Shown piece by piece: positions 1 through 64,000 of a stretch of DNA of 64,000 bases. This stretch comes from Halorarius halobius. Its GTDB lineage: Archaea > Halobacteriota > Halobacteria > Halobacteriales > Haloarculaceae. The position numbers and the translations under genes are program-made. The stretch is from positions 2,005,227 to 2,069,226 of the forward strand of contig NZ_CP101161.1 in NCBI RefSeq assembly GCF_024298865.1, given 5' to 3'. Position 1 is the stretch's first letter. Each line of letters starts with the position of its first letter. The notes beneath the pieces were generated by a model that made no database searches, had not been told where the DNA came from, and saw only the letters and a program-made list of their open reading frames with translations.

Positions 1-271
1 CGTCGGGGCCGCGGACGGCGACCTCGCGGGGGAAGTCGAGTTCGGCGAACGCACCCGTCAGCGTCGGCACGGCGTCGGCGTCCAGCACCGACACCGAGAC
101 GAGCACGTGCTCGGCGCCGTAGTCGAACGCCCACCGGAGGAAGGCGGCGAGCGTGTCGTACGCGCCGGGTTCCAGCAGGTCCCGCTCGGTGATGACGAGC
201 GCGACCCGTTCGGGCCGCTCGGCGTCCGACAGGCGGATGCGGGCGGCGAGATACCGGTCGTACAGTCCCAC
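1..271 (-). CDS. Undecaprenyl diphosphate synthase family protein (N-terminal part, cut by window edge)
   Basis: The first 90 codons are visible and run off the left edge. The translation from the GTG at 271 begins VGLYDRYLAARIRL and continues with RPERVALVITERD, an opening I recognise from short haloarchaeal UppS-like cis-prenyltransferases. Such enzymes elongate polyprenyl diphosphates from isopentenyl diphosphate for lipid carriers. A ggcttacgcc box lies 22-31 bases upstream of the GTG, supporting a leaderless start there. It is divergent from the DUF92 gene, an arrangement consistent with a shared isoprenoid role. The catalytic part cannot be checked because of the truncation. Confidence 0.7.
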   Translation of the reverse strand, partial: MGLYDRYLAARIRLSDAERPERVALVITERDLLEPGAYDTLAAFLRWAFDYGAEHVLVSVSVLDADAVPTLTGAFAELDFPREVAVRGPD

Positions 272-336
272 GGGCGGACGTACCGGCCCCGGGGCGTAAG
301 CCTCCCGGTCGCCGCCGGCGGGTCGCCTGAAAGGTT

Positions 337-346
337 GGTACTTAAG
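337..346 (+). promoter_or_regulatory. TATA/BRE element of the DUF92 gene
   Basis: ggtacttaag ends 25 bases before the GTG at 371. That is the spacing expected for a leaderless haloarchaeal transcript, so it decides the start over the longer upstream reading frame. Confidence 0.6.
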
Positions 347-370
347 TGTTCGACGGGGGAACGACGGAGC

Positions 371-1765
371 GTGAACGGCAACCTCGGGCGGGCGGGGCTG
401 TTCGCCGTCGTGGGGGCGCTCGCGCTGGTGGTCCCTGCGCTCGGCGGGCGCCCCACACCCCGGACGGCGGCGGTGCTGTCGGCCGTCCCGTTCGCGGTCG
501 TCGCCGGGCTCGGTCTGTTCGTCGTCGACCGCGACAGCCGCGCGTTCGAGCTGTTCGCCAGCCCCGGCGATTACGAGGAGGGGCGGCTGTTCAGCCTCGC
601 CGGGTTCGCGCTGGCGGCCGCCGGCCTCGCCATCCTCGCGTCCCGGTTCGGGTTGCCGTCGTACGTCTACGTCGGTACGGTGTTCGTGCTGACCGGCGGC
701 AACCTCGCCGCCGAACTGTCGAAGCGTGTCTCCGCCGACACGTTCGTCACGACGAGTGCGTTCGCAGTCGGCGGGTTCCTCGCAGGTCTGTTCGGGGAGG
801 GGCTGGCCCTCCTCGCCGGCGCGACCGGCGGGGGCCTCCGCCTCTACGACCACGTCGTGTCGGCGACCGGCCTCGGGGCGAACGTCGCGTGGCCGACCGT
901 GCTCGCGGCGCTGGCGTTCCTCGCGGCCGCGGGCGCCATCGCGGCCGCACTGTTGCGGTCGATGCTGCTCCAGCGCGACGACCCGCTGGTGATGGTGTCG
1001 GTGGCGCTTTTGCTGTGGCTGTTCGTCGGCCTCGACGTGGCGGTGCCGCCACAGCGACTGCTGGTCGGCCTGCTGGTCACCGTCCTGCTCGGCTATCTCG
1101 CCTACTCGCTCGGCACCGCCTCCGTCCCCGGGATGCTGACCGGCGTCCTGCTGGCGCTCCTGGCGGTCGTGCTCGGGGGGTACGGCTGGTTCGCGCTCCT
1201 GTTGACGTTCTTCGGCGTCGGCGGCCTCTCCTCGAAGTTCCGCTACGAGGAGAAGCGCGAACGTGGCATCGCCGAGGACAACGAGGGCGCCCGCGGGTCG
1301 GGCAACGTGCTCGCCAACTCCGCGGCGGCGCTCGCGGCCGTCCTCGCGTTCGCCGCCAGCGACACCGTCGGCGTCGCGCCCGAACTCGCGCGGTTCGCGT
1401 TCGCGGGCGCGGTCGCCACTGCCCTCGCGGACACCCTCTCATCGGAGTTCGGCGGCCTGTTCGACGACCCGCGGCTCGTCACCACCTTCGAGCGGGTCGA
1501 GCCCGGCACCGACGGCGCGGTGACCTGGCAGGGCGAACTCGCTGGGCTCGTCGGCGCGGGCGTCATCGCGGGCATCGCCGCGGTGTTCTTCGACCTCGGC
1601 CCGCTCCCGACGCTGGCCATCGTCGGCGGCGGGTTCGTCGGCATGACCGTCGACAGCGTGCTCGGCGCCACCGTCGAGGGCGGGATGCTCGGCAACCAGG
1701 CCGTGAACCTGCTGGCGACGCTCGGCGGGGCCGTCGGCTGTACGCTGTTCGCCCTGCTCGTATGA
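371..1765 (+). CDS. DUF92 (TMEM19/VTE6-like) integral membrane protein
   Basis: A 464-residue, very hydrophobic protein with a dozen or so predicted membrane segments. The C-terminal half (from about residue 235) carries the DUF92 pattern, with a conserved SSKFRYEEKRERG segment and a GNVLANSA motif followed by an ADTLSSEFG motif. The N-terminal half is a separate membrane domain, as in other haloarchaeal DUF92 proteins. Plant VTE6, a DUF92 member, phosphorylates phytyl phosphate. A prenyl-phosphate kinase role here is inference, helped by the divergent cis-prenyltransferase. The GTG at 371 is chosen because of the TATA box; the open frame extends upstream without support. Its stop overlaps the next start (ATGA). 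Confidence 0.8.
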   Translation: MNGNLGRAGLFAVVGALALVVPALGGRPTPRTAAVLSAVPFAVVAGLGLFVVDRDSRAFELFASPGDYEEGRLFSLAGFALAAAGLAILASRFGLPSYVYVGTVFVLTGGNLAAELSKRVSADTFVTTSAFAVGGFLAGLFGEGLALLAGATGGGLRLYDHVVSATGLGANVAWPTVLAALAFLAAAGAIAAALLRSMLLQRDDPLVMVSVALLLWLFVGLDVAVPPQRLLVGLLVTVLLGYLAYSLGTASVPGMLTGVLLALLAVVLGGYGWFALLLTFFGVGGLSSKFRYEEKRERGIAEDNEGARGSGNVLANSAAALAAVLAFAASDTVGVAPELARFAFAGAVATALADTLSSEFGGLFDDPRLVTTFERVEPGTDGAVTWQGELAGLVGAGVIAGIAAVFFDLGPLPTLAIVGGGFVGMTVDSVLGATVEGGMLGNQAVNLLATLGGAVGCTLFALLV

Positions 1766-2199
1766 TTCGGGCGGCCAGGCCCGCCGACCAAGCCGCAGTC
1801 GAGGCGTTGCAGTCTCATCTCGATGCGCCTGCTCCCGACCTGCTCGACGCCGCGTTCGCCGGCGTCGGCGACCTGCTCGTCGCCGTCGACGACGGCGTCG
1901 TCGGCTACGCGCTGGCGGTGCCCGGCGACCCGGAGGCCGACCCGAGCGTCGTCTACCTCGCGGAACTGGTGGTCTCGCCCGAGGCCCGCCGACAGGGGTG
2001 GGGGTCGGCGCTCGTCGAGGCGGTCCGCGAGCGGGCGGACGGCTACGACGAACTCCGGGTCACCGCACGCGCGGACGCCGACGCCGCACTGGCGTTCTAC
2101 CGGGCACGGGGGTTCCGCGAGGCCGCGACGCTCCCGGGGGAGTTCGAGCGGGACGCGGGTGCCGACGACGGCGTCCTGTTAGTCGACGACCTCGCGTAG
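1762..2199 (+). CDS. GNAT family N-acetyltransferase
   Basis: A 145-residue protein with the GNAT fold signature. Strand beta-4 YLAELVVSPEARRQGWGS gives the acetyl-CoA pyrophosphate-binding R/Q-x-x-G-x-G/A element near residues 75-81, and the C-terminal ALAFYRARGF motif is typical of RimI-like enzymes. The substrate is unknown. It overlaps the DUF92 stop by four bases, so the two are probably cotranscribed. Its 3' end overlaps the convergent dnaG gene by 21 bases. Confidence 0.85.
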   Translation: MIRAARPADQAAVEALQSHLDAPAPDLLDAAFAGVGDLLVAVDDGVVGYALAVPGDPEADPSVVYLAELVVSPEARRQGWGSALVEAVRERADGYDELRVTARADADAALAFYRARGFREAATLPGEFERDAGADDGVLLVDDLA

Positions 2200-3516
2200 C
2201 GCGTCGGCCGTCCGGACGCGGACGCTGGTGGGCTGTTTCACGAACTCCTCGGTGTCGGCGGCGACGACCTGGTCCACGCCGCGCTGGGCGGCCACGTCGA
2301 GGAGGCGCTGACTCACCGACCCGTCGAGCACGACGGCGCTCGGCACCGGGTCCGCGTCCCGAAGTAGCTCGAACGCCGCGTCGGCGTCGCCCTCCTCGAT
2401 GGTCTCGAACGACTCGGAGAGCAGGCGGACCCGCCCGGTCGGCTCCTCGATGACGGCGGCGACGTGGCCCCGCAGAGTCTCGGGTTCGGGGTCGGCCACC
2501 TCGGCCGCGTCCCCCTGCTCGTCGCCGCTCCCCTCGGCGTCGCCCGCGTCGGCATCGGGCTGTCCGCTCTCGACTGGGCCGTCCCCGGTCGGGCTCTCGG
2601 GTGCGTCCGGTGTCGTCGGCTCCGGTGCGGTCGAGCGTCGCGGGGTCGACTCCGCCGGTGCGGGGGTCGCGCTCCCGTCGGTCGCGGCCAGCGCCTCTCG
2701 GGGGGTCTCGGCGTTGACGACTGCCTCGTACGGCACCTTGTCGCGGAGCGCGGCCATCACCTCGTGGCGGTCGAGGTCCTCGACCGAGCGGTCCGGCGGC
2801 GCGAACGCGACGTAGTCGACCTCGCCGACCTGCGACAGTTCTTCGAGAATGAGGTCGCCGCCGCGGTCGCCGTCCAGGAACGCCGTCGCCGTCCGGTCGC
2901 GGGTCAACTCGGCGACTGCGTCCGGCACGTTGGTCCCCTCGACGGCGACTGCCGTCTTGATGCCGTACTTCAACAGTTGGAGCACGTCGGCCCGGCCCTC
3001 GACGACGATGATGGCGTCGGAGTCGGTCACGCGGGGGCCGGCCGGGTAGCCCTCGTACTCGGTGACGTCCTCGACGCGGACCGACTGGCGCACCTCCTCG
3101 ACGAGCTCCTCGCTGGACATGACCGACTCGTCGTACGCCTGCGTCAGCAGTTCCTTCGCGCGGTCGACCACCTCGCGGCGCTTGGCCGCGCGGACGTCCT
3201 CGATGGCGTCGACGTCGATGGTCGCCCCGCAGGGGCCGACCCGGTCGATGGTCTCGAGGGCGGCCGCGAGGATGGCCGTCTCCACCTTGTCCAGCGAGGT
3301 GGCGATGGTGATTTCGCCGAACGACTGTCCGTGTCGCGAGTCGATATCCACGTCGATGCGGCCCACCTTCGAGGAGTCCTGCAGGTCCCGCAGGTCGAGG
3401 TCGTCCCCGAGCAACCCCTCGGTCTGCCCGAAGACGGCCCCGACCACGTCGGACCGTTCGACCACCCCGTCGGCGGTGATGTCGGCGTGGATGAGGTATT
3501 TGGCCGTGTCTTGCAT
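2179..3516 (-). CDS. dnaG: Archaeal DnaG (primase-like TOPRIM protein)
   Basis: A 445-residue protein beginning MQDTAKYLIHADITADGVVERSDVVG, the conserved archaeal DnaG N terminus. The TOPRIM domain is clear: VVEGRAD supplies the catalytic Glu near residue 173, and FLDGDRGG the Asp pair near 215-218. Residues about 285-375 form a low-complexity, Pro/Thr/Asp-rich linker, followed by a conserved C-terminal block. Archaeal DnaG has been tied both to the exosome and to primase activity; the sequence cannot separate these roles. A small GCCCC/GGGGC hairpin lies just before the ATG, and a likely TATA element (gattagcc) further upstream suggests a short leader. Confidence 0.95.
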   Translation of the reverse strand: MQDTAKYLIHADITADGVVERSDVVGAVFGQTEGLLGDDLDLRDLQDSSKVGRIDVDIDSRHGQSFGEITIATSLDKVETAILAAALETIDRVGPCGATIDVDAIEDVRAAKRREVVDRAKELLTQAYDESVMSSEELVEEVRQSVRVEDVTEYEGYPAGPRVTDSDAIIVVEGRADVLQLLKYGIKTAVAVEGTNVPDAVAELTRDRTATAFLDGDRGGDLILEELSQVGEVDYVAFAPPDRSVEDLDRHEVMAALRDKVPYEAVVNAETPREALAATDGSATPAPAESTPRRSTAPEPTTPDAPESPTGDGPVESGQPDADAGDAEGSGDEQGDAAEVADPEPETLRGHVAAVIEEPTGRVRLLSESFETIEEGDADAAFELLRDADPVPSAVVLDGSVSQRLLDVAAQRGVDQVVAADTEEFVKQPTSVRVRTADALREVVD

Positions 3517-3668
3517 TGGTGAACTGCCCCGCGAGGGGCGGTGAATGGTGATAGTGATGCCATGAGCGGCCCCATGGACCGCTCCAGGCTAATCGTTACG
3601 AGCGGTAAAGCCTACCGACTGACGCAAGCCGACGGTAGCTTTTCGGCGTCCCCGGTCCCCCACCAGGC

Positions 3669-4034
3669 ATGGGCTTCGACGAACCCGACATCGACCCCGC
3701 GGAGTTCCTGGAGGACGTGGAGATGCGCGTCGGAACCGTCGTCTCCGTCGACGACTTCCCCGAAGCACGCAAGGACGTGTACAAACTCGAAGTCGACTTC
3801 GGCGACCGCCGGCTCCAGTCGGCCGCCGGACTGACCGACCACTACGACCACGACGACCTGCTCGGTGTGCAGGTGGTCGCCGTCGTCAACCTCGGCACCG
3901 TGAACATCGCCGGCTTCGAATCCCAGTGTCTCGTCACCGGCGTCGACAGCTCCGGGCGGAGTCCCGCGGACGGCGAGGGCGTCGTCCATCTCACGACCGA
4001 ACGGGAGGTGCCCGACGGCACCCGGGTGTACTGA
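3669..4034 (+). CDS. tRNA-binding (EMAP/CsaA-like) domain protein
   Basis: A single-domain 121-residue protein matching the OB-fold tRNA-binding domain found in CsaA and at the C terminus of methionyl-tRNA synthetase. EMRVGTVVSVDDFPEARK is the first strand pair, and the middle shows LGVQVVAVVNLGTVNIAGFESQCLV, where CsaA-type proteins have NLxPxxxxGxxSxxML-like sequence. It may bind structured RNA or act as a chaperone; no partner is encoded beside it. It stands alone between divergent dnaG and a transporter pair. Confidence 0.8.
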   Translation: MGFDEPDIDPAEFLEDVEMRVGTVVSVDDFPEARKDVYKLEVDFGDRRLQSAAGLTDHYDHDDLLGVQVVAVVNLGTVNIAGFESQCLVTGVDSSGRSPADGEGVVHLTTEREVPDGTRVY

Positions 4035-4128
4035 CCTGCCGCGTCTGAAGAACTTTCTTCTTCGATAGATGCTACTGTTGGTACGAAAGCAATGTTTACG
4101 TTCATTCGGTGGCAACACGGCTACAGAC

Positions 4129-4413
4129 ATGGCAGACGCAGACGCTGTACCGACTGAAGGCGCCCGGGCCTCCCGGGTCGAGACGTTCCTGTGGGCGGCG
4201 GTGTTGCTGACGGTCGCCGCGCTGTCGGTCCCGTGGTTCCTCTGGCGCTCGTCGGCGGTGGCGTTCGGTCTCCCGGTGTGGCTCTGGTGGCACATCGGGT
4301 GGATGGGCGTCGCCGCGGTGACGTTCTACGCGTTCGGCAAGCGCGCGTGGGGGCTGGGCATCGAGCCGAGTGATGCTTCGAACCGGGCGAGCGGCGACGA
4401 GGTGGAGCCGTGA
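4129..4413 (+). CDS. DUF3311 small membrane protein (symporter partner)
   Basis: A 94-residue protein with two membrane helices (about residues 19-40 and 46-69). The WHIGWMGVAAVTFYAF segment resembles DUF3311, a small subunit commonly encoded directly before sodium:solute symporters (compare the YhdT/PanF pair). The ATG at 4129 is chosen over an in-frame ATG at 4069 because a tgtttacg box lies about 28 bases upstream of it. The gene is separated from its partner by an unusual 134-bp spacer. Confidence 0.75.
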   Translation: MADADAVPTEGARASRVETFLWAAVLLTVAALSVPWFLWRSSAVAFGLPVWLWWHIGWMGVAAVTFYAFGKRAWGLGIEPSDASNRASGDEVEP

Positions 4414-4549
4414 GCCGCGAGCCGCGAGGCGTAGCCGAGCGCCTCGGAACGAGCGAGCGGGGAGGCGCGGAGCGACGACCCGCGAGCCGCGAGGCCGACC
4501 GCAGGGAGGCCTCGAATCGAGCGAACGGCGCCGGGGTGGAGCCGTGAGC
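4375..4549. repeat. Direct repeat (41 bp, diverged) flanking a GCGAG-rich spacer
   Basis: Positions 4375-4415 and 4509-4549 align over 41 bases with about six differences; the last 15 bases (ggtggagccgtgagc) are identical. The period is 134 bp. Between them is low-complexity sequence made of gcgagccgcgag and gagcgagcg words. The first copy holds the stop of DUF3311 and the second the GTG start of the symporter, so the duplication separates two genes whose stop and start would otherwise overlap. Confidence 0.7.
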
Positions 4550-6004
4550 GTCGCGCTCCAGTTGGGCATCGTCGGCGCGTACCTCGTGGCCGCGCTCGCG
4601 GTGGGCCTCGTGGCCTACCGGGTCGCCGAGCGAACCGCCGAGGACTACTATCTGGCCGGCCGGACGCTCGGCACTGTCGTCCTCCTGTTCACGACCTTCG
4701 CGACCCTCCTTTCGGCGTACACGTTCTTCGGCGGCCCCGACACCGCCTACCGACTGGGCCCCGAGTGGATACTGGTGATGGGGCTGATGGACGGCGTGCT
4801 GTTCGCGTTGCTGTGGTACGTCATCGGCTACAAGCAGTGGCTCGTCGGGAAGGCCCGGGGGTACGTCACGCTCGGCGAGATGCTGGGCGACCGGTTCGGC
4901 TCCATCGGCCTGCGCGTGCTCGTCGCCGTCGTCTCGCTGTTCTGGCTGTTCCCGTACGTGATGCTCCAGCAGAAGGGCGCGGGGCTGGCACTCGTGGGAC
5001 TCACGGACGGCGCGGTACCGCTGTGGGTCGGCGCCGGCGGCATCACGCTGTTCATGATAGCCTACGTCGTCGTCAGCGGGATGCGCGGCGTCGCGTGGAC
5101 CGACACCCTCCAGGGCGTGTTCATGCTCGCGCTCGTCTGGGCGGCGTTCGCGTGGATAGTCTCCGCGGTCGGCGGCGTCGACGCGGCGACGGCGGCGCTC
5201 GCTGAATCCAACCCCGAGTATCTCGCGCTGGGCGGTGGCGCCTACTCGATGCAGTTCGTTCTCGGCACCGCCGTCTACATCGCGTTCGGCGTCACGATGT
5301 TCCCGCAGATAAATCAGCGGTTCTTCGCCGCCGAGTCGAAGCAGGTGCTCAAGCGCACGTTCTCGCTGTGGCCCGTGCTCGTGCTCCTCCTGTTCGTTCC
5401 TGCCTTCCTGCTCGGGGCGTGGGCACAGGGGCTCGGCGTCGCTGTCCCGGAGGGGTCGAGCGTCCTCCCGGTGCTCCTGCGGCAGTTCACGCCGACGTGG
5501 TTCGCGGCGCTGGTCATCGCGGGCGCGCTCGCGGCGATGATGTCCTCGTCGGACTCGATGCTACTCTCCGGGTCGTCGTACCTCACCCGTGACCTCTACC
5601 GGCCGCTCGTCTCCGATGCCAGCCGCGAGGACATCGTCGCCCGTGTCGGGGTCGCGGCGTTCGCCACCCTCTCGTTCGTCGCGTCGCTGTTCGCCGAGCG
5701 GACGCTGGTCCAGATAGGCAACACCGCGTTCGGCGGGTTCGCGCAACTGGCGCTCCCGGTGATGGTCGCGCTCTACTGGCCTCGGACGACGAAGTGGGGG
5801 ATGTACGCGGGCATCGGGGTGACGCAGTTGTTCTACCTCGCCACCGTGTTCCTCGGGCAGGTCCCGGGCACGTTCTACGGGTGGCCCGCCGCCGTCGTTG
5901 GGATGGTGCTGGGTCTCCTGCTCACGGTCGGGGTCAGCGCCGTCACCTCGCCGTCGTTCGGCGAGGACAGTTCGGTCTACTTCGAGGGCATCGAGGCCGA
6001 CTGA
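4544..6004 (+). CDS. Sodium:solute symporter (SSS) family transporter
   Basis: A 486-residue polytopic membrane protein of the LeuT-fold SSS family, with about 13 helices. The N terminus AYLVAALAVGLVAYR followed by DYYLAGRTLG, the TTFATLLSAYTFFGGP segment of helix 2, and AAMMSSSDSMLLSGSSYLTRDLYR (Na2-site region of helix 8/9) are diagnostic. The substrate is unknown; the DUF3311 partner is frequent with monocarboxylate- or pantothenate-type members. The GTG at 4544 is preferred because the upstream in-frame extension translates the low-complexity spacer into Arg-rich residues. Confidence 0.9.
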   Translation: MSVALQLGIVGAYLVAALAVGLVAYRVAERTAEDYYLAGRTLGTVVLLFTTFATLLSAYTFFGGPDTAYRLGPEWILVMGLMDGVLFALLWYVIGYKQWLVGKARGYVTLGEMLGDRFGSIGLRVLVAVVSLFWLFPYVMLQQKGAGLALVGLTDGAVPLWVGAGGITLFMIAYVVVSGMRGVAWTDTLQGVFMLALVWAAFAWIVSAVGGVDAATAALAESNPEYLALGGGAYSMQFVLGTAVYIAFGVTMFPQINQRFFAAESKQVLKRTFSLWPVLVLLLFVPAFLLGAWAQGLGVAVPEGSSVLPVLLRQFTPTWFAALVIAGALAAMMSSSDSMLLSGSSYLTRDLYRPLVSDASREDIVARVGVAAFATLSFVASLFAERTLVQIGNTAFGGFAQLALPVMVALYWPRTTKWGMYAGIGVTQLFYLATVFLGQVPGTFYGWPAAVVGMVLGLLLTVGVSAVTSPSFGEDSSVYFEGIEAD

Positions 6005-6097
6005 CGCCCTCCGTTCCGGGGGACGTGACACCGAATCACTCAAGCGACGGTTTGTGCCTCCGCTATCTATTAGCGCCGGTCTCCTGTTGTTCGATTC

Positions 6098-7018
6098 GTG
6101 AAAGCGATACGAACTGACCAACTGACCAAGACGTTCGGCGACGTGACCGCCGTCCGGGACCTCGACCTCGTCGTCGAGTCGGGGGAGGCGTTCGGCTTCC
6201 TGGGCCCCAACGGCGCGGGGAAGTCGACCACCATCGACCTCCTGCTGGACTTTACGCGGCCGACGGCGGGCGACGTCGAGGTGCTGGGCCACGACCCACG
6301 GGCTGACACCCGGGCCGTTCGCCGCAAGGTCGGCATCCTCCCGGAGGGGTACGACCTCTACGACCGCCTCTCGGCCCGCCGGCACGTCGCGTTCGTCGCC
6401 GACATCGAAGGGAGCGACGACGACCCCGACGCCCTGCTGGAGCGGGTGGGTCTGGCCGACGACGCCGACCGTTCGGTCGGCGGGTTCTCGACGGGGATGC
6501 GCCAGCGCCTCGCGCTGGCGATGGCGCTCGCCGGGGACCCGGAGTTGCTCGTCCTCGACGAACCGTCGAGCGGCCTCGACCCCAACGGCGTCCAGTTGCT
6601 CCGCCGCATCATCAACGAGGAGACGCGACGCGGTACGACCGTGTTCTTCTCCAGTCACGTCCTCGACCAGGTGGAGGCGGTCTGTGACCGCGTCGGCATC
6701 CTGAACCGGGGGGGTCTCGTCGCCGTCGACACCGTCGAGGGCCTGCGAGAGGCGACGGGTGCATCGACGACACTCGTCCTCGACGTCGACTCGGCGCCCG
6801 ACACCGACGAACTCCGTGCGCTCGGCGGCGTCGAACGGGTGACGGCGACGGACGATACGCTCCGGGTCGGCTGTTCGGCCCCGGAGATGAAGGCGCAGGT
6901 CATCTCCACCGTCGAGCAGAGGGGCGCTTCGGTCACCGACATCGACGTCGAGGAGACGGACCTCGAGGACCTGTTCGTGGCGTACACCGACGGCGACGCT
7001 CCGGGGGTGGACGCGTGA
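6098..7018 (+). CDS. ABC transporter ATP-binding protein (exporter type)
   Basis: A 306-residue ATPase with Walker A GPNGAGKS (about 36-43), a divergent signature FSTGMRQR (130-137), Walker B LLVLDEP (150-156) and an H-loop SSH. The C-terminal domain after residue 215 resembles that of CcmA/NatA-type exporter ATPases. The GTG at 6098 follows a ctatctattag box about 26-36 bases upstream. The permease gene overlaps by four bases, so the pair forms one exporter. The substrate is not evident. Confidence 0.9.
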   Translation: MKAIRTDQLTKTFGDVTAVRDLDLVVESGEAFGFLGPNGAGKSTTIDLLLDFTRPTAGDVEVLGHDPRADTRAVRRKVGILPEGYDLYDRLSARRHVAFVADIEGSDDDPDALLERVGLADDADRSVGGFSTGMRQRLALAMALAGDPELLVLDEPSSGLDPNGVQLLRRIINEETRRGTTVFFSSHVLDQVEAVCDRVGILNRGGLVAVDTVEGLREATGASTTLVLDVDSAPDTDELRALGGVERVTATDDTLRVGCSAPEMKAQVISTVEQRGASVTDIDVEETDLEDLFVAYTDGDAPGVDA

Positions 7019-7863
7019 CCTCGCCCGTCGTCGCGCTGGCGCGCAAGGACCTCGCGGACGCCGCCCGTTCGAAACTGATGTGGGGACTGACGGCGGTCCT
7101 GCTCGTCGTGACGGTGCCGAGTTTCGCCGGTACGGTCGGGTCGTCGTTCATCTCCGGGCCGGCCGACGCCGTCGAGTGGCTCCCGGGCGTGTTCCAGAAC
7201 TTCGTCGCGCCGGTGGCGATGATCGCCGCCTACCGGTCGGTCGTCGGCGAGCGCGAGTCGGGGAGCATCCGCACCCTGTTCGGTCACCCGGTCACGCGCG
7301 GTGAGTTCATCGCCGGCAAACTGCTCGGCCGGGTCGCCCTCGTCGGTGTCGTCCTCGCGGTGGGGATGCTGGCGCTCGGTGGCGTCGTCGTCGCCACCTA
7401 CGGGACGCTCCCGGTCGCGCTGTTCGTCGCGGTCACCGCCTACGTCGTCGCCTACGGCGCCGTCTGGACCGCCATCACCGTCGGCGTCTCGGCGGCCGTC
7501 TCCTCGCGGTTACAGGCCATCGCCGTGATGCTCGGCCTGTTCCTCTTCTTCGGCCCGTTCACGCTCTGGCAGACGTTCGGCCTGGGGGCCGCCGCGCTGG
7601 TGGCCACCGGGCGTCCATCGACCGCCGCCATCGACCCGATAGACCCGGCGACGTGGCCCGACTGGTATCTGTACGCCCAGCGGCTCAACCCGATGCGGAA
7701 CTTCGAGATGACCCGCGAGTTCGCCGCCAGCCTCGGGGACCCCACTATCGGCTACTTCGGCGCCGTCGAGGTCCAGGTGTTCGGCCTCGCGGCGCTGGTC
7801 GCGTGGGCGGCCGTCCCGCTCGCGGCCGGCTACTGGCGGTTCGAGCGCGCGGACCTCGGGTGA
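7015..7863 (+). CDS. ABC-2 type transporter permease
   Basis: A 282-residue membrane protein with about six helices. It shows the ABC-2/NosY-like plan: a cytoplasmic N terminus with ALARKDLADAARSK, a first helix, an external loop, then VVGERESGSIRTLFGHPVTRGEFIAGKLLGR, the cytoplasmic coupling element typical of ABC-2 permeases. It overlaps the ATPase stop by four bases. Together they make a two-gene exporter whose substrate cannot be read from the sequence. Confidence 0.88.
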   Translation: MTSPVVALARKDLADAARSKLMWGLTAVLLVVTVPSFAGTVGSSFISGPADAVEWLPGVFQNFVAPVAMIAAYRSVVGERESGSIRTLFGHPVTRGEFIAGKLLGRVALVGVVLAVGMLALGGVVVATYGTLPVALFVAVTAYVVAYGAVWTAITVGVSAAVSSRLQAIAVMLGLFLFFGPFTLWQTFGLGAAALVATGRPSTAAIDPIDPATWPDWYLYAQRLNPMRNFEMTREFAASLGDPTIGYFGAVEVQVFGLAALVAWAAVPLAAGYWRFERADLG

Positions 7864-7883
7864 CCGGTCGGCGAGGCTGATGG

Positions 7884-7893
7884 TTTTTATAAC
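7884..7893 (+). promoter_or_regulatory. TATA box of the HFX_2341-type regulator gene
   Basis: tttttataac lies 22-31 bases upstream of the ATG at 7915, a strong and isolated AT-rich box in GC-rich sequence; a leaderless transcript is expected. Confidence 0.7.
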
Positions 7894-7914
7894 CGTCGGC
7901 CCACCGTCCCACGT

Positions 7915-8814
7915 ATGCAGACGCACATCGTGCCGGTCGGGTTCGACTACGACCGGCTCATCGCGCCGCTGGTCCGGGACCGGCTGTCGGTCGACCGGGT
8001 CGTCCTGCTGGAGGGTGCGGTGGGTAGCGAGGCGAACGTCGAGTACTCGCGCAACCTCGGCGCGAAACTCGAACAGGACTTCCAGAACCTGCTGGGCGCG
8101 GCGACCGACCGCCTCTCGGTCGGCGACGTGTACGACTACGACGCCGCCTTCGAGCAGGCGTTCGACCTCATCAACGCCGAACTCGACGAGGGGAACGAGG
8201 TGTGGGTGAACATCTCCTCGATGCCCCGGACCGTCTCGTTCGCGTTCGCCACCGCCGCCCACTCCATCGCCGTCGAGCGCGAGGAGGACCGCGACCGCAT
8301 CCACACCTACTACACCGCCCCCGAGAAGTATCTCGAGACCGAACTCGCCGAGGAACTCCGGGCACAGACCGAGCTACTCGAGGACCTGCTCGCGGAGGGA
8401 GTCGACGACGAGCGGGTGCGCGACCGCCTCGACTCCGCCAATCAGTTGCTCGCGGAGTTCGGCGAGCGCGGGACGACCATCGGCGCAAAGCAGTTGGGGG
8501 ACTCCCACATCGTCGAACTCCCGGTCGCCTCGTTCTCGAACGTGAAGCCGTTCGAGGAACTCATCCTGTTCACGCTGGGCGACCACGGCGAGTTCGAATC
8601 CGTCTCGGAGTTGGCCCAGACGCTCGCCCGCGAGTTGGGCGAGGAGTACACCGACTCGTTCCGCTCGAAGGTCATCTACAACGTCGACAGACTGGGACCG
8701 GGCGGGAAGGGGTACATCGAGCAGGAGGAACACGGGAAATCCTACCGGACGCGGCTCTCGCGCATCGGCGAACTGTGGGTGCGCTCGCACACCAGCGACG
8801 AGTTCGAGGACTGA
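7915..8814 (+). CDS. HFX_2341-family (DUF6293) transcriptional regulator with CARF-like domain
   Basis: A 299-residue protein. Residues 1-130 look like a Rossmann/CARF-type ligand domain: a first strand HIVPVGFDYDRL, then a VWVNISSMPRTVSFAF segment where CARF proteins have a conserved N-x-S/T-G-type loop. The middle is a charged helical linker. The C-terminal 110 residues (ELILFTLGDHGEFESVSEL onward) read as a winged helix. This layout fits the haloarchaeal HFX_2341 family, annotated as a putative transcription regulator; the ligand is unknown. No Cas gene is nearby. Family name from memory of the N-terminal pattern, moderately sure. Confidence 0.75.
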   Translation: MQTHIVPVGFDYDRLIAPLVRDRLSVDRVVLLEGAVGSEANVEYSRNLGAKLEQDFQNLLGAATDRLSVGDVYDYDAAFEQAFDLINAELDEGNEVWVNISSMPRTVSFAFATAAHSIAVEREEDRDRIHTYYTAPEKYLETELAEELRAQTELLEDLLAEGVDDERVRDRLDSANQLLAEFGERGTTIGAKQLGDSHIVELPVASFSNVKPFEELILFTLGDHGEFESVSELAQTLARELGEEYTDSFRSKVIYNVDRLGPGGKGYIEQEEHGKSYRTRLSRIGELWVRSHTSDEFED

Positions 8815-8864
8815 GAGAGCACCGCGGAACCGCTCGCGGGACTCGCCCACACGCCGACGAAACG

Positions 8865-8874
8865 CCTAAGGCTT
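8865..8874 (+). promoter_or_regulatory. Candidate TATA element for the mini-ORF before valS
   Basis: cctaaggctt (8865-8874) lies about 21-30 bases before the ATG at 8895. The same cctaag core occurs at the same distance before valS itself (cctaagcg, 9009-9016). Confidence 0.45.
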
Positions 8875-8894
8875 CGACGTGGCTTCTCCCGTGT

Positions 8895-8963
8895 ATGCAG
8901 ACGCCCACCATCGCCTTGTTCGCCGGTGAGGCGTCCGTCCGCGTCGTAGTAGGCCCCCTGTAG
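8895..8963 (+). CDS. Candidate 22-residue leaderless peptide upstream of valS
   Basis: An ATG at 8895 opens a 22-codon frame that starts MQTPTIALFAG and ends SVRVVVGPL, with four Val in its last nine residues, before a TAG at 8961. A TATA-like cctaagg sits at leaderless distance. The stop codon falls at the edge of the loop of a ggcccc/ggggcc hairpin. The Val-rich end directly before the valyl-tRNA synthetase gene is what a translation-sensing leader would look like, but this is inference; it could also be a separately transcribed micropeptide or chance. The sequence alone cannot show that it is translated. Confidence 0.4.
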   Translation: MQTPTIALFAGEASVRVVVGPL

Positions 8964-8968
8964 GGGCC
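8952..8968 (+). terminator. Hairpin overlapping the mini-ORF stop (possible attenuator or terminator)
   Basis: ggcccc-ctgta-ggggcc forms a six-pair GC stem with a five-base loop, followed by a pyrimidine-rich run (cacactcttctcc). It separates the mini-ORF from the valS promoter. Confidence 0.45.
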
Positions 8969-9008
8969 ACACACTCTTCTCCGACGACGACGCACCGTTT
9001 CCGAACAG

Positions 9009-9016
9009 CCTAAGCG
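9009..9016 (+). promoter_or_regulatory. TATA element of valS
   Basis: cctaagcg lies 22-29 bases before the valS ATG (9038), consistent with a leaderless valS transcript independent of the upstream mini-ORF. Confidence 0.5.
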
Positions 9017-9037
9017 ACGGACGCGACACGCACACGT

Positions 9038-11656
9038 ATGAGCAGTCAGGACCACCCCGAAGGGGCATCGGACCTCGAGGGGGCGTACGACCCGACCGAG
9101 GTCGAGCCGAAGTGGCAGCAGCGATGGCTCGACGAGGAGACGTACGCCTACCGCGGCGAGGCCGAGGACCCCAACACGGTATACAGCATCGACACCCCAC
9201 CGCCGACCGTCTCCGGGAGCCTCCACATGGGCCACCTGTACGGCCACACCCTGCAGGATTTCGCCGCCCGCTACCACCGGATGGCACGGGAGGACGTGTT
9301 CTTCCCGTTCGGCTACGACGACAACGGCATCGCCTCCGAACGCCTGACGGAGCGGGAACTCGGCATCCGCCACCAGGAGTTCGAGCGCCGGGAATTCCAG
9401 GAGAAGTGCCGAGAGGTCTGCCGGGAGTACGAGGCGAAGTTCACCGACGAGATGCAGTCGCTCGCGGTGTCCATCGACTGGGACAACACCTACAAGACCA
9501 TCGAGCCGCGGGTCCAGCGGGTCTCACAGCTCTCCTTCGTCGACCTCTACGAGCAGGGCCGGGAGTACCGCGAGCGCGCGCCGGCCATCTGGTGTCCGGA
9601 CTGCGAGACCGCGATTTCGCAGGTCGAAACCGAGGACGCCGAGCGCGACGCCGCGTACAACGACATCACCTTCGAACTCGTGGACCACCCGAGCCGCGAG
9701 GGCGTCACCATCTCGACGACGCGACCGGAACTCCTGCCGGCCTGCGTCGCCATGTTCGTCCACCCGGACGACGACCGCACGGACGACCTCCCCGGACACA
9801 CCGCACGGGTCCCACTGTTCGGGCAAGAGGTGCCCATCTACGAGGACGAGCGCGTCGACATGGAGAAGGGCACCGGCGTCGTCATGTGCTGTACCTTCGG
9901 CGACCAGACGGACATCGAGTGGTACCAGGCCCACGACCTCGACCTGCGCGTCGCCATCGACGAGTCCGCGACGATGACGGAGCTCGCGGGCGAGTACGCC
10001 GGCCTGTCCACCCACGAGGCCCGCGAGGCCATCGTCGAGGACCTCGAGTCGGCGGGCCACCTCGAGGGCCGCGACCCCATCACCCACACGGTGCAGGTCC
10101 ACGAGCGCTGTGAGACGGACATCGAGTTCCGCGTCACCGACCAGTGGTACGTCGAACTGCTCGACCGCAAGGAGGAGTATCTGGAGGCGGGCCGGCAGAT
10201 GGACTGGTACCCCGAGAAGATGTTCACCCGGTACAAACACTGGGTCGAGGGGCTGGAGTGGGACTGGTGCATCTCCCGCCAGCGCGACTCCGGCATCCCG
10301 TTCCCGGTGTGGTACTGCGCGGAGTGTGACGAGCCGATCATCGCCCCGAAGGAAGAGCTACCGGTCGACCCCCTCTCGGACGACCCGCCGGTCGACGCCT
10401 GCCCCGACTGCGGCCACGACGAGTTCGTCCCCGAGGAGGACGTGTTCGACACGTGGGCCACCTCCAGTCTGACGCCGCTCGTCAACGCCGGCTGGGACTG
10501 GGAGGGCGACGCCTTCGAGATGGAGATGCCGGAGCTGTACCCGTTCGACCTGCGGCCGCAGGGCCACGATATCATCAGTTTCTGGCTGTTCCACACCGTC
10601 GTCAAGTGCTACGAGCACACCGGAGAGGTCCCGTTCGACTCGGTGATGATAAACGGGCACGTCCTCGACGAGAACCGCGAGAAGATGTCGAAATCGAAGG
10701 GGAACGTCGTCGAGCCGCAGGCGGTTCTCGAGGAGTACCCCGTCGACGCGACCCGGTACTGGGCCGCGGGCACCGCGGTCGGCGACGACTTCCCGTTCAA
10801 GGAGAACGACCTCGTCACCGGCGAGAAACTGCTCCAGAAGCTCTGGAACGCCTCGAAGCTCGTCCGCTCGCTCGCGCCCGAGCGGCCCGACGAGCCCGCC
10901 GAGCTGGACGAGATAGACGAGTGGCTACTGGCCGCGCTCGACGACCTCACGCGAGAGGTCACCGACCACTTCGAGGCCTACGAGTTCGCCAAGGCCCGCG
11001 ACCAGTTGCGGTCGTTCTTCTGGCACACGTTCTGCGACGACTACCTCGAGATCGCCAAACAGCAGGACAGCCAGTCGACGGCGTACGCGCTCCGGACGGC
11101 CCACGGGCGGTTCCTGAAGCTGTTCGCGCCGTTCCTCCCGCACGTCACCGAGGAACTGTGGGACGCGATGTACGACGGCGGGAGCGTCCACCGCGCCGAC
11201 TGGCCGGAGCCGTCGGGCTACGAGGCGGACCGCGAGGCCGGCGAGACCGCACTCGAGGTCATCGGCGCGCTCCGGGGTTACAAGACCGACGCGGGGCTGG
11301 CGCTCAACGCCGACCTCGAGGAGGTGGCCGTCTACGGCCCCGTCGCGGGGTTCGAGGACGCCATCGCGGGCGCGATGCACGTCGGCCGGCTCGAACGGCT
11401 CGACGAGGCGCCCGACATTTCGACGCAGGTGACGGGCGTCGACCTCGACTACTCGCTGGTCGGTCCCGAGTACGGGAACAAGGTCGGCGACATCGAGGGC
11501 GCCATCGCGCAGGGCGACTACGAGGTCCGTGACGGCCAACTCCACGTCGCGGGGGAGGCGCTCGACGCCGAGATGTTCGACCTCGAGGAACAGCGGACCT
11601 ACTCGGGCGACGGCGAGTTCGTCGAGACGGACAACGCGGTCGTCATCGTCCGGTAA
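9038..11656 (+). CDS. valS: Valine--tRNA ligase
   Basis: An 872-residue class I synthetase charging tRNA-Val. The HIGH motif appears as HMGH (in GSLHMGHLYGH, about residues 60-70) and the KMSKS loop as KMSKSKGN (about 549-556). Editing-domain sequence (ISTTRPELLPACVAMFVHPDDDR) and paired Cys motifs CPDC and CAEC/CPDC are present, the latter probably binding zinc. The length fits archaeal ValRS. The start is fixed by the leaderless promoter. No operon partner; the gene downstream is convergent. Confidence 0.97.
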   Translation: MSSQDHPEGASDLEGAYDPTEVEPKWQQRWLDEETYAYRGEAEDPNTVYSIDTPPPTVSGSLHMGHLYGHTLQDFAARYHRMAREDVFFPFGYDDNGIASERLTERELGIRHQEFERREFQEKCREVCREYEAKFTDEMQSLAVSIDWDNTYKTIEPRVQRVSQLSFVDLYEQGREYRERAPAIWCPDCETAISQVETEDAERDAAYNDITFELVDHPSREGVTISTTRPELLPACVAMFVHPDDDRTDDLPGHTARVPLFGQEVPIYEDERVDMEKGTGVVMCCTFGDQTDIEWYQAHDLDLRVAIDESATMTELAGEYAGLSTHEAREAIVEDLESAGHLEGRDPITHTVQVHERCETDIEFRVTDQWYVELLDRKEEYLEAGRQMDWYPEKMFTRYKHWVEGLEWDWCISRQRDSGIPFPVWYCAECDEPIIAPKEELPVDPLSDDPPVDACPDCGHDEFVPEEDVFDTWATSSLTPLVNAGWDWEGDAFEMEMPELYPFDLRPQGHDIISFWLFHTVVKCYEHTGEVPFDSVMINGHVLDENREKMSKSKGNVVEPQAVLEEYPVDATRYWAAGTAVGDDFPFKENDLVTGEKLLQKLWNASKLVRSLAPERPDEPAELDEIDEWLLAALDDLTREVTDHFEAYEFAKARDQLRSFFWHTFCDDYLEIAKQQDSQSTAYALRTAHGRFLKLFAPFLPHVTEELWDAMYDGGSVHRADWPEPSGYEADREAGETALEVIGALRGYKTDAGLALNADLEEVAVYGPVAGFEDAIAGAMHVGRLERLDEAPDISTQVTGVDLDYSLVGPEYGNKVGDIEGAIAQGDYEVRDGQLHVAGEALDAEMFDLEEQRTYSGDGEFVETDNAVVIVR

Positions 11657-11677
11657 CGCCCGCGGCCGCTCTGTTTC

Positions 11678-12409
11678 TCACGCCGCCCGCTTCAGTTTCC
11701 ACGCCCGCGTCGCCAGCGCGAGGAACGTGCAGGCCATCGTGAGCACGACGGCCCCTGCGGCGGCGGTGTCGTGGGCCGCGAGCGTGTGGTCGAACGCCCC
11801 GTTCACGAGTTCTGCCTCCAGCACCGTGTGGTGTGGCTCGCCGACGACGGGGACGAAGTAGTCGACCACGTCGTTGGCGGCGTACCACGCGAGCGCGACG
11901 GCGACGGCGCCGACGCGGAAGTCGGCGTACCGCTGGAGGAGAAACGCCTGCACGACCATCGCGAGGTGGCTCCACACGAGGAACTGGTACATCGCCCAGC
12001 CCGTGTCGCCCTGTCCCTCGACCACGAGGAGGACGAACGGCGTCCACGCGCCGAGTTTGATGCACCCGAAGAACGCGAGCGCGGCCACCACCTCCGAGTG
12101 CCGGTCGAGTTTCCACAGCGCGAGCGACCCCGCGATGAACAGGGTGGCCAGCGGCGAGTCCGGGACGAACGGCCACATCACGGGGTCGGTGATGGAGAAC
12201 TGGAACCCGTAGTAGTAGAAGCCGAACGCCGTCCCCGCGAGGTTGACGAGCACGACCACCCACGCCAGTCGGAGGCCGAACTCCTCCAGCCAGTCGGGGA
12301 GGGGTGCGACGTACCACGGCAGGTCGGCGGCGTCGGGCACGTCCTCGTCGCCGCCGGGCGCGTACCTGCTCGCGAGCGCGTTCAGTCGGTCCCCGACGCG
12401 AGTCGACAT
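11678..12409 (-). CDS. DUF1405 family membrane protein
   Basis: A 243-residue membrane protein with about six helices. The first helix region is followed by NLAGTAFGFYYYGFQF and the acidic/proline turn MWPFVPDSPLATLFIA, a conserved DUF1405 pattern. GCIKLGAWTPFVLL and a late AANDVVDYFVP segment also fit. The function is unknown. The ATG at 12409 is preferred because residues encoded upstream are low complexity and would overlap the divergent pdxS promoter. Confidence 0.8.
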   Translation of the reverse strand: MSTRVGDRLNALASRYAPGGDEDVPDAADLPWYVAPLPDWLEEFGLRLAWVVVLVNLAGTAFGFYYYGFQFSITDPVMWPFVPDSPLATLFIAGSLALWKLDRHSEVVAALAFFGCIKLGAWTPFVLLVVEGQGDTGWAMYQFLVWSHLAMVVQAFLLQRYADFRVGAVAVALAWYAANDVVDYFVPVVGEPHHTVLEAELVNGAFDHTLAAHDTAAAGAVVLTMACTFLALATRAWKLKRAA

Positions 12410-12474
12410 GTGGGGTGACAGGGCACCCCCCGACAAAAACGCGCCGGACCGGCCTCCCGCGCCGGAACGACACG

Positions 12475-12484
12475 GGTTAAGTGT
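12475..12484 (+). promoter_or_regulatory. TATA element of pdxS
   Basis: ggttaagtgt lies 22-31 bases before the ATG at 12506. Confidence 0.55.
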
Positions 12485-12505
12485 GGCCGCTCCCAACGTC
12501 GGCCC

Positions 12506-13411
12506 ATGTCAGAGACCGACCTCGAAACGCTTCGCCGGGGGACGGACCTGGTGAAGCGCGGGTTCGCCAAGATGCAGAAGGGTGGCGTCATCATGGACGT
12601 GGTCACCCGCGAGCAGGCCCGCATCGCCGAGGACGCGGGCGCGGTCGCGGTCATGTCGCTGGAGGCCGTTCCCGCGGACATCCGCAAGCGCGGCGGCGTC
12701 GCTCGGATGGCCGACCCCGGGGCGCTCGAGGAGATACTCGACGAGGTCTCGATTCCCGTGATGGGGAAGTGCCGCATCGGTCACACCGCCGAGGCACAGA
12801 TACTGGAGGCGACGGGCGCCGACATGATAGACGAGTCGGAGGTGCTGACGACCGCCGACGAGCGCTACCACATCGACAAGCGGGAGTTCACCGCACCGTT
12901 CGTCTGCGGGGCCCGCAATCTGGGCGAGGCGCTCCGGCGCATCGACGAGGGTGCGGCGATGATTCGCACGAAAGGCGAGGCCGGCACCGGCGACGTGAAC
13001 CAGGCGGTGACCCACCAGCGCACCATCAAACGCTCCATCCGGAAACTGTCGGGCATGAACTACGAGGAGCGCGACGAGTGGGCCCGGAACAACGAGGCGC
13101 CACGCGAACTCGTCCACGAGACCGCCGAGATGGGCCGCTTGCCGGTCGTCAACTTCGCGGCCGGCGGCATCGCCACTCCCGCGGACGCCGCGCTGATGAT
13201 GCAACTCGGCTGTGACGGCATCTTCGTCGGCTCTGGTATCTTCGGCGCCGAGGACCCGACGGCGATGGGCGAGGCCATCGTCGAGGCGGTCAACAACTAC
13301 GACGACCCCGAGCGTCTGCGCGACATCGCCAAAGGCATCGGCCGCGGCATGAAAGGCCAGGCCAACGAGGAGATGAGCGAGGAGGAGCAGTTGCAGGGTC
13401 GCGGCGTCTAA
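12506..13411 (+). CDS. pdxS: Pyridoxal 5'-phosphate synthase lyase subunit PdxS
   Basis: A 301-residue (beta/alpha)8 protein that builds PLP from ribose 5-phosphate, glyceraldehyde 3-phosphate and ammonia supplied by PdxT. Conserved stretches include [19 protein letters not shown], the Schiff-base lysine in [10 protein letters not shown] (Lys88) and the second lysine in [12 protein letters not shown] (Lys156), plus the phosphate-binding [19 protein letters not shown]. The glutaminase gene pdxT is not next to it in this window. Confidence 0.97.
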
Positions 13412-13468
13412 CTGTTCCAACGGCACCTTCGCTCCGTCCGCCCCCGGTCCACTCGGCTGATTCCTCTT

Positions 13469-13969
13469 CTACAGCGGGGTCCCGCTTCCCGCCTCGCCCT
13501 GACTCGCCTGCGAGAGCATCGAGGCGACGGGTTCGGTGTAGTCGTAGCCGGGAACGATGCCCTCCATGTAGGTCCCTTCGACGTACTCCGCGAGCGCCTT
13601 GGCGATGGCGGGCGCACGGTCAGCGTTGCCCCACTCGAACTCGAACACTGCGACGGCGTCGCCGTCCAGTTCGTGCACGTCGAGTTCGGCCAGTTCCACG
13701 TCATCCCGCACCGCTCCGGGCGCGTCCTCCAGTCGGAGCGAGAAGGTGTCGAACCAGCCGTCCTCGACGGCCGGACCGACATCGCCCTCGACCGCGGCCG
13801 AGAGCATCGGGGCGCGGACGGTAAGGACGTAGCGGTGCGCCCAGTCGTCGGTCTCGCTTGCGGTGACCGTGCCGTCGAACGCGGTGGTCGTCAGCGCAAA
13901 CTCGTCGCCGGCCCGCTCGAACGCGTCGTGTGAATCGAAGGCGCGTTCGGCGGATTCGGGGAGGTTCAT
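13469..13969 (-). CDS. DUF5813 family protein
   Basis: A 166-residue soluble acidic protein that I match to the haloarchaeal DUF5813 family from its opening (LPESAERAFDSHDAFER) and its GTVTASETDDWAHRYVLTVRAPML segment. No catalytic motif is visible and the function is unknown. The ATG at 13969 is chosen because the longer upstream frame runs through the tRNA-adjacent repeat region and the tRNA-Leu gene itself. Confidence 0.75.
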   Translation of the reverse strand: MNLPESAERAFDSHDAFERAGDEFALTTTAFDGTVTASETDDWAHRYVLTVRAPMLSAAVEGDVGPAVEDGWFDTFSLRLEDAPGAVRDDVELAELDVHELDGDAVAVFEFEWGNADRAPAIAKALAEYVEGTYMEGIVPGYDYTEPVASMLSQASQGEAGSGTPL

Positions 13970-14075
13970 TGGCGTACGGTAGGGCGTGGGAGCGGAAAAA
14001 CGGCTCGTAACGGAATCCGAATGTCTGGCGTCGGCCATCAGCATCCGCGAGGGAGCGAAGCGACCGAGCGGTTCA

Positions 14076-14106
14076 CCGCAGGCGAGGCCGAAGGCCGAGC
14101 CTGCGG
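14076..14106. repeat. Perfect-arm hairpin followed by T-run
   Basis: ccgcaggc/gcctgcgg with an inner ggcc-gaa-ggcc forms a 31-base near-palindrome; ctcttttt follows on the + strand. It is part of the repeat-rich block downstream of tRNA-Leu (which is transcribed leftward) and upstream of the DUF5813 start. Confidence 0.6.
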
Positions 14107-14121
14107 CTCTTTTTGGTGCAG

Positions 14122-14185
14122 ATTTTTGCGCCGAGTGGTTCCCGCAGGCCGCCGAAGGCGGCCGAGGAAACCCGAAGCGCAAAAA
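14122..14185. repeat. Nested inverted repeat downstream of tRNA-Leu (terminator-like)
   Basis: Arms attttttgcgc-like (tttttgcgc at 14123-14131) and gcgcaaaaa (14177-14185) enclose an inner ggccgcc-gaa-ggcggcc hairpin (14147-14163). Read on the minus strand, the tRNA transcript meets CCTTTTTGCGC first, so the element could end tRNA-Leu transcription. Confidence 0.6.
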
Positions 14186-14187
14186 GG

Positions 14188-14304
14188 TGCGGGGGAAGGG
14201 ATTCTCACCACGGTCGCTCACTCCGTTCGCTCCCTGCTTCGAATCCCACGACCGATTACAGCCGCTCGCTGTCGCTCGCGGCAGGAATGCGGGGGAAGGG
14301 ATTC
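14188..14304. repeat. 17-bp direct repeat of the tRNA-Leu 3' end, 100 bp apart
   Basis: tgcgggggaagggattc occurs at 14188-14204 and again at 14288-14304. The second copy is the acceptor and T-arm end of tRNA-Leu; the first is a free fragment. Between them is GCTCACTCCGTTCGCTCCC-type low-complexity sequence. The layout resembles an old attachment-site pair, although no integrase or cargo is present. Confidence 0.65.
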
Positions 14305-14372
14305 GAACCCTCGAACGCCTGCGCGAGCGGATCTTAAGTCCGCCGCCTTTGTCCAGACTCGGCCACCCCCGC
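14288..14372 (-). tRNA. tRNA-Leu (anticodon TAA)
   Basis: An 85-base class II tRNA. Acceptor arms GCGGGGG/CCCCCGC pair fully, the discriminator is A, and no CCA is encoded. The anticodon arm GCGGACTTAAGATCCGC gives a TAA anticodon. A long variable arm (TCGCGCAGGCG) and T arm GAGGGTTCGAATCCCTT complete it. No intron is needed for the fold. A ggcttttccg box lies about 24-33 bases upstream of the 5' end. Confidence 0.95.
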
Positions 14373-14528
14373 GCAGTCTCCCCTCGCACCGTCTGCGGAA
14401 AAGCCGTTACGGTCGGACGAAGGTTCAAGTGGGAAACCGCGGCCACACGCCGCGTGCACTGACGAGCAGTCCCGGCCCGGACGAGGCGGGAGCGCGACAC
14501 ACGGGCCGGCCGACGCCGCGTCGCCTGT

Positions 14529-14864
14529 TCACCAATCGACGGACAGCGTGCCGTCCCCTTCCGGGTCGGGCGCTATCTCCTCGTTCGTCCGGCGGTCGAC
14601 GACGTGGATGACACCCCGGTCTTTCTTGGCAGGACAGACCTCGGCCGCGCGGACGTTGTGGTCGAGGTCCTCCTCGCCGAAGAAGTAGGTCCGGGGCTGG
14701 GCGAGCCCCGCCGAGAGGTCCATCTCCCAGTTGGCCGAGACTTCGGCACATTTCCCTGCGGCGATGCACTTGTTGGCCTCGAAGATGATCTTGTACGGCG
14801 CCTCCTCGACGGGTGGAGCGTCGGTCTCCCCGATGTCGCTGGGGTCGATAGGCTCGTCGGCCAT
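14529..14864 (-). CDS. Ferredoxin, single cluster with three cysteines
   Basis: A 111-residue acidic electron-transfer protein. Cluster ligands are Cys33 and Cys39 in NKCIAAGKC and Cys77 in EVCPAKK. The C-x5-C spacing lacks the middle cysteine of a classical CxxCxxC motif, so a [3Fe-4S] cluster, as in P450-type ferredoxins, is likely. The ATG at 14864 gives a start MADEPIDPSD; the longer frame upstream has no support. Redox partner unknown. Confidence 0.82.
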   Translation of the reverse strand: MADEPIDPSDIGETDAPPVEEAPYKIIFEANKCIAAGKCAEVSANWEMDLSAGLAQPRTYFFGEEDLDHNVRAAEVCPAKKDRGVIHVVDRRTNEEIAPDPEGDGTLSVDW

Positions 14865-14889
14865 TGCCGGAGCGTGGGGCCCGACGGGA

Positions 14890-16053
14890 TTAGTCGTTGT
14901 CGCCTCCGGCGCGTGCGGCGGCATCGAGCTTCCGAAGGCGGTCCGGGCGTGCGATGACGTAGAGGGACTCTCCGGCCGAAAGCGCCCGCGAGCGCGCGGG
15001 AATCGGGTCGACGGTCCCGTCGACGCCACGCACCGCGACGACGGAGGCGTCGACAGCGCCGACTGTCGACGCCAGCAAGGAACTCCCGTCAGCCAGCGTC
15101 ACGACGGCCATCGTCTCTTCGGCGGCGCGCAGCAGCGACGCGAACTCGCGGTCCGACCGCGGTTCGACGGGGAGAGTGACGAGTCGGTATCGCGTCGTCT
15201 GGTCGAGTGCCGACACGTCCGCGGCGTCGACAGCGAGCGTGACGAGGTTCTCGGCGGCCCCCCGAAGTTCCCCCGAACACACCCGCTCGTACCCCTCCTC
15301 GGCCGGGCGGTACACCTGCACGATGTCGCCGGCGCTGGCCGCGAACGCGGGGTCGGCCTGTATCGCGACCGCACAGGTCTCGGGCGGGAGCGTCGGGCCG
15401 AGGCCGGCTTCGCGCGAGCCGACCGCGAGATACTGGACCTCGCCGTCGAGGTTCACGTCCACGTCGACGTGGCCGACGCCGTAGTCGCTCCGGAGCCGAG
15501 CGACGAGCCGCTCGCGAAGCTCCTCGACCGTCAGCCCCCGCGGGAACACCAGTGTCTCGCCAGCCAGCGACTCCTTCTGCTCGGGACGGACGGGGTCGTA
15601 CCCCTCGATATCTTCGATGTCTTCGGGGAGTTCGACGGTGATGACGCGCCCGCCCGCCCGCACCAGTCCGGACACGTCGACCCCGCGACTCGGATACCGG
15701 TCGACCACCACCTCGGTAAGCCGGTCGGCCGAGCGGCCGCCTGCGGCCGCGGCGAGTGCGCTCACCCCGAGCGTGAGCGTGTTGATGACGATGGCACCCG
15801 GTTCGAGCACCTCGGCACCGCCGGGTGGTGGCGAGATGACCGTCCCGAGCGCGGACGTTGTGCTGAGATACGCCGCGACCCCCGACAGACCGATGAGGAC
15901 GGTCAGCCCCTCGGGGACCCGGCTACGTGCGTACCAGCGGTGGACGGCCGCGACGACGGCGCCGAGCAGGCCCGCGGCGAGCGCGAGCCAGGCGATGAGC
16001 AGGAGGTTCTCCAGGAGGCGCGAGAGGAGGTCCATCTCGACTTGCAGCTGCAT
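14890..16053 (-). CDS. Membrane protein with TrkA-C-type domains (potassium-transport associated), second of pair
   Basis: A 387-residue protein: membrane helices at about 11-35, 48-70 and 85-105, then soluble regulatory sequence. The soluble part ends with a TrkA-C (RCK_C) like domain, ALSAGESLYVIARPDRLRKL, the usual GD/GE-x-L-x-V/I strand. TrkA-C domains bind nucleotides or ions and gate K+ channels or transporters. The ATG at 16053 overlaps the upstream stop (TGATG); a GTG at 16056 is also possible. It is a paralogue of its operon partner and next to a K+ channel gene, which supports a regulatory role in K+ transport. Confidence 0.78.
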   Translation of the reverse strand: MQLQVEMDLLSRLLENLLLIAWLALAAGLLGAVVAAVHRWYARSRVPEGLTVLIGLSGVAAYLSTTSALGTVISPPPGGAEVLEPGAIVINTLTLGVSALAAAAGGRSADRLTEVVVDRYPSRGVDVSGLVRAGGRVITVELPEDIEDIEGYDPVRPEQKESLAGETLVFPRGLTVEELRERLVARLRSDYGVGHVDVDVNLDGEVQYLAVGSREAGLGPTLPPETCAVAIQADPAFAASAGDIVQVYRPAEEGYERVCSGELRGAAENLVTLAVDAADVSALDQTTRYRLVTLPVEPRSDREFASLLRAAEETMAVVTLADGSSLLASTVGAVDASVVAVRGVDGTVDPIPARSRALSAGESLYVIARPDRLRKLDAAARAGGDND

Positions 16054-17270
16054 CACCCGACCACCTCCGCGAACTCCTCGAGCGCGGTGCGGGTCCCGGC
16101 GACGAACAGCTGGTCGCCGGCGGCCAGTTCGGTACTCCCGCGCGGGGCCATCACCCAGCCGTCGGGACGCCGCACTGCGAGCACCGCGACGCCGTGGGTC
16201 TCGCGGAGCGTGGCGTCCGCGAGCGTCGACCCGACGAGCGACGCGTCGGCGCCGAGCGTCACCTTCCGGAACCGCTTGCCTGCCCGCCGAAGCAAGGAGA
16301 TGAGTTCGAACTCCCGGCGGGTGCCTCTGGCCGTGACGACCAGCCGGGGGCGGTCGGCTTCCAGGAGCACCTCCGCCCTCGCTCGGGGGACCGCGACGGT
16401 CACGCGGCCGTCGCCGCCGGTCGTCGTCGCCGCGGCGGCTGGCTTCGGCTCCTGTTCGGCCTCCGTCTCCCCGCCGTCGGTAGCCGCCGAGAGCGTCTTG
16501 GGCACGTCCGAGCGCGCGCTGAGTATCGTTCCTTCGACGGTCGCTTCGGGGGTGAGGAGCCGCACGGTGTCGCCGCGTGCCAGCCCGGTCGGGACGAACG
16601 TGTCCACCGAAACCGCCCGGGTGCCCGCCGGGACGCGTTTCGAGAGGCCGGACAGCGGCGGGGCGGCGACCACGGTGGCGTCGCCGCGCTCGTCGACGCG
16701 AACCGACACGTCCGAGAGGTCGAACTCCGTACGGAGCCGCTCGGCGAACCGCGTCTCGAGTTCACCCAGCGTGAGCTCCGCGGGGAACGTCCACTCGCCC
16801 TCGTGAATCCCCTCCCGAATCTCCGAGGTCAGCGGCGGGTACCCCTCCATGTCGGCTACCTCACCGGTGACGGTCACGCGGACGTGGCCGCGGCCTCCGA
16901 CGAGTTCGACCACGTCGGCCGACAGCGTCCGCTCGCGGATGCTCTTCAGCGAGAGCCGCCGTGGGAACGCCGCGCCCATCGCGTCACCCTTCGCGTGGGC
17001 GTACAGCGAAATCATCAGGACGACGACGATGGCGGTGATGATGACCGGGCCGCTGGTGCTCTGCTGGATGTTCTGGTCGGTCAGCGCCAGCAGGCCCCCG
17101 TTGACGCCTGCCAGCGCCAGCGCCATCACTACGACACCGAACCCGGGGATGCTCACCCCGGTGAAGTACTTGAACGTGAATCCCATCGCCCAGGCGACCA
17201 GCCCGGGGATGATGCCGGTGAGGATGCCGAGATAGATACCCCGGAGCACCTCGACGGGGAGTGGAGCCAT
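16053..17270 (-). CDS. Membrane protein with TrkA-C-type domains, first of pair
   Basis: A 405-residue protein with three N-terminal helices (about 8-30, 40-62, 73-92), then a cytosolic region. It contains an internal segment VADMEGYPPLTSEIREG that parallels IEDIEGYDPVRPEQKES in its partner, showing paralogy, and a C-terminal TrkA-C-like domain ending with STELAAGDQLFVAGTRTAL. A Glu/Pro/Ala-rich linker sits near residues 265-280. A tatatcc box 21-30 bases upstream suggests a leaderless transcript. Confidence 0.78.
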   Translation of the reverse strand: MAPLPVEVLRGIYLGILTGIIPGLVAWAMGFTFKYFTGVSIPGFGVVVMALALAGVNGGLLALTDQNIQQSTSGPVIITAIVVVLMISLYAHAKGDAMGAAFPRRLSLKSIRERTLSADVVELVGGRGHVRVTVTGEVADMEGYPPLTSEIREGIHEGEWTFPAELTLGELETRFAERLRTEFDLSDVSVRVDERGDATVVAAPPLSGLSKRVPAGTRAVSVDTFVPTGLARGDTVRLLTPEATVEGTILSARSDVPKTLSAATDGGETEAEQEPKPAAAATTTGGDGRVTVAVPRARAEVLLEADRPRLVVTARGTRREFELISLLRRAGKRFRKVTLGADASLVGSTLADATLRETHGVAVLAVRRPDGWVMAPRGSTELAAGDQLFVAGTRTALEEFAEVVG

Positions 17271-17290
17271 GGGCGGACAACCGACGGCAG

Positions 17291-17320
17291 GGATATACGA
17301 CTACCGGACGGCTTATAGCT
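17291..17320. promoter_or_regulatory. Divergent promoter pair between TrkA-C operon and K+ channel gene
   Basis: ggatatacga (17291-17300) reads as a TATA box on the minus strand, 21-30 bases before 17270. gcttatagct (17311-17320) reads as one on the plus strand, 22-31 bases before 17342. The whole intergenic space is 71 bp. Confidence 0.6.
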
Positions 17321-17341
17321 CCCCCGGCCACGGAATCTGAC

Positions 17342-18538
17342 ATGAGCAGGCGTGCCGGCGTCGCGCCTCGACTCCGGGTGTTCGGCGTCCGTGCAGCCGT
17401 GTGGCTTCCGACCGCCGTCGCGCTACTGTCCGTCGTGACTGGTATCGTCAACATCCAGCAGACGGCGGTTTCCGGGCCGCTCGCGCCGTACGTTCCCGCC
17501 GCCATCGAGCGGACCGCGGGCTTCACGGGCGCGTTCACCGGCTTCCTGATGCTCGCGGCAGTGTTCGGCCTTCGGCGACGGCTCCGGGCGGCGTGGTATC
17601 TGACGGTACTGTTGCTCCCCGTGACAGCCGTGCAGGGAATCGCACAGTCGAGCCCCTACTCGTACCCGCTGGTGGCGGTGTCGCTGTTGTCGCTGCCGAC
17701 CGTCCTGCTCAACTACCGGGTGTTCGACCGCGACCTCGCGTTCTCGTCGACGCAGTTCGCGGCGCTCGCGGCCATCGTCGGGGCACAGGCGTACGGCACC
17801 ATCGGGACGTACGTGCTCCGCGACGAGTTCGCCAACGTGCGGACGGTGCTGGACGCGTTCTACTACACGCTCGTCACCGCCTCGACGGTCGGCTACGGCG
17901 ACGCCGCACCCACCACACAGACCGCCCGGCTGTTCGGGATGAGCGTCATCGTCATCGGCACCGCCTCGTTCGCGGCCGCGCTCGGGACGCTCATCGGCCC
18001 CGCCATCGAAGCCCGCCTCGCAACCGCTCTCGGAACCATGACAGACTCACAGCTCGACCTCTTGGAGGACCACGTCATCGTCGTCGGGATGGGCGACCTC
18101 ACCGTCCCCATCATCGAGGAACTCACGGACGCGGACACGCCGTTCGTCGTCGTCACGCGCGACCCGGAGAAGGCACAGCGGCTCCGCGAGCGCGACGTGG
18201 AGGTGCTAACCGCGGACCCCTCCGACGAGGAGCCGCTCCGTCGCGTCGGCATCGAGCGGGCCCGCGCGCTCGTCGCCGCCACGAACGACGACGCACAGGA
18301 CGCGCTCGCCATCCTCACCGCACGCGAACTCAACAGCGGCCTCACCATCGTCGCGGCCGCCACCGAACGCGAGAACGAGAAGAAACTGCGCCGGGCGGGC
18401 GCCGACACGGTCATCTCGCCGGCGGTCATCGGCGGCCACCTGCTCGTCGAGAGCGCGATGGGGAACCGCGAGATGGAGTCGGTCGCGGACCGCATCTCGA
18501 GGGCAGAGAGCGAGTCGGACCTCGCCGACGAGGAGTGA
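17342..18538 (+). CDS. Potassium channel with RCK/TrkA-N domain
   Basis: A 398-residue channel. Four N-terminal helices (to about residue 125) precede a two-helix pore module whose selectivity filter is TVGYGD (182-187). The cytosolic part begins an RCK_N Rossmann domain at DHVIVVGMGDLT (243-254) and continues to ALVAATNDDAQDALAILTAREL. A separate RCK_C domain is not evident; the protein ends in an acidic tail near residue 398. It probably passes K+ under nucleotide control. Divergent from the TrkA-C pair and probably functionally linked to it. Confidence 0.9.
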   Translation: MSRRAGVAPRLRVFGVRAAVWLPTAVALLSVVTGIVNIQQTAVSGPLAPYVPAAIERTAGFTGAFTGFLMLAAVFGLRRRLRAAWYLTVLLLPVTAVQGIAQSSPYSYPLVAVSLLSLPTVLLNYRVFDRDLAFSSTQFAALAAIVGAQAYGTIGTYVLRDEFANVRTVLDAFYYTLVTASTVGYGDAAPTTQTARLFGMSVIVIGTASFAAALGTLIGPAIEARLATALGTMTDSQLDLLEDHVIVVGMGDLTVPIIEELTDADTPFVVVTRDPEKAQRLRERDVEVLTADPSDEEPLRRVGIERARALVAATNDDAQDALAILTARELNSGLTIVAAATERENEKKLRRAGADTVISPAVIGGHLLVESAMGNREMESVADRISRAESESDLADEE

Positions 18539-18542
18539 ACCG

Positions 18543-19538
18543 TCAGGGCTTCGGTGCGGCCTTCTGGAGCGCCGTCTCCGCGACGTTGCCGCCGTAGTCG
18601 CCGGCCCGGGACAGCGAGTCGACGACGAGACCGAGAAGTTGCGCCTGTTGGGGTTCGAGGTCGAGCAGTTCGGCGTCGACCTCGCGGACCCGTTCGTCGA
18701 CCACGTCGACCGACTGCCGGGCCTCGTTGGCGAGGCGGGTCGCCTCGTCGGAGTCGTCGTCGAGGAGCGCGTCCATCGCCCGCTCGATGACCGCGACGGC
18801 CGCCTCGTGCAGTTCCGAGACGAGGTCACAGACCCGCTCGGGAGGAGCGTCGAGTTCCAGCGCGTTCTCGGCTATCTTCGAGGCGTGGTCGGCGACCCGC
18901 TCCAGTTGGCGCGCGCTGGAGTGGTAGTCGAAGGCGGTCTCGCGGTCGAGCCCCACGTCCGCCGCAGTCGAGGGGTCCCGCAGGATGGAGCGGAACACGC
19001 GCGAGACCATGTAGTAGAGGCGGTTCACGTCGTCGTCGCGCTGGACGACGTCCTGTGCGAGGTCGTCGTCGTCCTCGACGAGTGCGGTGACGGCGTCCGC
19101 GAGCATCGTCGTGGCGACCAGCCGCATCCGCGTGACGGCGTTGTCGATAGACAGTTCCGAGGAGTCGAGCAGGTCCTGTAGCTGGACGCGCTCGCTGGTC
19201 TCCCCGATGACCTCCAGTCCAACGAGCCCCTGGGAGGCCTCGCGGATGGTGCGGCGCTGTTCGGCCGTGACGCGTGCGGTTTCGAGCGTGATGATGTCGA
19301 AGCCGCTGACGTACATCGTCATCACCGCGCGCGTGAGTTGGTCGCCCTCCAGTCCCGTGATGTCGAGGGTCCCCTCCACCTTCTCCTCGTCGGTGCGCGG
19401 CGTCAACAGAAGCGCCTCGTCTTCCGGATGGAACTCGACGACGCTTCCGCCGCTGACGCCGTTGTCCGTCGCCCAGTCCTTCGGGAGACTCACCGTGTAC
19501 GTCGACCCGCCCGTCACCTGCACCTTGCGCGTCTCCAT
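18543..19538 (-). CDS. PhoU-type phosphate regulator with N-terminal AbrB domain
   Basis: A 331-residue protein. Residues 1-50 (METRKVQVTGGSTYTVSLPKDW) match the SpoVT/AbrB swapped-hairpin DNA-binding domain. Residues 110-325 hold two PhoU three-helix bundles with metal-ligand-type patterns such as ARQLERVADHASKIAENAL. Haloarchaeal proteins of this kind are thought to tie phosphate sensing to transcription; DNA binding here is inferred from the AbrB domain. It is divergent from pstS across a 349-bp AT-rich region. Its TATA is probably 19562-19571 (accataaact, minus strand). Confidence 0.9.
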   Translation of the reverse strand: METRKVQVTGGSTYTVSLPKDWATDNGVSGGSVVEFHPEDEALLLTPRTDEEKVEGTLDITGLEGDQLTRAVMTMYVSGFDIITLETARVTAEQRRTIREASQGLVGLEVIGETSERVQLQDLLDSSELSIDNAVTRMRLVATTMLADAVTALVEDDDDLAQDVVQRDDDVNRLYYMVSRVFRSILRDPSTAADVGLDRETAFDYHSSARQLERVADHASKIAENALELDAPPERVCDLVSELHEAAVAVIERAMDALLDDDSDEATRLANEARQSVDVVDERVREVDAELLDLEPQQAQLLGLVVDSLSRAGDYGGNVAETALQKAAPKP

Positions 19539-19887
19539 ACCCGACCCTCACCGACGCATCTACCATAAACTATCGCATATCTATATACAAACTGGGGAAA
19601 ACACGTATTCCGATAGATACCGGCGTCATATCCCATCTCGGGGCGGATGCCGGCCGCGCATGACAGCGCGAGCCACGCTGGTCGACTCCGAGCCGACGGC
19701 GCGAGACCACGGCCAAAATCGCCACTTTCGGGGCACATACGGGGTATATAGGCTGTTTGCGGGGGTATTTATGAGAGTACGTAGCAATCGGAGCAGAGCG
19801 TTTGTGAAGGTTTGTCTATATAGAAAAAAGTCCAAAACATAGCTATCATAGAAGGGTACTTACACGCTCCCCGGTCCGGTTCAGGTG
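19539..19887. promoter_or_regulatory. Long divergent regulatory region of the phosphate genes
   Basis: This 349-bp gap is the most AT-rich part of the window. It holds a probable minus-strand TATA (19562-19571), a pstS TATA (gggtacttaca, 19854-19864), and several other AT blocks: tctatatac (19580-19588), ggggtatata (19741-19750), ggggtattt (19762-19770) and tctatataga (19815-19824). Similar words recur before phoU at 24618-24643. I see no ORF of interest inside. Confidence 0.6.
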
Positions 19888-20901
19888 ATGACGGACGATA
19901 CGGGTTACTCGCGGCGGACGTTCCTCGGAACGGCGGGCGCGACCGCGGCGGCGCTGTCGGTCGCCGGCTGTACGGAGCAGAACCCCACTGACGACGGCAA
20001 CGGGAGCGGCGGGAACGGCGGCGACGGCGAACTCTCCGGGACCATCGACATCTCCGGGTCGTCGACGGTGTACCCGCTGTGTGTCGCCGTCTCCGAACAG
20101 TTCCGCAAGCAGCACTCCGAGGTGGACATCAACGTGCGCTCGACGGGCTCGGGTGGTGGCTTCGCGAACTACTTCTGCCCGGGCGACACCGCGTTCAACA
20201 ACGCCTCCCGGCCCATCACCGACGGGGAGCGACAGCGGTGTCAGGACAACGGCGTCACTCCCATCGAACTCAACGTCGCCACCGACGCCGTGACGGTCAT
20301 CGTCAATCCCGAGGCCGACTGGGTCGACGACATCACCGTCGAGGAACTGAAGCAGATCTGGCAGCCGAACGGGGCCGACAAGTGGAGCGACGTGCGCTCC
20401 GAGTGGCCCGACGAGGAGTTCGAACTGTACGGTGCGGCCTCCACTTCGGGCACGTTCGACTATTTCACCGAGGTCATCGTCGGCGAGGAGGGACGTTCCC
20501 GACAGGACTACCAGGCGACCGAGGACGACAACTCCATCGTCACCGGCGTCGCCGGCTCGGAGTACGCGATGGGGTATCTCGGCTACGCCTACTACTCCGA
20601 GAACACGGAGAAGGTGAAGGCGCTCGCCATCGACGACGGCGACGGCGAACCGGTCGAGCCGTCGCTGGAGACCGCGAAGTCCGGCGAGTACAAGCCGCTC
20701 GCGCGGCCGCTGTTCACCTACCCGTCGAAGGAGGCGCTCGCCCGCGAGGAGGTCGCGGCGTTCGCCCGCTTCTACGTCGAGCAGTCCGCCAACGACAAAC
20801 TCGTCGCCGAGAAGGTGGGATACGTCCCCAACACCGAGGAGGACATGCAGGCGGAACTCGACAAACTCAATACGGCTATCGAGGAAGCCCAGGGTAACTG
20901 A
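19888..20901 (+). CDS. pstS: Phosphate ABC transporter substrate-binding protein PstS
   Basis: A 337-residue secreted lipoprotein that captures phosphate outside the cell. A twin-arginine signal (SRRTFLGTAG) runs into the lipobox SVAGC (Cys28), then a Gly/Asn/Asp linker. Phosphate-binding features include DISGSSTVYPL, the TGSGGGF loop and SGTFDYFTE. It is the first gene of pstSCAB. The ATG at 19888 is preferred over the adjacent GTG at 19885; the TATA at 19854-19864 fits leaderless initiation. Confidence 0.95.
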   Translation: MTDDTGYSRRTFLGTAGATAAALSVAGCTEQNPTDDGNGSGGNGGDGELSGTIDISGSSTVYPLCVAVSEQFRKQHSEVDINVRSTGSGGGFANYFCPGDTAFNNASRPITDGERQRCQDNGVTPIELNVATDAVTVIVNPEADWVDDITVEELKQIWQPNGADKWSDVRSEWPDEEFELYGAASTSGTFDYFTEVIVGEEGRSRQDYQATEDDNSIVTGVAGSEYAMGYLGYAYYSENTEKVKALAIDDGDGEPVEPSLETAKSGEYKPLARPLFTYPSKEALAREEVAAFARFYVEQSANDKLVAEKVGYVPNTEEDMQAELDKLNTAIEEAQGN

Positions 20902-20949
20902 CGGATATATAGCGATACCCTTTTTCGGATACCACAGGATGCACCACCA
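20902..20949 (+). promoter_or_regulatory. AT-rich gap between pstS and pstC, possible internal promoter
   Basis: The 48-bp spacer holds gatatatagcgatacccttttt. This could be a 3' processing or termination site for pstS, a promoter for pstC, or both, allowing more binding protein than permease. The tatatag word resembles the elements upstream of pstS. Confidence 0.4.
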
Positions 20950-21933
20950 ATGAGTGACGGGATAGAGAGCGACCTGACCGAGCACGTGGCCGACACGTCC
21001 CGCGAGCGGTTGGTCCGCGGGTTCTTCTTCGTGTGCGCGGCCGCGTCCGTGCTGACCACGTTCGGCATCGTCGTCGCACTCGTGGTGCCGTCGCTGCGCT
21101 TCTTCAGCGTCACGGCGTCGATTCTGGACCTCCTGTTCGGCATCGCCACCGAACAGACCGTGAGCGTGACCGACTTCCTGTTCGGGACGAACTGGGCACC
21201 GAGCATCAGGCCCCACGAGTACGGCGTCATCCCGCTCGTGTCGGCGACGTTCGCCGTCGTCATCGGGTCGTCGTTCATCGCGCTCCCGTTCGGGCTCGGC
21301 ACCGCCGTCTACCTCTCGGAGTACGCCAGCCCACGCGCCCGGTCGATACTCAAGCCCGCACTGGAGGTGCTGGCGGGCATCCCGACGGTCGTGTACGGCG
21401 TGTTCGCACTGCTGTATCTCACGCCCGCTCTCGACGCCGTCCTTCCCGTGGACCTCTCGACGTTCAACCTGCTGTCGGCGTGCATCATGGTCGGCATCAT
21501 GATAATCCCGATGGTGTCGTCCATCTCGGAGGACGCGATGTCGGCGGTGCCGGACGACCTCCGGCAGGCCGGCTACGGGATGGGCGCGACGAAGTTCGAC
21601 GTGAGCGTCGGCGTCGTCATCCCCGCGGCCATCTCGGGCATCGCGTCGGCGTTCATCCTCGCCATCTCGCGGGCCATCGGCGAGACGATGATAGTCGTCG
21701 TCGCGGCCGGGTCGAGCGCGCGGCTCGTCAATCCGCTGCTCCCCGGCGCGTACCTGGAGGCGGCCCAGCCGATGACCGCCGCGATGGTCCAGCTAGCGAC
21801 GGGTGACATCTCCGCGCAGGGGCCGGGCTACCGGAGCCTGTTCGCCATCGGCCTCACGCTGTTCGTCATCACGCTCGCGATGAACATCGTGTCTGACCTC
21901 ATCGCGGAACGCTACCGAGAGGAGTACGAATGA
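20950..21933 (+). CDS. pstC: Phosphate ABC transporter permease PstC
   Basis: A 327-residue permease with about six helices. The EAA loop of the inner-membrane component is visible as [20 protein letters not shown], and [16 protein letters not shown] and [17 protein letters not shown] are PstC signatures. It pairs with PstA to form the phosphate channel. Its ATGA stop overlaps the pstA start by four bases. Confidence 0.93.
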
Positions 21934-23642
21934 GTACCGAAGACACCACCACGACGTTCGGCCACGTCAGCCGGACCCGCGGCATCGTGTTCAAGTATCT
22001 CCTGCTGGCGGCGACGCTGTTCGGTCTCGTCGCGCTCGGCGTCCTGCTCGTGTACGTCGCGCTCGACGCGTTCGGACTGGTGGCGATGGAGGACGGCGTC
22101 TACGTCGGGCCCGACCCGGCGTGGTATCTCGTCTACTTCCTCTCGCTGGTGTTGCCGACGACGGCGCTGTCGCTGTACTACTACCGCGAGAACCGGTCGG
22201 CGGGCGTGGCCGGGCTGGCGACGCTGGCCGTGCTGGTCGCCGGCCTGATGGCCAGCGGCGGGATGGTCGTGTTCTTCATCGTCATCGACCCGCTCGTCTA
22301 CTTCTCGTTCGTCGTCGGCATCGCGCTCACGCTCGGCACGTACCTGCTCCACCGCCGGTACGCGCCGGCCCGCTCGTTCGACGAGCGAATCGGCCTCACG
22401 GCGCTCGTCGGCTTCGTCTCGCTCGTCGGAATCCCCGAGAAGCCGGTCGTGCAGGTCGTGCAGGCCGTCTACGGGCTGGCCGGTCTCCCGACGAACTTCA
22501 ACGGCATCGTCGGCCTCCCGGTGCCGAGCCTCGCGCGACTCGTCCAGAACTTCCCCGTTGTCCCGACGACGTGGAGCATCTACGTCGTGAGCGTCGTCCT
22601 GCCGCTGGCGGCGGCCGTCGGCCACGTCGTCCGGCGGCGCGAGGAGGCGCGCCGTCCCGGACTGCTCGCCGCCGGCCTCGTCTTCGGCGTCGTGACCGCG
22701 GGCAGTTTCGCGCTGTCGCTCGCCACCGGCGTCGGCCGCGACGCGCTGGCCATCGTCCTGCTGTTCTCGCTCACGCCCGTTGGCTTCGTCGTCTACCGGA
22801 CGCTGACCGACGCCGAACGCGATTCCCGGGCGCTGCTGTTCCCCGTCGTCGTGGTGGGTGGGTCGCTCGTGGGCGCGGCCGTCGTCGACGCGCTCGCCGT
22901 CAGGAGCCCCCCGTCGTGGGTCGACTGGCAGTTCCTGACGAGTCTCCCGTCGTCGACGCCCTCCGAGGCGGGCGTCTACCCGGCGCTGGTCGGCTCCGTC
23001 CTGTTGATGCTGGTCGTCGTCACCGTCTCGTTCCCGCTGGGTGTGGGCGCGGCTGTCTATCTGGAGGAGTACGCCGACGACACCCGCTGGACGCGGCTCA
23101 TCCAGGTGAACATCTCGAACCTCGCGGGCGTCCCGTCGGTCGTCTACGGCCTGCTCGGACTGGGCATCTTCATCCGCTTCTTCGGCATGTCCATCGGGTC
23201 GTTGCTGGTGGCGGGGCTGGCGCTGTCGCTGCTCATCCTCCCCATCGTCATCATCTCCGCCCAGGAGGCCATCCGGTCGGTGCCGGACTCGCTCCGGCAG
23301 GCCTCCTACGGGATGGGTGCGACGAAGTGGCAGACTGTCCGCAACGTCGTGTTGCCCCGGTCCATCGCCGGCATCCTGACGGGCACCATCCTCGCGCTCG
23401 GTCGGGCGGTCGGCGAGACGGCGCCGCTCATCATGGTCGGGGCCGCACAGTCGACGTTCTCGGTGCCGACCGCGCTCTCCGACACCGTGAGCGCGCTCCC
23501 GATGCAGATATACGCGTGGGCGTTCCTGCCCGCCGACGCGTGGAAACACGGCGCGCTCGCGGCCGGCGTCGTCGTCATCATCGTCGTCCTGTTGACGATG
23601 AACGCGACGGCCATCGTCCTCCGCAACCGCTACCAGACGTAA
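21930..23642 (+). CDS. pstA: Phosphate ABC transporter permease PstA, with long N-terminal membrane extension
   Basis: A 570-residue protein, about twice the usual bacterial PstA. The C-terminal 280 residues are the permease proper, with the EAA loop [28 protein letters not shown]-type [12 protein letters not shown] and [18 protein letters not shown]. The N-terminal 290 residues add about six further helices of unknown use. Similar long PstA proteins occur in other haloarchaea, so this is not a local fusion error. Cotranscribed with pstC and pstB. Confidence 0.92.
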
Positions 23643-23644
23643 CC

Positions 23645-24514
23645 ATGACACGAGAATCCACCACCGACTCGGACAGCACCACCACGGACCCGACTTCGGA
23701 GTCGCTCATCGAGACCAGTCCCTCGGCGGGGTTGGACGACGACCCCGACGAGACGCCCGTCGCCGACACCATCGTCGAGGCGAAGAACATCAACGTCTGG
23801 TACAACGACGACCAGGCGCTTCAGGACATCTCGCTTGCGGTGCCCGAACAGCGCGTCACCGCGATGATCGGCCCCTCGGGCTGTGGGAAGTCGACGTTCC
23901 TGCGGTGTATCAACCGGATGAACGACCTCATCGACGCCGCCCGCGTCGAGGGCAAACTCAGCCTCCGCGGGAAGAACGTCTACGACGACGACGTCGACCC
24001 GGTCGCCCTGCGGCGGCGCGTCGGGATGGTGTTCCAGAAGCCGAACCCGTTCCCGAAGTCCATCTACGACAACGTCGCCTACGGCCTGGAGATTCAGGAC
24101 GTCGAGGGGGACCACGACGCCATCGTCGAGGAGTCGCTGAAGCGAGCGGCGCTGTGGGACGAGGTGAAGGACCAGCTCGACGAGTCCGGGCTGAACCTCT
24201 CGGGTGGCCAACAGCAGCGGCTCTGTATCGCGCGGGCCATCGCTCCGGACCCGGAGGTCATCCTGATGGACGAGCCGGCGTCGGCGCTCGACCCCGTCGC
24301 CACCTCGAAGATAGAGGACCTCATCGACGACCTCGCCGAGGAGTACACGGTCATCATCGTCACCCACAACATGCAGCAGGCCGCCCGCATCTCCGACAAG
24401 ACCGCCGTGTTCCTCACCGGCGGCGAACTCGTGGAGTTCGACGACACCGAGAAGGTGTTCCAGAACCCCGAGTCGGACCGCGTCGAGGACTACATCACCG
24501 GGAAGTTCGGCTGA
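23645..24514 (+). CDS. pstB: Phosphate ABC transporter ATP-binding protein PstB
   Basis: A 289-residue ATPase: Walker A GPSGCGKS (76-83), the PstB-specific [12 protein letters not shown]-loop [15 protein letters not shown], signature [14 protein letters not shown], Walker B VILMDEP. The first 40 residues are a Thr/Ser/Asp-rich extension often seen in haloarchaeal PstB. The ATG at 23645 follows the pstA stop by two bases; the longer frame upstream overlaps pstA and is not real. It drives phosphate import. Confidence 0.95.
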
Positions 24515-24617
24515 CGCTCCCGCTCCGCCGTCCCACTCGCTGCCGACACCGGCCCTCGGGAGCGCTCCCCTGTTCTCCGTGTGGCTACCGACCGGCCCCG
24601 TGCCGTATATAGTGATG

Positions 24618-24643
24618 TCTATATCTATCTATAGAGGGGTATT
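24618..24643. promoter_or_regulatory. AT-rich element upstream of phoU resembling the pstS region
   Basis: tctatatctatctatagaggggtatt combines the TCTATAT and GGGGTATT words also present between the AbrB-PhoU gene and pstS. It is a candidate phosphate-response operator or promoter for phoU. Confidence 0.45.
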
Positions 24644-24690
24644 GACTTCCCCCACAACCTTCATGCGGGACGGTGGTGAGCGTTCCAGTA

Positions 24691-25371
24691 ATGGCACGCG
24701 AAGGCTACCAGGCCAAACTGGACGACCTCGAGGAGAACGTCCTCTACATGAGCGAACTCGTCCTCGAGCGACTCCGAATGGGGCTGGACGCGCTCGAACA
24801 GAAAGACGAGGAACTCGCCTGGGATGTCATCGAGGGCGACGACGAGATAAACCGGATGTACCTCGAACTCGAACAGGACTGCATCGACCTGTTGAGCCTC
24901 CAGCAACCGGTCGCGGGCGACCTGCGGTTCATCGCTGCCTCGTTCAAGATAATCACCGACCTCGAACGCATCGCGGACCTGGCGACGAACCTCGGCGACT
25001 ACACCCTGGAGGCCGAGCGGGAACTGTACCCGGACGTCGACATCCAGGGCATCGGCGACGAGGTGGTCGAGATGGTCGAGGACGCGATGGACGCCTACGA
25101 GCGCGAAGACGCCGACGCCTGCTTCGAGATTTCCGAACGCGACGACGACATCGACGCCCACTGCGAGAGCGCGTCCAGCGTCGTGGTCCGGGAACTCATC
25201 GAGACGGAGGTCGACGAGGAGACCACCGACTCGGAGATCGAGGACCTGATGCAGGACGTCTCTCGGTTCCTGCTCACCATCCGCGACCTCGAGCGCGTCG
25301 GCGACCACGCGGTCAACATCGCCGCGCGGACGCTGTACATGGTCGAGAGCGACGACTCGCTCATCTACTGA
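24691..25371 (+). CDS. phoU: Phosphate signalling complex protein PhoU
   Basis: A 226-residue all-helical protein of two PhoU bundles, without a DNA-binding domain. Metal-site sequences are clear in each half: ITDLERIADLATNLGDY and IRDLERVGDHAVNIAART. It follows pstB by 176 bp with its own AT-rich upstream region, so it may be expressed separately. PhoU proteins restrain Pst and signal phosphate sufficiency. The ATG at 24691 is chosen over a GTG at 24673 because alignment to PhoU begins there. Confidence 0.92.
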   Translation: MAREGYQAKLDDLEENVLYMSELVLERLRMGLDALEQKDEELAWDVIEGDDEINRMYLELEQDCIDLLSLQQPVAGDLRFIAASFKIITDLERIADLATNLGDYTLEAERELYPDVDIQGIGDEVVEMVEDAMDAYEREDADACFEISERDDDIDAHCESASSVVVRELIETEVDEETTDSEIEDLMQDVSRFLLTIRDLERVGDHAVNIAARTLYMVESDDSLIY

Positions 25372-25406
25372 CGCCGGGAGACTCGCGTCGAAAAGACCCG
25401 ACGACG

Positions 25407-25781
25407 CTACTCGTCGACCGCGACGGCGTTGACCTGCCCGTCCTGCCCGGGGCGGGAGGTGACGCGGGCACGACCCGCGGAGGTCTCGATGATGGCGCCC
25501 TTGGTGATGATGTTCCGGCGGACGTAGTTGGGGTTCGAGGGGTTCTCCGCGACGTTCTCGATGTCGGCGGCGGTCGTCTCGCCGTCGTCGGCGACGGTGG
25601 CCGTCGCCGCCTCGATGGCGCGGACCTTCGCGTTGCCGCCGCGGGTGTCGACGACCTTCAGCTTCTCGTCGCCGACGCGGGTCTCGGTCGGGCTGGAGCC
25701 GAGCTGGTGCTTGCGCTTCTTGCGGATGGGGCGGCGTCGGCCGCCGGTGCGCTTCTTCGTGGAGCGCTCGTGACTCTTCAT
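25407..25781 (-). CDS. rps8e: 30S ribosomal protein S8e (eS8)
   Basis: A 124-residue protein. The basic N terminus KSHERSTKKRTGGRRRPIRKKRKHQLG and the later VVDTRGGNAKVRAIEA and NPNYVRRNIITKGAIIET blocks define archaeal S8e. The N-terminal part threads into 16S rRNA. A monocistronic gene, convergent with phoU and divergent from the DUF2240 gene. Confidence 0.96.
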   Translation of the reverse strand: MKSHERSTKKRTGGRRRPIRKKRKHQLGSSPTETRVGDEKLKVVDTRGGNAKVRAIEAATATVADDGETTAADIENVAENPSNPNYVRRNIITKGAIIETSAGRARVTSRPGQDGQVNAVAVDE

Positions 25782-25870
25782 GTCCCCGAATGTGCCGAGC
25801 GCGTAGTTGAACCTGTCGCTCTGGGGTCGCGCTCCGATGGGTATTTGCCCGGGCCCGCCGACGCCCGGAT

Positions 25871-26311
25871 ATGAGCCTCCGCGTCGCCGTCGCCGCTCCC
25901 TTCCGGAGCGAGGGCACCCGCGTCCTCGAGGAGTCGTCGTTCGTCGTCGCGCTCTCGCTGGACCGCGACTGGTTCTCGCCCGACCAGTCGAAACGTCTCG
26001 TCGACGTGGCGGTCGGCGAGGGGCTACTGGAACGCACCGACGAGGGCCTGCGCGCGACGTTCGACCCGGATTCGGTGTCGGTGCCCGACGACTACCACCC
26101 CGACGAGTCCATCCTTCAACAGCGGTCCGTCTTCGAGAAGGTGCTCGACGCCTGCCTCGACGACGGCCTCGACAAACAGGAGGCGGTCGCGGGCATCAAC
26201 CGCCTGCAGGCCGACCTCGCGGTCACCATCGAGGCCGCGGCGGTCCTCTTTGCACATCGGCGCGGCATCGACGTGAGCGACGCGCGGGGGGAGGCGCTCG
26301 CCGACCTCTGA
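25871..26311 (+). CDS. DUF2240 family protein
   Basis: A 146-residue soluble protein, recognised as DUF2240 from LRVAVAAPFRSEGTRVLEESSFVVALSLDRDWFSPDQ and the closing ITIEAAAVLFAHRRGIDVSD-like segment. The family is archaeal and uncharacterised; the helical pattern with an early winged-helix-like half could contact nucleic acid, which is inference. Its TGA overlaps the next gene's ATG by one base. A ggtatttgcc box precedes the start by about 30 bases. Confidence 0.8.
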   Translation: MSLRVAVAAPFRSEGTRVLEESSFVVALSLDRDWFSPDQSKRLVDVAVGEGLLERTDEGLRATFDPDSVSVPDDYHPDESILQQRSVFEKVLDACLDDGLDKQEAVAGINRLQADLAVTIEAAAVLFAHRRGIDVSDARGEALADL

Positions 26312-26715
26312 TGGTCCGGGACCGCGAGACGGACGGCACCCGCATCGCCGAACTGCTCTCCTCGGAGATACACGGCCGCGACTCGGGCCCGCTGGGACGA
26401 CTGTCCGTGGTCGACGCCGACCGGGACGTCGAACCGACGGAGTTCGGCGCGTTCGCGTACGGCATCGACCGCGACGGCGAGCGCGTCGCGGACGCCCACG
26501 TCCACCCGGACCGCGCCCACATCGAGTTCCGGGTCGGCGTCGACACCGCCGCCCGGGCGGGCGAGGCGGCTGGCCTGCGCGTCCGCCCGAAGGCGGTCGA
26601 CCCACCACGGACGCTCGTGTTCGTCGAGAGCGGTGCCGACGTGAAGCGTGCGACGGACGTGTTGGGACGGGTGGTCGAGTCGCTCGGTGTCGCTGGCGAC
26701 GAGAGCGAGGCGTAA
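26311..26715 (+). CDS. Uncharacterised haloarchaeal protein, coupled to DUF2240
   Basis: A 134-residue protein I do not assign to a characterised family. It starts with a charged helix (RDRETDGTRIAELLSSEIHGRD) and continues with a strand-rich acidic body, including AHIEFRVGVDTAARAGEAAGLRVRPKAV. There is no signal peptide or membrane helix. The start overlaps the DUF2240 stop (TGATG), so the pair is translationally coupled and may act together. Confidence 0.75.
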   Translation: MVRDRETDGTRIAELLSSEIHGRDSGPLGRLSVVDADRDVEPTEFGAFAYGIDRDGERVADAHVHPDRAHIEFRVGVDTAARAGEAAGLRVRPKAVDPPRTLVFVESGADVKRATDVLGRVVESLGVAGDESEA

Positions 26716-26741
26716 GAGCCCTCGGCAGTCCAGTCCGCCAG

Positions 26742-27398
26742 CTAGGACAGTCGAGCGACGACGCCCGGCAGGTCCTCGGCCAGCGCCGCCCGACGGACGG
26801 TCGCGGCGGCCTCGGGGTGAGGCTCGGGGCCGCCCTCGTAGACGACCTGCACCGGCGTCAGTCCGGCGTCGGCCGCGCCCGCCACGTCGTTGTCGGGGTG
26901 GTCGCCGACGTAGACCACGCGGTCGGGCGGGACGCCGAGCGCGTCCGCCAGCGCGAGGAACGCGCCACGGTCGGGTTTGGGGGCGGGAAGCGACCCCGTG
27001 ACGACCGTCGCGTCGAACAGGTCCGACCAGCCGAGCGCCTGCAGTTTGCTCCGCTGTGTCTCGACCGGGCCGTCGGTCAGCAGGCCGACCCGGTGGTCGC
27101 GTCGGAGCGCGTCGACGAGGTCCGCGGCGCCCGGAACTGGCTCCATCGCGGCCTCTATCTCCCGTCGGTAGGCCGCGGTCACCTGCTCTGCGGTCGCGTC
27201 GGTGTCGCGGCCCTCCAGCAGGGCCTCGAACACCGGCTGGCGGCTGTCGCGGCCGCTGTGTTCGGCGTGGGCGTCGAGATACGCGTCCCGCGAGAGGTCG
27301 GGGGCGTCGGCGCGGTCGGTCGCGTCCGCGAGGATGCGGGTGCGGTCACGGCTCGTCGCCGCGAGCGTCTCGTCGAGGTCGAATCCGACCGCGTGCAC
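26742..27398 (-). CDS. HAD family hydrolase
   Basis: A 218-residue phosphatase-like protein. Motif I is FDLDETLAA (nucleophile Asp7 if GTG 27398 starts), motif II LLTDGP, the lysine lies in PAPKPDRGAF and motif IV is YVGDHPDNDVAGA. A helical cap occupies about residues 15-85. A substrate is not evident; such enzymes dephosphorylate small metabolites. Divergent from pyrF. No ATG is available near motif I, so the GTG is taken as start. Confidence 0.85.
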   Translation of the reverse strand: MHAVGFDLDETLAATSRDRTRILADATDRADAPDLSRDAYLDAHAEHSGRDSRQPVFEALLEGRDTDATAEQVTAAYRREIEAAMEPVPGAADLVDALRRDHRVGLLTDGPVETQRSKLQALGWSDLFDATVVTGSLPAPKPDRGAFLALADALGVPPDRVVYVGDHPDNDVAGAADAGLTPVQVVYEGGPEPHPEAAATVRRAALAEDLPGVVARLS

Positions 27399-27478
27399 GC
27401 CGAGGGAGAGGGGCGCACCCCTCTTGAGGCTGACGCGCTCTCGGAAGCTTGTAGTGGGCCGGCGCGGACTCCCGCGTA

Positions 27479-28279
27479 ATGGGCTTCTTCGACGACCTCG
27501 CGGCCCGCATCGAGGCGACCGACAGCGTCGTCTCCGTCGGCCTTGACCCCGACCCGGACCGCCTCCCCGAGTTTCTCGATTCGGACCTCCCACGGTGGGC
27601 GTTCAACCGCCGCGTCATCGACGCCACCCACGAACACGCCGCCTGTTACAAGCCGAACGCCGCGTTCTACGAGGACCCCGACGGCTGGCGCGCGCTCCGG
27701 GAGACGGTGGCGTACGCCCACGGGAAGGGCGTCCCCGTCCTGCTGGACGCCAAGCGGGGCGACATCGGCAACACCGCCCGCCAGTACGCGAAGATACTCG
27801 ACGACGTGGACGCCATCACCGTCAATCCCTACCTGGGCCGCGACGCGCTGGAACCGTTCCTCGCCCGCGAGGAGAAGGGTATCATCGTGCTCGCGCGCAC
27901 CTCGAACCCCGGCGCGACGGACTTCCAGAACCTCGACGTCGGCAACGGGAAGCACCTGTACGAGTACGTCGCCCAGCGTGCGGCCGACTGGAACGAGAAC
28001 GACAACGTGGGGCTCGTGGTCGGGGCGACCGCGCCCGAGGAACTGGAAGAGGTGCGCGAACTCGTCCCCGACCTCCCGTTCCTCGTGCCCGGCGTCGGCG
28101 CGCAGGGTGGCGACGCGGAGGCGGCCGTCGAGTACGGCCTCGCGGACGGCGTCGGTCTCGTCAACTCCTCGCGGGGCATCATCTTCGCGGGGGAGGATGC
28201 GACGAACGAGAGCGACTACTTCGCCGCGGCCGGCGACGCCGCGAAGCGGCTGAAGCGACGGCTGAACGAGTATCGCTAG
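27479..28279 (+). CDS. pyrF: Orotidine 5'-phosphate decarboxylase
   Basis: A 266-residue TIM-barrel enzyme converting OMP to UMP. The catalytic DAKRGD motif is at 90-95, with VGLDPDPDRLP near the start, ITVNPYLGRDAL, and the phosphate-gripper segment FLVPGVGAQGGD. It belongs to the longer (type 2) subfamily. Its last four bases overlap the convergent zinc-finger gene. Confidence 0.96.
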   Translation: MGFFDDLAARIEATDSVVSVGLDPDPDRLPEFLDSDLPRWAFNRRVIDATHEHAACYKPNAAFYEDPDGWRALRETVAYAHGKGVPVLLDAKRGDIGNTARQYAKILDDVDAITVNPYLGRDALEPFLAREEKGIIVLARTSNPGATDFQNLDVGNGKHLYEYVAQRAADWNENDNVGLVVGATAPEELEEVRELVPDLPFLVPGVGAQGGDAEAAVEYGLADGVGLVNSSRGIIFAGEDATNESDYFAAAGDAAKRLKRRLNEYR

Positions 28280-28482
28280 TCCATCCGATACGTGTCGACG
28301 CCGTCGCGCCACTCGTCGTTGTCCGACGTGCGCTCGCCGGGCCGCTTGAGTTCGGCGGCACACTCCGTGCAGTAGCCGGTGTCCTCGTCGTAGTGGTCGT
28401 CACAGACGAGTTTGCCACATCTGTCACAGCCCCACTTCGCTTCGGCCTCCATGCAGAGTTCACAGCTCCCGGAGACGCTCAT
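28276..28482 (-). CDS. Small zinc-finger protein
   Basis: A 68-residue protein with four Cys pairs or partners: CELC, CDRC, then C in LVCDDH and CTEC, plus a His in DDHYDED. The arrangement resembles a compact double zinc knuckle of the AN1/B-box kind. Small zinc proteins are common in haloarchaea and are often regulators or adaptors; no specific role can be given. The ATG at 28482 is preferred over one nine codons upstream because the divergent J-domain gene lies near. Confidence 0.7.
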   Translation of the reverse strand: MSVSGSCELCMEAEAKWGCDRCGKLVCDDHYDEDTGYCTECAAELKRPGERTSDNDEWRDGVDTYRMD

Positions 28483-28566
28483 GCTAGCCGGTAGCACACC
28501 CTCGGACAAATGCCTGCGGGTCGCCGTCGCCGCGAGGCTTACGGTGCCGGCGACCCAACGGCCGGC

Positions 28567-29121
28567 GTGGACCGCTCGCCGCTCGTCATCGGACTCGCCG
28601 CCGTGTTCGCGGGGATGACAGTGCTACTTGTCGTGCTCGCGGCGGTGTTCGGCGACCCCGTGGTCGCGCTGATGACGCTCCCGTTCGGCGCGGCGACGTA
28701 CTTCTTCTGGTACCACGCCACCGGCCGCATCCGCGAGGGCGTCCGCGAGCAGGCGCGCCGCCAGCGCGCCCGTCGGGTGAACGACGAAGCGCGCGAGCGC
28801 GGCGGGTTCGGCGCGGGCCCGCGGTTCGGCCGCGAGGCGCGAACGCGGGCGGAGCGACAGGCCCGCGGCGGCGGCACCCAGGCCGGCCAGCGCGCGCGGG
28901 CCGGCGAGCGAACCCGGCAGGGCCAGCGGGTCGACCCGAACGCGAACGCCGGCCCCACGCGCCGGGAAGCCTATCGGACGCTCGGTCTCGACCAGGGCGC
29001 CGACGAGGCCGACGTGAAGCGGGCCTACCGCGAGAAAGTGAAGGACGTCCACCCCGACCGCGGCGGCGACGAGGAGACGTTCAAGGAGGTCACCCGCGCG
29101 TACGAACGCCTGACCGACTAA
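28567..29121 (+). CDS. Membrane-anchored J-domain protein
   Basis: About 184 residues: two adjacent membrane helices (roughly 5-55), a long Arg/Gly/Ala-rich linker, and a C-terminal J domain (about 135-184) with YRTLGLDQGADEADVKRAYREK and the HPD tripeptide in DVHPDRGGD. It should recruit DnaK to the membrane face. The GTG at 28567 is preferred because gcttacg lies at leaderless distance; an upstream ATG at 28510 would add 19 residues. It overlaps the convergent MBL gene by four bases. Confidence 0.8.
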   Translation: MDRSPLVIGLAAVFAGMTVLLVVLAAVFGDPVVALMTLPFGAATYFFWYHATGRIREGVREQARRQRARRVNDEARERGGFGAGPRFGREARTRAERQARGGGTQAGQRARAGERTRQGQRVDPNANAGPTRREAYRTLGLDQGADEADVKRAYREKVKDVHPDRGGDEETFKEVTRAYERLTD

Positions 29122-29969
29122 TCGAGCCACCGGAGGACGCCCGCCACGTCGCGCTGGACGGTCGGTGACTGCCAGCGGGCGTCGAGGTCGGCGACGATGG
29201 GGCCGACGCTCGCGCCGTGGGCCTCGCGTTTCCGTTCGACCACGTCGACCCACTCGCGCAGGAGGCCGGGGTACGCGTCGAGTTCCGCGACGGCGTCGTC
29301 GCCGCCCGCGCCGAAGTGACCGTAGAGGTTCACCGACGGCTCCAGTTCCGCGAGCCGTTCGCACGTCTCGACGTTGGCCGCGAGGTCGAACGCCGGCGGG
29401 GGCGTCGTCGGGTAGAGCCGCCCCTCGAAATGCATCCCGGCGCTGTCGATTGAAAAGAGTGCCTCCGTCTCGGTGTCGAACGCCGCGACGTGGTGGGGGG
29501 CGTGACCCGGCGCGTCGACGCAGTCGAGGACGCGGTCCCCGAGGTCGATGCGGTCGCCGTCCGCGAGCGCGTTCGCCCGGTCGGCGGGCACCAGTTCCGG
29601 CTCGCCGTAGGCGTTCTCGGTGCCCATCGCGCGGTCGACGCTCGCCTTCAGCGCGTCGAGCTTCGCGGCGTCGGTGAGATACGGGAGGCCCCGCTCGTGG
29701 ACGTGGACGGTCGCGTTCGGACACTCGCGGGCCAGCCGTCCCGCGCCGCCCGCGTGGTCGAGGTGGACGTGCGAGACCAGGAGGTGGCGCACGTCGTCGG
29801 GGGCGATACCCAACTCGTCGAGCGCCGCGAGGACCCGGTCGGGCGTGTCCGCCTCCCCGGCGTCGACGACGGTCGGTTCGGCGGCGTCGAGCACGTACAG
29901 CGAGCACGCGCCGGGCGTGCCCATCAGATGCGTGTCGACGCAGTAGGTGTCGGGGGCGACCCGCTCCAT
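29118..29969 (-). CDS. MBL-fold metallo-hydrolase
   Basis: A 283-residue metallo-beta-lactamase-fold protein. Metal ligands are visible in HVHLDHAGG (67-75), in DAPGHAPHH and in SIDSAGM, with a late NLYGHFG His. The fold serves glyoxalase II-type thioesterases and other hydrolases; the substrate is unknown. It is divergent from the HAD phosphatase gene and shares a very short promoter gap with it. Confidence 0.85.
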   Translation of the reverse strand: MERVAPDTYCVDTHLMGTPGACSLYVLDAAEPTVVDAGEADTPDRVLAALDELGIAPDDVRHLLVSHVHLDHAGGAGRLARECPNATVHVHERGLPYLTDAAKLDALKASVDRAMGTENAYGEPELVPADRANALADGDRIDLGDRVLDCVDAPGHAPHHVAAFDTETEALFSIDSAGMHFEGRLYPTTPPPAFDLAANVETCERLAELEPSVNLYGHFGAGGDDAVAELDAYPGLLREWVDVVERKREAHGASVGPIVADLDARWQSPTVQRDVAGVLRWLD

Positions 29970-29990
29970 GCTCCCCGATGGGAACCGGCG

Positions 29991-30000
29991 GCTTTGATAG
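29991..30000. promoter_or_regulatory. Single AT-rich box at promoter distance from two divergent genes
   Basis: gctttgatag lies 22-31 bases from the MBL start (29969, minus) and 23-32 bases from the HAD phosphatase start (30023, plus). No second box is visible in the 53-bp gap. Confidence 0.4.
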
Positions 30001-30022
30001 TTGTCCCGCCGGCAGTCGGCGT

Positions 30023-30745
30023 ATGGTTCGCCCGCTGGCCGTCGACGTCGACGGCACGCTCACCCGTCCGAAGCCCGACCGTGGCGTCGACCCCCGCGTG
30101 TTCGAGGCGCTTCGCGCGTACAGCGAGGAGGCCCCCGTCGTCGTCGCCACCGGGAAGGCGTTCCCGTACCCGGTCGCGCTCTGCGAGTTCGTCGGCCTCC
30201 CGATTCGGGTCGTCGCGGAGAACGGCGGCGTCGTCTGCATCGAGCAGGGAGACGGCGACGACCCGTACGGTGGCGGCCGGTTCGGCGACGGCGTCGTCTA
30301 CAACGGCGACCGCGAGGCCGCCGACGCCGTCGCCCGCGCGTACGAGGCCGAGGGGCACGCCCTCGGGTGGGGCGCGGTCGACCTCGTGAACCGCTGGCGC
30401 GAGACCGAGATAGCGGTCGCGCGCGACCAGCCGCTCGCGCCGCTCGAACGGGTCGCCGCCGCCCACGGTCAGGAGGTCGTCGACACGGGATACGCCTACC
30501 ACGTCAAGTCGCCCGACGTGGACAAGGACATCGGCCTCGAAACGGCGGCCGACCGGCTCGGCTACGGCCCCGGCGACTTTCTCGCGGTCGGCGACAGCGA
30601 GAACGACGCCGAGATGTTCGGCGTCGCCGGCGAGTCGTGGGCCGTCGCCAACGCCGACGACGCGGCGCTGTCGGCTGCGGACTTCGTCACCGACGCCGCG
30701 TACGCCGACGGCTTTCTGGAGGCGCTGGAGCGGGCCACGGAGTGA
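30023..30745 (+). CDS. Phosphoglycolate phosphatase (archaeal HAD type)
   Basis: A 240-residue HAD phosphatase of the TA0175 type. Motif I AVDVDGTLTRP is at the N terminus, motif II VVVATGKAF, the lysine in YAYHVKSPDVDKD and motif IV LAVGDSENDAEMF. It probably clears 2-phosphoglycolate from oxidative damage to nucleic acids. The ATG at 30023 starts directly on motif I and has a box at leaderless distance. Confidence 0.85.
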   Translation: MVRPLAVDVDGTLTRPKPDRGVDPRVFEALRAYSEEAPVVVATGKAFPYPVALCEFVGLPIRVVAENGGVVCIEQGDGDDPYGGGRFGDGVVYNGDREAADAVARAYEAEGHALGWGAVDLVNRWRETEIAVARDQPLAPLERVAAAHGQEVVDTGYAYHVKSPDVDKDIGLETAADRLGYGPGDFLAVGDSENDAEMFGVAGESWAVANADDAALSAADFVTDAAYADGFLEALERATE

Positions 30746-30781
30746 GCGGGTGGTCGGGTGGGGACTGATAGGGTGTCGCTC

Positions 30782-31678
30782 GTGAGCGGTCGTGTGCGCT
30801 CGCCGGTGCTGGCTCCGCTCGCCGCCTCGGCCATCTGGGGCGGGATGTACGTCGTCTCGAAGTGGTCCTTCGCCGCGGTGCCGCCGCTCGCGCTCGTGTT
30901 CGTCCGGGTCGCGCTCGGCGGGGCCGTCCTGTGGGGTGTCGTCCGCGCGACCAAACCGGACCGGTCGTTCACGCGGCGCGACTGGGCCGGGTTCGCGGCG
31001 CTGGCGCTCGTGTTGACGGCGTCGCTGTCCGCCCAGTTCGTCGGCACCGACCGCACGACTGCGGCACAGGGCTCGCTCGTCACCGTGTTGACGCCGGTGT
31101 TCACGCTCGCGTTCGGGGTCGCGCTGGGGGAGTCGCTCGGTCCGCGAAAACTCGGCGGCGCGGCGGTGGCGCTGGCCGGCACCGTCGTCCTGCTCGCCGG
31201 CCGGTACGACCCGGCGACGCTCGCCGCCGGCGAGTGGGTCGGACCGGGTCTGCTGGTGGTGGCGGCGGCGACGTACGCCGCCTACACCGCGTTCGGGAAG
31301 CCGCTCGTGCGGCGCTACTCGGCGCTGGAGGCGGCGACGTACGCGACGCTTTTATCCGTGCCGGCGTTCGGCCTGCTGGCGCTCGCGGAGTTCCGCTTCT
31401 GGGACGCGGGCGCCGCGTCGGTGACGGTGACGCCCGCGCTGGTCGGGGCAGTGCTGTACCTCGGTGTGGGGTCGACCGCGCTGGCGTGGTATCTCTGGTA
31501 CAAGGGACTGGAGCGGGCCGACGCCGGCACCGTCGGCGTCACGTTCGTCGCCCAGCCCGCCGTGGGAGTGGCGCTGGGCGCGCTCCTGCTGGGCGAGCGG
31601 GTCGGCCCCCTGTTTCTGGTCGGCGGGAGCGTGATGGCCGTCGGGGTGGCGCTGGTGGCGACGGCCGGCGACGGGTAG
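30782..31678 (+). CDS. EamA/DMT family permease
   Basis: About 298 residues with ten membrane helices in two EamA repeats. Repeat 1 starts LAASAIWGGMYVVSKW and ends near LAGTVVLLAGRYD; repeat 2 covers GLLVVAAATYAAYTAFGKPL to the C terminus with GVTFVAQPAVGVALGALLLGE. It may export a metabolite or amino acid; the substrate is not predictable. No ATG is present, and GTG codons at 30758, 30773, 30782 and 30794 are all in frame; 30782 is a compromise. Confidence 0.85.
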   Translation: MSGRVRSPVLAPLAASAIWGGMYVVSKWSFAAVPPLALVFVRVALGGAVLWGVVRATKPDRSFTRRDWAGFAALALVLTASLSAQFVGTDRTTAAQGSLVTVLTPVFTLAFGVALGESLGPRKLGGAAVALAGTVVLLAGRYDPATLAAGEWVGPGLLVVAAATYAAYTAFGKPLVRRYSALEAATYATLLSVPAFGLLALAEFRFWDAGAASVTVTPALVGAVLYLGVGSTALAWYLWYKGLERADAGTVGVTFVAQPAVGVALGALLLGERVGPLFLVGGSVMAVGVALVATAGDG

Positions 31679-31749
31679 GGAGCCATCCGGTCGGCTCCCG
31701 ACGGCTATACACGGGAAATACCGGCGCAATCGGCCGATTCTCGGGGAAG

Positions 31750-31759
31750 GCTTTTAGCG
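31750..31759 (+). promoter_or_regulatory. TATA element of the GTPBP1-type GTPase gene
   Basis: gcttttagcg lies about 26-35 bases upstream of the ATG at 31785. Confidence 0.5.
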
Positions 31760-31784
31760 TCGTGGTTGCTAGGCGTTCCCGTAC

Positions 31785-33386
31785 ATGAGCGCGGACCGCG
31801 CCGCTCTCGACCGTGCCATCGAGCGCGGGGAGGAGGAGGGCGGCCACGTGGAGTTCAAGGAGCGGTTGACCCGGGCCGTCCACCTCGCGGACGGCCGCAA
31901 GGAGTCGCTCGCCGCTCAACTTCGCCACCGGGTCCTCTCGGGCGATGGCGAGGCCACCTACGTCGTCGGCGTCACCGACGACGGCGGAATCGCCGGCATC
32001 GACCCCGAGGCGTTCTCCGAGACGATGGACGTGCTCTCGTTGCTCGCGGAGGAGGCCGGCGCACACATCGACGACGTGGAGACGTGGTCGGCCGGCGAGG
32101 ACGGCCTCGTTGGCGTCGCCACCCTCCGGGAGGGCGCGATGCTCGACACCGACGACGACCACATCGTCGTCGGGACCGCCGGCCACGTCGACCACGGGAA
32201 GTCGACGCTCGTCGGCTCGCTCGTCACCGGCTCGCCGGACGACGGCCAGGGCGGCACCCGCGCGTATCTCGACGTCCAGCCACACGAGGTGGAGCGGGGG
32301 CTGTCGGCGGACCTCTCGTACGGCGTCTACGGCTTCGACGACGACGGGGCCATCCGCATGGACAACCCCGACCGCAAGAGCGACCGCGCGGAGGTCGTCC
32401 GCGAGGCCGACCGTCTGGTCTCGTTCGTCGACACGGTGGGCCACGAGCCGTGGCTCCGAACCACCATCCGGGGGCTCGTCGGGCAGAAACTCGACTACGG
32501 CCTGCTGGTCGTGGCGGCCGACGACGGTCCCACCAAAACCACCCGCGAGCATCTCGGCATCCTGCTCGCGACGGAACTGCCGACGATGGTCGCCATCACG
32601 AAGACGGACCTCGTCGCCGACGAACGGGTCCGCGAGGTGGAACGCGAGGTCGAGCGCCTGCTTCGGAACGCCGAGCGGACGCCGCTTCTCGTCGGCCGCC
32701 ACGGCGTCGAGGCCGCCCTCGACGAAATCAGCGAGCAGGTCGTCCCCATCGTCGGCACCAGCGCCGTCACGATGGACGGGCTGGCGACGCTGGACGAACT
32801 GTTCGAGCGACTCCCGAAGACGGCCCACGACGAGGGCGAGTTCTCGATGTACGTCGACCGGACGTACAGCGTCACCGGCGTCGGCGCCGTCGCCTCGGGC
32901 ACCGTCCGCTCGGGGAGCGTCGAGGCCGGCGACGAACTCCTGCTCGGCCCGATGGCGGACGGCTCGTTCCGCGAGGTCGAGGTGCGGAGCATCGAGATGC
33001 ATTACCATCGGGTCGACGAGGCCAGCGCCGGCCGCATCGTCGGCATCGCGCTGAAGGGCGTCAAGGAGTCGGCCATCGAGCGCGGGATGGCCCTGCTCCC
33101 GCGCGACGCCGACCCCGAGCCAGTTCGCGAGTTCGACGCCGAGGTGATGGTGCTCAACCACCCCACCCGCATCGGCGAGGGGTACGAACCGGTCGTCCAC
33201 CTCGAAACCGTCAGCGAGGCGGCCGCCTTCTACCCCGACGAGGGGCGGCTCCTGCCGGGTGACACCGGGACGGCGCGCGTCCGGTTCAAGTTCCGCCCCT
33301 ACCTCGTCGAGGAGGGCCAGCGGTTCGTGTTCCGTGAAGGCTCCTCGAAGGGCGTGGGGACGGTGACCGACGTGCGCCCGGAGTGA
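31785..33386 (+). CDS. GTPBP1-family EF-Tu-like GTPase with N-terminal extension
   Basis: A 533-residue translational-type GTPase. G1 is GHVDHGKS (133-140), G3 DTVGH, G4 TKTD. Domain II and III sequence follows, with VTGVGAVASGTVRSG and GDTGTARVRFKFRPYLVEEGQRF, as in EF-Tu and SelB. The family is related to eukaryotic GTPBP1/2, linked to ribosome rescue or mRNA decay. Residues 1-115 precede the G domain and read EFKERL ... YVVGVTDDGGIAGID, resembling an AlbA_2/Schlafen-like domain. The gene stands alone with its own promoter. Confidence 0.88.
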   Translation: MSADRAALDRAIERGEEEGGHVEFKERLTRAVHLADGRKESLAAQLRHRVLSGDGEATYVVGVTDDGGIAGIDPEAFSETMDVLSLLAEEAGAHIDDVETWSAGEDGLVGVATLREGAMLDTDDDHIVVGTAGHVDHGKSTLVGSLVTGSPDDGQGGTRAYLDVQPHEVERGLSADLSYGVYGFDDDGAIRMDNPDRKSDRAEVVREADRLVSFVDTVGHEPWLRTTIRGLVGQKLDYGLLVVAADDGPTKTTREHLGILLATELPTMVAITKTDLVADERVREVEREVERLLRNAERTPLLVGRHGVEAALDEISEQVVPIVGTSAVTMDGLATLDELFERLPKTAHDEGEFSMYVDRTYSVTGVGAVASGTVRSGSVEAGDELLLGPMADGSFREVEVRSIEMHYHRVDEASAGRIVGIALKGVKESAIERGMALLPRDADPEPVREFDAEVMVLNHPTRIGEGYEPVVHLETVSEAAAFYPDEGRLLPGDTGTARVRFKFRPYLVEEGQRFVFREGSSKGVGTVTDVRPE

Positions 33387-33432
33387 CCGCGGGTCACAAC
33401 ACTCATTCCGCCGCTTCGAGAACGCCCGGACG

Positions 33433-33636
33433 ATGACCGAGTCCGACGACACGCCGGAGGTGCCCATCGTCTGTCCCGACTGTGAGACCACCTCCCGGGT
33501 GCCACTTTCCGAGGCGGGCGACGCCGTCGACAGACACAACGACCGACTCCACGACGGCGACGAGGTGGCGTCGGTCGACCCCGAGGTGGCCGACGCCATC
33601 GCCGACATGGTCGCCGAGGACCTGGACCTGGTGTAG
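33433..33636 (+). CDS. Small acidic CxxC protein
   Basis: A 67-residue protein with one CPDC knuckle near residues 14-17 and an acidic helical C terminus ending AIADMVAEDLDLV. The single Cys pair could bind zinc as a dimer or be redox active. I do not recognise a family. Genomic position after the GTPase and a coding-like acidic composition support it as real. Confidence 0.6.
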   Translation: MTESDDTPEVPIVCPDCETTSRVPLSEAGDAVDRHNDRLHDGDEVASVDPEVADAIADMVAEDLDLV

Positions 33637-33721
33637 ATGTGACCGCCCCCGGGCCGAGTCCCCGGAGCCGCCGCCTTCCGCGATCCCCGTCCCGTCGCTC
33701 CCGGCGTGATGGGGTCGTCGG

Positions 33722-36073
33722 TCACCGGGTCGCGCGGCGGCCGAACACGAACACGAGCAACGCGAGCAACGCGGAGCCGGCGATGGTCTCGAGCGTGGCG
33801 AGGATGCGCGCGTAGCCGACGGGCTGGACGTCGCCGTAGCCGAGTGTGGTGAACGTAACGACGCTGAAGTAGAGGCTCTCGGCGAGGGTGTCGACTACCC
33901 CGACCGGGCTGGCGTAGGTGAGTATCTCCCCGCCGGCTCGGAGCCCGAACAGCGGATACAGGAGCGCACAGACAACCACCGCGACGGCCGTCGACCCGAC
34001 GACCCGCCACGGGCTCTCCCCGTATCGGACGACGAGGTTCGACGCCCAACTCCGGAGCCATCGTCCCCACTCCCCGTTCTCGCGGCGCTGTCGACGCAAC
34101 ATGTCCTGCCGGCGGACGAAGAACCGTGCCTCCGCATCCGGAAGCGCGTTCTCCCGGCAGAGCTTCTCCAGCGTCTGGTAGGCGGCCATCGCTTTCCTGA
34201 GCGGGTCAGACTCCGGGGCGTCGGGGGCGTACTCGTACGCCGAGCGGGGGTCGTACCGGCACCGGCCGTCGCCGTGCCGGTCGAAGGTCGTCTCCGTGTC
34301 GATGGCGGCGTCCCCGATGCGCGTCCCGTACAGTCGGGCCCCGCTGAGGTCCGTCCCGAACAGGTCCGCGTTCGAGAGCTTCGCGCGCTCGAAATCGGCC
34401 CGCTCGAGGACCGCGTCCCCGAAGCTCGCCCGCTCGAGCTGTGCCTCGCGGAAGACGGCCCCCCGTGCGTTCGCGCCGTCGAAGTTCCCGCCGGTGAGCG
34501 TCGCGTCGGCGAAATCCGAGTCGACGAGCTCCGCTTCGGTGAAGCTGACCGCCCCGAGGAACCTCGCCGCCGAAAACGAGGCCGCCCCGTCGAAGGTGGC
34601 TCCGGCGAACGTCGCGTCGCCGGTCAGTTCGGCGGCGTCGAACGTCGCCTCCCCACCGAACGTCACGCGCTTGGCGTTGAGCTTCCCCTCAAACTTCGCC
34701 CGCTCGAAGTCGGCATCCTCCTGGAACTCGGCTTTGAAGAACGTGGCTCGTTCCTCGAACGTCGCGTCCCAGAACTCGGCTTCGGCGTCGAACACCGTGT
34801 CGCTGAACTTCGTCTCGGACGCGAACACCACGTCGACGAACCGGCTCCTGCCTTCGAACGTCGCGAAGTCGAACTCGGCGGTGTCCTCGAACCGTGCGCC
34901 TCGGAAGTCGGTCCTGCCCGCGAACGTGGCTTTGGCGAAATCGGCTTCACCCCGGAACGCCGCCGACCCGAGGTGGGCGCCGTCCTCGAACGTCGCTTTG
35001 GCGAACGACGCTCGCGCGTCGAACGTCGTTTCGCCGAACGCCGCCGGGCCGTCGAACGTCGCCTTCCCGAAGTCGACGTGGCCGCCGAAGTCTGCCTTCT
35101 TGAACTCGGCTGAGCCACCGAACGCCGCGCTCAGAAACCCCGCCGAGCCACCGAACGTCGCGAACAAGGCGTCGACGTCGCCGCCGAACGTCGCCATGAA
35201 GAAGTCGGTCTCGCCCCCGATCTCTGCGCGTTCGAGGTCGAGGTCGCCCTCGACAGTCGCCTTCCGGAACTTGGCGGTGCCGTCGACGCTCGCGGCGACG
35301 AACCCGACGTCGGCCCCGTAGCTCGCCGCCTTGAACCTCGCGTCGCCCCCGAACGCGGCATCGTCGAACGCGGCCGGGCACTCGAATCGGGCATAGTCGA
35401 ACGTGGCGTCGCCGCCGAACGTCGCCCGTTCGAAGTCGGCGGGCCCGTGGAACTCGGCGCCGTCGAACGTCGCTCCGTCGTCGAAGCCCGTCTCGCTGAA
35501 CGTGACAGCACCACCGAACGTGCAGTTCCTGAAGGTCGCCGTATCCCCGAACTGACACCGTTCCCACTCGACGTCCCCGCGGAACGTCGCGTTCCTGAAC
35601 GATGTCGCCGCCCGGACCTCGGCGTTCCACACGTCGACCTTCTCCCCGAAGTCGACGCCGACGAACCGGAGTCCGCCGGCGTCGACGACGGTGTTCGACA
35701 GGCTCACGCACCCCTCGAACTCGGCGTACGACAGGTCTATACTGACGTCGTCGCCTCCGGTCCCTATCCGGTCGTCGTACGGGCTGAACGCCCCGAACGT
35801 CGCACCGAGGAACCGCACGGCGTCGCCGCCCACCCCGGAGTCCGCGTCGAGTGCCTCCAGGAACGCGTCCAGTACCTCGTCGTCGTCCGTCTCGTCGACG
35901 GGTCGGTGGAACGGGCAGAGCTCCCCGTCTCCCGGGTCGTGGGGACACCGCCACACGCCGTTGTCGTCCAGTATATCGTCGTCGAGACGGCACTCTCCGG
36001 CAGTCTCACTACTCCACGTCTCCGGCTCGTCCGGGTCGAGAAAGTAGCTACAGGTTCCCCCCGACTCTGACAT
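33722..36073 (-). CDS. Pentapeptide-repeat protein fused to a two-helix potassium channel
   Basis: A 783-residue protein. Residues 1-60 hold a Cys/His cluster (GTCSYF, GECRL, WRCPHDP, LCPFHRP), probably zinc-binding. From about 75 to 600 run dozens of five-residue repeats of the A-x-F-x-G/A-x kind (ATFGGDATF, ADFERATF), predicting a long right-handed quadrilateral beta-helix. After a charged helical linker come two membrane helices (about 685-705 and 755-778) around a selectivity filter TTLGYGD (742-748). The design suggests a K+ channel gated or anchored by a beta-helical cytosolic rod. The ATG at 36073 fits the zinc cluster as the N terminus. Confidence 0.85.
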   Translation of the reverse strand: MSESGGTCSYFLDPDEPETWSSETAGECRLDDDILDDNGVWRCPHDPGDGELCPFHRPVDETDDDEVLDAFLEALDADSGVGGDAVRFLGATFGAFSPYDDRIGTGGDDVSIDLSYAEFEGCVSLSNTVVDAGGLRFVGVDFGEKVDVWNAEVRAATSFRNATFRGDVEWERCQFGDTATFRNCTFGGAVTFSETGFDDGATFDGAEFHGPADFERATFGGDATFDYARFECPAAFDDAAFGGDARFKAASYGADVGFVAASVDGTAKFRKATVEGDLDLERAEIGGETDFFMATFGGDVDALFATFGGSAGFLSAAFGGSAEFKKADFGGHVDFGKATFDGPAAFGETTFDARASFAKATFEDGAHLGSAAFRGEADFAKATFAGRTDFRGARFEDTAEFDFATFEGRSRFVDVVFASETKFSDTVFDAEAEFWDATFEERATFFKAEFQEDADFERAKFEGKLNAKRVTFGGEATFDAAELTGDATFAGATFDGAASFSAARFLGAVSFTEAELVDSDFADATLTGGNFDGANARGAVFREAQLERASFGDAVLERADFERAKLSNADLFGTDLSGARLYGTRIGDAAIDTETTFDRHGDGRCRYDPRSAYEYAPDAPESDPLRKAMAAYQTLEKLCRENALPDAEARFFVRRQDMLRRQRRENGEWGRWLRSWASNLVVRYGESPWRVVGSTAVAVVVCALLYPLFGLRAGGEILTYASPVGVVDTLAESLYFSVVTFTTLGYGDVQPVGYARILATLETIAGSALLALLVFVFGRRATR

Positions 36074-36173
36074 GATTGTGGCAAACTGTTGATGCGTAAT
36101 CAAAGTTCGTGCCGGGCGTCCGGCCGCTCCGGCGCTCGCGAACCTTCTTGGCGGCCGGGCGGGTAGCGCCACC

Positions 36174-36566
36174 ATGGGCTACCACCTCGTCGACCCCGAC
36201 GACCTCGGTCAGTGGGACGACCGGCCGACCGACGTACGCTCGCTCAGCGTCGCCGCCGGCTACGACTACCAGGACTCGCCGCTCGGCCTCCGGGTGTACG
36301 AACTCGCGCCTGGCGAGCAGTCGGGGCTCCGCTACCACTACCACGACGAGCAGGTCGAGGTGTTCTACATCCTCGACGGCCGGCTCCACGTCGAGACCCC
36401 CGAGGAGGAGTACGTCGTCGAGACGGACCACGCGCTGTTCGTCGACCCCGGGAGCCCACAGCGGGCGTACAACCCCGACGACGCCGACGCGCCGGTGCGC
36501 GTTCTCGCTATCGGCGCACCCTCGGTCGACGACGCCCACACGTACGACCCGGGCGAGGGCGGCTGA
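36174..36566 (+). CDS. Cupin domain protein
   Basis: A 130-residue single-cupin protein. Motif 1 is GLRYHYHDEQVEVFYILDG, with His/His/Glu/His-type metal ligands, and motif 2 is FVDPGSPQRAYNPDDAD, where the usual late His is replaced. The dispersed acidic surface is typical of haloarchaea. It could be a small isomerase, dioxygenase or sensor; no substrate is evident. Divergent from the channel fusion gene. Confidence 0.85.
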   Translation: MGYHLVDPDDLGQWDDRPTDVRSLSVAAGYDYQDSPLGLRVYELAPGEQSGLRYHYHDEQVEVFYILDGRLHVETPEEEYVVETDHALFVDPGSPQRAYNPDDADAPVRVLAIGAPSVDDAHTYDPGEGG

Positions 36567-36650
36567 CCCGACCCCGGTAACGTCGGCCTACCCGAATCGT
36601 CGGGACCGTTACGCCCGGCGTGCGACGGGCTCCGGCTTGGCAACGGCGGG

Positions 36651-37121
36651 CTACCGCTCCTCTGACTCCCGTGTGTCGCGCGCGTCGTCGCCGCGGTGGA
36701 CCGTGACCGATAGCTCTTCGTCGGCGACCGTCCGCTCGTCTCTCGACCCGGCGAACACGCGTTCGAGCCCCCGCTCGAGGCCGCGTTCGTCGATGTCGCC
36801 CGCGACGTAGCGGGTGGTGACGTCCTCGAACGGCTCCGGCCGGCGGGCCGCCTCGACGAGCCACCGGTCGGCGCGACGGGCCCCCTCGACGACGACGAAC
36901 CCGATTGCCCCGCTCACGAGCAGGCCGAACGCACCGAACGCGGTGACGACGAGCGTGTTCGCGTCGCCGAACGCCAGCACCGAGAGCACGCCGAGGGCGC
37001 CCATCACGGCCAGGAACGCCAGCGTCAGGCCGAACAGGACGACGCAGGCGACGGCCGCGGCCACGTACACCGCCGCCCTGGCGACGGCGAGCGCCCTCGG
37101 TCGGTTGAACTCACCCGACAT
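36651..37121 (-). CDS. Two-helix membrane protein with SHOCT-like tail
   Basis: A 156-residue protein with two or three hydrophobic helices (about 12-45 and 52-76) followed by a charged cytoplasmic tail. The tail segment TRYVAGDIDERGLERGLERVF resembles a SHOCT motif, a short C-terminal oligomerisation helix. The function is unknown. The ATG at 37121 is used; a longer frame extends upstream but overlaps the noncoding region of the divergent HdeD-like gene. Confidence 0.7.
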   Translation of the reverse strand: MSGEFNRPRALAVARAAVYVAAAVACVVLFGLTLAFLAVMGALGVLSVLAFGDANTLVVTAFGAFGLLVSGAIGFVVVEGARRADRWLVEAARRPEPFEDVTTRYVAGDIDERGLERGLERVFAGSRDERTVADEELSVTVHRGDDARDTRESEER

Positions 37122-37466
37122 ACCACCGAATACGACGCAGAGCCGCATAGCCCTGCGTGTCCACGTGACTACCCCGCAGTGAACTGAGGCGCAGTCGGAC
37201 GGAGCCGGCAGTCCGATGACGACGTTCCGTGGTGAACCGGTCGATACGCTCCGGGCGACTTTCGACGTCCGTCGGGCCACCGCATCCTGGCTGGCGCGGA
37301 GCCCTGCAGGAACGGTCCCTGCGAGATGCGTGGCGCCACACAAGACGGCGTTACTCCCGCGGAAGACGGGCGCGTGCCGGAAGATAGCGGCAGTAGCCTG
37401 CCATGTAGCGACGTGAACGATTGGCCCGTCTTTTGCTCCGTTCCGTCGAAGCTCACCCGAAGCTCC
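37122..37466. other. 345-bp intergenic region without a recognisable gene
   Basis: It lies between the divergent SHOCT-like and HdeD-like genes. A ggctatgcgg word on the minus strand (37143-37152) is at promoter distance from 37121. I see no coding sequence of haloarchaeal character, no tRNA and no strong repeat in the rest. Confidence 0.5.
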
Positions 37467-38063
37467 ATGAGCCAGAACACGACTCCGAACGCCGGATCCC
37501 CGAACGTACAGGCCGAATCGCGGGCGGCTATGATAGCCGGCGGCATCATCGCCGTGCTCGGTCTGCTCGCGGTGCTGTTCCCGTTCGTCACAAGCCTCTC
37601 GCTGTCGATTCTCCTCGGCGCGGTGCTCGTCGTGGGTGCTATCGTCCACGTCGCGCACGCGTTCTCGCCGGCGAGCATCTGGGGGGCGATATGGCAGGTG
37701 CTCCTCGCCATCGTCTACGGGTTCGCGGGCATCTCGTTGCTGTCGAATCCGGTGTTGGGCGTGACGACGCTGACGCTGCTCGTCATCGCGTACCTCGTGG
37801 TCGACGGCGTCGTGAAACTCGGGTGGGCAGTCGTCGGCCGCGGCCGGTCCAGTTGGCTCGCGCTCCTCGTGAGCGGCGCCCTCTCGTTGGCTCTGGCCGG
37901 TCTTCTCTGGGTCGGGTTCCCGTCGACGGCGGTGTGGGCCATCGGTGTCCTCTTCGGCGTGAACCTCATCGCCACCGGCGTCGTCCTGATACTGGTCGGG
38001 CTGTCGACGCGGGGACCCGCCCGGGAGCAGGTCGTGACGGGCGAACGGGAGCAGGGCGTATGA
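37467..38063 (+). CDS. HdeD family (DUF308) membrane protein
   Basis: A 198-residue membrane protein with six helices in three pairs, each showing the DUF308 glycine-rich spacing (GGIIAVLGLLAVLFP, AIVYGFAGISLL, LVSGALSLALAGLLW). Such proteins are linked to acid or envelope stress in bacteria; in archaea the role is unknown. The ATG at 37467 matches the usual short polar N terminus (SQNTTPNAGSPN). The in-frame extension to 37326 has no support. Confidence 0.85.
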   Translation: MSQNTTPNAGSPNVQAESRAAMIAGGIIAVLGLLAVLFPFVTSLSLSILLGAVLVVGAIVHVAHAFSPASIWGAIWQVLLAIVYGFAGISLLSNPVLGVTTLTLLVIAYLVVDGVVKLGWAVVGRGRSSWLALLVSGALSLALAGLLWVGFPSTAVWAIGVLFGVNLIATGVVLILVGLSTRGPAREQVVTGEREQGV

Positions 38064-38177
38064 GTCGCGCCCGCCGCCGGCTCCGGGCACGCTCGGCCGC
38101 CCGGCGCTTGCCGTAGCCGTGCCGTCGACTCGGCGCGTCGAGGGGCCGCGTGAGGCCGCCGGTCTCGCCCGGCCGGG

Positions 38178-39461
38178 GTGGTCGCCGTGACGACGATCCC
38201 CGAGTTCGACCGCACCCGGGCCGTCCTGTGGCTGTTCGCGGCGCTTCTGGCCGCTGCGCTGGCGTTCGTCGGCTGGCGGTACGTCGGCACGCTCGTCCTC
38301 GGGCTGTTCGTCTACTACGTCACGCGGCCGGTGTTCGTCCGCATCGACCGCCGGGTCCCCAACCGGACGCTCAGCACCGCCATCGCCATCCTCGCGGTGA
38401 CGCTCCCGGTACTGCTTCTCGTCGGATGGACGGTCGCGGTGGCGGTCCAGGAGCTCGCCGCGCTGGCCGAGTCGGCGGCGTTCGAACAGGTCGCCGTCGC
38501 GCTCGAGCCGTATCTGGACCTCGCACAGCTCAGACAGCAGGTCGAGGACGGGGTCGAACTCCTCCTCGCGGAACCGGAGCGGCTCTCGACGCTGGACCCC
38601 CGGACGCTGAACGGCCTGCTCGACGGGCTCGTCGCGTCGCTGGCGACGGTCGGCAACGCCGCCGTCCAGCTGTTCATCGTCCTCGTCATCACGTTCTACC
38701 TCCTCCGGGACGGTGACCGCATCGCCGCCTGGGTCCGTCGGACGTTCTTCGCCGAGTCCGACGAGGGAACGGTCCTTCTCGCGTACTTCGTCGCGGTCGA
38801 CCGGGACCTGAAGACCGTCTACTTCGGCAACATCCTGAACGCGCTCGTGACGGGACTGCTCGGTGCCGCCGTCTACACGCTGTTGAACCTCGGGGCGCCG
38901 CCGGTCGTACCGATCCCGAACCCGGTGCTTCTGGGGCTGTTGACCGGCGTTGCGAGCCTCGTGCCCGTCGTCGGGATGAAACTCGTCTGGGTGCCGATGG
39001 CGCTACTCATGGCGGTGGATTCGCTGGTGAGCGACCCCGAGACGCTCTGGTTCCCGGCGGTGTTCGCGCTCGTCTCGGTCGTCGTCGTCGACTACATCCC
39101 CGACCAGTTGCTCAGACCGTACGTCTCGGGCCGGAGCCTGCACGTCGGCGCCGTCATGCTCGCGTACATCCTCGGCCCGCTGTTGTTCGGCTGGTACGGC
39201 ATCTTCCTCGGGCCGCTCGTGCTCGTACTCGTGTTCGAGTTCGCGCGTATCGTCGTGCCGTGGCTCGTCCGGCCGGACCGCTGGCCGGCGGTGCTCGGCC
39301 CGGTCGAGGCGGGCGAGCTACCGGTCGAGGTGACCGCCGACGAGCCGCCGGAGGCGCCGGTGGAGTCCGACGCGCCCGACGGAGTTGGCGGCGAATCGTC
39401 CGCCGAGGTGGACCCCCCCGACGAGTCGCCGGGCGAGGGGAGCGGTCCGCCCGCCTCGTAG
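38178..39461 (+). CDS. AI-2E family (PerM-type) transporter
   Basis: A 427-residue membrane protein with about eight helices and a large central soluble loop (about 90-170), the layout of the AI-2E/PerM family. Diagnostic are FVYYVTRPVFVRIDRR, VLVITFYLLRDGDRI, GLLTGVASLVPVVGMKLVWVP and VVDYIPDQLLRPYVSGR. The last 60 residues are a Glu/Pro/Asp-rich tail. Some relatives act as Na+/H+ antiporters. Starts are GTG at 38178 or 38187. Confidence 0.88.
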   Translation: MVAVTTIPEFDRTRAVLWLFAALLAAALAFVGWRYVGTLVLGLFVYYVTRPVFVRIDRRVPNRTLSTAIAILAVTLPVLLLVGWTVAVAVQELAALAESAAFEQVAVALEPYLDLAQLRQQVEDGVELLLAEPERLSTLDPRTLNGLLDGLVASLATVGNAAVQLFIVLVITFYLLRDGDRIAAWVRRTFFAESDEGTVLLAYFVAVDRDLKTVYFGNILNALVTGLLGAAVYTLLNLGAPPVVPIPNPVLLGLLTGVASLVPVVGMKLVWVPMALLMAVDSLVSDPETLWFPAVFALVSVVVVDYIPDQLLRPYVSGRSLHVGAVMLAYILGPLLFGWYGIFLGPLVLVLVFEFARIVVPWLVRPDRWPAVLGPVEAGELPVEVTADEPPEAPVESDAPDGVGGESSAEVDPPDESPGEGSGPPAS

Positions 39462-39520
39462 CCGCCGGCGAGCGTCCCGGTGGCCCGAACGCTTTCCCGC
39501 GGAGAGCGCCTACCGGTCGT

Positions 39521-40465
39521 ATGAACCGCGGTGCGGGGATGCGCCTGCTGATGCTCGCGGCGGCCGTCGGGCTGTTCGTGTTCTACGCGGTCGCGGCGTA
39601 CCTCTCGTATCTGGGGTTGCTGTTCGTGTGGAACCAGCGCCCGGATCCGGTGACGACGGCCGTGCTCGTCGTCGCCGTGGCCCTCGCGTTCGGCTACGCC
39701 TCCTACGAGTTCGGCACCGCGCGCATCCTCCGTGCGCTCGATGCTCGCGAGATCGCCGAGTCCGAGGCGCCCGAACTGTACCGGCGACTCGACGCGCTCG
39801 CCGACTCGTTCGACGTCGAGTCGCCCACCCTGCTGGTCGCGCGGATGGAGGCGCCGAACGTGCTGGCGCTCGGGGGTCCGTCGGACGGCCGCGTCGTCGT
39901 CGACGCTCGCCTGTTTCGACTGCTCACCGCGCCGGAACTGGAGACGATACTCGCACACGAACTCACCCACCTGGAGAACCGCGACGGCCTCGTTCAGACG
40001 CTCGGCTACAGTCTCGTCCGCACCGTCTCGGGGTTCCTGTTGCTCCTCCTGCTCCCGGTGACGCTTCTGGTCGCGGGCACCGCTCGTGCCGTCGGCTACG
40101 CGCGTGGCGACTCCTACCGGCGCATCCAGGCCGCGACGACGCGGGCCCGTCTCGCGGTGACGAGCCTTGCGGTCCTGCTGTTGTTCGCGTTCACGCTCGC
40201 GCTCCGGGCGTACTCGCGGCGCCGGGAGTACGCCGCCGACGACCGCGCCGTCGCGGTGACGGGACGACCGCGCGCGCTCGCCGAGGCGCTCCGGAAGATA
40301 GAGCGCGCCTCGACGCCGACGGGACCGCTCGCGTCGCTGTACATCCACGGCGACGAGGAGGGGACCCTCACCCGGTTGCTGGCGACCCACCCGCCGATGG
40401 ACGAGCGACTGGCACGCCTCGACGCGAAAGCGGACGACCGGGCCGTCACGGTCCCGGTGCGGTGA
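39521..40465 (+). CDS. M48 family (HtpX-like) membrane metalloprotease
   Basis: A 314-residue protease. Two N-terminal helices (7-33, 44-62) precede the soluble part, the zinc site HELTH is at 146-150 (AHELTHLENRD), and two further helices follow near 165-190 and 205-222. The third ligand Glu is in SRRREYAADDRAV. HtpX-type enzymes cut damaged membrane proteins. The ATG at 39521 starts immediately before the first helix. Confidence 0.92.
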   Translation: MNRGAGMRLLMLAAAVGLFVFYAVAAYLSYLGLLFVWNQRPDPVTTAVLVVAVALAFGYASYEFGTARILRALDAREIAESEAPELYRRLDALADSFDVESPTLLVARMEAPNVLALGGPSDGRVVVDARLFRLLTAPELETILAHELTHLENRDGLVQTLGYSLVRTVSGFLLLLLLPVTLLVAGTARAVGYARGDSYRRIQAATTRARLAVTSLAVLLLFAFTLALRAYSRRREYAADDRAVAVTGRPRALAEALRKIERASTPTGPLASLYIHGDEEGTLTRLLATHPPMDERLARLDAKADDRAVTVPVR

Positions 40466-40531
40466 GAGGGAGGGTGAGCGTCGGCGGGGACTGCGGGCCG
40501 ACGTGTCGAGGCATGGGGTGTGGGTAGTAAA

Positions 40532-40565
40532 CGGTTTCCAGCATCGTTGTTCAGTTGGAAAACCG
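40532..40565. repeat. Imperfect hairpin between two convergent genes
   Basis: cggtttcca (40532-40540) and tggaaaaccg (40556-40565) form a nine-pair stem with one bulged A and a 15-base loop. It sits in a locally AT-rich 134-bp gap between the convergent M48 and HAD genes and could serve both 3' ends. Confidence 0.45.
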
Positions 40566-40599
40566 ACAGAAACGGCGGACCCGACTTCGAAGCCGTCGC

Positions 40600-41265
40600 T
40601 CACCCGCGCCACGGCGGCGCGTGCAGGTCGCGCATCGAGTCGAGGACGTAGTGGGGCTGGGGGTCGGGGTCGACGCCCTGGTCGAGCCACGCGGCACCGA
40701 GGCCGGCGTTGTGCGCGCCTGCCACGTCCGACGTGAGGGAGTTGCCGACGTGGACCGCACGCTCGGGGGTCACGTCCAGCGTCGAGAGCGCCCGCCGGAA
40801 CGGTTCGGGGTCCGGCTTGGCTGGCGCGTCGTAGCCCGCGTGGACCACCACCTCGAACGCGTCCGCGAGGCCCAGTCCCTCCAGTTTCTGCGACTGCATC
40901 CCCGGGTCGCCGTTGGTGACGACGCCGACGGCGTGGTCCTCCGCGAGGCGGTCGACCGCCTCGCGGGCGCCGGGCAGGGGGTCGACCGCGCGGTGGTCGC
41001 GCTCGGCGGCGAACGCGTCCGCGACCGCCCGGCCCACCTCGGGGTCGCGGCCCCGCTCCTCCGCGAGCGTGGCGAAACACGCCCGCCGGAGTTCAGCCAC
41101 TCCGTCGGTGTCGGCCATGAACTCGCCGTAGCGGCGGTGGTACGCCTCCACGTCGAAGAACGGGTCGACGCCCGCGTCGTCGAACGCGGCCTCGAGAAGT
41201 TCACCCCCCGACCGCCGGTAGCGACAGAGCGTGTCGTCAACGTCGAACAGCACGGCGTCGTACAT
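40600..41265 (-). CDS. HAD family hydrolase
   Basis: A 221-residue HAD protein. Motif I is LFDVDDTLCRY (Asp8, Asp10), motif II VVTNGDPG, the lysine AKPDPEPF and motif IV HVGNSLTSDVAGA. A helical C1 cap lies at about 18-90. It is similar in plan to the HAD at 26742, but not close in sequence. The substrate is unknown. Confidence 0.88.
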   Translation of the reverse strand: MYDAVLFDVDDTLCRYRRSGGELLEAAFDDAGVDPFFDVEAYHRRYGEFMADTDGVAELRRACFATLAEERGRDPEVGRAVADAFAAERDHRAVDPLPGAREAVDRLAEDHAVGVVTNGDPGMQSQKLEGLGLADAFEVVVHAGYDAPAKPDPEPFRRALSTLDVTPERAVHVGNSLTSDVAGAHNAGLGAAWLDQGVDPDPQPHYVLDSMRDLHAPPWRG

Positions 41266-41289
41266 GTGCGAGCGTTGTCGCGGGGTCGA

Positions 41290-41772
41290 CTAAACGCTGA
41301 CGTAGCCGCCGTCCTCGGGGGCGGCCAGCCCCAGCAGGACGGCCCACGCGAGAATTCGGGCGACCCGCTCGCGCCACGTCTCCGCCCAGTCGGTACTGCG
41401 CTGGCGCTCCCACGCGGGTACGCGGTCGCGCAGGCGGTCGAACACCTCGCCGGCCGTCAGCGGCCCCTCGGCGTCGGCCAACACCGCGAGCGCCTCGTCG
41501 GCGGCGTACACCCGCTCGCGGAACCGCTCGCGGAGCGCGTCGGGGTCGAGCGACCCGACCCGCCGGTAGCCCCGCTCGCTCTCCTCGGCCACCCCGAGCG
41601 CGCGACAGAACGTGAGCCACGCCTTCGCGTCGTCCTGTGCGGGCACGTCGGCCTCGCGCATCAGCCGCACACAGCAGGACTCCTCGGCGTCCGGCACCCG
41701 GGGGAGCGCCCGGTGGACCGCGTCGAGGCGGTCCAGCGAGTCAGGCGCGGGGGGGACGACCTTGAACTTCAC
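41290..41772 (-). CDS. Uncharacterised protein coupled to mch
   Basis: A 160-residue soluble protein, largely helical, starting VKFKVVPPAPDSLDRLDAVH. It includes SCCVRLMREADVPAQDDAKAWLTFCRALG, and its later half (GPLTAGEVFDRLRDRVPAWER) reads like a helix-turn-helix-type bundle. I do not recognise a characterised family. The GTG at 41772 overlaps the mch stop by four bases, so the two are translated as a unit. Confidence 0.7.
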   Translation of the reverse strand: MKFKVVPPAPDSLDRLDAVHRALPRVPDAEESCCVRLMREADVPAQDDAKAWLTFCRALGVAEESERGYRRVGSLDPDALRERFRERVYAADEALAVLADAEGPLTAGEVFDRLRDRVPAWERQRSTDWAETWRERVARILAWAVLLGLAAPEDGGYVSV

Positions 41773-42701
41773 AGGCCGAACGACTGCGCCAGGAGCGTCT
41801 CGTCGGTGGCACCCAGCGCGTGGGTCGGGCCGCCGACCACGTCGACGGTCACCTGCGCGGGCGCGAACACCTCGGTCGGCACGTCGTAGAACTCCCAGTC
41901 GGCGTCGTCGAATATCTGCTCGAACGGGACGCCGTACTCGTCGCGCGCGGTGGACGGCAGTTCGTCGAACCGGTCGAACTCGTCCTCGACGGTGAGGTGG
42001 ACCTGCGCCCCGTACGCCAGCGCGTCGTTCGTCCGCCCGACGGCGGTCTCGTAGTCGTCGGCGACGGGCGCGACGGGCGCGGTGGCGTGAGCCGTCAGCA
42101 GGGCCGCGGGGTCGTAGCCGAGTTCCGTCAGCCGGAAAGCGGCCATCTCGGCGGCCCGCGCGGCGAGCACCGTCGAGCCGACGATGGAGTCTGTGCGGAA
42201 CGTCGGCAGGAACACCGACCCCGGCTCGGAGTCGGTCATGTCGGCGACGTGGTCGGCGACCGCCTGCTCGGGCAACTCGTCGCTCTCGACGGCGAGGGTG
42301 GCGAACTCGCAGGCGTCGGCGTAGCCGGTGCGCCGGAACACGTCCTCCTCGGCGACGAGCGCGCGGGCGGGGCCGGAGCCGAGCCCCTCGAACCCGTCGA
42401 CGGACAGTTCCCAGCCGGCCTTCTGCGAGCAGAGCAGGGCCAGCGCCGGGTGGTCGGTGTGGAGCTTGACGTGGGGCATCGGTGCGCCGTCGACGGTGCC
42501 GGATTCGGTCTGGACCGTGGCCAGCCCGCCGGTCTGTATCTCGGCGAGCAGTAGGCCGGCCTCGTAGCCGCCGAACGTCTCGACGCCGAAGTCGAGCACC
42601 GTCGCGCCGCCCGCGAGTTCCCGCGTCTCGATGGCGAGTTCGTCGGCGAACTCGATGGCCTCGTCGACGAGTTCCAGCGCCATCCGGTTGAGACTCTGCA
42701 T
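41769..42701 (-). CDS. mch: Methenyltetrahydromethanopterin cyclohydrolase
   Basis: A 310-residue enzyme that interconverts 5,10-methenyl and 5-formyl pterin carriers in C1 metabolism. Family sequence includes SLNRMALELVDEAIEFADEL, VLDFGVETFGGYEAGLLLAEI, GSGPARALV, and the acid-rich VEDEFDRFDELPSTARDEYGVPF. Haloarchaea lack methanogenesis, so the enzyme presumably serves one-carbon supply with a tetrahydrofolate or H4MPT-like cofactor. Coupled to the unknown gene downstream. Confidence 0.95.
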   Translation of the reverse strand: MQSLNRMALELVDEAIEFADELAIETRELAGGATVLDFGVETFGGYEAGLLLAEIQTGGLATVQTESGTVDGAPMPHVKLHTDHPALALLCSQKAGWELSVDGFEGLGSGPARALVAEEDVFRRTGYADACEFATLAVESDELPEQAVADHVADMTDSEPGSVFLPTFRTDSIVGSTVLAARAAEMAAFRLTELGYDPAALLTAHATAPVAPVADDYETAVGRTNDALAYGAQVHLTVEDEFDRFDELPSTARDEYGVPFEQIFDDADWEFYDVPTEVFAPAQVTVDVVGGPTHALGATDETLLAQSFGL

Positions 42702-42740
42702 ACGTCGGCTTGCCCGCGGCCGCTGAAAAGCGTTCGCAGG

Positions 42741-43283
42741 TTACTCCTCGCTCTCGACGTAGCCGGTCAGCATCTCGGCCAGCGGGTCGAGGCTCGTGTA
42801 CACGAGCGCCGCCGCAAGCGCCAGCAACAGGAGCGCGACGACGGTGTATGCGGCGTCGAACAGCCACGCGTTGCCCGTCTCCGCGAGAAACGGCACGACC
42901 GCCCGCGCCAGCGGGTCGTACACCGCGAGGAAGGCGAGGAACACGACGAGATACTTCAGGATGCCGCCGGCGGCCTCGTCCACGTCACCGGGCCCGTCGA
43001 GGCGCTCGGCCGCGACCGTCTCCAACTCGTCGGCGATGACCACGAACAGGCCGAACACGACGAGCGCGAGCACGCCGAGCAGGGCCGCCTCGACGGTGAT
43101 GGGCGTCCCCGGGAGCGGCCGCTCGAACGGCGGGACGAGGCTGAGCAGGTAGCCGAACGCCACGACGGCGAGCGTCCCGAGGAACAGTTTCACGACCGAC
43201 TCCAGCCGCGTCGGACCGTCCGCGTCGTCGACCACGCCCAGTCCGTCGTCGCGGTCGTCGCTCGTGTCCGTCTGCTGGCTCAT
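42741..43283 (-). CDS. Four-helix membrane protein, uncharacterised
   Basis: A 180-residue protein with an acidic N terminus (about 25 residues) and four hydrophobic helices near 29-47, 62-84, 108-128 and 138-165. The second loop carries a charged ADELETVAAERLDGPGDVDEA stretch. I recognise it as a haloarchaeal conserved membrane protein of unknown function, with no catalytic motif. Confidence 0.7.
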   Translation of the reverse strand: MSQQTDTSDDRDDGLGVVDDADGPTRLESVVKLFLGTLAVVAFGYLLSLVPPFERPLPGTPITVEAALLGVLALVVFGLFVVIADELETVAAERLDGPGDVDEAAGGILKYLVVFLAFLAVYDPLARAVVPFLAETGNAWLFDAAYTVVALLLLALAAALVYTSLDPLAEMLTGYVESEE

Positions 43284-43336
43284 GTCCGGGGCTGTGGCGG
43301 CGTCGCTTAAGGGGCTGCTGGCCGACGTGCGGTGTG

Positions 43337-43648
43337 TTACCGTTCCTTCCTCGCCGGCCGGCCCAGCTCCCGCTCGACGGCCGTAACCTTCTCGTCGGCC
43401 GACGACTCGCGGGCCCGTTTGTCGTCGATTTTCAGGAACGTCGAGACGCGGTCGCCGTCGACGGCGGTGTGGGCCGCCGTCGCGGCGGCCATCAGCTCCT
43501 CGACGGTGTCGGCCTCGATGACGGTTCCCATCGGGTTCGTCTCGTAGGCCACGTCGAACTCGTCGAGCGCGGCGACGGCCTTGGCAACCTCGCCTGCCAT
43601 GCTCCCTTCGGTGACGGGGGCGACGCTGAGCAGTGCGACGACTGTCAT
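43337..43648 (-). CDS. MTH1187-family thiamine-binding protein
   Basis: A 103-residue protein with the ferredoxin-like MTH1187/YkoF fold. LLSVAPVTEGSMAGEVAKAVAALDEFDVAYETNPMGTVIE is the characteristic first half, where the Met/Gly segment lines the thiamine pocket. Such proteins bind thiamine or a precursor. The ATG at 43648 is the first residue of the conserved strand. It is divergent from the alpha/beta hydrolase gene. Confidence 0.85.
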   Translation of the reverse strand: MTVVALLSVAPVTEGSMAGEVAKAVAALDEFDVAYETNPMGTVIEADTVEELMAAATAAHTAVDGDRVSTFLKIDDKRARESSADEKVTAVERELGRPARKER

Positions 43649-43751
43649 GGCTCGGCCTACGGGAGCCAGGCCGATAAAGACGGCCCGGACCCGTCGACCT
43701 GTCCCGTCAGCGAGGCCCCACGGCTTTACCCGTGGTCGCCGATGGCCCGGT

Positions 43752-44588
43752 ATGGAGGTCGACGCCAACGGACTCACCTTCGAGTGCCGAACCTGGGGCG
43801 AGGGCGAACCGCTGTTGTGTCTCCACGGCTTCCCCGACGACCCGACCACGTTCGAGGCCCTCGCGGCCGAACTCGACGGCTACGAACTCGTCGCGCCCTA
43901 CATGCGGGGGTACGGGCCGACCGACGCCGCGCCGGACGGCCGCTACGACGCCGCGGCGCTGGGGGCCGACGCCGCGGCGCTGGCCGAGCAACTGGACGCC
44001 CGGTACGTCGTCGGTCACGACTGGGGCGCAGTGGCCGTTTACGCGGCGCTCGCGGGCGACCACTCGTTCGAGCGCGCCGCGACGATGGCCGTCCCGCCGC
44101 GGTTCGACGCGCTCCTGTTCCGGCACCCGAAACAGGTCCTGCGGTCGTGGTACGTCTGGCTGTTCCAGTTCCCGGGCGTCGCCGAGCGGGCGCTCACCGG
44201 CCGCGAGTTCCTGCTGGTCGAACTGCTGTGGGGGCTGTGGTCGCCGGGGTGGGACTGGCCCGACGAACGGCTGGCCGCGGTGAAGGAGACGTTCGAAGCG
44301 GGCGACACCGCCGACCACGCGCTTTCGTACTACCGCGACATGGTCAACGGGTCGATGACGGGGCTGGCGCGCCGTGGCCTGCCCGATGTCGAACCGGACG
44401 AGCCGTTCGAGACGCCGACGCTCGTTCTCGCGGGCGAGCGGGACGGCTGTATCGGCCCCGACCTGTTCGAGCGGGCCGGCGACTGCTTCGAGCGGGCGCG
44501 CGTGGTGGAGGTGAGCGACGCCGGCCACTTCATGCACTGCGAGCGGCCGGGCGTCGTCGCCGGGGAACTGGAGCGGTGGCTCGGTTGA
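43752..44588 (+). CDS. Alpha/beta hydrolase, epoxide hydrolase or dehalogenase-like
   Basis: A 278-residue hydrolase. The oxyanion loop is HGFPDD, and the nucleophile elbow GHDWGA puts Asp90 as nucleophile, which points to epoxide hydrolase or haloalkane dehalogenase-type chemistry rather than Ser esterases. The catalytic His is in DAGHFMH near the C terminus. A helical cap covers about 125-200. Substrate unknown. Confidence 0.85.
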   Translation: MEVDANGLTFECRTWGEGEPLLCLHGFPDDPTTFEALAAELDGYELVAPYMRGYGPTDAAPDGRYDAAALGADAAALAEQLDARYVVGHDWGAVAVYAALAGDHSFERAATMAVPPRFDALLFRHPKQVLRSWYVWLFQFPGVAERALTGREFLLVELLWGLWSPGWDWPDERLAAVKETFEAGDTADHALSYYRDMVNGSMTGLARRGLPDVEPDEPFETPTLVLAGERDGCIGPDLFERAGDCFERARVVEVSDAGHFMHCERPGVVAGELERWLG

Positions 44589-44633
44589 GCCGGACCGGCG
44601 GGCCTTTTCCCGAGGGGGCGTGTACGCCGGCCC

Positions 44634-45731
44634 ATGACCGGAACGTCCCGGACGCGCCGCGTGCGAGAGCGGGGGAAGGAGGTGGCCTCGGCGATGGTGA
44701 CCGAACTCCGTGCGGAGAACGTGACGTTCATGGCCGGGAGCATCGCCTACCACGCGTTCGTCTCGCTGTTGCCGTTCCTGCTTCTCACGCTGTTTCTGCT
44801 CACGCGCGTCGGCGGCGAGCAGTTGGCGGCGTCGGTCGTCGAGGCGCTGGTCGCCAACATCACGCCGGCCGCCGGAGGGTCGGGGACCGGTGAGGCGGCC
44901 GGCTCAATCGCGGCCGTTCTGGTGCAGGCCGCGCGCAACGGCACCGACAGCACCGGCCTCTCGCTGCTGTCGGCCGCGGCGCTGACGTGGGGGACGCTCC
45001 GCATCTTCCGGGGGCTCGACCAGGCGTTCTCCGACATCTACGAGTCGCAGGCGCAAAACGGGTTCGTCGACCAGATAGTCGACGGCGTCGCCGTGTTCGG
45101 GGCCATCGGGGTCGCGCTGTTCGCGCTGACGCTCGCGGACACGGTCGTTTCGGTCCCCTCGTTCGGCGCCGGCGACGCCGTCGTCCGGCCGATGCTGTCG
45201 GTGGTGAGCATCGCCGTCGCCCTGCTACCGATGTACTACGTGTTCCCCGACGAGGACGTGAGCGTCCGCGAGATACTGCCCGGCGCGCTTCTGGCCGGCA
45301 CCGGCTGGACCGCGCTGAGCTACGGGTTCCGGCTGTACGCGCTCGTCTCCGACAAGGCCGAGTACGGCATCGTCGGGGTCGTCCTGCTTCTCATCACGTT
45401 CCTCTACTTCGGTGGCCTGGTGTTGCTGGCGGGCGCGGCGCTCAACGCCGTCCTCGCGGGCCGCTCGGAGGACGTCGACGACATCGCGTGGGGCGACCCC
45501 GTCGGCACCGACCCTACCGCCGACGACGCCCCCTTCGTCGCGCCGCTCGGTGACCTCGACGGCGCGTTCGACGACGCCACCGAGGTGCGCGTCGAGAGCG
45601 GCGACACGGTGGTACTTCTCCCCCCGCCCGACGAGACGGCGGTGCGGGTCACGACGGTCGAGCGGCCCGCCCTGCTGGGTGGCGACCGAGAGTCGGGCGA
45701 ACTCCGGCTCCGTTGGGACTCCCGCGAGTAG
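44634..45731 (+). CDS. YihY/BrkB family membrane protein
   Basis: A 365-residue protein with six helices of the YihY (formerly RNase BN) family. FMAGSIAYHAFVSLLPFLLL is the family start, and LRIFRGLDQAFSDIYE and LPGALLAGTGWTALSYGFRLY are conserved. The last 100 residues form an acidic cytoplasmic domain. Function unproven; earlier nuclease claims for the family were withdrawn. Confidence 0.9.
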   Translation: MTGTSRTRRVRERGKEVASAMVTELRAENVTFMAGSIAYHAFVSLLPFLLLTLFLLTRVGGEQLAASVVEALVANITPAAGGSGTGEAAGSIAAVLVQAARNGTDSTGLSLLSAAALTWGTLRIFRGLDQAFSDIYESQAQNGFVDQIVDGVAVFGAIGVALFALTLADTVVSVPSFGAGDAVVRPMLSVVSIAVALLPMYYVFPDEDVSVREILPGALLAGTGWTALSYGFRLYALVSDKAEYGIVGVVLLLITFLYFGGLVLLAGAALNAVLAGRSEDVDDIAWGDPVGTDPTADDAPFVAPLGDLDGAFDDATEVRVESGDTVVLLPPPDETAVRVTTVERPALLGGDRESGELRLRWDSRE

Positions 45732-46478
45732 TCACAGCCCCCACCGCAGATACACCATCACCGCGATGATGACCAGCTGGAAAAAGCCCTGCACGCCGCT
45801 GAGCTTGGCGTTCCGGAGGCCGATGCGGCTGATGACGTCGGTGTCGGGGTTCGCCGAGCGCATCTCCAGGTACATCTTCACCTCGCCGGGCATCAGGACG
45901 CCGAAGCCGACGACGGTGAGCACCACCATCACGCCGAGCGTGACCGCGATGAGCGGGTCGGTCATGGCGAACTCGGGGAGCGTGACCGCGAGATACGCGA
46001 GACTGCCGACCAGCGCGACGCCGAAGGCGGCCTGCCAGCGCCGGTCGTCGAACGCATCGAACTGCCAGCCGATAGAGGCGAGCGCCGGCAGGAGGCTCGC
46101 GGCCGTGAACAGCGCCAGCCACGGGTCGGCATGCGGGAAGTAGCCGAGTCGCAGGGCGAGGGTGATGCCGCCGACGATGGTCACCAGCGCCAGCGCCGGC
46201 ATCAGGAACGTCATCTTCGGGGTGAACCGCTGGAACACGCTGGCCCGCTCGTCGACGGCCAGCCCCCCGAGCACCGGTCCCAGCACGAGCGCCATGAACA
46301 GGTCGATGCCGGTCCACAGCACGCCCGCCATCACGTGCGCGTAGGTGTGTTGCTGGACGGTGCCGAACACGACCGCGAGCGCGAGGACGCCGACGGGAAC
46401 GACCACGGCCGCGGACGCGAACGCCGGGTTCGCGCGCGCCGCCATCCCCTGGACCGTCCCCCGAACGGTGGTTGTCAT
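45732..46478 (-). CDS. Seven-helix membrane protein, DUF2269/CopD-like
   Basis: A 248-residue protein with about seven helices. The segment HTYAHVMAGVLWTGIDLFMALVLGPVLGGL resembles helix 1-2 of DUF2269 and CopD-like proteins, which carry conserved His residues that may hold heme or copper. MYLEMRSANPDTDVISRIGLRNAKLSGVQG precedes the last helix. Assignment is tentative; no cofactor evidence beyond the His positions. Confidence 0.65.
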   Translation of the reverse strand: MTTTVRGTVQGMAARANPAFASAAVVVPVGVLALAVVFGTVQQHTYAHVMAGVLWTGIDLFMALVLGPVLGGLAVDERASVFQRFTPKMTFLMPALALVTIVGGITLALRLGYFPHADPWLALFTAASLLPALASIGWQFDAFDDRRWQAAFGVALVGSLAYLAVTLPEFAMTDPLIAVTLGVMVVLTVVGFGVLMPGEVKMYLEMRSANPDTDVISRIGLRNAKLSGVQGFFQLVIIAVMVYLRWGL

Positions 46479-46530
46479 CCCGTGGGGGCTGTGAGGCGAC
46501 GCTCAAAAACCCACCTGTCGCCGGCACCGT

Positions 46531-46722
46531 TCACCGGTCGATGACGCGGACGACTTCGACGGCGACGAGGACGAACCACACCATCCACACGCAGAACACG
46601 ACGAGCCACGCGGTGTACTGCGCGAGGGGGGTCCCGACGACGCCGTAGCCGACTGCGAGGGCGAGCGTCGCGCCGGCGCCGGCGGCGTAGTCGCGGCGCT
46701 TCGGCGTCGGGAACCGGGGCAT
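46531..46722 (-). CDS. Small two-helix membrane protein
   Basis: A 63-residue protein with a basic N terminus (PRFPTPKRRD) and two hydrophobic helices (about 12-30 and 34-58). It is probably an accessory or regulatory micro-membrane protein. No family is recognised. It lies 27 bp after the next gene upstream and shares its direction, so the two may be cotranscribed. Confidence 0.6.
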   Translation of the reverse strand: MPRFPTPKRRDYAAGAGATLALAVGYGVVGTPLAQYTAWLVVFCVWMVWFVLVAVEVVRVIDR

Positions 46723-46749
46723 CGTCCCCCTGTTGGGGGGCGTGGCCCA

Positions 46750-47316
46750 TTACTGTTGGTCCGCCGAATCGACGCGGTAGCGGGTGTCCAGCGGGTATCG
46801 CTCCAGCCGCGACAGACCGACGTGGACGGCGACCGCGACCGCGAACAGCCCGAAGTTCCACAGCGGCGCGTCGTAGTAGATGACGTCGATACCGAGGGGC
46901 TGGGGGTACAGCGGCCACAGCGGTTCCAGCGCCGACGCCTTGTCGGGTGCCGACAGCACGTCCGCGACGACGTGGCTGAGGCCGCCGGTGAACAGCCCGC
47001 CGGCCGCGAACGCGAACACGACCGGCGTGGCGACGGTTCCGGGTTCGATGACGCGGCTGTCGTTCAGTCGGTCGGTCAGCAGTCTCGCGGCGACGACCCC
47101 ACCGACGACGCTGGCGGCGACGACGAAGACGACGGTGTGGGTGACGCCGTGGTGGTGGACCGGTAGCACGCGCCGCAGGTAGAGATCGGCGTCCGGCAAC
47201 ATCGCGGTCGCCAGCGCGAGGCCGACGAACGCCAGCGCCTCGCGCCGGTGCCAGAGGAGCCACGCTGGCGCCGCGAACAGGAGTGCCATCGCCAGATGGC
47301 CGCTCACGTCGACCAT
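46750..47316 (-). CDS. YdjM-type (DUF457) membrane-bound metal-dependent hydrolase
   Basis: A 188-residue membrane protein. The N terminus VSGHLAMALLFAAPAWLL, the LPDADLYLRRVLPVHHHGVTH His/Asp cluster and the late SHVVADVLS motif are the metal-binding pattern of the YdjM/DUF457 family. These are annotated as LexA-regulated, membrane-bound hydrolases, but their substrate is unknown. The ATG at 47316 is preferred over a longer frame that would run into tRNA-Gly. Confidence 0.82.
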   Translation of the reverse strand: MVDVSGHLAMALLFAAPAWLLWHRREALAFVGLALATAMLPDADLYLRRVLPVHHHGVTHTVVFVVAASVVGGVVAARLLTDRLNDSRVIEPGTVATPVVFAFAAGGLFTGGLSHVVADVLSAPDKASALEPLWPLYPQPLGIDVIYYDAPLWNFGLFAVAVAVHVGLSRLERYPLDTRYRVDSADQQ

Positions 47317-47401
47317 ACACGTCGTTCGGGCGGCCGTCGTTTGTAATCCGGGTGTGTGGCGATACGCTTCGCGGTCGCTGGCGAGTAGCCCTCGACAGAA
47401 A

Positions 47402-47472
47402 TGCGCTGGCCGAGATTTGAACTCGGGTTGTGACCATGGCAAGGTCACGTGATACCACTACACTACCAGCGC
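47402..47472 (-). tRNA. tRNA-Gly (anticodon GCC)
   Basis: A 71-base tRNA. Acceptor GCGCTGG/CCAGCGC pairs fully with discriminator A and no encoded CCA. The anticodon arm GTGACC-TTGCCAT-GGTCAC gives anticodon GCC. The T arm is CCGAGTTCAAATCTCGG. A ccttttaatc box lies about 31-40 bases upstream of the 5' end on the minus strand. Confidence 0.95.
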
Positions 47473-47608
47473 GTGCCTGCAGTTGATTCGAAGCACGGTG
47501 ATGATTAAAAGGCTTCCGAATCGGGGGGAATCACGGCCCCCGGTCCGTGTGACCTCGCCTCACGCGAAACCCCTGTGAACGGGCCGCAGACCCGCCGTAG
47601 AACCGCGT

Positions 47609-47618
47609 CACTTTTATG
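47609..47618 (+). promoter_or_regulatory. Probable promoter of the S10/spc ribosomal operon
   Basis: cacttttatg is the only strong TATA-like box before the operon. It predicts a transcript starting near 47641 and a leader of about 33 bases before the first ATG (47674). Confidence 0.55.
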
Positions 47619-47673
47619 CTCGGATAGGGATGTACCGGCACAGTCTAGTGAGCAGACAGGGAAGCGTCACGGC

Positions 47674-48543
47674 ATGACACGCAGCGTACTCGTGCCGTCA
47701 TCGCTGACCCGGGAAGCCGAGGACAAACGCGAGGCGACTCGCAAACTCGGCTACGTCGCCCGCGCGGCGACGGTGTTCCGGGTCGACCGCCTCGTCGTGT
47801 TCCCCGATCCGTCGGGCGAACGCGGCAGGTTCGGTGACGGGTTCGTCGACACCGTGTTGCGGTACGCCGCCACACCCCCATACCTCCGAAAGGAGGCGTG
47901 GGACAGGCGGGACGAACTGGAGTACGCGGGCGTGCTGCCGCCGCTCCGCGTCCGCTCACGGACCGGCTCCGGATCGGACGATTCGGGGTCGTTAAGACAG
48001 GGAATCGTGACCGAGGTCGGATCTGACGACCGCGTTCGGGTCAATTGCGGCATGCAACACCCGGTCTCGCTCCCGGTCCCGTCCGGTATGACGGTCCGGG
48101 AGGGGGAGCGCGTCACAGTCAGGGTCTCTTCGCGTCGACCGGTCCGCGCACGCATCGTCGACGAGCCCCCTGCGGGCTTTCAGGTGTACCGCGAGGACCT
48201 TGCCACGTCACTCGCCCGTGAGGACGCAGGCGTCCGTATCGCCGCGTCCCGTCACGGGGAACCGCTCACCGTGTCACGGCTCGACGACATCGTCGAGTCG
48301 ACGGGACGCGGGATGACGGTCGTCTTCGGCGCCCCCGAGCGGGGGTTGCCGGAGCTACTCGGCGTGGACCCGGGCGCAGAGACCATCCCGTCGGACGCCG
48401 CGTCCGAGGGGAGCGAAGACGACGATTCGGAACCGCACGCGCGGTTCGACCTCTGGCTCAACACGGTTCCGAACCAAGGGAGCGAGGTCGTGCGAACGGA
48501 GGAGGCGATGTTCGCCACCCTCGCGGCCCTCACACTGGAGTGA
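47674..48543 (+). CDS. SPOUT RNA methyltransferase (DUF171/C9orf114-type)
   Basis: A 289-residue protein. TRSVLVPSSLTREAEDKREATRKLGYVARAATVF is the SPOUT N terminus, interrupted by an inserted OB-like domain (about 85-155), and the closing FDLWLNTVPNQGSEVVRTEEAMFATLA is the knotted SAM-binding end. It is the first gene of the ribosomal operon, as in other haloarchaea, which suggests a role in rRNA modification. An in-frame longer start from 47575 overlaps the promoter and is rejected. Confidence 0.88.
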   Translation: MTRSVLVPSSLTREAEDKREATRKLGYVARAATVFRVDRLVVFPDPSGERGRFGDGFVDTVLRYAATPPYLRKEAWDRRDELEYAGVLPPLRVRSRTGSGSDDSGSLRQGIVTEVGSDDRVRVNCGMQHPVSLPVPSGMTVREGERVTVRVSSRRPVRARIVDEPPAGFQVYREDLATSLAREDAGVRIAASRHGEPLTVSRLDDIVESTGRGMTVVFGAPERGLPELLGVDPGAETIPSDAASEGSEDDDSEPHARFDLWLNTVPNQGSEVVRTEEAMFATLAALTLE

Positions 48544-48550
48544 GACCAGA

Positions 48551-49558
48551 ATGCCACAACCAAGCAGACCACGAAAAGGCTCGATGGGGTACAGCCCCCG
48601 CGACCGCGCCGCCAGCGAGGTGCCGCGGTTCAACAGCTGGCCCGACGACGACGGCCAGCCCGGGCTTCAGGGGTTCGCCGGCTACAAGGCCGGCATGTCC
48701 CACGTCGTGATGATCAACGACGAGCCCAACTCCCCCCGCGAGGGGATGGAGGAGACCGTCCCTGTCACGGTCGTCGAGACGCCCGCGATGCGGGCGGCCG
48801 CCCTTCGAGTCTACGAGGACACAGCGTACGGCCTCCGGCCGCTGACCGAGACGTGGAGCGATTCGCTCCACGGCGACCTCGGTCGCGCGCTGGACCGGCC
48901 CGAGGAGAACAGTTCGGACGCCGACGCCATCCACGACGCCGTCGAGAACGGCGAGGTCGACGACGTTCGCGTCGTCACCCACACCGTCCCCGGCGAGTTG
49001 GGCGGCGTCCCGAAGAAGAAACCCGACGTGATGGAGACGCGCGTCGGCGGCGGCTCCGTCGAGGACCGCGTCGAGTTCGCGCTCGACCTGCTCGACGACG
49101 GCGGCGAACACGCCATGACGGACGTGTTCCGCGCCGGCGAGTACGCCGACGTCGCGGGCGTCACGAAGGGTCAGGGCACCCAGGGCCCGGTCAAGCGCTG
49201 GGGCGTCCAGAAGCGGAAGGGCAAACACGCCCGTCAGGGCTGGCGGCGCCGCATCGGGAACCTCGGTCCGTGGAACCCCTCGCGGGTCCGCTCGACGGTT
49301 CCCCAGCAGGGCCAGACCGGCTACCACCAGCGCACGGAGCTGAACAAGCGGCTCGTCGCGCTCGGTGACGAGGAGGTCACGCCGGACGGCGGCTTCGTCA
49401 ACTACGGCGAGGTCGACGGCGAGTACGCCCTCGTGAAGGGCTCGCTCCCGGGGCCGGACAAGCGGCTCCTCCGGTTCCGCCCTGCCATCCGCCCGAACGA
49501 CCAGCCGCGCCTCGACCCCGAGGTCCGGTTCGTCTCCACCGCATCCAACCAGGGCTAA
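48551..49558 (+). CDS. rpl3: 50S ribosomal protein L3 (uL3)
   Basis: 335 residues. PSRPRKGSMGYSPRDRAASEVPRF is the archaeal uL3 start, and VTKGQGTQGPVKRWGVQKRKGKHARQGWRRRIGNLGPWNPSRV is the loop reaching the peptidyl transferase centre (quoted here only as a positional block, about residues 203-246). It starts seven bases after the methyltransferase stop and is the first ribosomal gene of the S10 part. Confidence 0.97.
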   Translation: MPQPSRPRKGSMGYSPRDRAASEVPRFNSWPDDDGQPGLQGFAGYKAGMSHVVMINDEPNSPREGMEETVPVTVVETPAMRAAALRVYEDTAYGLRPLTETWSDSLHGDLGRALDRPEENSSDADAIHDAVENGEVDDVRVVTHTVPGELGGVPKKKPDVMETRVGGGSVEDRVEFALDLLDDGGEHAMTDVFRAGEYADVAGVTKGQGTQGPVKRWGVQKRKGKHARQGWRRRIGNLGPWNPSRVRSTVPQQGQTGYHQRTELNKRLVALGDEEVTPDGGFVNYGEVDGEYALVKGSLPGPDKRLLRFRPAIRPNDQPRLDPEVRFVSTASNQG

Positions 49559-49561
49559 TCC

Positions 49562-50308
49562 ATGAAGGCAACAGTACGAGACCTGGATGGCGCGGACGCG
49601 GGCGAGGTCGACCTGCCGGCCGTCTTCGAGACGGGCTTCCGGCCGGACCTCATCCAGCGTGCGGTCCGTGCCGCCCAGGCCAACCGACGTCAGGACTACG
49701 GCACCGACGAGTTCGCGGGCCTGCGCACGCCGGCCGAGTCGTTCGGCTCCGGCCGCGGCATGGCCCACGTGCCCCGCGAGAACGGGCAGGGTCGCCGCGT
49801 CCCGCAGACGGTGGGCGGCCGCAAGGCTCACCCGCCGAAAGCGGAGAAGGACCGCGGACTCGACGTGAACACGAAGGAACGCAAGCTCGCCGTCCGGTCG
49901 GCCATCGCGGCCACCGCCGACGCCGAGCGCGTCGCCGAGCGCGGCCACGCGTTCGACGGCGATCTCGAACTCCCGCTCGTCGTGACAGACGAGTTCGAGG
50001 AGCTCGTCAAGACGAAGGAGGTCGTCGCGTTCCTCGAATCGGTCGGCGCCCACGCCGACATCGAGCGCGCCGAGGACGGCAAGACGGTGCGTGCCGGCAA
50101 GGGGAGCAACCGCGGCCGGAAGTACACCGAACCGTCTTCGGTCCTGTTCGTGACGAGCGAGGAGCCGTCGACTGCGGCCCGCAACCTCGCGGGCGTCGAC
50201 GTCGCCACCGCGGCGAACGTCTCCGCCGAGGACCTCGCGCCCGGCGCGGAGGGCGGTCGACTGACCGTCTGGACCGAGAGCGCCCTCGAGGAGGTGGCCG
50301 ACCGATGA
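49562..50308 (+). CDS. rpl4: 50S ribosomal protein L4 (uL4)
   Basis: 248 residues. The archaeal uL4 sequence is plain: TVRDLDGADAGEVDLPAVF, RTPAESFGSGRGMAHVPR with the long exit-tunnel loop, and GGRKAHPPKAEKDRGLDVN. It lies three bases after rpl3, and its stop overlaps rpl23. uL4 lines the nascent peptide tunnel and binds 23S rRNA. Confidence 0.97.
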   Translation: MKATVRDLDGADAGEVDLPAVFETGFRPDLIQRAVRAAQANRRQDYGTDEFAGLRTPAESFGSGRGMAHVPRENGQGRRVPQTVGGRKAHPPKAEKDRGLDVNTKERKLAVRSAIAATADAERVAERGHAFDGDLELPLVVTDEFEELVKTKEVVAFLESVGAHADIERAEDGKTVRAGKGSNRGRKYTEPSSVLFVTSEEPSTAARNLAGVDVATAANVSAEDLAPGAEGGRLTVWTESALEEVADR

Positions 50309-50553
50309 CGATTCGGTATCCGCTGGTCACCGAGAAGGCGATGAACGACATGGACTTCGACAACAAGCTCCAGTTCATCGTCGACGAGTCGGCGAACAAG
50401 CCGACCATCCGCGAGGCCGTCGAGGAGCAGTTCGACGTCGTCGTCACCGGCGTGAACACGCAGATGACGATGGACGGCGAGAAGAAGGCCGTCGTCCGTC
50501 TCTCCGAGGACGACGACGCACAGGAAGTCGCCTCTCGCATCGGGGTGTTCTGA
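50305..50553 (+). CDS. rpl23: 50S ribosomal protein L23 (uL23)
   Basis: 82 residues, typical for the archaeal form. IRYPLVTEKAMNDMDFDNKLQF and VVVTGVNTQMTMDGEKKAVVRL are family blocks. It forms a docking site for SRP and SecY at the tunnel exit. Overlaps rpl4 by four bases (ATGA). Confidence 0.96.
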   Translation: MTIRYPLVTEKAMNDMDFDNKLQFIVDESANKPTIREAVEEQFDVVVTGVNTQMTMDGEKKAVVRLSEDDDAQEVASRIGVF

Positions 50554-50555
50554 AG

Positions 50556-51293
50556 ATGGGACGACGAATCCAGGGACAACGTCGCGGTCGCGGCACGCCC
50601 ACGTTCCGGGCGCCGTCGCACCGCTACAAGGCGAACCTGTCGCATCGCAACGTCGAGGACGGCGACGTCGTCGCCGGCACGGTCGTGGACATCGAACACG
50701 ACCCCGCCCGGTCGGCGCCGGTCGCGGCCGTCGAGTTCGACGACGGCGACCGCCGACTCGTGCTCGCGCCCGAGGGCGTGGGCGTCGGCGACTCGATTCA
50801 GGTCGGCGTCTCCGCGGAGATAGCGGTCGGGAACACGCTCCCGCTCGCGGAGATCCCGGAGGGCGTCCCGGTCTGTAACGTCGAGCGCCAGCCCGGCGAC
50901 GGCGGGAAGTTCGCCCGCGCGTCGGGCGTCAACGCCCAGCTTCTGACCCACGACCGCAACGCGGCCGTGGTTCAGTTGCCGTCGGGCGAGGTCCGCCGCC
51001 TCTCGCCGGAGTGTCGTGCCACCATCGGCACGGTCGCCGGCGGCGGTCGGACGGAGAAGCCGTTCGTCAAGGCCGGCAACAAACACCACAAGATGCGCGC
51101 ACGCGGCACGAAGTGGCCGAACGTGCGCGGTGTGGCGATGAACGCCGTCGACCACCCGTTCGGTGGCGGCGGCCGCCAGCACCCCGGCAAGCCGAAGAGC
51201 GTCTCCCGCGACGCGCCGCCGGGCCGGAAGGTCGGTGACATCTCGTCCCGGCGCACCGGTCGGGGCGGCAAAGGAGGGAACGACAACAAATGA
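50556..51293 (+). CDS. rpl2: 50S ribosomal protein L2 (uL2)
   Basis: 245 residues. [30 protein letters not shown] begins the archaeal uL2, and the peptidyl transferase-associated block [21 protein letters not shown] ends it. It starts two bases after rpl23 and overlaps rps19 by four bases. Confidence 0.97.
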
Positions 51294-51712
51294 GTTCCGA
51301 GTACCAGACCGGCCGCGAGGGCGAGTTCAGCTACCGCGGTCACACGCTCGACGAGTTGCAGGAGATGGCGCTCGACGAGGTAGCGGAACTGCTCCCCGCT
51401 CGACAGCGGCGAAGTATCACGCGTGGTCTCACGACCGAGCAGGAGAAGCTCGTCGAGACGGCCCGCTCGCGTGGCGAGGAGGAGACGGCCAACGACCCGA
51501 TCCGGACGCACCTGCGGGACATGCCCGTCCTGCCGGAGTTCGTCGGGCTCACGTTCGCCGTCTACGACGGCCACGAGTTCGAGCGCGTCGAGGTCGAACC
51601 CGAGATGCTCGGGCACTACCTCGGCGAGTTCGTCCTCACCCGAACGTCGGTCGAACACGGACAGGCCGGCATCGGGGCCACGCGCTCCTCGAAGTTCGTG
51701 CCCCTCAAATAA
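51290..51712 (+). CDS. rps19: 30S ribosomal protein S19 (uS19)
   Basis: 140 residues. [30 protein letters not shown] is the archaeal-specific N-terminal part, followed by [28 protein letters not shown] and [21 protein letters not shown], the core in the 30S head. Overlaps rpl2 and is one base from rpl22. Confidence 0.97.
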
Positions 51713-51713
51713 C

Positions 51714-52175
51714 ATGGGAATCAGCTACTCAGTCGACGCGGACCCGGACACGACGGCGAAAGCGATGCTCCGGGAGCGTCACATGAGCCACAAGCACAGC
51801 AAGGCCATCGCCCGCGAGATCAAAGGGAAGACGGTCGCCGACGCCGTCGAGTACCTGGAAGCGGTCGTCGCCGAGGAGCGGTCCGTCCCGTTCAAGTCGC
51901 ACAACTCCGGTGTCGGTCACCGGAGCGACATCGACGGCTGGGACGCGGGCCGCTACCCCGAGAAGGCCTCGAAGGCGTTCCTCGACCTGCTGGAGAACGG
52001 CGTCAACAACGCTGACCACCAGGGGTTCGACGGCGAGACGATGGTCATCGAGCACGTCGCCGCCCACAAGGTCGGCGAGTCGCAGGGCCGCAAGCCCCGC
52101 GCGTTCGGTCGCGCCTCGGAGTGGAACACGCCGCAGGTCGACGTCGAACTCGTCCTCGCGGAGGTGGAGGAATAA
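51714..52175 (+). CDS. rpl22: 50S ribosomal protein L22 (uL22)
   Basis: 153 residues. [32 protein letters not shown] is the archaeal start (the ATG at 51714 follows rps19 by one base). [22 protein letters not shown] is the end of the tunnel hairpin region. Its TAA overlaps the rps3 ATG by one base. Confidence 0.97.
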
Positions 52176-53173
52176 TGGCCGACGAACAGCAGTTCATCGA
52201 CCAGGGCCTCCAGCGCACCCAGATAGACGAGTTCTTCGCCCAAGAGCTGTCACGGGCCGGCTACGGCGGGATGGACCTCGCCCAGACGCCGATGGGGACC
52301 CAGATCGTCCTCAAGGCCGAGAAGCCCGGGATGGTCATCGGCAAGGGCGGGAAGAACATCCGGAAGCTCACGACCCAGATCGAGGAGCAGTTCGACCTCG
52401 AGGACCCGCAGATCGACGTCCAGGAGGTCGAGGAGCCGGACCTGAACGCCCAGATCGTCGCCGACCGGCTGGCCAACGCCCTCGAGCGTGGCTGGTACTT
52501 CCGGAAGGCGGGCCACACCACCATCGACCGCATCATGGACTCCGGCGCGCTCGGCGCCGAAATCGTCCTCTCGGGCAAGGTCACGGGCGCACGCTCCCGC
52601 GTGGAGAAGTTCAACCGTGGCTACATCAAGCACAACGGCGAGCCCGCCGAGGAGATCGTCGACCGCGGCGACGGTACCGCCGTGATGAAGCTCGGTACCA
52701 TCGGCGTGCAGGTGCGTATCATCCCGCCGAACGCCGAACTCCCCGACGACTTCGAGATCGCCGAGGACGCCGACATCGAGGAGTACATCGAGGAGGCCGA
52801 GGAGGGCGTCGACGACCTGCTCGCCGAGGCCGACGAGGCGCTCGACGACGAGGTCACCAAGGACCGCGACGACCTCGAGCCCGAGGAGCCGGCCGAGCCG
52901 GCCGACGACGTCGCCGAGGAGGAAATCCTCGAAGAGGAGCTCGACCCCGAGGAAGGGGAAGCGCCCACCTCGCCGCCGGACTCCGAGGAGGACGTCGAGT
53001 CCGAACTGGAGGAACTCGAGGAGGAGATCGACGACCTCGACGAGGAGACCGAGGCGGACGCCGAGGAACTGATGGACGAGATGGACGACGCCGCCGAGAG
53101 CGACGAGGCGGACGAGACCGACGAGGCCGACGAGGCCGACGCTGACGACGACACCGAGGAGGTCGACGAGTAA
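52175..53173 (+). CDS. rps3: 30S ribosomal protein S3 (uS3) with long acidic tail
   Basis: 332 residues. The type 2 KH domain is seen in [21 protein letters not shown] (about 55-75) and the C-terminal domain ends near residue 205 with [19 protein letters not shown]. The remaining 125 residues are almost purely Asp, Glu, Ala, Leu and Ser, an acidic tail longer than in most archaeal S3. The start overlaps the rpl22 stop (TAATG). Confidence 0.96.
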
Positions 53174-53430
53174 TGGCCATCGTTCACGTCGAGGAAATTC
53201 GGGACATGACGCCTGCCGAGAGGGAGGCCGAACTGGAGGACCTCGAGACGGAACTGCTGAACTCGCGTGCCGTGCAGGCCGCGGGTGGCGCCCCGGAGAA
53301 CCCCGGGCGAATCAAGGAGCTTCGCCGCACCATCGCGCGGATCAAGACGGTCCAGCGCGAGGAAGGCGATCTCGACAGCGAGGCTTCGGCCTCGGACAGC
53401 GCGAGCGGCGATAGCCGCGAGCAAGAGTAA
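53173..53430 (+). CDS. rpl29: 50S ribosomal protein L29 (uL29)
   Basis: 85 residues. [41 protein letters not shown] is the two-helix uL29 start (positions 5-45), followed by [18 protein letters not shown] and a Ser/Asp-rich tail. It sits near the tunnel exit. TAATG overlap with rps3. Confidence 0.95.
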
Positions 53431-53432
53431 GT

Positions 53433-53711
53433 ATGGACCCCCGAACCCTGCCCCGACACGAACTCGCCGGCCTCCGCGTGGAGGTCGTCGACTCGCCCAA
53501 CGCCGACCTGGTCGGCGTGAGTGGCACGGTCGTCGACGAGACGACCAACACCCTCGTCGTCGGGACGGGCGACGGGCCGAAACAGGTGCCGAAGGCGGCC
53601 GCGACGTTCCGCTTCCACGTCGATGGCGAGCGCGTCATCGTCGACGGCGAGCGACTCGTCGCGCGTCCGGCCCGACGCACCGAAACCACTGCTACCAGCA
53701 AATGGCGCTAG
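53433..53711 (+). CDS. rnp1: RNase P protein component 1 (p29/Rpp29)
   Basis: 92 residues of Sm-like barrel: LRVEVVDSPNADLVGVSGTVVDETTNTLVV and KQVPKAAATFRFHV are the Rpp29 pattern. It supports tRNA 5' processing by binding the RNase P RNA. Placement between rpl29 and rps17 is the usual archaeal one. It overlaps the start of rps17 by ten bases. Confidence 0.94.
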   Translation: MDPRTLPRHELAGLRVEVVDSPNADLVGVSGTVVDETTNTLVVGTGDGPKQVPKAAATFRFHVDGERVIVDGERLVARPARRTETTATSKWR

Positions 53712-54028
53712 GACTGAACGTATCGGAACCCGAGGAGGCCTGCTCCGACGAGAACTGTCCGTTCCACGGCGAACTCGCCGTTCGCGGACAGACGCTCGAG
53801 GGCACGGTCGCCTCTACCGACATGGAGAAAACCGTCGTCGTCGAACGCGAGTACGACGTCAAGGTACCCAAATACGACCGCCTCATGAAGCGGCGGTCGC
53901 GCGTTTCCGCGCACCACCCTGACTGTCTCGACCTCGCGGTCGGCGACACGGTTCGTATCGCAGAGACACGACCGCTCTCGAAGACGAAGAGCCACGTCGT
54001 CATCGAACGACTCGGAGGTGAGGAGTGA
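53702..54028 (+). CDS. rps17: 30S ribosomal protein S17 (uS17)
   Basis: 108 residues. [17 protein letters not shown] (with Cys14, Cys19, His22) is the archaeal N-terminal extension, and [38 protein letters not shown] is the OB-fold core. The ATG at 53702 overlaps rnp1; its TGA overlaps the rpl14 ATG. Confidence 0.96.
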
Positions 54029-54426
54029 TGCAGGCGCTCAACGCCGACGTCACCCAGGGCCTCGAAAAGGGCTCGCTCATCCGGTGTGCGGACAACACCG
54101 GGGCCCGCGAGCTGAAGGTCATCTCCGTCTCCGGCTACTCCGGGACGAAGAACCGCCACCCGAAGGCGGGGCTCGGTGACAAGATCACCGTCTCCGTCAC
54201 GAAGGGCACCCCCGAGATGCGTCGACAGGTGCTCGAGGCCGTCGTCGTCCGCCAGCGGAAACCCATCCGCCGGCCGGACGGCACCCGGGTCAAGTTCGAG
54301 GACAACGCGGCGGTCATCGTCGACGAGAACGAGGACCCGCGCGGGACCGAACTGAAGGGTCCCATCGCGCGAGAAGTGGCCGAGCGGTTCGGCAGCATCG
54401 CCAGCACGGCGACGATGATACTGTAA
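54028..54426 (+). CDS. rpl14: 50S ribosomal protein L14 (uL14)
   Basis: 132 residues. [23 protein letters not shown] and [24 protein letters not shown] are uL14 signatures at the subunit interface. The ATG at 54028 is used; a GTG three bases upstream is also in frame. Confidence 0.97.
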
Positions 54427-54428
54427 CG

Positions 54429-54782
54429 ATGACGAAACAGCCAGACAAACAGCGAACCCGACAACGGCGCGCCCCGCTTCACGAGAAGCAGCGGCAGGTC
54501 CGTGCCCACCTCTCGGAGGACCTCCGAGAGGAGTACGGCACCCGGAGCGTCCGCGTCAACGAGGGCGACACCGTCGAGGTCCAGCGCGGCGACTACGCCG
54601 GCGAGGACGGCGACGTCATTGCGGTCGACCTCAAGGACGCGGTCGTCCACGTCGAGGACGTGACCCAGGAGACGGCCGACGGCGAGGAGGTGCCTCGTCC
54701 GCTCGACGCCTCGAACCTCGTGGTGACGGACCTCGACCTCTCGGACGAGAAGCGCGAGGCACGCCTGGAGGACAACGAATGA
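54429..54782 (+). CDS. rpl24: 50S ribosomal protein L24 (uL24)
   Basis: 117 residues. [38 protein letters not shown] is the archaeal start, and the KOW motif is [23 protein letters not shown]. It overlaps rps4e by four bases. uL24 helps start 50S assembly. Confidence 0.96.
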
Positions 54783-55480
54783 CGCACCACCAGAAACGAC
54801 TCTCCGTCCCGGACTCGTGGCCGGTCGAGCGCAAGGAGAACACGTTCACCGTGAAGGCCGACGCCGGCCCGCACGGCGAGGCAGGGGTCCCCCTGCTGAT
54901 TCTCCTACGCGACGTCCTCGAGTACGTGGACTCGAAGAAGGAGGCACGGTACGCGCTCGAACAGGACTCCGTCCTCGTGAACGGCCAGCCCATCAGCGAC
55001 GAGGAGCGGCCTATCGGGATGTTCGACATCCTGGCGTTCACCGAGCGCGAGGAGTTCTACCGGGTGTTCCCCGACGAGGGCGGTCGGCTCTCCCTGACCC
55101 CCATCGACGAGGACGCCGCCGGCTCGCGACTCGGCAAGGTCACGGGGAAGCGGCAGGTCCCCGGCGGGGAGACGCAGTTGACGCTCCACGACGGGGCGAC
55201 CCTGCTCACCGACCGCGAGGACATCGACCCGAACGACTCCATCGTCGTCTCGAACGACGACAAGGACGTCGTCGCGCACTTCCCGTACGAGGAGGGTGCG
55301 CTGGTGACCGCCGTCGCCGGCACGCACGCGGGCGACATCGGCACCATCGACGAGATTCAGGTCACCGCCTCGTCGTCGTCGAACAACGTGCTCGTCGAGC
55401 GCGACGAGGGTCGCTTCGAGACCATCGAGGAGTACGTCGTCGTCATCGACGAGAACTTCACGGGTGATGACGATGAGTAG
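54779..55480 (+). CDS. rps4e: 30S ribosomal protein S4e (eS4)
   Basis: 233 residues. [31 protein letters not shown] opens the protein, with the S4-like RNA-binding part ([31 protein letters not shown], about 52-83) and a KOW motif [16 protein letters not shown]. It overlaps rpl5 at the 3' end. Confidence 0.97.
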
Positions 55481-56003
55481 CGAGAGCGCCGACGCGGAGT
55501 TCCACGAGATGCGCAAGCCGCGCGTCGAGAAGGTCGTCGTCCACATGGGCGTCGGCCGCGGTGGCCGCGAACTCGCGGACGCCGAGGACATCCTCGCCGA
55601 GGTCGCCGGCCAGCAGCCGGTCCGCACGCAGGCCGAGCGGACGCTCCAGGACTTCAACATCCGGGAGGGCGACCCCATCGGCGCGAAGGTCACCCTGCGC
55701 GACGAGGACGCCCGCGAGTTCCTCGAGACGGCCCTGTCGCTCGCGGACATCGACGCGCGCCAGTTCGACGAGACGGGCAACTTCAGCTTCGGCGTCGAGG
55801 AACACACCGAGTTCCCGAGCCAGGAGTACGACCCCGAAATAGGCATCTACGGGATGGACGTCACGGTCAACCTCGTGCGGCCCGGCTACCGGGTCCACAA
55901 GCGCGACAAGGCGAGCCGGCAGATACCCCAGCGACACCGCCTGAACCCCGAGGACGCGGTCGCGTACCTCGAAAGCGAGTTCGGCGTGGAGGTTACGGAA
56001 TGA
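55473..56003 (+). CDS. rpl5: 50S ribosomal protein L5 (uL5)
   Basis: 176 residues. [25 protein letters not shown] and [27 protein letters not shown] are archaeal uL5 blocks contacting 5S rRNA. The ATG at 55473 is preferred to upstream GTG 55464 and ATG 55467 because the usual haloarchaeal start is MSSES. Overlaps rps4e by eight bases. Confidence 0.95.
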
Positions 56004-56176
56004 GCGAAGCAGATCAGACAGAGACGGGCGAGCAGGCCACGAAGCGGACCGGCCAGCTTCACGAGTGCCAGCGGTGCGGCCGCAAGCAGGGGCTCGTGAG
56101 CAAGTACGACATCTGGCTGTGTCGGCAGTGCTTCCGTGAGATCGCCCGTGACATGGGATTCAAGAAGTACAGCTAA
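56000..56176 (+). CDS. rps14: 30S ribosomal protein S14 (uS14), zinc-binding
   Basis: Only 58 residues, so it is easy to miss. Zinc ligands are Cys23 and Cys26 in [11 protein letters not shown] and Cys41 and Cys44 in [19 protein letters not shown], the archaeal S14 signature. It overlaps rpl5 by four bases (ATGA) and precedes rps8 by two bases. Confidence 0.96.
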
Positions 56177-56178
56177 CG

Positions 56179-56571
56179 ATGGCGGACAACGACCCACTGG
56201 CCAGCGCCCTGTCGGGTATCGACAACGCGGAGGGCGTCGGCCATCTCCGACACACGGTAGAGCCCGCCTCGAACGAAATCGGCTCCGTGCTCGAGGTCCT
56301 CGCGGACCGCGGCTACGTCGACACGTTCCAGTTCGTCGACGACGGGAAGGCCGGGAAGTTCGAGGTCGAACTGAAAGGAGCGATCAACGCCTGTGGTACG
56401 GTCAAGCCCCGCTACTCGGCGGGCGCCGGCGAGTTCGAGAAGTGGGAGAAGCGGTTCCTCCCCGCCCGCGACTACGGGACGCTCGTCGTCTCGACCAGCC
56501 ACGGGATCATGAGCCACTACGAGGCCCGCGAGGAGGGCATCGGTGGCCAGGTGATCGCATACGTATACTGA
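56179..56571 (+). CDS. rps8: 30S ribosomal protein S8 (uS8)
   Basis: 130 residues. DPLASALSGIDNAEGVGHLRHTVEPASNEIGSVL and the C-terminal GTLVVSTSHGIMSHYEAREEGIGGQVIAYVY define uS8, a primary binder of 16S helix 21. Confidence 0.97.
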   Translation: MADNDPLASALSGIDNAEGVGHLRHTVEPASNEIGSVLEVLADRGYVDTFQFVDDGKAGKFEVELKGAINACGTVKPRYSAGAGEFEKWEKRFLPARDYGTLVVSTSHGIMSHYEAREEGIGGQVIAYVY

Positions 56572-56573
56572 CG

Positions 56574-57107
56574 ATGAAGCGAGAACTACAGATTCCGGAC
56601 GACGTCACCGTGACGCAGGACCATCTCGACCTGACCGTCGAGGGGTCCGAAGGCAGCGTCACCCGGCGGCTCTGGTATCCGGACGTCAGCGTCTCCGTCG
56701 CGGACGGCGCGGTCGTCATCGAGTCCGACGCCGACGACGCGAAGACGACGGCGACGGTCGGGACCTTCGAGAGCCACGTCACCAACATGTTCCACGGCGT
56801 CACCGAGGGGTGGACCTACCGCATGGAAGTGTTCTACTCGCACTTCCCGATGCAGGTCGACGTCGACGGCGACGAGGTCGTCATCGAGAACTTCCTCGGC
56901 GAGAAGGCGCCGCGTCGCGTCCCCATCCACGGGGACACCGACGTGGAGGTCGACGGCGAGGAGCTCACCCTCTCGGGACCGAGCATCGAGGACGTGGGCC
57001 AGACCGCCGCGGACATCGAACAGCAGACCCGCGTCCAGGGGAAGGACACCCGCGTCTTCCAGGACGGCGTGTACATCACCGAGAAACCGAAGCGAGGTGA
57101 GGCCTGA
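56574..57107 (+). CDS. rpl6: 50S ribosomal protein L6 (uL6)
   Basis: 177 residues. [36 protein letters not shown] and [29 protein letters not shown] are archaeal uL6. The longer upstream frame overlaps rps8 and is rejected. Its TGA overlaps the rpl32e ATG. Confidence 0.97.
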
Positions 57108-57913
57108 TGGCAGACGACGACACCGAGGAAGTCGACGCCGAGGAGGAACAGGACGCCGCCGACGAGCAGCAGGCGGCCGACGCCGAAGACGAACAGGAGG
57201 TCGACGCCCAGGAGGAAGGTCCCGAACAGTTGACCGACATCAGCGGCGTCGGCAACGCGAAGGCGGCCGCCCTCGAGGGTGCCGGTTACGAGACCGTCGA
57301 GGACGTGAAAGCGGCCTCCCAGTCGGAGCTGGCCGAGGTCGAGGGCATCGGCAACGCCCTCGCGGCCCGCATCAAGGCCGACGTCGGCGGCCTCGAGGTC
57401 GCCGAGGAGACCGAGGCCGAGGTCGAAGACGAGACCGAGGAGCCCGACGAGGAGGCCGAGGAGGAAGTCGAGACCGAACTCCAGCCCCGCGGGCTGGTCG
57501 ACAAGACCCCCGACCTCTCGGAGAACGAGAAGCGGCTCCTGGCCCAGCGCAAGCGGGTCTCCACCCCGCAGTTCAACCGACAGGACTACCACAAGAAGAA
57601 GCGGACGCCCACCTCGTGGCGGCGTCCCCGCGGCGGCCTCTCCAAGCAGCGGAAGGGCGTCAAGGGGAAGGGCCCGAAGGTGGAGGCGGGTTACCGCACC
57701 CCCGAGGCCGTTCGGGGCCTGCATCCGTCCGGCTTCGAGGAGGTTCACGTCCACAACGTGGACGACCTCGAGGGTGTCGACGGTGACACCGAAGCGGTCC
57801 GCATCGGCTCGACGGTCGGCGCGCGCAAGCGCGAGGCCATCGAGGAGGAAGCCGAGGAGCAGGGCATCCGCGTCCTGAACCCGACGTACGTCGAAGTGGA
57901 GGTCGAAGAATGA
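57107..57913 (+). CDS. rpl32e: 50S ribosomal protein L32e (eL32) with N-terminal acidic/HhH extension
   Basis: 268 residues, about twice the core eL32. Residues 1-40 are acidic, 40-95 form two helix-hairpin-helix units ([39 protein letters not shown]), a second acidic stretch follows, and the eL32 core starts near residue 145 with [29 protein letters not shown]. The HhH extension is a known haloarchaeal feature and may bind rRNA. Confidence 0.95.
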
Positions 57914-58350
57914 CTGACCTGAGTGCACAGAAGCGACTCGCCGCTGACGTCCTCGACGTCGGGAAGAACCGCGTCTGGTTCGACCCCGAGCGACAGGGCG
58001 ACATCGCCGACGCCATCACCCGCGAGGACATCCGCGAACTCGTCGACGAGGGGGCTATCGCCTCCGAAGACGCGAGCGGGAACTCGCGGGGACGTGCCCG
58101 CGAGCGCGCCGAGAAGCGCTCGTACGGCCACCGGAAGGGACAGGGGTCCCGGAAGGGGAAACAGGGCGGTCGCTCCGACGAGAAGGAGGACTGGCAGTCT
58201 CGCATCCGTGCGCAGCGGCGCACGTTGAAACAACACCGCGACGAGGGCGACATCGACTCGTCGGCGTACCGTGAGCTGTACGACATGGCTTCGGGCGGCG
58301 AGTTCGACTCCGTCGCGGACCTCGAACGTTACATCGAGAACAACTACTGA
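57910..58350 (+). CDS. rpl19e: 50S ribosomal protein L19e (eL19)
   Basis: 146 residues. [41 protein letters not shown] and the basic [18 protein letters not shown] block are eL19. Overlaps rpl32e by four bases; two bases before rpl18. Confidence 0.97.
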
Positions 58351-58352
58351 CC

Positions 58353-58910
58353 ATGGCAACCGGACCACGCTACAAAGTGCCGATGCGGCGTCGCCGCGAG
58401 GCACGGACGAACTACCACCAGAGGTTGCGCCTGCTGAAATCGGGCAAGCCCCGGCTGGTCGCCCGCAAGAGCAACCAGCACACCAGGGCGCAGCTGATCG
58501 TGACCGGACCGAACGGCGACGAGACGGTGGCGAGTGCGACCTCGAACGACCTCGCGGAGTACGGCTGGGACGCCCCGACGGGCAACCTGCCGGCCGCGTA
58601 TCTCACCGGCCTGCTGGCGGGCATTCGCGCGCTGGAGGCCGACGTCGAGGAGGCCGTGCTCGACATCGGGCTCAACACCGCGACGCCCGGAAGCAAGGTG
58701 TTCGCTGTACAGGAAGGCGCCATCGACGCCGGCCTCGACGTGCCGCACAACGACGACGTGTTCGCCGAGTGGGACCGCACGCGCGGTGGCCACATCGCCG
58801 AGTACGCCGAGTCGCTGGACGACGAGCTGTACGCCGGCGACTTCGACGCCACCGAACTGCCCGCCCACTTCGACGAGGTGCGGGAGACGCTGATGGAGGA
58901 CAATGAGTAA
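58353..58910 (+). CDS. rpl18: 50S ribosomal protein L18 (uL18)
   Basis: 185 residues. [40 protein letters not shown] is the 5S rRNA-binding start (positions 3-42), and [24 protein letters not shown] follows. Its 3' end overlaps rps5 by eight bases. Confidence 0.97.
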
Positions 58911-59538
58911 CAACGGCTGGGAGCCGCAGACGCGGCTCGGACGACAGGTCGCTGAGGGCGATATCACCGACATGCGGCAGGCGCTCGAATCCGGGCTCCC
59001 GCTGAAGGAGCCGGAGCTCGTCGACCAGCTCCTGCCGGGCCTCGAAGACGAGGTGCTGGACATCAACATGGTCCAGCGGATGACCGACTCCGGCCGCCGG
59101 GTGAAGTTCCGGTGTGTCGTCGTCGTCGGCAACCGCGACGGCTTCGTCGGCTACGCGGAGGGCCGCGACGACCAGGTCGGCGGCGCCATCCAGAAGGCCA
59201 TCGACATCGCCAAGCTGAACATCATCGACGTCTCCCGCGGCTGTGGGTCGTGGGAGTGTGGCTGTGGCCGCCCGCACACGGTCGCGCTGCGGACGACCGG
59301 CAAGGCCGGCTCCGTCGAGGTCGAACTCCAGCCCGCTCCGCGTGGTCTGGGGCTGGCCGGCGGTGAGACCGTCCGGCACGTGCTGGAACTCGCGGGTATC
59401 GACGACATCTGGACGCGCTCGTCGGGCAACACCCGGACGACGGTCAACTTCGCGAAGGCGACGTTCAACGCCCTGCGCGCGACGGCCGAGGCGCGGGTGC
59501 CCCAGCGCACGCTCGAACAGCGCGAGGTGATCGAGTGA
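58903..59538 (+). CDS. rps5: 30S ribosomal protein S5 (uS5)
   Basis: 211 residues. [41 protein letters not shown] and [23 protein letters not shown] (dsRBD-like) plus [25 protein letters not shown] are archaeal uS5. uS5 helps keep decoding fidelity and mRNA entry. Confidence 0.97.
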
Positions 59539-60002
59539 TGGAGGCCATCGTCCAACTGCGCGGCGAGGTGAACCAGAGCCAGGGCGTGCGCGACACGCTC
59601 GGCATGCTGAACCTCCACCGCGTCAACCACTGCGTGCTCGTCCCGGAGACGGACACCTACCGCGGGATGATCACGAAGGTGAACGACTGGGTCGCCCACG
59701 GCGAGCCGTCCGTCGAGACGGTCGAACTGCTCGTCGAGACACGGGCCGAACCCGCCGAGGGCGACGCCGACATCGACGACGAGTGGGTCGCCAACAACAC
59801 CGACTACGACGACGTGGCCGCGCTGGCGGCGGCGCTGGTCGACGAGGAGACGACCCTGCAGGAGCAGGGGCTCTCGCCGACGCTTCGCCTGCATCCGCCA
59901 CGTGGCGGCCACGACGGCATCAAACACCCCACGAAGGAGGGTGGGGCCCTCGGGAAGCAGTCGACCGAGGAGATCGACGACCTCCTGCGAGAGATGCGAT
60001 AA
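59538..60002 (+). CDS. rpl30: 50S ribosomal protein L30 (uL30)
   Basis: 154 residues. AIVQLRGEVNQSQGVRDTLGMLNLHRVNHCVLVPETDTYRGMI is the archaeal uL30 start, with the C-terminal RLHPPRGGHDGIKHPTKEGGALG block. The ATG at 59538 overlaps the rps5 stop (TGATG); TAATG overlap with rpl15. Confidence 0.97.
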   Translation: MEAIVQLRGEVNQSQGVRDTLGMLNLHRVNHCVLVPETDTYRGMITKVNDWVAHGEPSVETVELLVETRAEPAEGDADIDDEWVANNTDYDDVAALAAALVDEETTLQEQGLSPTLRLHPPRGGHDGIKHPTKEGGALGKQSTEEIDDLLREMR

Positions 60003-60496
60003 TGACATCGAAGAAACGACGCCAGCGCGGTTCGCGAACGCACGGCGGTGGCTCCCACAAGAAGCGCCGCGGCGCGGGCAACCGGGGCGGGCGTGGACGT
60101 GCGGGCCGCACGAAACACGAGAAGGCGAACTACCCGCCGCAGGGCAAGAAGGGGTTCTCGACGCCCCAGAAGCAGCAGCGGACCGTCGAGACAGTCAACC
60201 TGCGCGAACTCGACGAAGACGTCCCGCTGTACGTCGAGGAGGGTATCGCCGAGGAGTCCGGCGACGGCTACGCCATCGACGCTCGCGACGTGGTCGACGC
60301 CGGCTCCGACGTGGACGTGGTGAAGGTGCTCGCCGGCGGCCAACTCCACGAGAGTCTCGAAGTCACCGCCGACGCGTTCTCCGAGGACGCCGAGGCGAAA
60401 CTGGCGGACGCGGGCGGTGAGGCCGTGCTCACGGAGCACGGCGAACAGCTCGCGGCCGAAGAAGCTACAACCGACGAGGACGACGAGGACGAGTAA
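60002..60496 (+). CDS. rpl15: 50S ribosomal protein L15 (uL15)
   Basis: 164 residues. The basic Gly-rich N terminus (KKRRQRGSRTHGGGSHKKRRGAGNRGG) and VNLRELDEDVPLYVEEG are archaeal uL15, ending in an acidic tail. Its TAA overlaps the secY ATG. Confidence 0.97.
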   Translation: MTSKKRRQRGSRTHGGGSHKKRRGAGNRGGRGRAGRTKHEKANYPPQGKKGFSTPQKQQRTVETVNLRELDEDVPLYVEEGIAEESGDGYAIDARDVVDAGSDVDVVKVLAGGQLHESLEVTADAFSEDAEAKLADAGGEAVLTEHGEQLAAEEATTDEDDEDE

Positions 60497-62007
60497 TGAG
60501 TTGGAAGGAGACCGCCGAACCGGTACTCTCGCGGATGCCCAACGTGTCCCGGCCCGAGGGTCACGTTCCGTTCCGCCGCAAACTGGCGTGGACGGCGGGC
60601 GTCCTCGTGCTGTACTTCTTCCTGACCAACATCCTCCTGTTCGGGTTGGCCGAACGGGGGAGCGACGCGTTCGGTCAGTTCCGGTCCATCCTCGCGGGTG
60701 GACAGGGCACCATCCTGCAGCTGGGTATCGGCCCCATCGTCACGGCCTCCATCGTGCTGCAGTTGCTCGGCGGTGCCGACCTGCTCGGTCTCGACACGAA
60801 CGACCCGCGCGACCAGGTGCTGTATCAGGGCCTCCAGAAGCTACTGGTGGTCGTGATGATCTGCCTGACGGGCCTGCCGATGGTGTTTGCGGGGAGCTTC
60901 CTGCCCGCCAGCGACGCCGTCGCCCAACAGCTCGGCATCGGGCTCGTGGGCGTCAAGTGGCTGATGTTCGCGCAGATCTTCGTCGGCGGTCTCCTCATCC
61001 TGTTCATGGACGAGGTCATCTCGAAGTGGGGCGTCGGCTCCGGTATCGGCCTGTTCATCATCGCCGGCATCAGCCAGAGCCTCATCGGCGGGTTCTTCGC
61101 CACGCCGGGTATCGGGAACCAGACCGGGTTCTTCTACGGCTGGTACCAGATCCTCGTCGGCGAGGCGTCGCTCGGGCCGGTGCTCCAGCCGTCGGGGCTC
61201 CAGCAACTGCTCATCGGCCCCGGCCAGTTGCTGTTCCTGCTGACGACCATCACCATCTTCGTGGTGGTCGTGTACGCGGAGTCGGTCCGCGTCGAGATTC
61301 CCCTCTCGCACGCTCGCGTGAAGGGTGCCCGCGGTCGGTTCCCGGTGAAGCTCATCTACGCGAGCGTCCTGCCGATGATCCTCGTGCGTGCGCTCCAGGC
61401 GAACATCCAGTTCCTCGGGCGCATCCTCTACGCGCAGGCCGGGACGCCCTCGGGCGTCATCGAACTGTTCGGCATGCGGATGCCGTGGCTCGGGGTGTAC
61501 ACGACCTCCGGCGGCACCGCGTCGCCCGTCGACGGGCTGTTCTACTACCTCGCGCCCATCTACTCGTTCCGTGACTGGATGTGGTTCGCCGGGTTCGCCA
61601 CCAACGAGCCCTGGCAAATCATGCTCCGCATCGCCGTCGACCTGACGTTCATGGTGCTCGGCGGCGCGGTGTTCGCCATCTTCTGGGTTGAGACGACCGG
61701 CATGGGGCCGGAGGCGACCGCCGAGCAGATTCAGAACTCGGGGATGCAGATTCCCGGCTTCCGGCAGTCGCCCGGCGTCATCGAGAAGGTGCTCGAACGC
61801 TACATCCCCCAGGTCACCGTCATCGGCGGTGCCCTCGTGGGACTGCTTGCGGTCATGGCGAACATGTTCGGGACCATCGGACAGGTCTCCGGCACGGGGC
61901 TGCTGCTGACGGTCTCCATCACGTACAAACTGTACGAGGAGATCGCCGAGGAGCAGTTGATGGAGATGCATCCGATGATGCGCCAGATGTTCGGCGGCGG
62001 CTCGTAG
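60496..62007 (+). CDS. secY: Preprotein translocase subunit SecY
   Basis: 503 residues, ten helices. The N terminus VLSRMPNVSRPEGHVPFRRKLAWTAGVLVLYFFLTNI, the plug region after it, and YAESVRVEIPLSHARVKGARGRFPVKLIYASVLPMILVRAL (helix 6-7 cytosolic loop, about 256-297) are archaeal SecY. It forms the protein-conducting channel with SecE and SecG. Last gene of the operon; the next gene has its own promoter. Confidence 0.97.
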   Translation: MSWKETAEPVLSRMPNVSRPEGHVPFRRKLAWTAGVLVLYFFLTNILLFGLAERGSDAFGQFRSILAGGQGTILQLGIGPIVTASIVLQLLGGADLLGLDTNDPRDQVLYQGLQKLLVVVMICLTGLPMVFAGSFLPASDAVAQQLGIGLVGVKWLMFAQIFVGGLLILFMDEVISKWGVGSGIGLFIIAGISQSLIGGFFATPGIGNQTGFFYGWYQILVGEASLGPVLQPSGLQQLLIGPGQLLFLLTTITIFVVVVYAESVRVEIPLSHARVKGARGRFPVKLIYASVLPMILVRALQANIQFLGRILYAQAGTPSGVIELFGMRMPWLGVYTTSGGTASPVDGLFYYLAPIYSFRDWMWFAGFATNEPWQIMLRIAVDLTFMVLGGAVFAIFWVETTGMGPEATAEQIQNSGMQIPGFRQSPGVIEKVLERYIPQVTVIGGALVGLLAVMANMFGTIGQVSGTGLLLTVSITYKLYEEIAEEQLMEMHPMMRQMFGGGS

Positions 62008-62124
62008 CTCCGGTCACTGCTCCCCCGTGTTTCTTCCCGACGCCACCGACGAGCCGCGGCAGTCGACCCGATGGCTGGGACGGCGACCGCTGGCTTCTAT
62101 GCCCCGCCCCGAATACGCCGGCGC

Positions 62125-62457
62125 ATGTCGACGCAACTGGCGTGGCTGTTGCTCTTCGTCGCCGGACTGTTCGAGGCCGCGTGGGCCATCGGGCTGGAGT
62201 ACTCGGCGGGGTTGACCCGGCTCCGACCCACGGTGGCGACGGTACTGGCGCTCGCGGTCAGCATGGTCCTGCTGGCGAAGGCGGTCCAGGAGCTCCCGGT
62301 CGGGACCGCCTACGCCGTCTGGACGGGTATCGGCGCGTCGCTGACCGCCCTCCTCGGCATCTACCTGTTCGACGAGCCGGCGACGCTGCTGCGGCTGGCG
62401 TTCATCGGCGTCATCGTGGTGGGCATCGCGGGGCTCCAGATGGTCTCCGCGAGCTGA
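62125..62457 (+). CDS. Small multidrug resistance (SMR) family transporter
   Basis: 110 residues, four helices. The essential Glu lies in LFVAGLFEAAWAIGLEYSAG (about residue 15), and PVGTAYAVWTGIGASLTALLGIYLFDEP is the SugE/QacE signature. The GLEYSAG form after the Glu is closer to the SugE/Gdx group, which exports guanidinium, than to EmrE. The ATG at 62125 has a ggcttctatg box at leaderless distance. Confidence 0.88.
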   Translation: MSTQLAWLLLFVAGLFEAAWAIGLEYSAGLTRLRPTVATVLALAVSMVLLAKAVQELPVGTAYAVWTGIGASLTALLGIYLFDEPATLLRLAFIGVIVVGIAGLQMVSAS

Positions 62458-62635
62458 AACGCCTCGCGGGTGGCCCGTCGTCGTGGCCCGTCGCCCGGAC
62501 GACGCCGGCTCGTGACCGTCGCCCGACGCGTTCGAGTGGCGGTCGGGTCGGACGGCGACGCACCGCCGGTTCCCGGTGGTGGTCCGGGCGGCCCCCGGGC
62601 GCGCAGTTGAAATACTCGCCGTGCGTACAGATAAC

Positions 62636-62938
62636 ATGACTCACTCCTACGACGACGCCGCCTACTACCTCGACCGGGCGGGCGGCCGGCTGGCCGCTGG
62701 CGACACGACGGCGGCCGTCGAGTCGGTCGCGGCCGCCGCCGCGGCGGTTCGGGGAGCCCCGCCCCGCGGACTGGCCCGGGAGGCGAACGGCTACGCACGT
62801 GGGGCCGTGGCCGCGATGCGCCAGCGGCCGCCCGACGTGGAGCGGGCGGAGACGTATCTCGACGTCTGCGCCCGGACGGTCGAGGAGATGGCGGGCTACG
62901 AGCGCGCCGAGCTGTTCGGCGCCCGGCCGGCTCAGTAG
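62636..62938 (+). CDS. Small Ala-rich protein of unknown function
   Basis: 100 residues, predicted all-helical: SYDDAAYYLDRAGGRLAAGDTTAAVESVAAAAAAV and the Arg-rich YARGAVAAMRQRPPDVERAETYLDVCARTVEEM. The TPR-like helix pairs are only suggestive. A gttgaaatac box is 21-30 bases upstream. It overlaps the 3' end of the TFB gene by seven bases. No family recognised. Confidence 0.65.
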   Translation: MTHSYDDAAYYLDRAGGRLAAGDTTAAVESVAAAAAAVRGAPPRGLAREANGYARGAVAAMRQRPPDVERAETYLDVCARTVEEMAGYERAELFGARPAQ

Positions 62939-63870
62939 ATTATCTCGTCGTCGAGCGCGTCCATCTGCTCCTGGTAGCGGTTGCGGATGGTGACGACCGT
63001 CACGTCGGCCACCTCGCTCACCTCGCTCTGGGTGAGCTTCGGGCCGACGATACGCGACGCCGAGTAGATGGCCGCCGCGGCGTAGCCGGACGGCGACTTG
63101 CCCGAGTGGAGCCCCTGTTCGGTCGTCTCCGCGACGACCTCGACCGCCTTCTGCTGTATCTCGTCGCTCACGCTCAACTCGGAGGCGAGCTGTGGGATGT
63201 ACTGGCGGGGGTCGACGGGCTCCAGCGCCAGGTCGAGTTCCTGTGAGATGTAGCGGTACGTCCGCCCGATTTCGCGGCGGTCGACGCGCGAGACCTGCGT
63301 GAGGTCGTCCAGCGAGCGGGGGATACCCTCCTGGCGGCAGGCGGCGTGTAGCGACGCGGAGGCGACGCCCTCGATGGAGCGGCCGCGAATCAGGTCCGCA
63401 TCGAGGGCGCGCCGGTAGATGACCGATGCGACCTCCCGCACCGAGCGCGGCACGCCCATCGCGGAGGCCATGCGGTCGACCTCCGAGAGCGCGAACTGGA
63501 GGTTGCGCTCGCCGCTCTCCTGGGTGCGGATGCGCTCCTGCCACGTCCGGAGGCGGCGCATCCGGTTGCGCTTGTCCGTCGACAGCGACCGGCCCGACGC
63601 GTCCTGGTCCTTCCAGTCGATGTCGGTGGTGAGGCCCTTGTCGTGCATCGCCTGCGTCGTGGGCGCGCCGACGCGGGACTTCTCCTGTTTCTCCGTGTGG
63701 TTGAACGCGCGCCACTCCGGCCCGCGGTCGATGTTCTCCTCCTCGACGATGACGCCCGTCTCCTCGTCGATGAGTTCGCCGTTGTCGGTGCGAACGAGGT
63801 TCTCGGGGTCGATGTCGTCGGCTGTTTCGTCTACCGTACCGTCGTCCTGACGGCGTGAGAGGCGTGTCAT
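62932..63870 (-). CDS. tfb: Transcription initiation factor B paralogue lacking zinc-ribbon cysteines
   Basis: 312 residues. The B-finger and core are intact: ENIDRGPEWRAFNHTEKQEKSRVGAPTTQAMHDKGL, then two cyclin folds (NLQFALSEVDRMASAMGVPRSVREVA and VVAETTEQGLHSGKSPSGYAAAAIYSASR). In the N-terminal 50 residues, where TFBs have CPxC...CxxC, the sequence is DENLVRTDNGELIDEETGVIVEE: all four Cys are missing. The core could still bind TBP, DNA and RNA polymerase, but ribbon docking should be altered. Haloarchaea carry many TFB paralogues for gene-set control. Start ATG 63870, TATA gatacac on the minus strand. Confidence 0.93.
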   Translation of the reverse strand: MTRLSRRQDDGTVDETADDIDPENLVRTDNGELIDEETGVIVEEENIDRGPEWRAFNHTEKQEKSRVGAPTTQAMHDKGLTTDIDWKDQDASGRSLSTDKRNRMRRLRTWQERIRTQESGERNLQFALSEVDRMASAMGVPRSVREVASVIYRRALDADLIRGRSIEGVASASLHAACRQEGIPRSLDDLTQVSRVDRREIGRTYRYISQELDLALEPVDPRQYIPQLASELSVSDEIQQKAVEVVAETTEQGLHSGKSPSGYAAAAIYSASRIVGPKLTQSEVSEVADVTVVTIRNRYQEQMDALDDEIIY

Positions 63871-63890
63871 GTGTTCCGGTCGAGGGACTG

Positions 63891-63900
63891 CGTGTATCTT
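63891..63900 (-). promoter_or_regulatory. TATA element of the TFB gene
   Basis: Read on the minus strand, aagatacacg lies 21-30 bases upstream of the ATG at 63870. The rest of 63871-64000 holds no gene I can support. Confidence 0.5.
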
Positions 63901-64000
63901 CCGGGGTAACAGCGGCGCGTGGCCGGGAATCCGGACGTACACACGGCTAACGCTGTTGACACACGCCGAGGGCACGGAGCGTGCGTCGACCCTGACTGTC

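Follow-up and report, generated by a model that had tools for sequence, protein, structure and literature searches.

A conserved haloarchaeal TFB paralogue in which all four zinc ligands of the B-ribbon are replaced

Within the 64,000-nucleotide stretch of Halorarius halobius DNA that we analysed (the window), one gene encodes a paralogue of TFB, the archaeal TFIIB, whose N-terminal B-ribbon contains no cysteine. The loss is conserved across two genera, the former ligand positions carry specific replacements, the remainder of the protein is intact, and Cys-less TFBs recur elsewhere among the haloarchaea. We think it rather probable that this is a functional TFB whose B-ribbon would keep its ribbon fold and its docking on RNA polymerase without zinc; it is the zinc-free fold, the polymerase docking and the transcription activity that we infer.

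The open reading frame begins with an ATG at 63870 on the minus strand, encodes 312 residues, and scores 393 bits against the NCBIfam model NF001658 (transcription initiation factor IIB; cut-off 384). Its ribbon reads IDPENLVRTDNGELIDEETGVIVEEENIDRGPEWRAF, with zero cysteines, and that of L002, a canonical four-cysteine paralogue of the same genome used as the alignment reference, reads CPECESDSLVKTGDGELMCDDCG. When the two are aligned on the canonical ligand spacing, C-x2-C-x14-C-x2-C, the ligand positions are occupied by A17, I20, D35 and T38, which bears out the claim of the initial annotation that all four zinc-ribbon cysteines are replaced; the sole cysteine in the whole protein, C178, lies in a cyclin repeat. 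The four-cysteine zinc ribbon expected of an archaeal TFB is therefore absent. Over the expected residues the Pfam Zn_Ribbon_TF model gives 19.1 bits against a cut-off of 29 (L002 reaches 51.1 bits), so that a relic ribbon is detectable but sub-threshold, and homology of the ribbon type, metal aside, extends to the Pyrococcus TFB ribbon 1pft (E 2.7e-5). The same annotation described the B-finger and both cyclin folds as well preserved, and this stands: the B-reader/linker motif GPEWR(A)F is present as DRGPEWRAF, and PF00382 (TFIIB repeats) matches two stretches with 146.5 bits, leaving linker and both cyclin repeats intact. Of the dozen or so TFBs that we read in the H. halobius genome, this one alone is Cys-less, the other full-length copies keeping their cysteines; its identity to the organism's own four-cysteine paralogues is 68-69%.

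Table 1. Features of the Cys-less TFB gene and its upstream region, in window coordinates
Feature	Position	Strand	Basis
Cys-less TFB paralogue, TfbC/G-like clade	62932..63870	-	312 aa; ORF and translation, NCBIfam NF001658, tree
Putative B-ribbon, all four zinc ligands replaced (residues 17-54)	63709..63822	-	Sub-threshold Pfam match, 1pft alignment, low-confidence AlphaFold2 model
Cys1 position, Ala17	63820..63822	-	Alignment to canonical spacing
Cys2 position, Ile20	63811..63813	-	V/L/I/F in 37/37 Cys-less C/G-type TFBs
Cys3 position, Asp35	63766..63768	-	His 28/37, Asp 9/37
Cys4 position, Thr38	63757..63759	-	Thr 35/37, Ser 2/37; Thr 6/6 in B/D/F type
Linker with invariant GPEWR and B-reader/B-linker region (residues 49-117)	63520..63726	-	Six-orthologue alignment
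Two cyclin repeats (residues 118-306)	62953..63519	-	PF00382, two stretches; matched to Pyrococcus 1d3u_B by sequence and, as top hit, by fold
Upstream element CTCGACCG	63877..63884	-	14 to 7 bases before ATG; identical, with same spacing, in seven orthologues

Among 116 genomes searched in the family, close relatives (78-88% identity) occur in Halorarius and Halosegnis, all of them Cys-less, and the chromosome of Halorarius litoreus BND22 also encodes a Cys-less TFB; no such close relative was found in one Halosegnis genome (G058, 90% complete). The next-best matches, at about 70%, are mostly canonical paralogues. Because every orthologue found in the two genera is Cys-less, the loss defines a stable clade, and none of them has the zinc ribbon whose conservation in close orthologues would have marked a local change in H. 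halobius. A local mutation or sequencing error is ruled out on the same grounds. Cysteines hidden upstream of a misplaced start are likewise ruled out, as the upstream reading is unconserved and the orthologues all share the start MTR[LI]S, aligned with that of the H. halobius protein. Among five orthologues the ribbon core (28 residues) is 75-89% identical and the remainder of the protein 81-90%, with identity falling to 35-85% in the N-terminal tail just ahead of the ribbon, and within the ribbon pN is 0.05-0.11 against a pS of 0.22-0.58. Since the ribbon is conserved like the cyclin part and pN lies well below pS, the Cys-less ribbon is maintained by selection.

The genomic setting is conserved as well. 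In both genera secY and trkA flank the gene, as read from the translations on either side. The closest Cys-less TFBs outside Halorarius and Halosegnis (Halobonum and the genera g50 and g41) occupy a different location, lying in three genomes close to a Pus10-like gene, and no zinc genes were recognised in either neighbourhood. Upstream of the start codon the element CTCGACCG is conserved across the two genera (including the genes L027-L032) inside otherwise unconserved DNA, and CTCGACCG-N6-ATG has a single match in the H. halobius genome; from this pattern it is possibly an operator or promoter element. Downstream, a small ORF beginning MTHSYDDAAYYLDRAGG (62636-62938, plus strand) converges on the Cys-less tfb and overlaps its 3' end by 7 bases, and a similar ORF is found at the same place in H. 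litoreus (L059). Elsewhere in H. litoreus, a TFB-like frame at G008 C1:916006-916908 is interrupted by a single TAA stop and is possibly a tfb pseudogene. In Halobacteriales archaeon QS_9_67_17 (L058, about 5190-7842), repeats translating as QPHKGPSGT lie downstream of the Cys-less tfb and are probably a CRISPR array. A viral origin of the gene is ruled out, viral contigs and phages giving no close relative (best identity 26%), and plasmids yielded no orthologue, just relatives at about 60-71% identity. The Halorubrum tailed viruses OP630574-OP630576 encode a distant TFB of 26% identity, which two of these three records label as hypothetical.

We read the ribbons of 170 usable TFBs drawn from the H. 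halobius genome, 22 relatives and the matches to a DNA pattern described below. Four cysteines are present in 122 of these ribbons, five or six in 6 and zero in 42 (one more was recovered by hand), and none has one to three; because the Cys-less set was enriched through the pattern search, its share among the 170 is no frequency, yet the empty range from one to three still carries information. The replacements are equally regular. Among 37 Cys-less ribbons of the C/G type, Pro, Leu or Ala predominate at the Cys1 position; the Cys2 position is V, L, I or F in every case, with Asp next; the Cys3 position is His in 28 and Asp in nine, with Glu next in all; and the Cys4 position is Thr in 35 and Ser in two, with Gly next in all, such that the second CxxC-G knuckle becomes [H/D]-E-[E/P]-T-G. 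Three columns that are variable in four-cysteine TFBs are fixed or nearly so in the Cys-less C/G type, namely those of R27 (Arg in 35/37), T28 (Thr in 37/37) and E36 (invariant), and GPEWR is invariant in every Cys-less TFB read. Six ribbons of the B/D/F type read YDE[QR]HGEW[VI][DN]xETGE, which is another solution, with the T-G turn common to both types. The replacements look like packing and turn substitutions and would not compose a new four-ligand site.

How common such proteins are is not visible from the H. halobius sequence alone, from which the initial annotation had been correct about what is present. Our DNA pattern required a TFB motif downstream of the ribbon and allowed no Cys codon at either of the last two ligand positions. 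It matched 135 of the 392 Halobacteria genomes sampled, with zero matches to a reversed control pattern, and since it requires GPEW or GPDW a divergent TFB could escape it. One family (f4) accounts for 124 of the 135 genomes, or about nine in ten of its genomes by our count, and four-cysteine TFBs are kept as well in the eight f4 genomes that we read in greater depth. In a phylum-wide sample of 295 genomes there were 17 matches, all in Halobacteria, and zero among roughly 240 members of the phylum outside that class. A TFB gene from one f4 genus (g40) shares 86% identity with a plasmid of Haloferax alexandrinus, so that this genus is very probably Haloferax, and f4 would very probably include it. 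Conservation of zinc-less copies in about a third of the haloarchaea sampled suggests that the finger probably folds zinc-free, and is thus adapted rather than broken.

To follow the losses we built trees restricted to the linker and cyclin part, which kept the ribbon itself from driving the grouping. Cys-less TFBs fall in two deep clades separated at 100/100, one TfbC/G-like and one TfbB/D/F-like, names that we assigned by resemblance in a tree without a Halobacterium reference sequence. The H. halobius protein groups with four-cysteine C/G-like TFBs and not with the B/D/F-like ones (split 100/100). A single origin of all Cys-less TFBs is thus unsupported, the B/D/F-like members lying outside the C/G clade at 100/100, and the two clades imply at least two losses of the cysteines. 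Within the C/G clade the tree needs several changes, but a single Cys-less origin is not rejected by the AU test (p 0.0975). One further protein, L071 (G053 C1:2354885-2355757), combines a Cys-less ribbon with a linker and cyclin part that groups with the canonical L002 at 100/99. As its ribbon is similar to other Cys-less ribbons, exchange of ribbons between paralogues is possible, and L071 may represent either such a swap or a separate loss.

An AlphaFold2 model of the H. halobius protein, built from six sequences and of low confidence (pTM 0.45; pLDDT about 66 in the ribbon region), places only short strands in the ribbon, at residues 25-27, 33-35 and 41-42; its top Foldseek matches are TFB/TFIIB structures (1d3u, 7nvu). 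The model agrees with a residual ribbon, short of proof. In the mechanism that we propose, zinc-free turns would take the place of both zinc knuckles in the B-ribbon, with an aliphatic residue substituting for Cys2 and [H/D]-E-[E/P]-T-G for the second knuckle, in an acidic domain that would be fit for molar KCl. The zinc-free ribbon would dock on RNA polymerase, after which the B-reader/linker would work normally, and the cyclin repeats would bind TBP and BRE. Conservation of the ribbon would be expected too had it gained another partner, which counts against zinc-free docking.

The initial annotation had suggested altered recruitment or competition; in such a case the protein would bind TBP and BRE, recruit polymerase poorly or by another contact, and repress or retune a set of promoters. 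In its favour, specialisation is established among haloarchaeal TFB paralogues (PMC4230888), the Sulfolobus paralogue TFB3 is known to be unable to substitute for TFB (PMC7289017), and H. halobius also keeps about a dozen four-cysteine TFBs. Against such a regulator stands the strong purifying selection on the ribbon and GPEWR, and it would be odd for a dominant-negative factor to recur in both clades and across the majority of one family's genomes. Given that the ribbon is selected like the cyclin folds, that GPEWR is invariant and that the change recurs in two clades, we consider this role unlikely, and less likely than zinc-independent docking to account for the protein.

It is about as improbable that the ribbon binds metal weakly through Asp, His, Glu and Thr side chains, as in Haloferax TFE-alpha. 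The His or Asp at the Cys3 position of 37/37 C/G-type proteins would suit this idea, and a single-cysteine TFE-alpha retains a low zinc affinity (PMC5861453). That affinity relied largely on the last cysteine, however, and the H. halobius ribbon has none; with nothing but aliphatic residues or Phe at the Cys2 position, and with Pro, Leu or Ala predominating at Cys1, no four-ligand site is obvious either. Slightly less likely still is the idea prompted by the coexistence of Cys-less and four-cysteine paralogues, namely that haloarchaea might hold parallel zinc-dependent and zinc-independent TFB sets, the latter sustaining initiation under zinc scarcity or thiol oxidation. Decay of the ribbon through relaxed selection, to which its score below the Pfam cut-off might point, is essentially excluded by a frame open in all orthologues under strong purifying selection, the all-or-none cysteine pattern with its fixed replacements, and the conserved secY/trkA placement in both genera.

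In the textbook view, recruitment of RNA polymerase falls to the zinc ribbon of TFB/TFIIB. A Cys-less ribbon that occurs in nature, recurs and is conserved would, if it docks, show zinc to be dispensable for this step and add to the reports of lost metal centres in halophile TFE. Such proteins very probably occur in Haloferax, a genetically tractable genus. Cys-less TFBs also affect annotation, since Pfam misses the ribbon, and bear on how regulation by TFB paralogues in haloarchaea is read. We found no description of them in a literature search that left most subscription papers beyond reach, and their undescribed status is provisional; the main text of a phylogeny of haloarchaeal TFB paralogues makes no mention of zinc (PMC4230888).

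Compared with known systems, the H. halobius protein shares its B-reader/linker and both cyclin repeats with haloarchaeal TfbC/G-type TFB, from which it differs in lacking the four ribbon cysteines and in carrying [H/D]-E-[E/P]-T-G instead of CxxC-G. The Pyrococcus ribbon 1pft aligns with residues 25-57, from the ribbon's second half through the GPEWRAF linker, but binds zinc and has cysteines within the aligned stretch. Sulfolobus TFB3, also a non-canonical archaeal TFB paralogue, is the reverse case, as it retains the zinc ribbon without other parts. In bacteria, zinc-free (C-minus) ribosomal protein paralogues are likewise kept alongside Cys-containing copies, and a zinc-sparing TFB set, if true, would be the basal-transcription counterpart of these C-plus/C-minus pairs; the likeness is an analogy only, between unrelated proteins. 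A general purge of cysteines is ruled out, TFS ribbons keeping all four in eight genomes. Haloarchaeal proteomes trend to low cysteine content (PMC5861453). Halorarius, Halosegnis and g50 (L227, L224 and L226; genomes G000, G034 and G167) carry Asp in place of the second cysteine of TFE-alpha, by sequence an intermediate state between the four-cysteine form and the one-cysteine form of Haloferax. A further likeness is to this last factor and its partner: Haloferax volcanii TFE-alpha has S/A/C/T at its ribbon ligand positions and folds still, binding zinc weakly and largely through its one remaining cysteine, and TFE-beta has lost its FeS cluster (PMC5861453). TFE-alpha is a different protein that keeps one cysteine and weak zinc binding; the TFE-alpha of a Haloferax-like genome also has a single cysteine (FYLSEPAG...CPETG). 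These too are basal initiation factors of halophiles that have lost metal ligands, and in TFE-alpha, as in the H. halobius TFB, the fourth cysteine has become Thr (CPETG).
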